NCBI GenBank assembly: GCA_032209605.1
Contig: JASFXZ010000055.1
Span: 1,116,001-1,180,000, forward strand
Length of the DNA: 64,000 nt
Reading direction: 5' to 3'
Source: Mactromeris polynyma
Lineage: Eukaryota; Mollusca; Bivalvia; Venerida; Mactridae
Shown here: positions 1-64,000 of the stretch, in pieces
How the letters are laid out: each line of letters starts with the position of its first letter
How positions within the stretch are numbered: the first letter of the stretch is position 1
Notes under the pieces: generated by a model
Told to the model about the DNA's origin: nothing
Databases searched by the model: none
The model's input: the letters and a program-made list of their open reading frames with translations, nothing else
Made by a program: the position numbers and the translations under genes

Positions 1-9498
<9,498 letters not shown>

Positions 9499-11343
9499 GT
9501 GGACATTCATCAGTAATGATAAAATCTGTGATACTTACATACTGATGGGTGAAAAATGTGGCATTTCTGATGAATGTTTGAACGCAGAGCTATAATGCAA
9601 CCATGTGGTTTGAACGCCTGCGAAGCTAATGTTTCAAAATGCCAACTGTTGCAACTTATATCAATCTAGCAGCAGGCAAGCTTATGTAGCGTTTTGTTTC
9701 CAGGTAATGGAGCAATGGTACAGTAAACCTGGTGTGCATTCAGTTACGGCGAACAGTCGCTCACGTTTTGTTTTGTATCCCTGGCCTTCCGTTTCACATT
9801 GACTGCACACGGGGAACCAAATTACAAAACGTTACGAAACGTGAGCCGCAAGTACCTTTACTGAACGCAGGGCTGGTAGACCTTAGATAAAAATGATATC
9901 ATTTAGACCGTGCTCTGTGTTTGCATAATGTGGGTATTTGAAACGACCATGAATTTCTTTTTGTTCATTGGAGTTTAATTATTTTCAAGTATTCACAATA
10001 TCAAATTATGCTTCCAGTAGAATATATTAGAATAAAATAAACTAATTCATTTTAAAATCAGTACTTTTTGTCAAAATTCTTCGAAAAAGATAAAAACTTT
10101 AAGAATATATTTAAACGTGGTTATATGTGTCAAGTATTGGGATACCACCGGTATAGTAACCGGTATAGTCAGATTATGATCAAATGACAGGCAGTGAAAA
10201 TGGACAAACTGCTCGTATTGATGCAAATATATTCAGCGATTAGCGTAACAATAAATGGGTTGATATGATGCATATTGTTGAAAACATTGGGTCTGTTTTC
10301 ATTGTAAAGTGGGGCCTCTTTGGCCGGTTGATTATGGTAGCTGCCTTCACCGCATAGGGTTTGTGAGGAGGGTGGGCTACGGGAGGTTGGAGGTTTTACC
10401 CAGGTGTCCGCCTATCCCCAAATTAATGCGTCACATGGGGTCTTTATTTACCCTAATAGCTGGAAAGGTTTCGACATGACTCTGGCTGTTATTCTTAACC
10501 ACATTGCAAAGAAAAGCATTAATACATCCACATCAGAAATGCAAAACAAAACATATATTACTGATGATACACATCATCAAATGGAGTACATTACTCAGAT
10601 ATTAAATGTATTTGCACCATCAATGTATAACAAACATTTGGTGTCATTGAGAATATCCTCATACGAGTAATGAACTATAACATTCTCATAATGTTCATTT
10701 TGTTCCATAAGTATACGCATTTGAGAATTCATAATATCGTGTGTCACTCAAGTGTCGGTTTTATTGCTTTATACTACATGTATGATCTATCTACAATATT
10801 TGTATTGAAAGTGTTTTTGTTTTGTATGGTTATAATGTTGAGTTGAAATAAATATACTGCAGCATTACTGTAATAAAATGGTGTGATTTTGTTTATTATT
10901 ATGTCACTACGGAATATGTCAACTTGATATGCCAATCATGCATTCTTTACAATGTAGATAATAAAACAACTTGAAGGTGTTATCCGGATATATTTACCAC
11001 CATATTCTCTCTTGTTTATTGTGTGTCCTGTATGGTATTTTGATATAAGCAAATGCTTACAATCACACACACTCCTATATTGTATAACACTGGGTACATT
11101 TATCAAGAGCAATACATGCTTACATTCCTTTGTTAGAATATTTCGGTAGAAAACATCACTCAGTGCAAATAACTGGTGATTCAGCGAACGTTTGGTTGCT
11201 ACTACAGTAACTAAACCAAAATATATCTTATCCGGGTTTTGTTAACAGTTGAAAGAATGTGATTGTTGTTATGAAATTGAATAATAGAACGTTATAGGTT
11301 ACCCTGGCTGGTGTTAATATCTGGGTAAACTGATGCTTGTAAG
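9499..11343. other. PRMT6 3' flank, no gene seen
   Basis: An AATAAA at 10847-10852, about 1.35 kb after the PRMT6 stop, could be a distant polyadenylation signal, but several other AT-rich candidates exist. A GC-richer stretch at 10310-10400 looks like an old SINE fragment. Nothing else can be supported. Confidence 0.4.
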
Positions 11344-11983
11344 TACAATACATGTTGAGACGAGTATTGTTCCTGCCTCGTCCATGTCCACAATACATGT
11401 TAAGACGAGTATTGTTCCTGCCTCGTCCATGTCCACAATACATGTTGAGACGAGTATTGTTCCTGCCTCGTCCATGTCCACACTACATGTTGAGACGAGT
11501 ATTGTTCCTGCCTCGTCCATGTCCACAATACATGTTGAGACGAGTATTGTTCCTGCCTCGTCCATGTCCACAATACATGTTGATACGAGTATTGTTCCTG
11601 CCTCGTCCATGTCCACACTACATGTTGAGACGAGTATTGTTCCTGCCTCGTCCATGTCCACAATACATGTTGAGACGAGTATTGTTCCTACCTCGTCCAT
11701 GTCCACAATACATGTTGAGACGAGTATTGTTCCTGCCTCGTCCATGTCCACAATAGATGTTGAGACGAGTATTGTTCCTGCCTCGTCCATGTCCACAATA
11801 CATGTTGAGACGAGTATTGTTCCTGCCTCGTCCATGTCCACAATACATGTTGAGACGAGTATTGTTCCTGCCTCGTCCATGTCCACAATACATGTTGAGA
11901 CGAGTATTGTTCCTGCCTCGTCCATGTCCACACTACATGTTGAGACGAGTATTGTTCCTGCCTCGTCCATGTCCACAATACAT
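11344..11983. repeat. 45-bp minisatellite, about 14 copies
   Basis: The unit starts ACAATACATGTTGAGACGAG and ends CCTGCCTCGTCCATGTCC. Copies are nearly identical, with single-base variants such as CACTACATG, GTTGATACG and CCTACC. Because 45 is divisible by three and the unit lacks stops in several frames, long open frames appear on both strands. Their translations are pure 15-residue repeats without flanking protein, so they are not genes. Each unit holds two interlocking inverted repeats (see findings). Confidence 0.97.
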
Positions 11984-14157
11984 AACGAATGCCAAAACTT
12001 TGTGCACGTGTTTCACGTCTGGCAAATATTTGTAATAGTCGTCCAATATTTATCAATCAATTATTGAAATATTATCTGATAAATTTATTACTAATTATTG
12101 AAACAATATCATGAATAAGTATGTATTTCAAAATTGGGAAAATCTTACAGTATCTTAAGTATATTTTCATTAATTCTAATCATTAATTCTAATCATAAAT
12201 TCATATTTTATTACATGCAAAGAATGTCTATGACTAGTAGAAAGAAATGGTAATAACTTTTCAGTGATTTGTCAATATGTAGATATCATTAGATTATATT
12301 ATGAAAGCCATACATATGAAGCAGTGAGAATGACAGCAGATTTTATTTTGTTGTGCAGAAAGTATTAGATTGAAAATAATTCACTCTTGTGAACACGCGA
12401 CTTTAATTTTACCTGTTCAGAGTCGTGTTCATAAAAAATGGATTTCCAATTATAGCTCAGTCAGACAATACATACATTTCAATTGATGTCTGGTTTATAA
12501 ACAATTTAAAACTGTTTCAAATATGTTTGTTATGTTCACGGTAATAGTGACTTTATAGTTCAAACTGAATAAAAACAGATGTATTAAATTGTTTGAATGA
12601 TCATTTACTTTCATTTTAAAACCATGGAAGTAAAGCTTAGATTATTTGGTAGGAAATGTCCCTAACAGTGACCTCTTACTGGTCGTCTTCAGATCCTCAC
12701 GCGAAGCGTTTATCGCCGTCCCTCTCCACCAGGAAAACAGAGTAGTGAGTCATGATTAGGTAACATGGGCAGTAGTAATCTTTATGTACATATCATCAGT
12801 GTACATATAGTATTCACAATAAGCACAGAACACAGCATCAATTAAAAGTACATTGCCACTCCGTAATTGAGTTATAAGACACAAAATCATACCACAAATG
12901 CTTGTCATTGTGACTGTATATTAACATATACAAACCTGAAATAACTCTGGTAATCTGGTTATATAACTGTTGCTCTAAAACAATAATAAAATACTGTGAG
13001 AAACATTTTAGCAGGGTTAGTCAAGGTGATATAAAAATATATCGCTATATAATTTAAGAAACAACCTACAATATAATTTTAAAAGAGTAATTAAACATGA
13101 CGAACAATTATATGACTCCAATAACGTCCATTTGTTAACCATTAACTATACGTGTATACGTGAAACACAACACAATACAATATAACGAAATCGTATTTAT
13201 TTCTTTACTTTCAATTGGCTTCATTTTTAACTTATTTATCTAACAGAGACAGCGAACCAAGTTATTATAACTTATATAAATGAAATCACTCTCGGTGGCT
13301 GCTTCCTGTGTCACTAATCTGTATTCGCACCTATTTCATGAAAGTTCAAAACCAAACTTGCCCAAGGTGGGATTAAGACGTTAAGACGTTAAAACGTAGC
13401 GTCAAAAGTTGCGCGACACTCGAAATTTGCCCTACATGTCAACTAGCATCCCCGTAGCATCCAAAGTTGCAGACGTTGGGGCGAAAACTACGTAATTGAC
13501 GTTTGCCAATGATAAACAAGGTGAGAGAAGGATGCCGTAAAAGCGAAAGGTAAGTTGTGTAATTTTGCTAAAAAAACGTCGCTTTTTCTTGTACCTTTTT
13601 TTGTAAAAAAATAACACTTTCTTTCAGCAAATGTTCGCAATATTTTAAATTCAACATACATCTGGACCAGTATGTATATGGTGATTTTAAAGATGTTCTA
13701 ACGTCAATAAAGCGGATATATAATCTAGTTTATGACTTCTTAAAAAATGTCCCCTTTCCCCGCCAAACGTCATGCGATCATAGGGTGTTGAAATTTAAAT
13801 GCAAAAATCTGAAATATTTATTGTAATAAATTAAATTTGAGTCGATTTTCGACATACATCTCAAGCATTGTTTGCAAAATTCAGCAGTTGTAAATATTGC
13901 CCTTACAGTATAAAAATTATACACTAGAAACGACTTCTTAAAAAATGTCCCCTTTGTACGTTTTTGACGTGATGTCACGCTAAAACTTGTGTATGTCTTT
14001 GTAGGACCGCCTCCAAAAGGAAGTTTCGCTTATTATAGTTGGATAAAGAAATGCAAGAAACAGATATCGAATATTAAATATTACAATCACACAAAAAATG
14101 ATTAATCGAAAGAATTTTCTAATAACAAAACTGCTGGTAAAAAAAGACAACAACGAC
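11984..14157. other. Intergenic, with a 24-bp direct repeat
   Basis: No coding signal is convincing. A perfect 24-base direct repeat (starting GACTTCTTAAAAAATGTCCC) occurs at 13734-13757 and 13932-13955, about 198 bases apart, suggesting an old tandem duplication just upstream of the transposase-like gene. Confidence 0.5.
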
Positions 14158-15431
14158 TGAAATTCCAGACCAAATCAAGGGAAACTACGTCAGAGAGAAC
14201 ATGTCAAGCGATTCCGACAAAATAATAGATTAGAGGAAATACAAAACGTAACTTCACAAAAGATATTTAAAAACAGGATGGACAAAACACGAGCCTTAAA
14301 AACATTAAAATCTTCATTGTCACATACCCCGAGGCGTTGGGTTTCGGTGTTAAAGTCGTATTTACGGAAGAATTCCCCGACTGTTAAGACTTTGGAAAAA
14401 ATGAGAATACTCAGATCACCCGAGGAAATTGACGATGACGATGAATGTGCGGCAGAAAATGTTATTAAATACATCAAATCTATGCTAGAGACTATGCTAG
14501 AGACTACCAAAACACAAAGCTCGAAAGATTCACTTAATGCGAGCAAAACAGTTTGGAGTGAGACGAGATAGCATCAAAGACGGTATTACAGTTAGGACCC
14601 AAATATCAAAGAGCGAAAACTCTTGTTGGAAACTGACAGAAAAAAAACCAGGAATAACAACATCCCAAATGAACACAAGAAACAAGCATATGAGTTCTGG
14701 CTAAGCAGTGGCATATCGCGACCAACAGGTAACAAAAAAAGAGATTAAGCGCGAGCGCCTTGATACTCGTGTGTATGTAAGTCATATGATTCACGTCCTT
14801 GAAAAAAGTCAAACCGAAATTTATAATGAGTTTTGTGCTGCTAATCCAGACATAAAGATGTCGCAGAGAACATTTGAACGCCTCAAACCTTTCTTTGTTC
14901 GCCCTGTAAGACCGGGAGATCGTACTACATGTCTATGTAGGTACCACGTTGAAGTGAAGACAGTCTTTGAATCTTCCATGAAACAACAACAAAAAATACT
15001 TGAAAGAAGAGAAGACCATACTCTTTCATCTAAATATCCCGTACTTCGGACCACGAATGAAGCGATAGAATTAACTCTATGTCCCTGGTTAGATTCAGGG
15101 AAACATCATGACGTATCTTGTTTAAGGAGGGAGTGTGATCGGTGCAGCGTGCAGAATTTCGATTTGATGGAAGATGAACGGGGTGATGAAATTGTCGATT
15201 GTGAAAGGTTTGAATATGTCACAATGTCAAAATAGGGCAGTCAGGTCCGTAAAAAACTGATGCTTGTAAAGAAGAGAACATGCATGAAAGACCTATTCTC
15301 ATACTTTATCGACCTTCATTTCCGGCTCACCAGTTTCGAGCCACATGGCAACGGCAACAACTGAAGTATCTGACAACAAACCTACCACAGAATGATTGTT
15401 TTGTCGTTCACGACTTCACTGAAAACCACAG

Positions 15432-17841
15432 GTCAGTATTTCACTTTCAGTTTGTCATGATACCCAGTTACATTTTAAACAAATACAAATGACTTAAAGA
15501 CGATCGCTACAGTTTCATCATTTTTTTGAAAGCATTCAGAATTTTATGAAAGTTTGTATGTTGATAGCATACAACCTAATCTACAAAAATATGAAATAAA
15601 AAAATGGGGTCACCAGGCTTGGAAAATATTTACGGGCCCCTTTCTTCTGTATACCCCCTACTTTGGCAAATGTGACCGCCGTTTCGTATGTAATAAAAAA
15701 AAATCTCAAAATTTCAGATTTGATTCTAAGTTTTACATCATTTGTTTGGTAACATTTCACTCTTCATTTAACAAGATGAATTGAGTATCAAAATTGTAGC
15801 CATCATGAAAATATACCATGAATAAAAAGTAATAAAATAAAATTATATGTATAAAAAATCACTAAATTTTCAAAGATTTTTTTTTTAATGTTCAAGCATT
15901 CAGATTTTTTTTAAATTTTTCATTAATAATGTTTAAGCTTTACTGTTTTAAAATCAGACTTAAAATACATAGGTCACCAGGCTTATTTTCAAGTATAATA
16001 GTTTTTTATTTTGGGTGGGTGGGGTATTGTCCCAGAAAAAGGCCAAACATATAAAGCGCACTTTTACTTTGGAAAAATATGTTCCTCAAAAACAGAACAG
16101 ACAATGGCTATTTAAGCTGTTTACAAAACACACACAAAAAACAACTACACATATTTAAACAAAATTTTATTAAATATATTTCATATGTTTTTTTACACAC
16201 AGTTGAGAAAGTACCTTTAAGCCACAGTAAAAATATTTGAGGCTTAAAGTATATTAATTACTGAATATTTTTTCACCAAACAATGACCAGTGCAGATCAA
16301 GGTAAGACTCAACACATATGCATGATGACTATCATCTATAGCAGGGTACAGCTTAATTTGCATTGCTCATAATAACATTTTGACATAAATACATATACAT
16401 ATTGTCTATTATACATCTTGGGGCAGTAACCCTTGATTTACCATCATTTTTCTCGGTCAACAATTGTTTTAATCCATCATAACCACCTCTTTCAACTGAA
16501 AGTCCTAAATATGCCAATTTCAGACCACTTCTGTAAATTTTTAAAGCCATTTGTTTACCAATTATATTTTGCTGTTCCATGGGAAATAAAGTAAGTAAGT
16601 TCTCATCTGACACTTTTTCAAAGTTATATTTCTCTAAACAAGTAATAGTTGTTGCACTATAATTTGAAAACATGTGCAATGGGACATCATATGCATTGAC
16701 CAACTTTTGCAAAAGACAAACATTTGCAACTGCATTATGTGCAGCATATGTTTCATGTAAAACTTGGGTCACAAGGTATTCTTGATTATGTTTGTCAAAG
16801 TTTGGGTATATATCCCTCATCAATGGAATAGTATCTACAATGCCAAAAATGAAATATTGTAGTGCTGGCAACAAATTACATTAATAAAAATCCTGATAAT
16901 TCTAGGGAAGTCAAACACTTAGTATCAGGATACTAGTATCAGGATACTAGTACATGGTTGTCTTTGGTTAAGCCAAGCTAAAAACAAAGTCAATGACTCT
17001 TTCAAAGGCATTCCATTAACTGGGTTTGAATTATAAAATAAACAGTATCCATGCAATTTTAGACCAGTCACTTGAGAAGCACTTCTAGCAATAGGCTGTG
17101 TATGTATAATATATAAAATAATTAAATGTATTATTATTGCAAACTGTAGATATCTGAATTATATCACGTTTTGCTAAGACCAGTTGTTTCAATATCATAA
17201 AACACAATAGTACAAGTGTCAAAGTTTTCTATTTTCTTATTTGCTGGTGGTGGTATCTCCTTGATGTCATTATTGTCAGACAAGCCAACGGATGATTTGT
17301 AGGTAACACATTCCCTCATTTCCAATTGTCATATTTCATTTCAACGGTAACAATACCCTCACATCCTGAATAAAAACATGAATTCAAATTAACAGTGTAG
17401 ATAAGATGCTAACTAACCTTATGTTGAAATAAAATACATGTATATAAATGGTTCTGAGTGCTCTTGACCTACACAGGTTTATTATGATTCAAATCAACAT
17501 CAAAATATTTACACTTGTTAAACGGTGTAAATGTAATATTTACTTTAGCGTTATAATCGAAACTGCCGCGATCGTCTTTAACATAATCTATGTTTAATAA
17601 ATCGAAGAGATGATTGATAAATTGACAATTTTGCAGATATTTACAATCTCTGAGTCAAACAGTTTGAAGTCTGATCATTGATCAAATTCCAATCTAGTTG
17701 CATATGTCATCAGTACCTGAAGTTCAATTCGTTTAAATGGTACAGAAACACATGTATATAAGGTTCAGATAATATACTTGAGTACTTGAGGTACTATTCA
17801 ATATTATCAGACGCTTCACGATTTATTTCCTTTACATATAG
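15432..17841 (+). other. Large intron of the transposase-like gene
   Basis: AT-rich and bounded by GTCAGT and a weak TATAG acceptor. It contains the antisense exonuclease remnant (16353-17325). Two copies of GTCACCAGGCTT, about 380 bases apart (15608 and 15973), hint at internal duplication. No other gene is seen. Confidence 0.5.
16353..17325 (-). pseudogene. DEDDh-type 3'-5' exonuclease-like gene remnant, antisense in an intron
   Basis: Read on the minus strand: KEIPPPANKK and then FYDIETTGLSKT (about 17168-17205), the Exo I motif with its D and E. A small frame break follows, then DIIQIS. After a gap with an acceptor-like ACACAG comes PIARSASQVTGL, the Exo II neighbourhood, and LTLFLAWLNQ. 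Then GIVDTIPLMRDIYP and YAAHNAVANVCLLQKLV, the Exo III motif in which the H-x4-D region is present but D reads N. An in-frame stop falls where the second catalytic Asp is expected. Such nucleases act on DNA or RNA 3' ends in the family; this copy is very probably inactive. A 16-base tandem duplication (ACTAGTATCAGGATAC) at about 16921-16955 interrupts it. It may have been carried by the same mobile element as the surrounding transposase-like gene. Confidence 0.7.
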
Positions 17842-18854
17842 GATTGCTGCAAAGACGAATTACAATCGTCATACTTCCAGAGAACGGAAGTAACGCTGCA
17901 TGTCAGCATCCTGTATCGCCACGCGTTGCAGGAATTCGATGGAAGGGATAGCACAGCGGAAACCCCTCTTTTTGTAACAGAACAATTCCTGGTATTCAGC
18001 AATGACGAGAAACATGATCACCATTTTGTACACAGGTATGGTTTGCACGGGTTAAGTATTTTGTTAAGCGAGACAAACATTATTCGGTCATTGCAAATTG
18101 TGTAGATCTAGACCAAACAAATACGAAAATGCGTTGGCCTTTTGATCTAGTTGTGTAATAGTATAGACGTAACAAGTATATAACAATCTACTATTCAGTT
18201 CAGTACAAAATAACTCAATGAAAGCAATATCGGGTTGTCTCAGTTTCCGAATTCTTACAATTTGTATTATTTCAACGTTGATGAACTTAATTAGGCGCCT
18301 TGGTACAAGATGGCACATTGATTATTTTTATTATGTGATTGAAGGGTCCATGAGATGATTCGAGATTACCTTACGACGATCTCATATCCAGTGATCAGCA
18401 TGCACGAGTTCACGGATGGGTGTCATGCCCTGTACAAATCGCGACATTGCATGGGCGATGTTAGTTATAGCTGTGGAGACTTCAGGTACACAAAAGTGAT
18501 ACGAAATTACTTTGAGACGTCCCATGCCAAATGTAAATGAATAATAGTAACAGTAGTAACAGTAGTAATAGTAAAAGTATTTATATTGATGATGATAATA
18601 ATAATGGCGCCGAATATGTATTTAATGTCAATTGCGTTATCTTTAATAGTATTATTAAAAGTCAATTGAAAAATAAATTTATTTCTGATTTTGCAGGTTC
18701 CCAAGACGCCGCTGGTGGGTATGTCAAGAGACAAGTGGATATCTCCATATTGCGCGGAAAAGTAGTTATCAACACAGCAAAAGATGCATACGAATACGCA
18801 AGTGAAAATATGGAAACCACGAGAATCACATCGACATCAGCATATGCCATTTAA

Positions 18855-20312
18855 AAATAAAATTTGGAAATTACATTGACGTCATTGCGCCAGAGGGAAT
18901 CAGTTCATACTGTTGACCAGGGAATAGTTCAATCCAAGACAAATTGATAGCTTTCACGTAAAACAGCAAAATAATAACAGATTAGTATTTATATAAGGAA
19001 TCAGGTAATAATATATACTATCAGCAGTATATACCTTCAACAGTGTATGTACCATCAACAGTGTATATACCGTCAACAATATATACCATCAACAGTATAT
19101 ATACCGTCAACAGTATATGCCATCAACAGTATATACCGTCAAAGGTATATTGCGGTCAACTGTATATACCGTCGACAGTTTATATATGCTGATTGCCAAG
19201 TAAGAGAGTTGTAAATACCATTTGTACATCTTGGGCATGACATGGCCGGGATTAAACCAATGACTTCCAGCACTCTTATCAGACACTACCTCATGAGTGT
19301 TTTTGTTCAAACACATTTAGGCGTACGTGTTTATTTGGAGTTAACATAATTTTTGTAAGTGTACTGAGAACAAGGCAATGGATAATACAATTGTGTTGAA
19401 AAATATTTTTTAGCAGTTGCCAGTACCAGAAGATAAGTATTTTTACAAATTGTTGACTAATGATAGTTCTTATTAGTTCTTGTCTCATACATATCTTCAA
19501 AGTTTTGAACAATAATTTATCAAATATGTAGAGATGGATAATTGGACAGATTTCATAATCGGTTATCGGGTCAGTTTGAAAACTTATAATCGAATCGGAA
19601 ATAATCGAAATATTTAGTTTTTTTTTGTGTAAGTATAATGGTGACAGTTAATATTATTTATACAACTTTATTAACTTAGATAGTCTATACAATCACGTTT
19701 CCACAACAACGTCCCAAAAACAAATATTTAAGAATGCTAAAAAAAAAACTAGTAGCAAAAATATTTGGCAATGATTATTGCTACTGCTAAATAAATAGTT
19801 GAGTAACATGACTTGTGACTACTGCTGGCTAGATGTTTTGTATTGACTAGATTGTTCTAGTGTTATAATTATACAACAATTAGTAACTGTGTTTCACTTC
19901 TTTATGAAGATTGTTCAAACATAAATGACACCGGATTATAACTGTCAAATTTGAATGTTTATCCGGGTTTATAACCTAAACATTTGATTCATATAATATC
20001 CATTTATTGAACTAACACTTCAGTCAAAATTTCCGATCGTAATCAGTTATTGTAGTTCAAAATTGATTGTCGCCATTGTCGGATTTCTAACGACGATTTT
20101 TCGATTGTTTTCGATGATCGCGCCATCACTACAAATATGTATTGAATAAATTTAATAATGTATAACTCATTTGGTTTGTATCATGCCAAAAGTGCTTAGC
20201 TACAAAGTCTATGTTTTCCTTTTGCAAGTTGTAGGAAACACATGGGAATAATGACCATGCATGTATTTGTGAAAATACTCAAACATTTTCTGTTTTCTTT
20301 TTAATTATTTAG
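18855..20312. other. Intergenic with imperfect microsatellite
   Basis: At 19019-19190 there is an imperfect array of ACCRTCAACAGTATAT-type units of about 16-20 bases, about nine copies, with strong drift. The rest is AT-rich and I see no gene. Confidence 0.5.
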
Positions 20313-20469
20313 TGACACTGCTGTAGAAAGATTATTGGATGCTGAGAAGAGTTCCATTAGTCTGACTGCTAACTGTCATGGAATAATGTGTTGTCATGAA
20401 GATAAGGGCAGTTTGAACAATAGATTTACATTGAAGTACAGCAATGAACATCCTGGAGTGACGGAGTGA
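20313..20469 (+). CDS. Possible terminal exon of an unknown gene
   Basis: After the acceptor TTAATTATTTAG, one base completes a codon and 51 residues follow to a TGA (DTAVERLLDAEKSSISLTAN, then CHGIMCCHEDKG). The composition looks protein-like and the acceptor is reasonable, but I find no upstream exon with the required phase. It may also be chance or repeat-derived. No family is recognised. Confidence 0.22.
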
Positions 20470-20699
20470 CTTATGTAAAAATGCAGTTAAAATGTATTTG
20501 ATTTGCCAATCTGTCAGATGGAGTTTACAAAACTGAAACCGAAGTGTGGACAAATTTATAGATTTATACACAGTATTTTTGTTCATATGAATTATGATAT
20601 TTTCAAACCCTTGAGAGTGTCTACCTTTCAGTATGTGTCACTGCTACCTTACAGTTGCACATTTGATATGTGTTGTAAATCGTAAACATGTGGCAGAAA

Positions 20700-21350
20700 T
20701 CCTCAAATATTTCTATGACCGGTCAAGCAATGAAGCAACTTTTTAGATGAAATTTTACATGAATGATGTTTTTGACTTATCAATTAGATATTGGATAAGA
20801 ATTTTGACAATATGTTAGACTTGTTTATGATATGTTGTTATATAATTTTGAATTGTACCCAAATAAGTTATCTTTGGCAAGAAATGTACAAAACAAACTT
20901 GTGTTCAGTGATGCATGGTATTTTTGGAAATAACACATTATTGTTGTCTATGGTTAGACAGAGATTAACTGATCAATATTTACAGGATTGGAATAGTGAT
21001 ATTGAATAATCAAGCAGAGCTAATACATACAAATTAATTTCAAACTTCAAATTTCAGCCTTATTTAGTGCTGGTAAATAAATATAGAAAAGCATCAACAA
21101 GATTTAGAGTATCATTCAATACATTACACATTGAAGTGGACCGCTGGACTAAGCCCAACACAACACCAGTATATGAAAGAAAATGTCACTTCTGCAATTG
21201 TCTCGAAGATGAGTTTCATTTTTTGTTTGAATGTAAAGTTTATAATAGCAATAGAAACTAATAGATCCCTTTTTATTATAGACAAAATCCAAACATACTA
21301 AAGTTTGGGGAATTGCTACAATCTAGTTACGAAAAGGTAGTGAAAAACTA
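20700..21350 (+). mobile_element. 5'-truncated non-LTR retrotransposon, C-terminal tail
   Basis: Frames contain QRLTDQYLQDWNSDIE, then TRFRVSFNTLHIEVDRW and the Cys-His cluster CHFCNCLEDEFHFLFEC, then RQNPNILKFGELLQS after stop codons. These align by eye with the C-terminus of the larger minus-strand element at 27600-28126 (YDQFIQDWNASI; LCKVCNRN...EYHFLMC). It is therefore a second, 5'-truncated, inactive copy of a related family. Stops and frame changes are frequent. Confidence 0.78.
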
Positions 21351-23166
21351 GACAGTTTATTTTTTAAGAGCTTTGAATTGAGAGATCAATCCTTGTAAAG
21401 CAAACTAAATGCACATTCATCTCAAAGTATTGAAATCATTGTTCTTGTGTTTTTGTATCTTAAATCTGTATTACATTACCTCAGTCATTCTAAGTACTTA
21501 ATATGAATGCTATAAATTAAATTGTGTTTGACGTACATTCTTTTCTCTCACCACTTATTCCTATATCATATTAACATGCATACTTTGTATACTTGTTCAA
21601 TGTGTTGCATATGTTCGTATGTGTTTGTATCTACTTCAGTAATAACTACAAATAAGGTACATGTATAAAAAATGTACAGTGGTATCTATAAGAATGATGT
21701 ATATTGGTAATTTAAACATGTATTCATGATATTGTTTAGATGACTAGTACATCTTATTTCTTGATTTAACAAAATGTATGTACATGTATTCATATGACTT
21801 GTAATTATGAGTCTGGGTGACCAGACATAACACATTTTCACATAAAATTGTATCATGAAAGCACGAATGTAATGATTTTATTATAGATATGGAACTTCTC
21901 CAAATCTCATATTTTTTCTCAAATAAGCATTTTCAAGTAAACGTCTTAATATCAACAGGGGTAAAAAATAGTAGTGTAGCAGAATGTGTCTCTTCTAGAA
22001 GTTGGTAATTGTGAGCTGAAACACTGACAAATCTTAAGTCATTTCATGGTCATTATTATTTGTTATTAGCTATTGGCTTATGGTAACACAAAACTGCCCA
22101 TATTTTGCATTTGCGCATACTTTTCATTGATAAGAGGGCTGTTCTTGGTACACACAAATATGAAATTATTTAGTTATAATATTAATAACTATTTCTCCAG
22201 AAACTATCAAAGTTTTAATAATTTAATAGTGGATCGATTTTGTTCACTTGTATTAGCTGAGCAATTTCTTTCATGTGGGACATTTAATACTTATTGTGCA
22301 TGATATGTAGAGTCGAGCTTTTAACTCTGGATGACTGCTTCATGGACAGTTTAACTAGATAGCTAGAATATTTATTAAATAAGTTTTACAAAATAATGAT
22401 CGTAGTAGTATTTATGCCTAGTATTTATACTCCCTCAAACAGTTTTTGTCAATGGGAATACTAGAATCACCCTGTCTGCAGATTGGTATATTGGTTGTTC
22501 TGTCCGATATACAACATATGTAGTTTGTGTGGCTAACTACTTCATCAGTTTTGAAGGGATTGCAATTCAATTTGATAATACAAGTACAATGATAATGATG
22601 TGTAGATGTGCAAGACATAAATATGCTGTACATCCATCAAAATGTTTTTTAAGTCTATCCCTTTGAACTGAAGTCTCCTTTTAGAACACATGTAATAACT
22701 TATAGTTTATGTTGAAAACTACGTTAGTTTTCTATAGATTGCAGTGAAACTTGGCTTATAATCAACATAAAGGTCTATGTCTATACCAATTCATGGTATA
22801 CAATCCTGTGTTCAACTTATATATTATTAAAAATACTGACATAACAAAGTGTTCTTGATAGACTATTGTGATAGGTAAATCTATGTCCAAGTGATGTTTG
22901 TGATCTGCAGTGAGTCCCTTGCTGTCAGCAAATTCAGTGCTTTGATTTCTTACATGTTTCTCAAACACAAATACAAGTGTCCGCTACCAGCATTTTCAAT
23001 TCTGACCTACACATCTATTTATTGTGATGAAATATATCGTTCAAATTGGTTGTGAATAAAAGGTTAATAAACCTTATGTTAATCAATATACACGACTGCT
23101 TGCTATGTTGTTAACTATTACTCACGCCTAATTCAGGAAGTGTGAATATTTGGTAACATTGCAAAG
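21351..23166. other. Intergenic, nothing recognised
   Basis: AT-rich sequence with short open frames only and no convincing splice-phase chain, RNA gene or repeat array. Confidence 0.4.
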
Positions 23167-23232
23167 ATGGGATTCAAACCTGCTACTCTCGGATCAGTCG
23201 TCAGACGCTCTATCCATTGACCAGTATGTCTG
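23167..23232 (-). repeat. tRNA-like SINE head
   Basis: The minus strand reads ACTGGTCAATGGATAGAGCG as an A-box region and CAGGTTTGAATCCCATC as a B box, with an anticodon-like loop between. The acceptor stem does not pair well, so it is a SINE head or tRNA relic and not a functional gene. Confidence 0.55.
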
Positions 23233-23425
23233 CCTATCGTCAACCCATTCTTAATAGAGCCAAATGTTGTTTTGCTTCCTTTCTCACTATAGGTCGTGAG
23301 TAAATCAATTATTCAGTAATCCCATGTTACTAACTACAGAAACAACACAGAAATGATGAGATATGTGTTTTAATAGTTGACAGGATTTCGTTTACATAAT
23401 AATCGACTAGATAGTTCTTCAATTA

Positions 23426-23496
23426 TCTTCCGGCCAAGCTGGAGTTAATCGCACCACATTTTTGTTTCGTCTGGCAGTAAGATCACTCGTTGTATC
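23426..23496 (-). CDS. Possible terminal exon, minus strand
   Basis: A good acceptor (TTTGTTTTAG on the minus strand) precedes a short open stretch that ends in a stop in two of three phases (ending LTPAWPEDN or ETKMWCD). It could be the last exon of the signal-peptide gene that starts at 27258, but the phase link cannot be proven. Confidence 0.25.
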
Positions 23497-23499
23497 TAA

Positions 23500-26020
23500 A
23501 ACAAAGTACAAGAAATTAGCCTCTAAAAATGCTGCATGGATGGTACGTGGTGCCTGATTGTAGGTGTCAGAATTGTATGTGGTTGATTAGAGTCCCTATA
23601 TTTTAGGGCATTTTTTCTAAATATTATTTGTTGGTAATTAAGTCCTGCAAACCTTTTTGTTTCATTTTTAAAACCAAGCATAAGGCCACACCAAATTGAT
23701 TAGTTATTCTTCGGATTTTTAAAGAAAAAGATGGGGTGAGCGAGCGATTGTTTCGGCAATTTTTTTTGCTATTTGCATATCGGTGTTGTGTAAACCAATT
23801 AAATCTTACGTTAACCACCAAGGCAATTTCTCTTCAACCGAACAACGTTTGTAATCTTGACGCGGATAGGTTAACCTTTTGAAAATGGTACGTTACCTTA
23901 CCGAAATCCACTGAATTTCGGTGAATCCACCGACATCTATTTTGCATCTGGAGTGACCAGCAATCGTAACATCTCGGGATTTTTTTATGTTTCACAACAA
24001 AACTTAACATTCAAATTGCTCCGACCATCTTTTTTCAAGATATTTCTTGTTTTATTTTCTACTCTAGCATTTTAAAGGGGCAGTTACTCCTACGAACTAC
24101 CAATCAATGTGGTGTGGCTGTACTTGTGGATGGAAATCAGCCTGACCTTTTCTTCTATTGTTGAGTATTTACTTAAGCAGCCAATGAATGTTTTGTATTC
24201 ATTAATTATGCAGAAAATACCTCATTAACTTGTCATAAACCCATTATGGTGTGTATCAATTTGAACAAGAAAACACTTTATGCATGTTTTAAATGAAATG
24301 TAATCACAAGTAAGTTAATAGATTTTGCGAAAATAAATGTAAGATATGTTTGGCCGTACTGTATAAATAGTATAACATTTGTCGTTCACAATATGTTTCA
24401 ATGAAAATGTGAAAAATGCGAAACTTTCTTTTCTTTACCCCAATCTTCTCAATTCGGTATATCTAATAGTACAACTGACCATATTTGATTGTGGTATTTA
24501 CCGAATTCAATTGATACTGGCTTTTGATGCCATTTAAACACTATCTCACGAGTATTTTATCGTCTGGTGGCACCCGGCTGGTGTTTCATGGTTTTCACTG
24601 CAGTGTTTTTGTCTCATTTTTTAATTTCATTTTGTCAGTCTCCCTGTAGTTGAAGTTTGGTAAACATGGACAACAACACCTATTGATAACATCGTTCGTT
24701 ATGGCCTCATCTCTTAATAAACAGTACACAGTTTGACAATTCAACAAAATTTCAGGGGTAAAATATCGCTCAATATCTGTCAGTGGACGCAAAAAGCCGT
24801 CCGGAATTCAGAAAGTTCGGTATTCAGAGAGTTTTATACATTGAATTAAAATGAGGAAAATACGGGACTTTGAAAATCGTGCGATTTTCTGAGGATTTCG
24901 GTTTTTTAGAGTCCGGTTTTCGGGGAGTTTGCCGTATTGTATTCCTATTGTGAAAACTATTAACAAATAAAAGTAACTGGTAACAAATTAGTTTTAATAA
25001 ATAAAGTTTAAATGGCTATTTCTCTCTCACCGACAATATATGTGTGGCAAAAAACTTTGTAAAATGTTTAATGCCTAAATAAAATGAATGTATTGGATTG
25101 TATTGTAATATAAATATTAACATTGCAAGTAATTTTTGAACGTTCACACAAACACAATTGTAACAGACAGCGCTTATGGTATGAACAGCGACGCATCCGC
25201 TGTAATCGAGAACGCATTTGATTGGATTTAAGATTAACAACATTCCGACAATTTCATTACCTGTGATGTCATAAATGCCCAGCATCAATGTCTAGGGAAC
25301 AATGTTTGACCTACGTTCTGTTATGTCGGTGAAGCGTGAAATAAGAATTTTAGTGTGTTTCTATAAAGTTACGATGCAATCCATCATCGGCACCCAGGCT
25401 ATTCATAACATATATGAAACCCTGGGCAGCTTGACTGTTAAAATCTTGTTCTCATGAATAATTAATGAGATGAAATCCAGCCGCTTGATTGGCTGCATGA
25501 CACACACCTCATGTGATACGGAAATTGGCGAGGAGTTATGGATGGAATCGTGGTTCTGAGCGATCCAATGAGATTGCGGCTTTCAAATCGTGTTAGACAG
25601 GACATCAATAGATCGTCATAAAGGAAATTCCTTATTTATTTATGTTATATTTATGATTATGCATACTATTCATAGTTTGAAGTGATTACACAACACCTAT
25701 AGATTTGTTTATTTCCAAGTAGATAAGGAATGCTTAAATAATGATTCCATTTTAATATATGATATACTTGTTGCATCATCATGGAGTGGGTGATAAGAAT
25801 CATAATATCATATGAAATATCCCAACGTTAAGAAACCCATACATTTTAACGCCGGGAATAAATTGGAAAAAGTTCGCACTATTTTGTCAGCGGTTGATGA
25901 AAAATCGATCTTATGTTAAACGGCCACGGAGAGGCATCGCACAGGGTAGTAAATGAGACGCTCGAGTAGTTATTGGTAAAAATTATGTTTAATTCTTTAG
26001 AAATGCATAAAATAAAAAGA
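23500..26020. other. Intergenic or intronic, repeat fragments only
   Basis: 24780-24960 contains GGTATTCAGAGAGTTTT and CGGTTTTCGGGGAGTTTGCC, which look like the ends of a pogo-like MITE. 25380-25640 has GC-richer sequence with two CCAAT/ATTGG motifs of unknown meaning. No gene is seen. Confidence 0.35.
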
Positions 26021-26175
26021 ATATTTGTTGATTTTGATGGAAGATCGAATTTTATTTCACGAGTGGTCAAAAGAAATATATATTTTCACGAATTGCGTAG
26101 CCACGAGTGAAAATATACTTTTCTTTTGACCACTCGTGAATTAAAATTCGATCTTCCATCGAAATCAACAAATAT
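26021..26175. mobile_element. Foldback hairpin element
   Basis: Arms 26021-26090 and 26103-26175 are near-perfect inverted repeats of about 70 bases around a 12-base centre. Each arm includes ATTTGTTGATTT and CACGAGTGGTCAAAAGAAA. Such long hairpins are typical of MITE or foldback elements. No coding capacity. Confidence 0.85.
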
Positions 26176-26992
26176 CCTCTATGTATTATTTTTATTCATA
26201 ATAACATTTTATCAAATTGGAAATCACTGCAACAATACTTGCATCATTTGAGTAAGATATAAAGTAATTTAAAACCTCAGAAATCAATCACTAACCTTCT
26301 GTTCTAGTTCCATAAACGTGGCATTATTTCCGGCCCCAATTCGTACGAAAATTTCTGAAAATAGCATCACGTTGTATACTATACAAATATGAAATCAAGT
26401 ATATTCATGTTTTTGACCTCGATCAATTAAAACTGTTACTGTATATATAATCATTTACATAGCCTGGGTTCAGTCGACGATGTATTATTATATACATATA
26501 CATGTATATACATATATATGTATAACGAACACTTTGCGCGCTAAGTGAGGGTATAACCTACGTCTGGCTTTTCTATACAAGTAACGAGTTATTGTATCTA
26601 CATTTTGATAAAAAGAAACAGCTGCGTTTGCCATTTGTTTCAAATAAGCAAACGACAGGAGGGAAACCTGACTATCGTGTGCTCAATGGCGCTATGCCAC
26701 TTAAATTACTAGCAGTAAATTATTATTGCTTCTGTTGACGCATATAAACAATTATACGAAACAAATGGCCTACATTCTACTAGAAAAATGTGTATTGCAG
26801 AGTGTTCCTTGTTCATATTCACTACTATTCGTCGGCGCTTTTTGGACCAATATTCTTAGAATCTGAAATCTGACATAGTTTTCCACAATGAACAATTGTG
26901 ATTATTTCATCATAATATTTGACGAAACGATTTCTAAAGGTTAATTAACTAGTATCATATCCAGTGCTTTAGACCGAGGACAAAATTCTCAC

Positions 26993-27258
26993 CTTGCGTA
27001 GTCATCCATGCTCTCTTGTGTTAGACTTTCTTCCTCGCTCTCTTGTGTTTGACTTTCTTCCTCGCTCTCTTGTGTTTGACTTTCAATCATCGTAAGTCGA
27101 ATAAGTGTCTCCTGATTGAGGGATGTCAACACATTAAGTTGCTCCGACAGTCGCTCTTCCAGCCCTGTGAAATCACACTGCGGTTCGTCAGCTTCAATTT
27201 GTAGAACACATGCCACTATCACCATACATGCTACAACTTGCTCTACTACAGAAAACAT
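26993..27258 (-). CDS. First exon of a small secreted, coiled protein
   Basis: From ATG at 27258 it encodes 88 residues plus two bases and stops at a good donor (AAG|GTGAGA). Residues 1-22 form a signal peptide (core VVACMVIVACVLQ, likely cleavage near IEA/DEP). Then come one Cys (PQCDF), an amphipathic stretch rich in Leu and Glu (LEERLSEQLNVLTSLNQETL) that could be a coiled coil, and a degenerate repeat of about 10 residues (SQTQESEEE). A TATAAA stands 57 bases upstream. Secreted bivalve proteins such as C1q or lectin types often have a signal peptide plus coil in exon 1, but I cannot see the downstream domain, so no function is assigned. Confidence 0.62.
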
Positions 27259-27314
27259 TTTCAAACTCCTAAACGATTAGCTAGGTTATGATGGATGTAA
27301 CAAGCATTGTTCGC

Positions 27315-27320
27315 TTTATA
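27315..27320 (-). promoter_or_regulatory. TATA box
   Basis: The minus strand reads TATAAAG within GTTTATAAAGCGAAC, 57 bases upstream of the ATG at 27258. This leaves room for a 5' UTR of about 25-30 bases. Confidence 0.55.
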
Positions 27321-27599
27321 AACGCCTACTATGCCACGTGGATGTAATAACTCCACCTTAACGAACATTTTGCGCGCTAGGTGAGGGTAGATATCTGATT
27401 TTGTTTGTCATACTATAACAATCTGAATATCTGAAAGCTTATGTATCCATAAAGAGGATTGTGCGGCAGGATCAGATTGTATGTGTCAATTGATAGTTTC
27501 CCACCCACACAACGATGTAATTGCCCAAATACATGTAGAGCAATGTCGGGTATATCTAACACTCGGTACAATTGTCGCGTGTGTTTGTGAGGTCAGCGA

Positions 27600-30500
27600 T
27601 TAAAGTCCAGGTGCTCGCAATTTTGCAATATTTATCTGAATTCTTTTATTTTTTGTTGACAGTATATTATTAAATTTCTCAATACAAGGCCATGAGGTTT
27701 TCGGTAAGTATTTCTTTCTGAGGTCATGGTATATCGGACAGCACATTAAGAAGTGGTATTCAGATTCAACAGCGTTTCTATTGCATACTTTACATAATCT
27801 ATTGTCGCTATCAATACCTAACATTCTTCCTGCTTCAATTTCTAATTTATGATCACTCAATCTGGAGCATGTTAGTTGTTTTCTTAATTTATCAATATCA
27901 ATTTTGTCAAGATAACTTTCGTATTCGAAATCATTTTTATATTTGCAATAGTAATTCAATTTTGACATCGATTAAATTGAAGCATTCCAGTCCTGAATAA
28001 ATTGATCATATATTCTGTTCTTAATCAATGGTAGGTAGTTACTGTTTTGATTGAAATTTGTACAGACATACGTAAACCCGAGATGATCAATGATTGAGTT
28101 CAAACGGGAAGCCCAAGAATTGCTATTTACACCCCAGTTACACAGACGGTCGGTCCCCAATCGGTCATTTTATTTTAAATTACTCGCTGTTTTGATCGGT
28201 TGTCATGCGTGATTTTAGTTCTGGTTTTCTGTGTAAACGGCCATCGGTGATGGACAAGTGTTCAATCGGTTAAACAAACATTTCATGGGTTGCTGGTAGG
28301 TGACCAAAAGCAACTCAAACGGGGTTGGATCGGTGATAAGGATGTTTTCATCGATAAAAATGCTGAAATACTATCGGTTTTTATCGTTTGTAAATCGGAG
28401 CTAAATCTGGCGTAACGCTGATTAATCAGTGTTTGATAGCTAGTCATCAGTGGTTAAACACTTTCCGTCAGATATGGCCGGTGATTCATATTTGGTTATC
28501 TTTGTCCGATCGGCGATATCGGTGATTAATAGCTTGCATATATTGTGATATAGGTTGCTGTCGGTTCTTTTATTAAAACAATATGTTTAAGTGATGAGAA
28601 CCGATGATTTTTTTGCAGTTGAGTTGACCAATAGAAAAAATATGAGAATTAAAATGTGGGATTTCGTCGGTTTTGATCGGTGGTTAATAGGGATTCAATC
28701 TGTGATCAATTGATTGCCGCCATCGTGTCATCGATGGGTTTAAATTTGTAAGTGGCCAATCGGTATTCATAAGTACTCATCGGCTGTTGATCGGTTTCTA
28801 TCGGTGGTAAGTATTAGTTGATCGGTTGCTTAGCGGTGGCTCATCGGTGATATCGGTTGTAGACAGGTTGTCAATCGGTTATTTGTAAAATATTTTCACC
28901 GATCGAGAATTTTAAACATGTTTAAAAATCCCAATCGATAATTTTTCACCGATAAAACTTATCTTTCCCCAATAGCAGTTGATAGGTGGAAAACAGGTGA
29001 CCAATAGGTGATATCGGTGTTAAATACGTTGTCATCGGTTCACTCCATAATTTGGCTAAAAAACTACCGATCAATCACCGATGGCTCTGTGTAACTGGGG
29101 TGTTACATTAGCACATAGATCCAAATACATGAAGTTGATAGAAGATTGGTTATTTTTCATAATTTTCAACCAAAACTTGATAGATCTAATTTTACTAATT
29201 ATAGATAATGGGAACCTTCCCAGTTCACCATATACAGCGTAATTAGGTGTCTGATGTTTAATACAAAGTATCTTTTTACAAAACCTTACATGCAATTTAT
29301 CTATATCCTTGTTGTTAAAAACACTCCATACTTCGGACCCATATAGTAAAATTGGAGCTACCATTGTATCAAACAAAGATAACTTTGCCTTAATATCTAA
29401 CTTAACTTTGTCAAATAATGATAATAATTTATGGTATGCACCTAAAGCTTTTTCTGTAAGAGTTTTAACAGCAGTAGACATATTACCGTTATAAGTGAAC
29501 TTAATTCCTAAATATGTGAATTTGTCAACTCGCTCAACCTTTTCCCCATTTATGAAAACATCTGAATAATTAGTGTGTTTTCGTTTTTCAAATACACATA
29601 TTTTTGTTTTGGTCACACGGATTTTCAAACCCCATTTTTCTGAATACCTATATACATTATCAATTTGAGATTATAGACTTTTATGATCAGTTGTGAACAA
29701 CACTATGTCATCAGCAAATAATATCATATACATTGACAATAATTCCAAATCTTTATCCGTTAACGTATCAAAATCTATATTATCAACGATATCATTTATA
29801 AATAAAATGAATAAAAGGGGAGATACGGTTCTCCTTGCTTTAATCCTTTTGTGACGTCAAAGAAATCTGATATTTCCATTGTACTAGATATTTTCACACA
29901 TGATTGAACTTCATTGTAAATACATTTAATAATATTTGTCATTTTGCAGCTGATGCCTGATTGTATCAATTTTTTCCCATAATGCATCCCTATTCACTGA
30001 ATCAAATGCCCTTTGATAGTCTATAAAAAATACTATAAAGACTTGTTTTGTTACTCAAAACATTTTGTATTACAGAATGTAAAAGGAAAATTGCATCAGC
30101 TGTAGAACGACCATCGCGGAAGCGAAATTGTGAATCATTAAATGTGTTTTCAGATTCGCACCAAGCATTAATGCGATTCCTCAATAAAAGTGAGAAGAGT
30201 TTACCCATAATGTTAACAAGTGTGATTCCTCTATGATTAGACGGATTATTTTTATCTCCCTTTTTATGACTAGGAACAATGTTACCTTTAAACCAAGCAT
30301 TTGGATATACACAGTTGTCAAATATATAATTAAATATCGTACAAAGATATGGTGATATAAAATCATTCGAATCAATAAAAAAATCTGCAACATTATTTTC
30401 ATCGTCACAACTTGTGTTCGCCTTACGTTTATTTTGGACAAAAGCACGTCTACAGTTCATGAAGTGCACTTTGTTTATTTCTGTTTTATTACAATTATAA

Positions 30501-31160
30501 TTTCGTTTTGCAGCATAGAAATGATTTCGCCCGTCTGCAATTTCCATCAGACCATGGCGATCTTCTCGTTTTTGGTTTGGTACTATATGTACGACCAAAA
30601 TATTTAAGATATTTGAGATATCATATACAACATTGGAAAACACATTAACACATTCATTAATGTCAGACTCATTAGACAATAACTTGTCATTAATATCATT
30701 AAATACATCTTCATTTGAACGAACTCGTTCAAGAAATTCGTCTCTAATGGAGGTATCCCATACAATTTTGTCATAACTCAAAACTGTTTTATAAGACCTA
30801 TCAATATAACAACAAAAAGAAACTGCAACTGGACAATGGTCCGAAAATTCCGTCATATCTAATAAACACATATTATTCACAGTTTTAAAGCAGTCTGCAC
30901 TAGCGACTAAGTAATCTACTAAACTAAAAAAACAGTTCGACCTCGACATTGGGCGTTATACGTGCATTTTCCATCCTCTAAACGTCCATTCACTATGCAG
31001 AGATTGTTTTCTTTACAAAGATTTAATAATTTAGTAATTTAGTGCCAAAGTTATTCACTATTTTATCGTGATTTTGTCTCACAGGTAGACTCGATACCGG
31101 TAGTCTGTTTGTGGAGTATCTACGTATCTGTTCAGATGAATATTGACAACGCGCAAAGTC
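27600..31160 (-). mobile_element. Non-LTR retrotransposon (APE endonuclease/RT type), inactive, interrupted
   Basis: Read right to left. The endonuclease C-terminal half has LCIVNGRLEDGKCTYN (about 30960-31020), then VDYLVA and SDHCPVAV (SDH at 30836-30844). Reverse transcriptase follows: SHKKGDKNNPSNHRGITLVN, SQFRFRDGRSTADAIFLLH, GLKQGEP (near 29830) and the catalytic FADD (29707-29718). Then a thumb/connection part (FTYLGIKF, LLYGSEVW), and after the inserted MITE the C-terminal Cys-His cluster (LCKVCNRN...EYHFLMC) to TAA at 27600-27602. Frameshifts near 30950 and 30000 and stops near 29800 and 29670 make it non-functional. The 5' endonuclease motifs are missing. The Cys-His tail suggests a Jockey/CR1/L2-group clade, not resolved further. 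Confidence 0.9.
28130..29102. mobile_element. 973-bp MITE with TTA target duplication, inserted in the retrotransposon
   Basis: Termini are CACCCCAGTTACACAG and its exact reverse complement, flanked by TTA at 28127-28129 and 29103-29105. Removing the element and one TTA restores the retrotransposon frame (CANV|NSNSW), so the borders are firm. A 3-bp TTA/TAA duplication fits PIF/Harbinger-type transposition. There is no transposase. The interior carries 17 ATCGGT and 5 ACCGAT hexamers spread end to end. Confidence 0.88.
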
Positions 31161-31959
31161 GGTCCATTAAAATACCTTGATCAGATGTTTGATCAAAGTT
31201 AGCTATGTTTGATCCAAAGCTATTCAAAAGATAAACAATCCACAGACATTGATCTTAATCAGTATGTGTCTGGTTCAGATTTCCCTACTTTGAATAACAG
31301 ACAATTTTTCCTTAATCTCTGGATTAAACGTCAACTTTGATAAACACATGTTATAAGGAAAGGCTCAACAAATATAGTACAATGTCAATAAAAACAAAAT
31401 GGAAACTAGAATGGAATTGTACATTTTGCAAATTATGAGGTTTTCAGATCCATGTTGATTTAGAAAAATGATACCGCTCAATTTTAATGAAAAAATGGAA
31501 ACAACAAAACAATGCCTTAAACATTGGAATAAAAGGGGGCAACTCCGATAGGCCGTATAACAGTTATAAAGTCTCTACTATTGCCACTTTTAATACACTT
31601 TTTCATGTCTTTACCAAATCATTATACGCCATTTTTATTAAACACGTTGTTCATGAATATGACAATAATAAGGCTAGGTATAAATACTGTAATGGATCAA
31701 AATCGGAAACATAATACACGAGAACTTAATCATGAATGATATTTAGCAAGCTGTATAAGTTTACAAAGAATTTACTTGTTAAATAACTTCATAATATCGT
31801 ATAACGAGATATGAGAACTCTTGCAATTTACAAGCAGTACTACGACGGAAAGTCTAACTTAATTGAACTGCACATAACGACATATATTGATATCAATGTC
31901 AAGAAACTGCGATGGTTCACAATCATAATCTCACACGGTCATAAATATTCACTTCTATC
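31161..31959. other. Between retrotransposon and Tc1 element
   Basis: AT-rich, with no gene or array recognised. TTTGATC/TGATCAAA-rich sequence at 31180-31260 may be the decayed edge of the retrotransposon or another repeat. Confidence 0.35.
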
Positions 31960-31961
31960 TA

Positions 31962-33507
31962 CACTGACCCAAATGAAAACTTTACATCAATTTCAAAAGT
32001 ATATATTTTGTTGATAAATGTATATTCGGGGTTATTTTTTTTCATTGAAGCTTCAATGCAATATCAATGTGTTTATGTTATTTACTGGGAAAAAATCAGA
32101 CAATGCATATTTTTTATGAACAATTAAGTGGAGAGGGGTCGAAATTAAAATTCCCGAAAAATGTAAATTATCACACAACATTTGGAGAAAAGAAAGTACT
32201 GACTGAGTGATTTTATAAGAAGCATCAGTAACCAGTGTGACCGCCATTTTTACGAATGCAGTGGAGAATACGCCGCCTCATTGAATTTACGTAACGTTGT
32301 ATGATCGCGTTTGGAATACGTTGCCATTCTAACACAAGTGCATTTCGGAGGTCATTTATGGTATCAATTTGATGCTCGGACCTGGCTCTCCGACCCAATT
32401 CATCCCATATGTGTTCTATTGGGTTCAAGTCTGGGGATACAGCGGGCCAAGGCAAGACGTTAACATTATTTTGAGCAAGGAAGTGTGTAGTTATACGCGC
32501 CATGTGAGGCGTTTGCATTGTCATGCTGCAAAGTGCCAGGTCCGTTATTTTGCATTAATGGTATCATTATATTGTTTAAAACATTAATACAACTTTGAGC
32601 ATTGAGATTTCCTTGGATAAAGACCGGATAAGTTTTCAGATTCCCCATTATCCCACCCCAGACCATAATACTGCCACCACCAAATTTGTCTCTCTCCTGA
32701 ATACAACAATCTGCAAGTCTTTCGTTTCGACGGCGATAGGTGCGTATTCTGCCATCTGCATGGCTGACAGTAAACCATGACTCATCCCTAAAACGTATCG
32801 ATTTCTACTGGTTACGCGTGAAATGAAAATGACGTCGTGCCCATAACTGTCTGACGAGCTGTCAAAATCCGTCCAGTATATGGACGACGAGCACGAATAG
32901 GAACACGGTTCTGTCTCAAACGGTTTATGATCGTCTGTGCATGAACCCCGTAACCCCGGGCAGTAATGGTTGCTGGTAATAAACGATTACGTAAGTGAGT
33001 CAACGTGATAACGCGATCAGTACGTAACGTTGTAGCACGTACGCGACCGGGTCTTGCACGATCTCTGACAGATCCAGTAGTGTTGTACCGGTTGGCAAGA
33101 TTAAGAATAGTCTGTCTGGAGCAGCCAAAATGACGCGCTACGTTATTTACCATTGATCCCGCCAGTGGCATACCAATAGCCTGGTTTCTCTGATCTTCAA
33201 AAAGACGTGGTATCACTAAATGCAATTGATTTTTAAAACAAATTCAATATTTTTTATCTGTGCTAAGCAGCAAATGATTACTTGTCAGTGTAAAACCTGT
33301 TAGTGAAACAAATGTTGCTGCGCACATGCCAAGTAAGGAAAACGATTTTCCTGTTTGGAAGCATGAATATACCGGCGATTTTAAAAAAAATTGAATAATC
33401 GTCATCCGCAATAAAATCGTGATAAACATGTGTAACACAACAACATATATACTAACAAAACTAATATTTAAAAAAATAATGTGTAAAGTTTTCATTTTGG
33501 GTCAGTG
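31962..33507 (-). mobile_element. Tc1-like DNA transposon, 1546 bp, with TIRs and TA duplication
   Basis: The left end CACTGACCCAAATGAAAACT and the right end (reverse complement CACTGACCCAAAATGAAAAC) form imperfect TIRs of about 30 bases. TA dinucleotides flank at 31960-31961 and 33508-33509. Length, TA target and transposase fit Tc1/mariner. The element sits 4 bases from the start of the 70-bp satellite. Confidence 0.93.
32225..33225 (-). pseudogene. Tc1-like transposase, two frameshifts and one stop
   Basis: Read from 33225 down. The N-terminal paired helix-turn-helix region has NVARHFGCSRQTILNLANRY, then GSVRDRARPGR and a second HTH. The catalytic core begins around FRDESWF (first Asp), continues with GGGSIMVWGGIMG, then LQHDNA (second Asp) and VSPDLNPIEHIWDELGRR (Glu), ending in GGHTGY and a stop. 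Allowing for a one-base insertion near 32511, 34 residues separate the second Asp from Glu: the DD34E signature of the Tc1 group. Other lesions: a one-base frameshift near 32851 and a TAG at 32805-32807. So few lesions suggest recent inactivation. The enzyme would cut and paste the element at TA sites. Confidence 0.92.
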
Positions 33508-33511
33508 TAGT

Positions 33512-36497
33512 AATAAAAAGCTCTTGCTCTGATTTTCAGCTCTTGTCCCGACTTTAATGTTGGACAGTTTTGATTCGGACTTCTAGATGACCCTGGCTCT
33601 GATATTTAGCTTTTGTCTCGACAAGAATGATGGACAGTTTTGGTCCTGACTTCTAGATGTCCCTTGCTCTGATATTTAGCTCTTGTCCCGACTTTAATGT
33701 TGGACAGTTTTGATTCGGACTTCTAGATGTCCCTTGCTCTGATATTTAGCTTTTGTCTCGACAAGAATGTTGGACAGTTTTGGTCCTGACTTCTAGACGA
33801 CTCTTGCTCTGATATTCAGCTTTTGTCTCGACAAGAATGTTGGACAGTTTTGGTCCTGACTTCTAGATGGCCCTTGCTCTGATATTTAGCTTTTGTCTCG
33901 ACAAGAATGTTGGACAGTTTTGGTCCTGACTTCTAGATGTCCCTCGCTCTGATATTAAGCTTTTGTCTCGACAAGAATGTTGGACAGTTTTGGTCCTGAC
34001 TTCTAGATGGCCCTTGCTCTGATATTTAACTTTTGTCTCGACAAGAATGTTGGACAGTTTTGGTCCTGAATTCTAGATGGCCCTTGCTCTGATATTTAGC
34101 TTTTGTCTCGACAAGATTGATGGACAGTTTTGGTCCTGACTTCTAGATGTCCCGTGCTCTGATATTTAGCTTTTGTCTCGATTTTAATGTTGGACAGTTT
34201 TGATTCTGACTTCTTGATGGCCCTTGCTCTAATATTTAGCTCTTGCTCCGGCTAGAATGTTGGACAGTTTTGTTTCTGACTTCTAGATGACCTTTGCTCT
34301 AATATTTAGCTCTTGCTCCTGCTAGAATGTTGGACAGTTTTGTTTCTGACTTCTAGATAGGCCTTGCTCTAATATATAGCTCTTGCTCCGGCTAAAATGT
34401 TGGACAGTTTTGTTTCTGACTTATTGATAGGCCTTGCTCTAATATTTAGCTCTTGCTCCGGCTAGAATGTTGGACAGTTTTGTTTCCGACTTATAGATAG
34501 GCCTTGCTCTAATATTTAGCTCTTGCTCCGGCTTGAATGTTGGACAGTTTTGTTTCTGACTTCTAGATGACCCTTGCTCTAATATATAGCTCCTGCTCCG
34601 GCTAGAATGTTGGACAGTTTTGTTTCTGACTTCTAGATGACCCTTGCTCTAATATTTAGCTCTTGCTCCGGCTAGAATGTTGAACAGTTTTGTTTCTGAC
34701 TTATAGATAGCCCTTGCTCTAATATTTAGCTCTTGCTCCGGCTAGAATGCTGGACAGTTTTGTTTCTGACTTCTAGATGACCCTTGCTCTAATATTTAGC
34801 TCTTGCTCCGGCTAGAATGTTGGACATTTTTGTTTCTGACTTATAGATAGCCCTTGCTCTAATATTTAGCTCTTGCTCCGGCTAGAATGTTGGACAGTTT
34901 TGTTTCTGACTTCTAGCTGACCCTTGCTCTAATATATAGCTCTTGCTCCGGCTAGAATGTTGGACAGTTTTGTTTCTGACTTCTAGATGACCCTTGCTCT
35001 AATATATAGCTCTTGCTCCGGCTAGAATGTTGGACAGTTTTGTTTCTGACTTCTAGATGACCCTTGCTCTAATATTTAGCTCTTGCTCCGGCTAGAATGT
35101 TGGACAGTTTTGTTTCTGACTTCTAGATGACCCTTGCTCTAATATTTAGCTCTTGCTTCGGCTAGAATGTTGGACAATTTTGTTTCTGACTTCTAGATGA
35201 CCCTTGCTCTAATATTTAGCTCTTGCTCCGGCTAGAATGTTGGACAGTTTTGTTTCTGACTTCTAGATAGCCATTGCTCTAATATATAGCTCTTGCTCCG
35301 GCTAGAATGTTGGACAATTTTGTTTCTGACTTCTAGATGACCCTTGCTCTAATATATAGCTCTTGCTCCGGCTAGAATGTTGGACAGTTTTGTTTCTGAC
35401 TTCTAGATGACCCTTGCTCTAATATTTAGCTCTTGCTCCGGCTAGAATGTTGGACAGTTTTGTTTCTGACTTCTAGATGACCCTTGCTCTAATATTTAGC
35501 TCTTGCTCCGGCTAGAATGTTGGACAGTTTTGTTTCTGACTTCTAAATGACCCTTGCTCTAATATTTAGCTCTTGCTCCGGCTAGAATGTTGGATAGTTT
35601 TGTTTCTGACTTCTAGATGACCCTTGCTCTAATATATAGCTCTTGCTCCGGCTAGAATGTTGGACAGTTTTGTTTCTGACTTCTAGATGACCCTTGCTCT
35701 TATATATAGCTCTTGCTCCGGCTAGAATGTTGGACAGTTTTGTTTCCGACTTATAGATAGGCCTTGCTCTAATATTTAGCTCTTGCTCCGGCTAGAATGT
35801 TGGACAGTTTTGTTTCTGACTTCTAGATGACCTTTGCTCTAATATTTAGCTCTTGCTCCGGCTAGAATGTTGGACAGTTTTGTTTCTGACTTCTAGATGA
35901 CCTTTGCTCTAATATTTAGCTCTTGCTCCGGCTTGAATGTTGGACAGTTTTGTTTCTGACTTCTAGATAGCCATTGCTCTAATATTTAGCTCTTGCTCCG
36001 GCTAGAATGTTGGACAGTTTTGTTTCTGACTTCTAGATAGCCCTTGCTCTAATATTTAGCTCTTGCTCCGGCTAGAATGTTGGACAGTTTTGTTTCTGAC
36101 TTCTAGATAGCCCTTGCTCTAATATTTAGCTCTTGCTCCGGCTAGAATGTTGGACAGTTTTGTTTCTGACTTCTAGATAGGCCTTGCTCTAATATTTAGC
36201 TCTTGCTCCGGCTAGAATGTTGGACAGTTTTGTTTCTGACTTCTAGATGACCGTTGCTCTAATATTTAGCTCTTGCTCCTGCTAGAATGTTGGACAGTTT
36301 TGTTTCTGACTTCTAGATAGGCCTTGCTCTAATATATAGCTCTTGCTCCGGCTAGAATGTTGGACAGTTTTGTTTCTGACTTATTGATAGGCCTTGCTCT
36401 AATATTTAGCTCTTGCGCTGGCTAGACTGTTGGACAGTTTTGTTTCTGACCTCTAGATGACCCTTGCTCTAATATTTAGCTCTTGCTTCGGGTAGCT
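33512..36497. repeat. 70-bp satellite, about 42 copies, two subfamilies
   Basis: The period is exactly 70 bases. About ten proximal units (to about 34220) are type A (GATATTTAGCTTTTGTCTCG, ACAAGAATG, TTTTGGTCCTGAC). From about 34221, about 32 units are type B (TAATATTTAGCTCTTGCTCC, GGCTAGAATG, TTTTGTTTCTGAC). The last type A unit is a mosaic. Type B further varies at ATATTTAGC/ATATATAGC and TAGATGACC/TAGATAGGC. No stop-free frame runs through it; it is not coding. Confidence 0.97.
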
Positions 36498-37379
36498 TGT
36501 TTTCGCCCTGATTTCTATATTAGCATATACGTATATATTACTTATTGCACTTATATAAAGAATAGATCTCTTACATTGTAGCACAACGAGCCTGCTATAC
36601 GCGTCTCATTTAGGTTTTTATAACGAAAATGTGAAAATAAATGAAATAAATGTTCCAATAAAATCACTAGTTTTTTCTTAAAATATGTACACATATGCAG
36701 CAATTTTACCAAATACATTGTTAAAAATGCCGCACAAATGAAATTGTTAAGTACAAACGGTCCGAATGACTAAACATTATAATGTCATTTTGAAGACAAG
36801 TCTTTGTTTAAGCTGCGTATTTTTGTACCTTTTTGCATTGAAGGTACGTACATCAGTTGGAAATTTTCCAGATTTGCATTGTAAGTTAGTTGGGTTAGAG
36901 TATCTATATATTTCCTGCAACAGAACGAAGGATACTGTTCCGTTAATCATCGCTTATTAAAGCTATTGCATACACATGCCACATCCCGGTAACCGTATAC
37001 TATGCCTATCTATTTCAAAACCAATCCAATACCACGAGCGAACAGTTGTATATCAGTATAATTATCAGATCCCTTCAGTAACATCTTGATTTGTATGATA
37101 TATTTCACTGTAACATAACCCAATACTGCAATAGGTCATTTGTTTCTGCTATTTCTGGAAACGATGAAATGAAAAATATGATATCCAACACGTGTCGCGT
37201 TTTATTATTGAAATTTACATAATAATATGCATCAAACACATGTTGCTTATTAGTTGTGAAATGGACACTTGCCCACACTGTTGCATTATACAATGATTGT
37301 ATACAATAAACACATTTGCTGATAAGATCAACAACAGCTTGATTATAGGACACGGAATTGAACATACATATTTGATTAT
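36498..37379. other. Intergenic, nothing recognised
   Basis: AT-rich sequence after the satellite. Only short open frames occur, with no splice chain or repeat. Confidence 0.35.
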
Positions 37380-37745
37380 AATGCTGTCCAATTTAAAAAC
37401 TTTTTAATTTAAGGGTGTCTACAGAATCCTATTTAGAATTGCCAATTTCGGCTTTAAAATATAGAAATAACATTCTTCATTTTCAGGATACAGGCAAAAG
37501 TGGATTGTGAACCTCTTTTATCAAATCAATTCATTAAAATACAATCATTTTTACAGTATATGTTCCGCTAAAGGACCGGTTTAACAATTATAAGCACAAC
37601 ATCAAATGTTCCGTTGACGGTACAAACTTATCCAAATGAAATGAACATTATATAACATAAAATGTACCGTCAACGGAACAATCGGAAATATCTGAGCGAA
37701 AAATCTAATGTTCTGTTGACGGTACAAAATTATAATAATCAAGTG
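37380..37745 (+). mobile_element. Dyad-rich interspersed repeat, copy 1
   Basis: It starts ATGCTGTCCAATTTAAAAA and runs through GAATCCTATTTAG to three copies of an 18-base dyad: TGTTCCGTTGACGGTACA (37607-37624), its reverse complement form (37663-37680) and a variant (37709-37726). The reverse complement of 58455-58845 matches along the whole length, so this is a dispersed family. No coding capacity and no clear TIRs. Confidence 0.8.
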
Positions 37746-38601
37746 GAGTATAGACCTACCATGAAAAGTTCGGTATTGAAATCATAATACATATGATAAC
37801 GTTACAGGTTGACAATTCTGCGACTTTTTTCAACCGAATCATTCCCCATCCCCAATGTAGATATCATGGTTTACATTCTCAGATGCAGACATCTGTCCAG
37901 AGCATGGTGAGAACACTTACGTCGCCCATCACTGATAGTGCATTAATGTGTATTTTACATACGCGAAAATCGTTCCGAAGTTTGATGACGAAATGAAGCG
38001 ACAAAGAAATGAAAAATGTTGACTTGTGCTCTTGGAATACAATAAACATCCGACACAGACTTTCTCGAAGTATTTCTAGTATATTAGGAGAGTGAAAATA
38101 TGGTATGCATAACTAATTGAGTCCAACATGAATTCAAATTAACGCAACAGTATATATATATAATTTTATTATGGATCTCTATATCTTGTGCATCGAACCA
38201 TATTATATATATTTCATTCGAAAGTTTGTTAAGTTCTGCTGGTTATACAAAGAGTTCAGAACAGTGGAGCCACACTCCAAACCGGAACACCTGGAAATGG
38301 GAACCCTTCCAAACCGAACAATTTTCTTTGTATTTCATTATTTTTTAATTAAAGACTCTCCCTGCAAGCATACCGGGACGCATTTACTCCGGAAACTGAA
38401 CAGTTTTTCAGAATCGTTTGATTACAATGCAATCTAGCATGCCACTGAATACCGAGCGTTCAAACTACAGAGATGGTCAACGATTTTTAAAACCTTTACA
38501 TGTCAAAATGTGGTTACATCATGCCGGTGACATTGTGAAATACGATATAGATCTACGCCTGTTTATAGACCGTTCAAGTTAATATACATAATCAATAACT
38601 A

Positions 38602-38784
38602 CAGTCGGACCTAATTTATTCGACAACCATCTATTCAAATACTCGGTATTATCCGATATAAATATCAGGTCCCGATATAATTATCTTCCTATGCATGTCA
38701 ATATGAAGTGGGCATTTCGAAAACATATAGTATTCGAATAAAATTTCGGTTTCGGTCAATTCGAATGAACTAGTTTCTACCGTA
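38602..38784 (+). mobile_element. Degenerate pogo/Tigger-like MITE
   Basis: It begins TA-CAGTCGGACCTAATTTATT. The far end AATTCGAATGAACTAG is an imperfect inverse of the start. It shares the CAGTCGGACCT terminus with the clearer copy at 40125-40295. Confidence 0.5.
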
Positions 38785-38788
38785 TTAA

Positions 38789-38945
38789 CCCTGGTTAGCA
38801 CAGTTGGTAGAGCGATGCGCTGTGGCCCGGGGTCCGGGTTGGATTCACGATGACTTTTAGCTAAGGTGAATTGTCTACCACCTCTGATCCCTATGGGAGC
38901 ATTGAAATGGTAATTTATTCAAGGAAAACTGGTTAGGTCAATTGA
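38789..38945 (+). repeat. tRNA-derived SINE
   Basis: The head GGTTAGCACAGTTGGTAGAG is an A-box region and GTCCGGGTTGGATTCACGA a B-box region. The body contains ACTGGTTAGGTCAATTGA, resembling the body of the copy at 49219. It abuts the preceding MITE. Confidence 0.6.
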
Positions 38946-39122
38946 ATACCGTGTGTAACTCTTCCATCATTATAAGAACCGAATGGGAACGGAAGAAACA
39001 TATACGAATGTCAAGTCTTTCTCGGAAAACAGTATCTTACATCAAACCATTTTTTTTTTTTAAAGTTGAAGAGAAGCCAAAATGTCGAATAAATTTTAAA
39101 TGTATAATTTTGATTATTTTAG

Positions 39123-40500
39123 TCAAACTCATTCCCCAGTACCATTACAAAGTGCCAGGGCCCTGTGTGTCCACTGGTGAACTCCAAGTCATTGGAACAC
39201 AAGTTAGTGTCACGAAACAAGGACTGTCACAGTTACAACATGAGCAATTCAACGTACAAGGTGAGTAAAAGACTTTTCAGTTTACTCGTATTACGACTAC
39301 AGTGTTTTATGTATAAGATTATTCATATAAAATGATCATTAAGAAACATATATGCCCATTTCTATTATATATAAAGCTATGAGGTGTCATCTGTGTAAAT
39401 ATATGTTCTTTTATTTTCACACTAGAACGCAACAAAGATAAAAAATAGTCATACTGTCTAATATGTAATAGTTTTAGGCGATACCTCAGCAAGTCAGTTA
39501 GATATCACTATGAAAGATGGCATCTTGATGACAGTCGCAAAACAAACTGAACCTCCTCGAGTAATCGTTGGTATGAATGAAGACAATATGAAGAATATAA
39601 CTGAAGATGATGGAGATGATGATGATGGTTTTGGTGGCATTTTGGGAGTGTTTTGTGGAAGCAGTATCCATGGAGATTATAGCGGTATGGCACGGTCTTT
39701 ATATTAATCTAATAACTCTGATGAAAATATGAATACAAGTATTATTTTACAATAATTTTATAATTTCAATTAAATAACCATCATTGGATACACACACTAC
39801 GGTCGGAATGACTAATGGTTAGTTTGGGGAATAGGACACAGTCACGTCCAGCCTTGTACTTTTAGTAACGGTAAATTTGCAAAACACCTGATCAACCAAT
39901 GTAACAGTGCAAATAAATGGTAAATTGTCATTTCGACTCGAGTGTTTCAGATGAATATAAGTGTCCGATAATTCTTAAACTTAAGTTTGGAGACATGTGT
40001 TAAATACAGCCTTGTCATTGGTCAATGACTGCTCGGAAACAATGAATCAGGAGCTAGTAATTTGAGACCAATCTTAAAATCGAAGCATATCATCTCAAAC
40101 CCTAATTTCCTCTGGTTATTAATACAGTCGGACCTCGTTCATTCGAATTCAACGGGTTTTATTTCGAATAATACACTGTTACGAATAGCCAATGTCAATT
40201 TAACGTGCCTTAGAAAATATATCGGTACATAATATTAATTTCGGATGATACCAAGTATTCGGATAGAAATATTTCGAGTAACCGAGGTCCGAATCAAATC
40301 TTATGAATGCATCAACTGCAAAACAATATATACAGATATATACAAATGTATTTTGTAAGTTAATGGTTTCTATTGGTAGAAATGAAAGTGACCGCTATTT
40401 TTTATTTTTTCCCGAACGATTAATTAGAACATCTTTGTTGATATTGACAAAATATTTTATTTTTTCAGGAGTTGTATCAGCTCAGAAGAAGATTGGTTAA
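39123..40500 (+). CDS. 3' exons of an unrecognised gene
   Basis: Exons 39123-39260, 39478-39684 and 40469-40500 (TAA 40498-40500) join with GT-AG borders (TTTTAG, GTGAGT, TTTTAG, GTATGG, TTTCAG) and consistent phases. They give about 125 residues: PQYHYKVPGPCVSTGELQV, then a polar stretch ending VQGDTSASQLDITMKDG, PPRVIVGMNEDN, an acidic run (EDDGDDDDG), a Gly/Ser segment (GGILGVFCGSSIHGDYSG) and a basic end (AQKKIG). No domain is recognised. The upstream exon must supply one base, and I could not locate it. If the second intron is retained, the frame ends a few residues later at 39707. The phase consistency makes a real gene likely; function is unknown. Confidence 0.6.
40125..40295 (+). mobile_element. 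pogo/Tigger-like MITE, 171 bp
   Basis: Left end TA-CAGTCGGACCTCGTTCATTC; right end CCGAGGTCCGAATC, nearly its inverse. It is inside the last intron of the gene ending at 40500. No coding capacity. Confidence 0.65.
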
Positions 40501-41849
40501 TTTTGTGTGACATGATTCGTGAAAATTATTTTGTTGTTGCAAAAATAGCACAATAAATTCTCAGAAAAGTGTAAAATGTCTGCACATTGTATATGTAGTC
40601 ACAAACATTCAGTGTTCAAGCCTACAATTTAATTTCATTCACTCAAAGTATTATAGGGGATAACGTGTTTGTAAACAAAACAACCCGATTCCACGCATGC
40701 GCAGTTAACTGGAGGGCAAAAGGGTATAAGGCGGCGGCGCCGTACTATACAACTAATATGGAATGAATGACACGGCGGTAGCCATTAATTTCTTTAATAA
40801 TTGACATACAATTATTAATTTGGCATCAATTGAAAGGTAATGCTCCAAGCTTTCCCATGACATAAAAATAATGAAAATCAGAGGTTGTTTTGGTTTTCAA
40901 ATAAGACTCTGAAAATGAGCATTTTTCCGTGAAACAAATTTCAAACTGTTTTGGTTCGAAAAACACGGCTGTATGTATTTCAATTCTCATTTTTACATAT
41001 GTGCATCAAATCGATACCAGATCAAAGGCTTCCAAAAATAAAATAAAAAATTGAAAATAGGTGAATTTTCTGAATCAGAATGTGACTTTGAAAATGAGCA
41101 CATTTTACGAAAAATTATTTTCAATTCGTTTAGGTTCGAAAAACACGGCGGTGGGTATTAGAATTCGTATTAATCAATTTATGTGCATAAAGTTGGTACC
41201 AAATGAAAGATAATGCACCAAGCTTTCTAACAATGTAAAATATTGAAGTGTGCGAGTTTTCCGAAAATAGTATGACTTTAACCTTTCTGTATGACATAAT
41301 AATGTGTATGTGCATAAATAATGTGTTATGTGTGAAATGCATCAATAGTAATTGTTAACATGTACACATATCTAACAAAGACAACAACGTGATATGTTTA
41401 ATTGTGCGTTTATTTACCTTATCTTAATTTTACATTTAGCATTAAAACATATTCAGCATTTATTTGAGTGTCATTCATACACTAAATATTAAGACATAGC
41501 GGTAGATAAATAAAGTCGAAGTCTAGAACATTACCAAATTGCTTCTTATGTATGTAGTATGTGCTAATGCATAGCTATTATGTGAATGTATTAATATGTT
41601 CTGGTTGTTTGTTACCTTGTATTTTATCCACACTGATGATGGTCTAGCATTTTCGATTTCGCAGTCTAGGCTTTCTACTATATAGTGTGGAATATCACAT
41701 GTTATAAGGGCTGACTCTTTCGCTAAGCATCCCCTTGGGCTTATGCTTTCGAATTCCAGTTTATCATATATAAGACTAAGTGAGCTGCTGTTAGTGATGG
41801 CGTCAACCCACTTACTTACTTATTATGTTTTATGTAACTAATATTAATT

Positions 41850-42020
41850 GCTTAATATCTGTACATGTATAATATATGTATGTGTGTATATGTATGTATG
41901 CTTAAAGTATGTATTTACGATTTATACATGTATTTACGATTTATATACATGTATGTATATGCGTGTATGTTTACATATATGTATGTATGTTATTTGTAAT
42001 TTTTGGAATGTACATGTATT
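41850..42020. repeat. TATG/ACATGTAT low-complexity tract
   Basis: Imperfect TATG-type repeats with the phrase TATTTACGATTTATA occurring twice. The open frame over it is a product of the simple sequence. Confidence 0.8.
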
Positions 42021-43096
42021 TTGCTCTCCATATCTGGAGGAAATAAAGTTATATATAAAGTTATATATATCACATGTTAAACAGTTTGTCAATCAACTTT
42101 GTCTTGGCTGGCGCTAGGTTGAATGAGTTGGTAGTCAGATTTGATAAACAATTAAATTGTATGGGAATAAATCTTTGCGAAATGTATTGGTTTGAATGGA
42201 GTCTAATGGATTCTTGGCTAGCGCTATCCTAGATCTTTACGTAATACATAAAGCATATTATCATTGTTCGGCAGTGCACAGTCAACTTCTCTACCAATGA
42301 CAAAGTCTACAAAGCCAAGACTCCGTTTTAAATTAGACTAAATTCCTGTACAACTCACGTGATACCCACTCAATTCTGCTCGATTTGTTTTCACACATCT
42401 TACAACATTTTTAATGACATCCGGTAATTTACAGTACAGACGTATTTTATTGTTTGAGACTTATCTTCTTTACAAGTCATTTTCGGCATTTTCATAACTT
42501 TTTGAAACGGTTCAGATTTGTCATTTTATGAGATGCATCCTCATAGCGGGAATATCAAATCGAACGTGATTTCACAATTAAAGTTACAATGCACAAGTTC
42601 TGTAACATATGCGATGGCAAATACACAACAATCGGATGTGTTCGTTTGCCTTTGTACATCAGGTATTATCACATTTATCGCAAGTTTTAGATTCGCCCAC
42701 ATACATTTGTGACAGCTGTATGCTGATATTTGTGTTCACAGTTCTGTTCTTTAAAATGTCTAAAACATAAACGTGTGGAATTGAGTTTGTTTACACTCGC
42801 CACCGGGGTAACAAAAACATAACATAAACGGAGCCAGTTGAATGTTTTTACACGACGTTACCCATTGGTAAACTTCCGTCCATCAGCATATACAAATACT
42901 TGACACTTCTCAACTTTATTTGTATATATGTGTCTGATGGTGACAGCAAAAACTGATTGGATGCATATTGGACTCCCACTGGGCCAGACACTGTGAAATG
43001 CTGATAAGGGGGCTGAATAAGATTGATATGTTGCAGGATTTATTGAAGATTTCGGAAATAATCTTCAAAGTGCAAATTATTGTCTGTCCCTATTTT

Positions 43097-43391
43097 GTAA
43101 TGTCCGTCCCCACACTAAATTATTTGCTTTAAAGACTGTAATTGTCAATTTTAATAAATAATTTTTGACATATATTATAAATCTTTTGGATGATTATACA
43201 TGTAATAGACACAATATCCTTATATTATCAAAAAGATGCAGTAGTATAAAATAATTATGTTAGATGATCAACTATGAAGTTGATTTTTCTTTCTTTCTGG
43301 ACAAAATAAAAGTTGTCTATGTACATAAATATTTCCTAAAATGACTTTTATTCACACTTAATAATATTATACATAAGGGGACGGACATTAC
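43097..43391. mobile_element. 295-bp MITE with GTAATGTCCGTCCCC ends
   Basis: GTAATGTCCGTCCCC (43097-43111) and its exact reverse complement (43377-43391) bound an AT-rich interior without coding potential. It is nested in the 3-kb element. Confidence 0.7.
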
Positions 43392-43693
43392 ATAAGTTGA
43401 TGGGTCGACGGGTCCAGTTTTTCCTGTCAATGGCAGATAGCTACTGTTTCCTTCGCTCTTAATTCTTCTCATTAGGAATTCTGTGCCATGAAATCATAAA
43501 CCCTTTCCCCGCTTGTGTGTACAACCAACAACTATGAAAGACTGAATCATAACTTAAAGAATTTACAATTTAGATAACGCGAATTAGCGTTATAAACAAT
43601 ATGGCGCTGTAACCGGATATCGACTTTCTGCCCACCAGCAATGTTTACATTCGTATAACAGGTGCGCGTGACGTCACGGCGTTATCCCCTATA

Positions 43694-44060
43694 GATTCCC
43701 TCAAGTGATATACACTCAGAAAATGGGAGGTATGCTCAACTCAAATGTCGGTTTTCCCTCCAATATTTGAGTTTAGTACCAGGCACGCTCAATACTGGTG
43801 AATGCTTTAAGGCACTGGTGAAGTGTGAATCCTAGTTCCCAAAAAGTCATGAATAATACTTAGCAGGTTGTCGAAATATAACTGACATTACTTAGGTCAA
43901 CCAAATTAATTATATTCATGCATCATTGGAAAGAAACTCTTAGTTTAACATTATAAAAGAATTATGCATTACAAACTTATGCATTTAAATTACATGCAGT
44001 CTGATTATTTTGACATTACAACATTACACAAGTTCGTTTTTATCTCTTTTTACTGAGTTG
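43694..44060. other. Intergenic, nothing recognised
   Basis: Short AT-rich stretch between the 3-kb element and a SINE; no feature can be supported. Confidence 0.35.
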
Positions 44061-44063
44061 AGC

Positions 44064-44132
44064 TCACTCGGTTAGCTCAGTCGGTAGACCACTGAACTGT
44101 GTGTGTAGAGGTTCTAGGTTCGGAGCCAGTGT
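44064..44132 (+). repeat. tRNA-like SINE head
   Basis: CTCGGTTAGCTCAGTCGGTA gives an A-box region and GAGGTTCTAGGTTCGGAGCC a B-box-like region. The stem pairing is poor, so it is a SINE and not a tRNA gene. Confidence 0.55.
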
Positions 44133-44134
44133 AA

Positions 44135-46594
44135 GGTAATATATACACTCCGCCAGAATGTGACAGAAGTAAATACATGTAAGTCTTAAATAATGTATCA
44201 TCAACCTCTGTTTCATGTTGCGAAGTCGTTAGTTGTTTGCGGACGACGAATTAATAGCGGTAGGACACTGGCTAGATCAACTGACATGAGTACATATCTG
44301 ACATACTGTTTTAATAACCGCGTAAAGCTACAACGTGCATCGTGTGCACTATTTACCTAAATATGCCATAGAGCCCTTCACTCAAATATACTTAATTAGG
44401 GGCCGATATAAAACCCGAACACAATGTAAAGCTAATGTAGTGGGAAAATTAATCAGCCTACTACATGTATATATTATTCGTAAATCATATCAGTTTGTAT
44501 ATTATCGATCACAAACTTGTATACTTTAAACATCACCGATAAACATACATAGATCTGAATTTAAAGTTAAACCGTCTATTTAAATACCGATATTGATTTT
44601 CAAATTAACTGACATACTCAGCTATATAGCCGCTATACATTTTATATTACCCCTGTGTGACAAAGTGGTTTTTGATAAAATATTCATGATAAAACATCGA
44701 ATGTAAATGCGAGCAAGGTAGATACGTGTTAGCAGTATTAAATCTATTCCGATATGCTATTTGTTTAATCCAATTTGTGCCGGATAACTGTGTACCTGAG
44801 GTAAGATTTTATGGAATTCCCACATCCATTATAACCCATAACTTTGTTAATGTTGATATGTTATAAAACGCTAAATAAATCATGTTGTATATTTTGCTTT
44901 CTCGGAGACTCAAAACTGTCTAAGTATTAGTAAATTAGGATAGTTTGTGCCATTCAGTGCTGGCTGCTAACGCATGGTCCAGGACTTGACCGCATACTTC
45001 CAATGTTAGTTTTGTATCATCAATTATCAGAATTTAAAACAAACGTCTATGAAACATGTGTGTCCGTGTGTGTATAAATAATTCAAGTATTTTTTCCACT
45101 TTGCTATATAAAGACATTTTAAGCAAAGAGCGTCCGATATAACAAGAAACAGACCAGTCACCAACTGTTTTACCATTATCATACATCTTTATCACATAGT
45201 GGATGGGGTTAGATTGCTGTAAGGGCTCACTTATGACGCTTATGATTCAATCAATGCAATACGTGATACTGTTTTGTGGCATTGAGTTTGTAATCTAGCA
45301 TACCGTTCAACACGCGACTCATAAGCCACATTTATAATGTTATGCTTCACAGACTTATACAACATTTTGTAATGGGGCTTCAACTCTCATAAACAGCCAG
45401 GGGCCTTATTCATAATGTTGTTATAGAGTAGTATATTTTTAATTAAAATTGGCGTATTCATACAAAATTGCATGCGTTTAGATTTCATCAGAACAAAAGG
45501 CTTGTAAATACACATTGACTTGTCTATGTATCAGTACTGGAAGATCCAAGTTGCTCCGTCGAGCATTTTGGGGGCATAGGTTGGCACTTGGGTAGAACCA
45601 CCAACCTTCCGTACGCCAGCTGGATAACTCCCTTACCTAATGAATGTTTACCAAATGACATTGTGAAACATCTACAATACTTGACTGTATTTATAAGTTT
45701 AACAACATACAATCAAATGTAGAGGTATTTACATATTAAATATCGTTTTGTTTACAGATTACGGTTAAAACCTGTTTATCTCAGTTCTTACAATAATTAA
45801 TCTGCATGACATAACGTTTTGAAAGCTGTGTATATCGTCTGCACAAAATGTTCGTTATTTAAGTGGACCAACTAAATTCTCATCAATTTCAAAAGCCCTT
45901 GTTTTCGCATTACAGATAATACATTCAAGAAATGTTAGCGCTTTAACTTCCCAGAGACGAAATTAATTACTGACATTATTATTAATGCTTTCCATAGACA
46001 ATATAACGAGAAGCTAATCGTATCAACAAGAAGTGAAATGTTTGTAAAATGGTAGAATATGTAGGGACTAAATTCTCTTTTTAAAATACCCGACGATTTC
46101 CACCTAAAATGTCCACTGTTAATTATTAGGAGGATGAGATATTTTTCCTTTTAAATTCTGAACTATAATGTAACTTAGGACTTTGGACCATGCTTTAACT
46201 TTTACTGCTATAAAGTATCAGTGTTGTTTTTCACTGAAGCAAGCCACAGTCAATGGTTGCAATATTTCCCTTTGTCTTATATCGTATTATTTTGATTACG
46301 TTCCGTCCTCCACAATTTTACACTATCCTACAAGTTCTGTTTCATTCTTCAACACAATTCATTGATGCATCTCTGTGATTGAAGATGATTTTTGTGTATA
46401 AATAAATTAACATTTTGACAAACTTTGAATTGAGCACTGGAATTTATATATATGTACTTTGCATGATCTTATTTTCAAGCAAGTCACTAGAAAAAAAATG
46501 CATGGATAAATTTTGCACTGGAATCGTATAATTATGTCGATTTTAATGGGCGGAATTTAACTTGCAGTGAAATGTTGTTTCAGAAATATTTAAT
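44135..46594. other. Intergenic, nothing recognised
   Basis: AT-rich. No exon chain, array or RNA gene can be supported. Confidence 0.35.
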
Positions 46595-46618
46595 ATGCCT
46601 TGTTTTTTTAGTGTCAAT

Positions 46619-49600
46619 ATGATGTTCAAAACCAACGACGTATTCAGTCAGTTGCAGCCCCGACACGTATCTCGCCGGGAAAGGAAACCTGGAGCGCGTG
46701 AAAGACATTCGGCACAGCGACAGAGGTTACCAACAGATAATGACGTCTCTAGTCATCAAAATCAAAATACCCGTATGCAGCAAATGTCATCAAGGGGTAA
46801 TAAATCTTCATATAGCATGAACAGTGCAATAACAGACTTTTCGCGGAAATATCTTGGAACAAATGAGAAGCATAAAGAACCGGACGTTGTTGTGTCGAGA
46901 TATAAAGAGCTTTCGACAATTGATGAAATCCGTACAAATATGAAATTAACATCTCGTGCAAAGTCGGCTCCACCTACGCACGTTCCTGATTGGATGCTAA
47001 ATTTAGACATAAATCTTGATGTGACGTCATTGGATATTATTCCACCATTCAGTGAACCCGATTTCCAAGAAGACAAAAACGAAACATACGCCGAATCTCC
47101 ATCATTTCTTTACGTTGATAATGACTCAGATATTGACGACGATGACGACTTGGAAGAAAATATTGATCAAAAACACAATAAACATAAAACTTACAAGACT
47201 GGTACGATTGCAGAGGAGAGAAATAGTTCAAGAGCAATTGACAATTCTGGGCCTAGTGGTGACAGAAGTCGAAGCATGTCAAATACATTCAAAATAGCTG
47301 AAACATTTTCACCAAAAACCTACCAACAACACCCAGACGATAGTAAGTTTATATTTTATACAACAGACAATTATATTTGTAAAAAACGTTCATTATTTCC
47401 TTTATTAAGCACTTTGATTTGCGAAAAAAATAACGATACTAAATTATTTCGTTTTCCGTTCGCCATAATTCTTGTTGATAATATTTAGAAGTTTTTCATA
47501 CGATTTTACTACCCAGTATCGTATATACGAGCAGGCTTATCATTAAGGTTTCAAGTCATTTCAATCCGTTATTTACTGCTACTTTGATGTCAGCATTTGA
47601 TGTTTACACTTGTTGTACTGATATAAAGACCATTCTGTTATACATAACAGTTTTTCCTTGACAAATTCATAACCCGATACGTATTTAAGTTTGAACGTAT
47701 TTTTGCGTCACCAACAATGCAGATTAAAATATGGCATGTTGATAAAGTATTTAATAGGCAAACCATTTACTACAGAGATCGGATTAGTGCAATGCTTGCC
47801 TGCATTATTTGCAAATCGAAATATGCATAGCAATATAATTGTAAACCCGGAACATTCCGCTGCAGTAATTAATTTTAGAACATATTTGGCCCTTCAGAAA
47901 GGCGTTCTTAGCTGTGAGGTGGTCAACTTGTCCCCGTTAAAAACCATGTACATGTAGATACGGTCTTATTAATGAGATGGTCTTCATTTAGAGGCGGTAG
48001 TTTAGTTATGTTTTACGATACTTACAAATAAGGACTAATTTCCGAATCGTATCGGGGCTAATCAATAGTTTTAATCTAAAATAAACAATCGTACAACCCT
48101 AGTGTTTGTATTTCTGCACTTAATTGTTTTTCACATTATATCAGCCTCCCGAAGGTTTTAATGAAAGCTTTTAGAAACTCTGTACCAAAGTATATCACTA
48201 TATTGCGACAAATCAATAATATCTCTATGGTAGAGTTATCTCTCCAATTTTATAAGTAAACATACAAGGTAAACTAAATTTAAACTCTTTTCTGAAGAGC
48301 TTATTCATTATATGGCGCCCTCTGTCGTCAGCACTGGACCTATCGGCGGAATGTTTAATTTTGTCTTATAAATGAATAGTACTTATCAGTCTTTTGTTGA
48401 CGTCGATGAATGTGCCAAGTTTCTCACTCATAATTTAGTTGAAGTTCAAACCTATCTGGATTGAAAATGAAGTGTGCATTTAAGTGGCGCTAAGATTTTT
48501 TGTGGTTTATTAACATTCACTATACCGACAGAGTGATATACACATATAACGGACTGCATTTAGACATTAATATGCTTGGATAAAGTCGTGTAAAACTTAT
48601 AAATTGTGACAAATATGGACGAATACGAATTGCTTATGAGTAAGACATGTTTTTCTTTTTTTATAAATCTATGTTTGCGTTTATGATTGCATAAATTTGG
48701 ATGTGATACATTATATACCGACGTGCATGTTTTTGTATGAGATACAGCATGTGTCCGTCCGTCCGTTTCCCATGTTTTAATATCTCACATTCTGGCTTAT
48801 ATCTTTTTATAAAGATCTATCCAGACTGACATGACAGCAATTGTTGATGGATCAAATGTATTTTACTCTGTCAGTACGTTATACTCCTATTTTTATAAAT
48901 AAAATCATTAATATTGTGTTTGTTTCGACTAACCTTTAACTTTTACATGCATTTGCTTTTCTTAAAGAGCTATTCCCTGTAGCAACCCTTTGAACTGTTT
49001 TAGTGGTACTACTGCTTGCAAAACATTGTCTGAATTATTGAAAGAATAGTATTTTTAAATAAAATTTGCAAAGGGAGCTATTTACCATTGACTTTTATTT
49101 ATCTTTAGATGTATTTACTTAGTGAATACATTACATATCTAGACGACATTTCCTCCATACTGTAAGTTTCACTACATGAAGTATGTAAACCAGACGTTAA
49201 GTGCCATGCTCTTTGAGTCCGCCAAGTTGGCTGAGTCGGTAGACTTGGCACACATCTACCAATACGTATGTTTGAATCCTGGAAGAGGTGTATGTCCAAT
49301 GGAACAATCGGACTTGAACATTATCAATGTTATTTGTCTTCCTCATTAGATTTCACTTGGAGAGATTGTCATTTTCTGGCGAAAGAACGGGTCAGTACTT
49401 GTTGGTAACACAGGAACACTGATAAGGTCAATTGACCACCCGTCATAATTGAACTAGTGTTGAAATAAGGCGTAAATTCCATCTCACCATAAGTCAATAT
49501 CCTTTGTTTTGTCAACCGTTAACGAAGAGTTTAAAAATAGATTAAAAATCATTAACCAAACTGTCAAGTGATTACGTCAAAGCCATACCAATATAATGAA

Positions 49601-52600
49601 ATCCGCCTCTGTTACCATTCATTTAAATATCCAATACTTTGCTTAATAACGTTGTGGTGTTTGTGTTGACGTAATGTTTGGCGTTATAATTGGACCACAA
49701 TAACATGGCACTTCCTTTGCAGTTGCTTAGTAAATATGAGTAACAGTTGGCACATTGTTGTTGATTTTACATGGTGTAAACATTGTTAAGTGAAGTTAAT
49801 TAGACCATAGAACAGTAAACATACGTCGAACAGTCGTGCATTGCTGTTTTTTCATTTGTTCTTATATAATATCTTACCAATGCCAATACGCCCAAAGACA
49901 AGCTGCAAGAAATCTGTTAGCCAATTTGGGAATTGGTAATTTGTAAATTGGCGGCATTAATTACATTCGAAACCTAGCTAGATCATTTCAAAACTATTAT
50001 TTTTGGAGATGACTTGGTAAAGTGAATATGCTCTCCTCTACGAACAACATCAGGTCCGTCTGCTACTCGGTTATGCTGAATAGTAGAGCAATAAACGAGC
50101 CGTCGGCTAGCAGCTTTACAATGATAACGTTTAACTCTCCAGTATGTGAATCAATTCTATTGTAATAAATTAATTTATGAAAATATCAATATTCGGGTAT
50201 TAATATGTTATCGCCAATTTCAAATAAATTTACAATACAAAATCCTATATCAGGAATCTGTTATGATAAGTCAAATATTCCTGTATGTTGAAACACCATT
50301 GAGAGGAGCAGAGTGGCTGAGGGGTAGGGCGCTTGACGCCTGGTCCCACTCGTTGTGAGATTGGGCACCGAACTATATTATGATGAATCATTAAGTAATT
50401 CATATTCCCGTACTAAACTTAATGATAGTTTACCCATTATTGTTATAGTCCGTGTCTTAATCATAAATTGTATGTTGTTACATATAAATGTTATTGTTGT
50501 TTTACCAGGTCCACGTCGTTACCAAGGTGACAAAAGGGTTATGTCATTACAACAAGGCGGTATACGGAGTACACGTAAGTATGTTTAAACAAGTATGCTT
50601 AGGTGTCTAACCCCTTATAACACCAAACAGCGACATATTTATGTATCAAAGTGTTTCTTGTTCATTGAAGTTTAAAAATATCGATTAAATAAATAAAACA
50701 ATCGAAAAGATACGTAAACAGATAACTCGAATTGCATTATCGAGAGCTTGTCCATACGAAAGAGCGGTAGTGACTTTCTTCCTTCATCATAGTTACATGT
50801 ATTATATCCGGAAGTACTACAATTATTGTTCATAGAATCATTAACTTCACGAACTCACAGTTCACAATTTCACGTTATTTTGGATAAAGTCATGAAATCA
50901 TAAACTTTCCAATTTTATTATTTATGACATTATGTTTTAGCATTATTATATAATGGATATAAAAGTCAACCCCGGATTTTCGTATATCCATATAGGATAC
51001 AGATTTACCGCATGTGATAATCCATTTGATTTGAACAACATCATTTTATTTTTGACGCTATGTAATAGTAGGATATATACGATATATAGGAGTCAAATGT
51101 TTCTGGTGTCTTTCATTCTGGACATTACTCTCCATGACAATTTGGCTGACAAATTATACATCAAAATGCATTTGTCCATTCATCTGATTCGTGTGAGAAA
51201 GTTGTCAGTATATGTTGCTTGTGGAGAAACAGCTTAAGAATAGTTGGTAACCCAGGGAACACTGTCTATGCCAGCTGACGGACGTAACCAAACACACGGC
51301 GTTGTACTCCAACATGGCCAACATTATATGAACGCCGCTGTACGATTTCCAACCTCTTCTTTAAGTGACGTCATTTCCAGAAAACGTCACGTATGACGTC
51401 ACAATAATATACTGACAGTAAGCAATGTTTGCCCAATATGTGGCAGTATGAAAACGAAGTGACCATACTGAGTAAATAGTGTCTCCTGCTTGCAAATAGT
51501 AACATCACATGTTGCGTTTTCTTGAAATGACGTCACTTACAGAAGATGTTGTAAATCCCATAGCAGCTCTCATATAATATTGTTTCATTTCACTGCGAGA
51601 GGAAGACTAGTGCCGATGAACCTTAAATGAAATGGTTACTGTTGTTCTATTATTTTATATATTTAACATTACACTATATCCAGTTCGTGACTTTTATTTC
51701 TGTTACAGCAATGCAACCAAAGTCAAAGAAGTTCATTAACCAGATGATAACATATCACCATATGAAACACCATGACCGGAAATTGAAGAAAGCAAAACGT
51801 AAGTCCCTTACAAGATATCGGCGCTAAACACTTTATGCAACCCATCAATTCTTACATAAGGTGCAACAGCCTGTATATGCTGTGCTAGGTCCTTAATGTA
51901 ATGCAATACAATTAAAGGGATCACCGACGGTAGAAACTGTTGTCCGGACAGTAAATACTTGAAGTAAAATTCTAGTAGGTGCTTGGGTGATTCGTTGGCT
52001 TCATGTTCTCTGTGATAACTTCGTAGTAGCTCGGATATTGGGCGTAACCAATCGTTACTAATCCCAGAATGGTTCTGTAGCGGACGTGGTGAAATGAGCT
52101 GAAATGTACCCAAATCACGACACGCCTATCTTTAACAAAATTATCGATATTCCTACGTAAAGTTACTACCAATTTAACCTCTCTATAGCAAAAACCTCTC
52201 ACCAAAAGCCATCAACTAACAACTGTGGTGCTCTGGAGAGGGTACACTGTATAGGTCAGATTCTTCTGGCAGGACAGGAACCAGAGCGGAACACGGCGCG
52301 TCAACCATGGTTTCTTGTAGAAATCAGTTCATTAACTCTATCCGACTTATGGTTTGTCCTATCTATCTTTCTAGCAAATTTGCAGCACTGCGCACGTGCA
52401 TCAACTTGCTTTATCACCAAGAAACGTATTTATGAATTTGTAGCAAAAAGTGGAAAATTTAAAATTGTAAGCCTTTCTATTGGCTGAAATATAGGGCTTA
52501 CATAAAAAGTTCACATCGAAATACAGAAATTAAAAGCTAGGTAGACAAGTCATTTAACAAAACATAACGGCATTTAATTACGCTGGAATGGATTTAGATT

Positions 52601-54440
52601 TTATTGAAAAGTCATTTAGTTACACGCATTCTAGATTGTCAGAATAATCCACACTATTCAAAATACGTATGTGTTATGCAAAATGCAGAGTCATTAGCCA
52701 CCTGCATGATAAAGTCATAAATACAATTTTCAAGGATTTAATCCCGATATTTTGTCAGCTTTGTGATTTTCAAACGTCGTAGATAACATTTTGAGTATGT
52801 GCTTTATCAGAACAAAAACGGGACCTATCAAGTCCTTTTAAAATGACTATTAAAATTAAGGAGTGAGATTCAACAGTATAGCTGGAGTGGATTTATCTCA
52901 ACAAATGTTGTTCCAAAAAGTAAATTGTATGAGATAAAGTATGTTAAGTATCTTCAAAAGTAATGAATAACCTCAGGGAGTTGAACTCAGTGTTCTGTCC
53001 ATGGTAACTTATTCCTGTAGAACTCTAACAGACTTAATGTTTGCACGCTATTTCTATATAATGTGTATCACTGCGCGTGCGTACAAAATGCTTGAAGGAA
53101 CGTCGTCTTGAATTTGTTACGTTGCTTTATTGAAAAGCAATTGAAATTAAAATAGTTAAGTCATCCAAATGGCCTAATATGCATGGCAAAATCTGAAGTG
53201 GATAAGATAAAGATTCGATTAACTCTCCTTCACATTTGCCCTCTGGCAAAGCAGGTTTCGTACCCGAACATTATCCATTACCTGTTTGTGCATATTTTAA
53301 ATACAAATAACTAAATGTATAATTTCCCACATGTTTTTCAGCCGCTGTAGACACGAAGATGCCATCTACTTTCAAATATGCACTTGGTAAATGAGTGTTT
53401 TGTTAAATCTCATTGGATCTATCAGACTTTGTTACTTAGTATTCCAAGTTTTAGTTTTTGTTATGGCACATTGTTAGCATTGTTTGTTCAATAGTTGTTT
53501 CTGTTCTGCACGGCGGTCAGTTGCCAGTGTTTCAGGGTTACCCACCAGTACTGACCTGTTCTTCCAGTAGCAACTGACAACATCCCGACATGGATTAGAA
53601 GAGGAGGCAGATAACTTCGGATGTATATGTATTATCTGCAATCAAATTATCATGGAGAACGTACGCCTCGGGTGGGTTTCGAACCTACAACCGACTGATT
53701 GTCGAGTCTTATACCGAGTGATTTGTCCGAGCGGACTCACGTGTTCAGATTCAACCGAAAGAAACACTGTCACTTCCTTTTTCTTTTAATCGATAAGTGA
53801 ATATCAAAATGATTTCAAACTTTACGATACTAAATCAGTATAAGTGAAAAGTTAACGTGTATACTTTAAGTATTGTAATTATTTCCCTTCTTTCGTTGTC
53901 TAAATTTAAGTCTCTGCTCAGCACCATGGGGAGGTAAATAGAATTAAACCATACACCAGTAAATACCATTGTCTCAAATATTTGTATCATATATTGATTA
54001 TATTTATATGTATTCCTTTTTTATTTCACTGTTTAAAACAGATGTTTTTTTTGTTTTGCAGAAAGAAAGCAATTAGTCGAGGTAAGCAGCGGAGTAGATT
54101 CATTAGCATTCATACAATTTTTTGATTAATGCTATTAAATTCTTTTTTATGTGAAGATAATGGACTATTGAGTAGGTTCAAGCATACTTTTGAAGTACTA
54201 TATGTACATATGTATCATTGTGAAAAGTAAACACTTGTATTGTCAATATTGCACATAGCGTTCATTTACATTTACATGTATGAGTAAAAGTAAAAATATA
54301 CGACTGAATCACTTTCAGATTTGTTTTCGTTATTCCAGCAAAGACTGAGTCAATCATGGAGCAGATCTGAGCAAACGCCATCACCATCGAAATCTCCTAC
54401 AATGTCCAATAAATCACAGGGTAGACCGGAATCCAGATAA
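46619..54440 (+). CDS. Basic, serine-rich protein of unknown function, six exons
   Basis: Exons 46619-47342, 50509-50574, 51709-51798, 53342-53386, 54062-54081 and 54339-54440 (TAA 54438-54440) join at GT-AG sites in perfect phase: 348 residues from the ATG at 46619. The large exon encodes a polar, Arg-rich start (HVSRRERKPGARERHSAQR), SRAKSAPPTHVPDWMLNLDI and an acidic run (DSDIDDDDDLEENID). Small exons add RRYQGDKRVMSLQQGG, a His/Lys-rich helix-like segment (YHHMKHHDRKLKKAK), STFKYALERKQLVEQRL and a Ser/Pro tail (SEQTPSPSKSPTMSNKSQGR). It looks largely disordered. The in-frame ATG at 46595 could be used instead, but TTTTTTTAG just before 46612 looks like an acceptor, so 5' exons may exist. 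SINEs lie in its introns. No family is recognised. Confidence 0.8.
48615..48639 (+). CDS. Possible alternative first exon of the 46619-54440 gene
   Basis: ATG GAC GAA TAC GAA TTG CTT ATG A is followed by a good donor (GTAAGA). The one-base remainder matches the phase of the acceptor at 50509, exactly like the donor at 47343. It would give a short isoform starting MDEYELLM and lacking the large acidic exon. Only phase and donor support this. Confidence 0.35.
49219..49441 (+). repeat. tRNA-derived SINE, reference copy of the local family
   Basis: Head: AAGTTGGCTGAGTCGGTAGA (A box region) and GTATGTTTGAATCCTGG (B box). Body: GGGTCAGTACTTGTTGGTAA, then ACACTGATAAGGTCAATTGA. The reverse complement of the body matches 53514-53610 and 62545-62640 by eye. 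Confidence 0.7.
50304..50376 (+). repeat. tRNA-like sequence
   Basis: AGAGTGGCTGAGGGGTAGGG resembles the A-box region of a Leu/Ser-type tRNA and GTGAGATTGGGCACC a degenerate B box. It lacks a good acceptor stem. SINE head or relic, in an intron. Confidence 0.4.
51321..51581. mobile_element. Foldback MITE with TGACGTCA sites
   Basis: Arms 51321-51402 and 51501-51581 are inverted repeats of about 80 bases (ACATTATATGAACGCCGCTG against the inverse of AGCAGCTCTCATATAATATT). Each arm has TAAGTGACGTCATTT; the left arm has a second TGACGTCA. It lies in the intron before the exon at 51709. Confidence 0.75.
53514..53738 (-). repeat. tRNA-derived SINE, minus strand
   Basis: The minus strand has the head GAGTCCGCTCGGACAAATCA and the B box TGTAGGTTCGAAACCCACCC. 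The body, inverse of GGGTTACCCACCAGTACTGA, matches the copies at 49219 and 62545. Confidence 0.72.
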
Positions 54441-56829
54441 CTATTCGACAGGATGTAATACAATAACTTTGACTTTGTTGCGACTCATATGACATTTGCT
54501 TACATACACATAGTGGGTTTGTGTGTTGGTTAAACGTGCATATATTAGTATATAGGTAGTGCAGTATTATATTTATTCAATTAAGCTGTGATAAAACCGG
54601 GGCCTATTGAAGTGAATATAGCTTTCAAATGCCAGTGTTTATAGCATGAATCTGTAAAGCTCAATTGTTGTAGAGTGTTTGGCAGACTGTCTGAAAAGTG
54701 GTCTTAATGTTGTTCGCGACTCCTCTCCTCTTTAGTTTTGTTTTGTGTCTGTTCATTTTTTATCATTTAGTAACAAGGTTTTCTGTGCTGAGAGACCTTT
54801 TTGTGAATGTGACCTTCTACTTCCCTGTTCTTCTGTTTCCTATATTTACTGTGATGTTGTCATGGAAAGACAAATCGTTATAGTAACGTCATTTTGATAT
54901 ATCCCATGCCCAAATTGTATAGTTAATTATACTCCCTCATCATTTCAATTTCATTTCATAACCCTATGTGTCCGTGTCGGGAAGTCCTGGTTTGTGAATG
55001 TTGCCTTCCAGTGTTATTCTTTCTCAAATTAACACATTATATGAATACAGTACATGTATTTGCTATTTTCCACATTGTTTATGACCATGTTTTGTACTGC
55101 TTGTGTTGTTGTTACTTTTGTTGGATCTTTTAATATTTTCTGTATTTCTTCCCTTCAGAATTGTTCCATTGTTCTTGTTCATTTTCTTTATTTTTCTTCT
55201 GTGTTCTTTTTGTTTGTTCCAACATCTGTGAATTCAAAATGTGTATGTAATGATCAGTAACATTAATATTAACATGTGTTTGATGCTGTATGTTTGTGTG
55301 ATATTGACGAATGTGTGATAACTGGTTGCTTGTAAATTGTCTATAGTGTTCACATTAAATGTATTTATTTGCTAGTAGTAAAATATAGACTCTTGGACTG
55401 GATTCCCCCACACCATCATAATACCTTGATTGTAAAATACGATTTCGTAAAACAGACCATTCGAATATCATTCGGAGCGTTTCAGTCATTATTGTGAGGA
55501 TTTATACGCACTTATGATCGAATGGTCCCTGTGTATGTAGATGCCAGATTTTATCATGCATACTGATGTCCGAAATGAGTTATATATTTTCGTTTCATTT
55601 CATCCAAGGAAATAACAACACATTATACTGAACTGAATTTTTTTATTTGACAACCATTTCCGAAACATATTGAAACATAAATTATAAGTCTTTATTTTCG
55701 AAGTAAATCAAGCGAACCAATGAATTACCGTTTATTGAAGGTCGCATATACACTGATACAATAAAACTTAAATTCAATGTAAGATCTTGTAAATATTCGA
55801 TGCATTATCTCGAAACCACATTAGCTTGTTCTTACTCAAATCGTTTCGTCTTTCAAAAATAACATATCCATTTACCATACCCAAATAAGGCTATGGTGAA
55901 TGGGGGCTGTAGTTAGTTGTGAAAGGCTACGAAAGTAATACAAAATAGTACTTTAAGTAAAAACAAAACGTATTTAAAACTAGAAAATAAACTGAAAATT
56001 CAAGCAATTTACTCGCTGTGCCTATATAATTTATAAAAACAAATTGCGCATGTGACGTTACGTACATAAATTATGGAGTAAATTCGTGTTCCCGCATTAA
56101 CAATAATTTTTGGAACCCGTTTAGAAATTTTGGAAACATTTTATAGGTCAAATAGTGTAAGCCAAAATCACAGCACTGGATGCACTGTAACTGATATAGC
56201 AAACCTTAATTCTATAAGCTTTTTCATTCCGTATGTAACAGCCCCTTACAGTACAATATACATGTACTCTGACTGGAATAATAAGCTTTAGCTTACTTGT
56301 ATACTAGAACAAAACAATCCCATAGAATAGTATTCACGTTTTTATCATAATGAGTAATTTGGTGACTTAAAATCAAGTTTCTATATCCAGTTTTCTATAT
56401 GACATTTCGCTATTTGTCACCGACCTGCCTGGAGATAAATTAATGTGAATTCGATAAAGATCTATGAAGAGTCAGCACGATTCTTACTCATGCTCAAAGA
56501 ACGTGTCATACTTGCTAGAGCTATAACTTAAATAACGTGTCAAAGCCCAAATTGGCTAGCGATAAAAGTCAAAAGAATATGTTTTATGTTATTTACATGT
56601 TGTTACAGATTTAAGTATTTCTCCATTTGATTCTGCACATTAGATTTAGACAATTTTGACTCGGAGAATATTTTAATATTTCGACTTAAATGTATAAAAA
56701 AAAAGCTTTGTCAGGTTAATACAATTACAATTTCTGTAAAGACTTTAAGCACCAACATACACATATGATTATATGTATATACAGGTTACGAGTCACAAGC
56801 GTCACTGCAAACATTCTTTTTTTCGGTTA
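54441..56829. other. 3' flank of the six-exon gene
   Basis: The start is probably 3' UTR, though no clear AATAAA could be chosen. GACCATTCGAATATCATTCG and the inverse-like TCGAATGGTC within 55460-55530 form a small inverted repeat. Nothing else is recognised. Confidence 0.35.
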
Positions 56830-57193
56830 CAGAAAAACTTCGATAACTCGCATCATATTTAAACCAAATGACTGACTCAACCCAATTAAATATAACATTA
56901 AAACGACTGTTTTCAACAAAAGTTATCAACATACAGTACAATAAAAGAGACACCATGCAAAATAATTTTAAAAATAATGTTATATCGTTTTCAATACCAA
57001 ACGTAGAAAAGACTACGTACACTTTTTAAGGAATTAATATTAGGGGACAGACACTCAGACTCTGTATTTGCTTTTCTGTTTGAACAAAAGCGTAAAATAT
57101 TTCGCGATGGACTTGCGTTTATAAACGTTGATGGTTCAAAATTTTGGTGAGGATCAAGTACGCTCGAGTGTCCGAGTTACCGAAGTGTTGCTG
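56830..57193. mobile_element. pogo/Tigger-like MITE, about 364 bp
   Basis: Left end CAGAAAAACTTCGATAACTC; right end CCGAGTTACCGAAGTGTTGC then TG, the inverse with few mismatches. AT-rich interior without coding capacity. Confidence 0.6.
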
Positions 57194-58131
57194 TGCTTTT
57201 ATAAAGTATTTGACACAATATCTTTACACAACAATATGAAACAAAGTATGCAGACGAAGTCATATGTGTTTATATAATAAGACAAAATTCTAATAAACAT
57301 CAGGTGAGTTCAAGGCACAATTTAGCAAATTTCGATAAACAGTAATAGAATTTACAATCAAAAACGTAAAGCTTTAAGCCTTTGTACAGAGCAACGTGAG
57401 ACCAGATTCTAAGTGCTTCATTGTATGAAGTATGACAGAACATAATTATAAATAAGTTATACCGAAAAAATATACAAAACAATATAACACAAACAATATT
57501 GAAAAAAAAATCTAAATGAAATATTTAACAGCAAAGGGAAACAACCCATACATGTAAAACAGACATAGGTATGAGAGAGTATTGACACCATTACAACCAA
57601 TCACACTATTTTTGGAATTTTCATTTTTGCACAAATCACAATATTCAACGACGATCATCCATCCGGTAAAATTGCAGTTATATAAAAGTTTTTTATTCTC
57701 AAAACATTTTTATTTGGCTCACACATGTGCATTTTAGCATTCAGATACCAAACTAATAAACTACAGCTAAATTATTACTGTAAAACGAGATATTTGTCAC
57801 AATTTTAGCATAAACGAATGTTTGAGAATTATGTATGTATCGAGTAAGTAATTTGTTAAAACTGATATCAGTGTTTATTTTAATTTACACACTCTTGTGC
57901 AGCGCATTCCATTTCAACGTGTGTCTATGCATACATTCAAATCCTATATCATTAACTATTGGCTAGAATATATGTCACAGAATACGAATGTTTATACATG
58001 GCAACAAGTAATGCGGAAAAACTGCTACAAATGATGAGATAAACCTTATTATTTCATAATGTCAGCCAAATAAAGATGTTCCATAGATATAACGAGATGT
58101 GGTCAAATAGACCAATCAAAACACAGCAAGG
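57194..58131. other. 3' flank of the CAAX gene
   Basis: AT-rich, downstream (on the minus strand) of the stop at 58132. It probably holds the 3' UTR of that gene; no other feature is recognised. Confidence 0.35.
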
Positions 58132-61100
58132 TTATAGGATTATACAGCAAGCAAGTTCATCATCTTTATCTTGTGATTTCAACAAGGGCGACGACTCCTT
58201 CTTGGCTTTCTTTGAAGCTGTTCCTGGGATCTACAATACACAATCATACAGTTATATCAGCTATATAATACAACTTGCAACATCTCTAGAGCAACAGCAT
58301 AGGGGAGATGCACATATTAGCTGTTGTTGCTCGAGATAGCGGGTAGCAAACATACAGCGGCAAACTTGATAATGTTGCTACAGAGAGCTGATTGCGTAAG
58401 AAAGGGCCGCACAGGAGAGATTAAAGAGTACGTTTAATAAATACACAATAACTCAGCTATTTCAATTTGTACCGTTGACGGTACATTTGTTATATTGAAT
58501 TTATAAGTGTGTACCGTCCACGGAACATGTGCCTTTGATATTTCGAATGGTTCCGTCCGCGGAACATGTGGCTCTGATATTTCGAATTGTTCCGTCCGCG
58601 GAACATTGCTTTAGTGCTTATGAGTGTAAGACTATTCCGTTGGATATACATTTACTGTTAAAATGTATATATTTAATGAATTAATAATAGAGGTCCAAAT
58701 TCACTTTTTGTATTAGACTTGTGCATGTATCCTAATAACGAAGCATGTTATTTATATGTCTTAAAGGTAAACTTGGCATTATTAAATAGGATTCTGAGTA
58801 CAATCCCTTTTTAAATTGGACAGCATTACATGTACTTGCTCCGTATCCACAAACAATCTGACGTATGTATTCACTCCAACTCCATTCAGCTTATTTTGTG
58901 TTGTATCTATTAGATGCATTCACCGGTATTACCCGTATCAAGTAACGGGCTGTTGGCGAGTTTTTTTTATGGTTTTCTAGTAATGAGTTTAACAAAGTAT
59001 CTGACTAATTGCTGTTTACAAATGTCAAAAATAATAGGTATAATTACCTGTATGTAATTAACACTATCGAAATTCGTCTTGAAACCACTCTGGTAGCTTT
59101 TGATCGAAAGTCGCTCTTCATCGTCCTTTATGCTCTGTTCGTAGAGCGGATTGCATGTGATGCTTAGTTCCCGTCGGGAACTTGCTTCAAACAAAACCTC
59201 GTCGTCTTTATCGTCTTCAATCAACATATCCATGGGTAATTGTTCAAGGGGACCCTCCTCCAGGTCCGTCGGATAAAATACTGAAAAATACCCCAACAAT
59301 TTCTGGTCAAAACTTATAAAATCTATTTGTTTCGTAAAAGGTTTAAATTTAATGGGTTGTTTTGTAACATAAGCAACCGATGTCATAAAGTGACACTTTG
59401 GCTATTGGGGAGGAGTACGACCCCCAAGGGCCCTTTCTTTGTTTATTTTGGGAACATACAGGTACCTGGTAGAACTACTCCCCTTCCGTGAGTCAGCCGG
59501 ATTACTGTTATATTACATGTTGAATGTTAATACTATCAGCTGCTGGCTAACTGTACAGTGCAACCTTTACAGAGCGCTCTCTCTTGTGGAACGAACCGTC
59601 TTCAACAACATTATCTATTTCCCAGTAGTGAAATATAACTACCAGTTTAACCTCTATACAGCAATTACCACGCAGCAATGGTCGAAAATAGCACCTACTG
59701 AATGGAGTTGTAGAGAGGAAGCACTCTTCATGTGTTCCTTATAGATATCAGTTTCAATAAATCTCAATATTCATATTGGTACAGACAGACTTGATGTACT
59801 TTCTTCTTGCAGTTGACATTAACAAGTACCTATATACATAAATAACTGATAGGAAATCAAGTATTGCGTTTCTTTTTTCGTTGAGTATAAATTTGTATAT
59901 ATAAAGTTTACTTAACATTCTTACTGTGTAGTTCTACCAAACAATCCACTGGTATACTGATTCACACTTACACGTAATTCCATTGTATAATTATATATTC
60001 CACGCCAGAATACCACAAATACATTGCTAGACAATCATAGAGAAACGGTTTTCATAATACACGCGATAACAAGACTCTGTTCTATTATATTAACACACTG
60101 TCTACTGCGCAGCAAGTTGATCCAATTCTCCTCTGCCAATTTTGACGCGCAACAATTGTTTTAACAACATACGTCTTGCTAAACTCAACAACATATTAAA
60201 CACACTCGGTATATTCTTATCTTAATGTCTTCTCTGTGTTTATTCACTCAGAACGCATAAATCTATGAATAACTTTCTAAAAGTCAGGTACAAGCTTGAG
60301 AGATTTCCCGGTGAATCTGGTTCTGCCTTTGTTTATGTTTAAGCGGTAATAAATTCTAAACAACACATCCACAGAGTTATGTAGCAATGAAGTTCTCTCG
60401 TGTAAATTAATATCTGAATGGAATGTTAAACTATTCAGATGCGAGCAAAATGATGTGTTTAAAAAACATCATGTGTTTATAAGAATTTGTTATGGAAAAT
60501 AATCGAGTTTTTAGGACATGATAAGACAAAATTTTAAATTGCTCGAGTTTTATGCCATTTTTCAACAGCATGTTAGTAGTACGTCGGACAGTTGACCAAA
60601 CCAGTGATATTGGGATATTATCCAGTGTTATTTGTTGTTGTTTTTTTCCGCAAGTAATTGACAACTTCTCCTTATAAATCAGAACGGCAAATTACTTCAG
60701 ATGTTATTTTCCGGTCAAATTGTCACCGAGTACATTTCGCTTCATCTATGGCTAGGGATTGGCAGTCGACTGCTGTACCTACTTAACTAACCGGGCAGAC
60801 AAAAGTATACCTAAATTATATGTGATTTTCCGCGGATCCGACCGGATCAGACCTATCACCAAGTCAAATTTGAGATCGGTGTTAATTCGAGGAGAACAAA
60901 CTTTTATAGGGGGTAGGGGTACCCCAGGAAAGGCCATGTATGAGCATGCAGTCTTGCCGTAGTATACACTGCAAGCACCTGTCGAGTAAAGTTTCGACTG
61001 CCGACTCTGTTTGCTTATTTCCGACAGTGTAAGGTAACCGTAACACACATATGTTTATAAAATGAAGTGGCACATATAAAAGTTTCTTCCAATTATTTAG

Positions 61101-64000
61101 GCAATGATTCAAAATGCAAACATAGTGTTGCTTAAATAACTTGAATTGGAAAAAAACAGGCGCTGTACAAATTTATTGAAGAACAATTAGCTGACGTAGT
61201 CCCAGATATATAACATCACATTATGAATGAATTTACCGTATTTGTTCGAGAAGAAAAAATAGTTTTGTATGTACTAGAACGCAGTGATTTTATCATGCTA
61301 CACTGGCTAGGTTCTTAAAGACACAACATTCGGTAAGGTGACATGTACTACATCAAACACTGCAAGTGTTAATTCAGGTTTTGGTCACTATGTATACTTC
61401 AAAGCTTGATTTCCACACAACGCTATATCTCAGTTCTGCTCAATATGAAGATTTTGTATCACTTCTAAAGAGTCGAAAAGTTCTACGATAATGGCTTTCT
61501 TGTTTTCTAAGAAGATTACAACCAGAGTAAATCACGTATCTTTTGTCCTAATGAGAATAACAATTATTGAAAAGCAAAGCTTTGTGAAGCCTATCCGAAA
61601 AATGCAAATCTGACGCTTGTGGTATAGAGGAAATAAATGGTCGACTTAGCATCGGACGCATGGTTTTGTAACATGTGTACAAGGAAGTAAATGGTCGACT
61701 TAGCATCGGACGCATGGTTTTGTAACATGTGTACATTGTCACGTTTTACTTAGCATCGGACGCATGGTTTTGTAACATGTGTACATTGTCACGTTTTACT
61801 TAGCATCGGACGCATGGTTTTGTAACATGTGTACATTGTCACGTTTTACTTAGCATCGGACGCATGGTTTTGTAACATGTGTACATTGTCACGTTTTACT
61901 TAGCATCGGACGCATGGTTTTGTAACATGTGTACATTGTCACGTTTTACTAAGCATCGGACGCATGGTTTTGTAACATGTGTACATTGTCACGTTTTACT
62001 TAGCATCGGACGCATGGTTTTGTAACATGTGTACATTGTCACGTTTTACTTAGCATCGGACGCATGGTGTTGTAACATGTGAACATTGTCACGTTTTACT
62101 TAGCATCGGACGCATGGTGTTATAACATGTGTACATTGTCACGTTTTACTTAGCATCGGACGCATGGTGTTGTAACATGTGTACATTGTCACGTTTTACT
62201 TAGCATCGGACGCATGGTGTTATAACATGTGTACATTGTCACGTTTTACTTAGCATCGGACGCATGGTGTTGTAACATGTGTACATTGTCACGTTTTACT
62301 TACTCGAGCCTTCATTGTTCACTAGCTGAAAGTTTTCCTTCCCGATGTTCGAAATATCGTCTTGTGTGGTGTTTAGTTCCAGTTGCGATATATCAAATAT
62401 TATGTCATCTTCATCGTCAGCCTGTAATGTTCATGCAAATATGTTAGAGGATGAGATAAAGATAGACATAATAAACAGCATTTTCGTTTAAAAACGTAAA
62501 ACACAACATTCAAGTGTCTGATTAAAAAAAATTCTTACAGTTGGTTATGTTTTTGTCAGTTGACCTAACCAGTGATCCTGGGTTACCAACCAGTACTAAT
62601 ATATTCGTTCGCAAGCATTTGACAACATCACAAAACAATTTGGCTGAGGTGGAGGACACATGACTTTGAAAATAAAATCTTCATTATCTAAAGAGACCAC
62701 ACGAGTCACCCGTGGTTTGATCCAGGATCTCAACTTTAGCAAGTGATTGCCACATAGACTAAACTGAACTGGCATAAAATAGATATTGAATATTGACACT
62801 GAAATTTATGTATAAAATTGCTCTTGAAATTCATTCTAACAACACAGAGTTGTAATTACAGTAGAAGTATGCTTACAAGATTGAGGAAATGATCACTGTC
62901 CGAGATGTGGTCAATTTCTGTTATAATCCTGACCTCGTTCTGGACAACAGATTCCTTCGTAGATTTGACGTTAGTATCTATTGTTTCTGTACAAAATAAT
63001 TTTCTATATTTAATGGTACATAAATATATATTAATGCATAACACAAAACCAATGAACTGGTATTGTGATTTGGATTTATCGCAGGAGCAAATATAAATCA
63101 GGCGTTTATATTGACACTACAGCACGTGGATGATTTCATAATCAAGAACTAAGTGTTTTTAAGTCTAGTCAATAATAGAAACGTCTACATTTTTAAATGG
63201 TGTATAGTGTACATTACATGGTAATACATGGTAATGATAATGAAGGTTGTAATAATTATATACGAACGTGACCTAAATATGTGACAAATGACCAACACTT
63301 AACAGAAGACATTACGTATGCATCGTAGAACAGATCCGAGAGTGGTGATTTCGAATCCCGCATTCGGTGAGGTTTAACCGTGAAATTCACAATCCCTGAA
63401 TTAAGCAAAGAAGACTGGTGACTAATAAATGATGCAGTATACGGGAAGGGTGTTACTTATATGTGTTGGCGAAGATCTAACTTATGAATACTAATAATAT
63501 AGAATACACAAAACGTTGGAAAACACAGACTTGATGTTGAATGGTATTGTTCCCCATGATAGTTTTGAGTGTTTCATGATGTAATGTCCTTACCTTCCTC
63601 TTCGGTCAGGTTTATTTCCTCAAAATCATCAATCTCGTTCTCGACTTCTGTTGGTGATGCAAGTACTGCTTCTGCTTCTGCGAGTTCATCTTTGATACTA
63701 GAACCAATGTCGTTGTCTGATACAGCCTTAAAGTACGCGTACATTATATATTATTATAGAAATTTACTACTTACCATCAAAATACTGTATTTAATCAAAG
63801 TTGGCCTTTTTGTTACTTATTACAAAGTTTCCTAAATGAAATATGTGATGAAAGCAAAACAAGTTTAGATCTATCTGATTCATTCTACAGAATAACTATA
63901 GTCCATTGATATAGAACAAGTATCTATCTTGACTTACCGAAGTTAAGCTGTCTTCAACGTTATCATCATAAAAGCCTGCATCATCAACAGATGTGTCGTC
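58132..64000 (-). CDS. Acidic protein with C-terminal CAAX box, six exons, 5' end outside window
   Basis: Exons in order of translation: 64000-63938, 63726-63594, 62986-62877, 62421-62304, 59280-59048, 58230-58132 (TAA 58134-58132). All borders are GT-AG and all phases fit, giving 251 residues. The chain is very acidic (VDDAGFYDDNVEDS, ENEIDDFEEINLTEEE, LNLADDEDDIIFDIS, MLIEDDKDDEVLF) and ends in a basic patch (KKAKKESS) and then DELACCIIL. The last four residues, CIIL, are a CAAX box whose final Leu favours geranylgeranylation in known enzymes; the preceding Cys could be palmitoylated. A membrane-attached protein is therefore inferred. Paralemmin-like proteins share an acidic body with a lipidated Cys tail, but I see no specific match. 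A 50-bp minisatellite begins at the donor after 62304. The acceptor before 63726 is weak, and MYAYFK upstream in frame is an alternative start. Confidence 0.78.
58455..58845 (-). mobile_element. Dyad-rich interspersed repeat, copy 2
   Basis: This is the inverse-orientation copy of 37380-37745. It has four dyads: TGTACCGTTGACGGTACA (58468-58485), TGTACCGTCCACGGAACA (58510-58527), GGTTCCGTCCGCGGAACA (58549-58566) and TGTTCCGTCCGCGGAACA (58588-58605). It ends with the inverse of ATGCTGTCCAATTTAAAAA. It lies in the last intron of the CAAX gene. Confidence 0.8.
59281..61640 (-). other. Intron of the CAAX gene
   Basis: Large intron bounded by an acceptor at 59281-59282. 59440-59750 has GC-richer sequence with a phrase (CTACCAGTTTAACCTCT) resembling 52166-52185, so an old repeat is possible. 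No exon fits the phase here, and none is needed. Confidence 0.4.
61641..62303. repeat. 50-bp minisatellite, about 13 copies, touching a splice donor
   Basis: Units read CTTAGCATCGGACGCATGGT, TTTGTAACATGTGTACATTG, TCACGTTTTA. The first copy is 54 bases long and carries AAGGAAGTAAATGGTCGA. The last five copies switch TTTTG to TGTTG or TGTTA in alternation. The array ends inside the donor GTAAGT (62298-62303) of the CAAX gene. Confidence 0.96.
62545..62770 (-). repeat. tRNA-derived SINE, minus strand
   Basis: The minus strand has the B-box region CCTGGATCAAACCACGGGTG. The body is the inverse of GGGTTACCAACCAGTACTAA plus GTCAGTTGACCTAACCAGTG, matching 53514 and 49219. It lies in the CAAX-gene intron between 62421 and 62877. 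Confidence 0.68.
63318..63440 (+). repeat. tRNA-like SINE fragment
   Basis: GTGGTGATTTCGAATCCCGC is a B-box region, followed by a tail with GAAGACTGGTGAC. The 5' half is weak. It lies in the CAAX-gene intron between 62986 and 63594. Confidence 0.4.

Follow-up and report, generated by a model that had tools for sequence, protein, structure and literature searches.

Positions 14158-18854 of the DNA analysed here (a stretch of 64,000 nucleotides from contig JASFXZ010000055.1 of the bivalve Mactromeris polynyma, hereafter the window) almost certainly hold two unrelated mobile elements, one nested in the other: a nonautonomous element, best read as a member of the KolobokD lineage, inside a decayed transposase-like gene. 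The original prediction had described a multi-exon gene with HDFTEN, FTDG and QDAAGG motifs that encloses, within an intron and on the opposite strand, a DEDDh exonuclease gene, both genes being decayed, and had proposed that the two belong to one large mobile element. Both genes and their decay were confirmed by the present analysis; the common element was not, since the exonuclease lies in a TTAA-bounded element of its own, a relative of which (locus L034) has a Kolobok transposase. What appeared to be a new two-gene mobile element is instead the nested insertion of an element from a known lineage. The case is a clean example, with TTAA ends, a 7.3-kb relative that carries both genes, and deleted multicopy derivatives.

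Organization of the outer gene

On the plus strand, positions 14158-18854 are occupied by a frame-broken transposase-like gene of four exons, with the exonuclease pseudogene lying antisense in intron 1. The parts of the gene are as follows:

14158..15431, plus strand: exon 1, disrupted by three or more frame changes and by a TAG at 15233; ends with HDFTENHR at a GT donor; 5' limit approximate
15432..17841, plus strand: intron 1, whose position relatives share; about 322 bp once the insertion is subtracted
17842..18035, plus strand: exon 2, by tblastn with relatives
18036..18344, plus strand: intron 2, GT-AG
18345..18532, plus strand: exon 3, with FTDG and the second Asp
18533..18696, plus strand: intron 3, GT-AG, at a position conserved in relatives
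18697..18854, plus strand: exon 4, with QDAAGG and the third Asp

Introns 2 and 3 join exons 2-4 in frame; the acceptor of intron 1 is out of phase. With relatives as tblastn queries, exon 1 was matched by P0007 (E 2.5e-91) and exons 2 and 3 by P0018 (E at most 7e-21), and the matches to exons 1-3 are far beyond chance. The tblastn matches in the window cover residues 84-658 of P0002, and identity to P0005, P0007 and P0018 amounts to about 39-79%, in separate stretches. No credible match to the zinc-cluster and BAH-like C-terminus of the relatives was found in the window by tblastn with 11 of them, and the inverted-repeat search for ends of the outer element around 14158-18854 returned mostly AT-rich, unconvincing pairs. 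Among 121 related proteins, homology stops at residue 616, the site of intron 3, in eight cases and at residue 486-488, the site of intron 1, in ten; because the homology of these ten relatives breaks off there, intron 1 is considered to be native and old.

The exonuclease pseudogene and the element around it

The insertion within intron 1 comprises the following features:

15494..17581: inserted nonautonomous element, best read as KolobokD-type, about 2.1 kb with TTAA included, in intron 1
15494..15497: left copy of the TTAA target site, flanking the inverted repeat
15498..15516, plus strand: left terminal inverted repeat, 19 nt
about 16386..17322, minus strand: PML/TREX-like DEDDh exonuclease pseudogene in three frames, with PML_C and a P0122 match; type assigned from the domains of P0122
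17328..17405, minus strand: remnant of a Kolobok transposase, 26 residues, 73% identity to L034 (E 2.6e-8)
17559..17577, minus strand: right terminal inverted repeat, 19 nt, with two mismatches to the left one
17578..17581: right copy of the TTAA target site, flanking the inverted repeat

The repeat search revealed the ends as an inverted pair of 23 nt each (15494-15516 and 17559-17581), which reads TTAA-AGACGATCGCTACAGTTTC and GAAACTGCCGCGATCGTCT-TTAA, i.e. inverted AGACGATCGC ends. It is the sole TTAA-flanked inverted pair in the 64-kb window (500-6,000 bp apart, at most 3 mismatches), and none arose when the 10 kb around it were shuffled 40 times. The TTAA copies and inverted ends that bound the exonuclease had been absent from the original prediction. 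The 26-residue transposase remnant, which immediately precedes the exonuclease, stops near the first catalytic Asp of the transposase.

A PML_C domain was recognized by Pfam in the window exonuclease (E 3.8e-12), and tblastn matched residues 27-82, 104-172 and 177-339 of P0122, a protein with RNase_T and PML_C domains, with a joint E of 1e-51. The HNALED motif reads HNAVAN in the window, with the loss of one catalytic Asp, and the exonuclease is, judging by its coding sequence, dead. Its PDB sequence matches include 9mrc (E 0.0017), which is zebrafish Plex9.1 according to a 2026 preprint. The likeness to Plex9.1 and to the C-terminal PXL domain of PML-1 (PMC12934764) consists in the DEDDh-type exonuclease fold and, for PML-1, in the SAM-like region after it, much as a PML_C region comes after the exonuclease here. 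Plex9.1 and PML-1 are vertebrate host proteins, whereas the window exonuclease is a gene in a transposon.

Copies and full-length relatives in the genome

The exonuclease search of the 793-Mb genome gave at least 120 matches, corresponding to at least 105 places once merged, and 30 loci were examined. Seven of them (L015, L019, L020, L021, L025, L029 and L030) are copies of the window element, to which they are 97.4-98.0% identical at aligned sites (93.5-94.3% by blastn, with gaps counted). The ends are common to the window element and the seven copies, and the flanks differ. TTAA is found at both ends in five of the seven; in L021 the locus stops short of one end, and in L030 the left end is altered. 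A segment of about 1.24 kb, present in the seven copies, is absent from the window element.

A 7,331-bp element at L034:568-7898 has the same ends as the window element and encodes, on one strand, a transposase matched by the PF20700 'Mutator' model (E 7.8e-30), which we take to cover Kolobok transposases, followed by the exonuclease (P0122, E 8e-77). Both genes are in open frames broken into several pieces, and the RNase_T, Exu_RNase_H_like and PML_C matches of the L034 exonuclease are below the cut-off. The same order, transposase and then exonuclease, was found in L031 and L032, where all three Pfam models score above it. No TTAA-flanked inverted ends with at most 3 mismatches were detected in the stretch examined at L031, L032, L033 and L065.

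These observations bear on the origin of the exonuclease. A PML/PLEX9/TREX-like gene of the host, or its processed copy, present in the intron by chance, would agree with the PML_C match in the window, the RNase_T and PML_C domains of P0122, and the PDB match to 9mrc. It would leave unexplained the TTAA and inverted-repeat ends, the multiple dead copies with the same ends, the transposase remnant upstream, and the presence of both transposase and exonuclease between those ends in L034, and we regard it as vanishingly improbable.

Across the 30 exonuclease loci, long stretches of a Kolobok transposase adjoin the exonuclease in 10, and a remnant of 26-30 residues was found in 6 more. In the remaining 14, no Kolobok transposase was detected at E 1e-4 over a distance of 1.5 kb; they comprise L025 (one of the seven copies of the window element), two isolated loci (L010 and L028) and 11 loci that fall into two multicopy groups. 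One end reads TTAA and then GG in 6/6 copies of the L012 group, and CC and then TTAA in 3/5 copies of the L018 group. Weak transposase matches were obtained for L028 (E 2e-4) and L012 (E 0.003). Many of the PML/TREX-like exonuclease genes of this genome are located in Kolobok-type elements, an observation relevant to whether animal PML-type exonucleases came from transposons or the reverse.

Co-occurrence of the two genes

Independent occurrence of the two genes had been named beforehand as evidence against a common element, and it was observed: no exonuclease was found in any of the 29 other outer-gene loci, 1.5-kb flanks included, nor any DNA of the inner element (blastn), several of these loci being near-identical to one another and hence not independent. 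The alignment runs unbroken through residue 488 in 28 of the 29 and consists of two abutting stretches in L043, which leaves no room for an exonuclease at that site. The exonuclease is likewise absent from all 121 proteins related to the outer gene.

The original prediction had proposed to score how often the two genes lie within 10 kb in one relative orientation. Two further pairs lie within 10 kb (three with the window) and one more at 10.2 kb, against about 0.14-0.16 expected under a uniform model; within 11 kb, the two genes meet at 4/47 places, window included (about 0.16 expected under that model), and no exonuclease is found within this distance at the other 43 among the matches listed. 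In the three pairs outside the window, the genes are separated by 4.2, 5.6 and 10.2 kb, with orientations +/-, +/+ and +/+, and only the C250 pair has the relative orientation of the window. In all three (L009, L007 and L065), a Kolobok transposase lies directly upstream of the exonuclease. The excess of pairs over the uniform model is likely due to clustering of transposons.

The view that a single large element encodes both the transposase-like protein and the exonuclease, with one gene antisense in the intron of the other, draws on the nesting in the window and on these three pairs, more than uniformly expected and one of them in the window's orientation. We consider it highly improbable, given that the exonuclease has a TTAA-bounded element of its own, with copies elsewhere and a Kolobok transposase as partner, that it is missing from the other outer-gene loci and from most of the places surveyed, and that in each of the three pairs it adjoins a Kolobok transposase. 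Counted against nesting were the excess of pairs within 11 kb, the 14 exonuclease loci without a transposase (L025 included), the four loci at which no ends were found (L031, L032, L033 and L065), and the non-independence of the 29 outer-gene loci; nor was a version of intron 1 encountered with the insertion site still empty.

Under the preferred explanation, i.e. nesting of two unrelated elements, the inner element inserted at a TTAA in intron 1 of the outer gene and duplicated this tetranucleotide. Internal deletion removed nearly all of the transposase, and the deleted copies spread, presumably with KolobokD proteins supplied from elsewhere acting in trans. The insertion probably postdates the decay of the outer gene: identity between the element and its copies is 97.4-98.0%, as compared with about 39-79% between the outer gene and P0005, P0007 and P0018. 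The exonuclease may trim 3' DNA ends during transposition, as proposed in PMC9587614.

Fold, relatives and mobility of the outer family

The transposase-like nature of the outer gene, also part of the original prediction, is supported by structure prediction: the family is predicted to adopt an RNase H-type fold, and its three acidic residues fall on the elements that should carry them. The conserved aspartates are D482, D577 and D619, with 41 residues between the last two; between D577 and D619, P0002 and seven genomic copies have ETSH/GSxH without a Cys/His finger. No Pfam model scored above the cut-off for the proteins tested. The C-terminus of the outer family was compared by Foldseek with the BAH domain of polybromo (probability 1.00, E 8.2e-3 and 2.3e-2), and the top row was Arabidopsis EBS (E 2.3e-3), which is presumably a BAH protein; the Pfam BAH model was unmatched. 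On these predicted structures, the C-terminal domain of the relatives is probably BAH-like.

The named homologs of the outer gene come mostly from mussels and other bivalves. In scans of genome contigs and viral contigs, query A1 had no relative; its comparison with solved structures gave nothing below E 1.2, the viral structure library no row below E 1e-3, and Rfam no family at the gathering score. Among the papers listed by a literature search on BAH and transposase, none was relevant to the outer family.

A distant subfamily, L051-L058, is represented by eight copies with an identity of about 100% across 4.9 kb or more. In 6/7 comparisons with L051, identity is 99.98-100% over the full length of 5,157 bp; L057 is 100% identical over 4,931 bp, with a break. 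The flanks of two copies of this set diverge beyond the left end, and the left end of one outer subfamily was placed near ATGACTCTAAATTTGC. The outer family is therefore multicopy and mobile, with recent identical copies at different loci, and we infer that it moves its own DNA by DDD chemistry.

A related question is whether the outer gene, instead of being a dead transposon copy, is a host gene of domesticated origin into which a transposon inserted, a possibility compatible with the nested insertion. Its three introns, two of them at positions common to the relatives, would suit such a gene; the frame changes (at least three), the stop, the C-terminus that was not found, and the nearly identical family copies at several places point the other way, so that domestication appears improbable. 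Tentatively, and with less than even confidence, the outer gene may represent, in decayed form, a superfamily of animal DNA transposons that has yet to be described. Such a superfamily would combine a D-D-D RNase H transposase, the last two Asp of which are separated by 41 residues, with a basic helical region at the N-terminus, clusters of Cys and a BAH-like chromatin-reader domain at the C-terminus; it would have been active recently in this genome and have spread through bivalves and cnidarians. The outer gene points to a transposase-like family that is multicopy, has been active recently and has no Pfam match above the cut-off. Should the family prove to be undescribed, its pairing of a transposase with a chromatin-reader-like domain would merit a name.

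Comparison with known transposons

Retroviral integrases, IstA and the P element transposase are near known systems for the outer family, with likeness at the fold level only. The Dada superfamily, according to PMC3706591, shares with it a DDE transposase with zinc motifs, and some of its members code for a DnaQ-like exonuclease. Dada was ruled out by the spacing of the catalytic residues, which are D567, D635 and E811 in Dada-U6_DR (PMC3706591), as opposed to D482, D577 and D619 in the outer gene, with a last spacing of 41 residues and no DxxH seen. Assignment of the outer gene to Kolobok was also rejected, as neither the C/DxxH nor the zinc finger expected in the interval from the second catalytic residue to the third was found; the Kolobok1 lineage likewise lacks this zinc finger, according to PMC9587614.

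KolobokD was described by Kojima and Bao in 2022 (PMC9587614) as a lineage of the Kolobok DNA transposon superfamily; it is reported from mollusks, arthropods and cnidarians and codes for a DDD/E transposase and a DEDDh exonuclease related to exuperantia and TREX. The Kolobok signature given there is a TTAA target with RR..YY ends. The TTAA duplication is present at both ends of the window element, in 5/7 copies and in L034, and the termini of the window element and its copies are AG...CT, that is, 5'-RR and YY-3'. A Kolobok DDD/E transposase is encoded in L034, only 26 residues of it being kept in the window copy. By inspection against the published description, the CCHC after the first D corresponds to CKTC...HSC in L034, and the DxxH and zinc finger before the last E correspond to DINH and CDPTWC in L032 (PMC9587614). 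The DEDDh exonuclease is found in L031, L032 and L034 (P0122), and the window contributes its PML_C match. The window copy differs from KolobokD in being internally deleted and nonautonomous, with 26 transposase residues found and a dead exonuclease. Because of the ends shared with its relatives, the transposase and exonuclease of L034, and the 26-residue remnant, the window element is best read as an internally deleted KolobokD-type element, an assignment made by published description and not by a tree. With the inner element, a published lineage gains a new nonautonomous member; the nesting is ordinary.

Exonuclease-bearing families in the genome

The KolobokD-type element in intron 1 of the outer transposase-like gene differs in length from its seven further copies in the genome (L015, L019, L020, L021, L025, L029 and L030), all of which contain approximately 1.24 kb that is absent from the window copy at position 17502, where AAAA marks the junction. 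The window copy represents either a further deletion or an ancestral form.

Besides the family of the window element, two more multicopy families carry PML-like exonuclease genes:

L012 group: L012, L013, L014, L016, L017 and L023
L018 group: L018, L022, L024, L026 and L027

Both groups possess long exonuclease open frames of 267-307 aa, with one stop in L013, and each displays a single visible end: TTAA with GG in all six copies of the L012 group, and TTAA with CC in three of the five copies of the L018 group. No Kolobok transposase was found within 1.5 kb of these exonucleases (E 1e-4). Among the listed genome matches, ten exonuclease matches without stops share an equal score (E 8.8e-35; contigs C13, C69, C143, C160, C185, C234, C245, C256 (two) and C267 of G000, the same genome) and probably constitute another recently amplified exonuclease-bearing family.

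Other repeats and open frames in the window

11314-12067, coding-like tandem repeat, STIHVETSIVPASSM
13734-13757 and 13932-13955, perfect 24-nt direct repeat upstream of outer-gene exon 1 (198 bp between starts)
19007-19183, short AT-rich minisatellite (tandem repeat) directly 3' of outer-gene exon 4
29071-30955 (-), open frame, judged by eye to be presumably LINE reverse transcriptase-like
32466-33243 (-), open frame that we take, by eye, to resemble a broken Tc1-like transposase

Relatives of the outer transposase

Relatives of the outer protein (P0019, P0024, P0025, P0041 and P0103) were also observed in metagenome-assembled genomes labelled Sedimenticola sp., where they likely reflect contamination from the animal host.

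In G000, the outer transposase also has a distantly related subfamily with eight copies, L051-L058 (L066 and L067 are listed alongside), located on C1, C34, C35, C46, C101, C248 and C278 (two copies), with ATGACTCTAAATTTGC near the left end. The copies are approximately 100% identical across at least 4.9 kb (5.2 kb per copy compared), and this subfamily has probably been active very recently.
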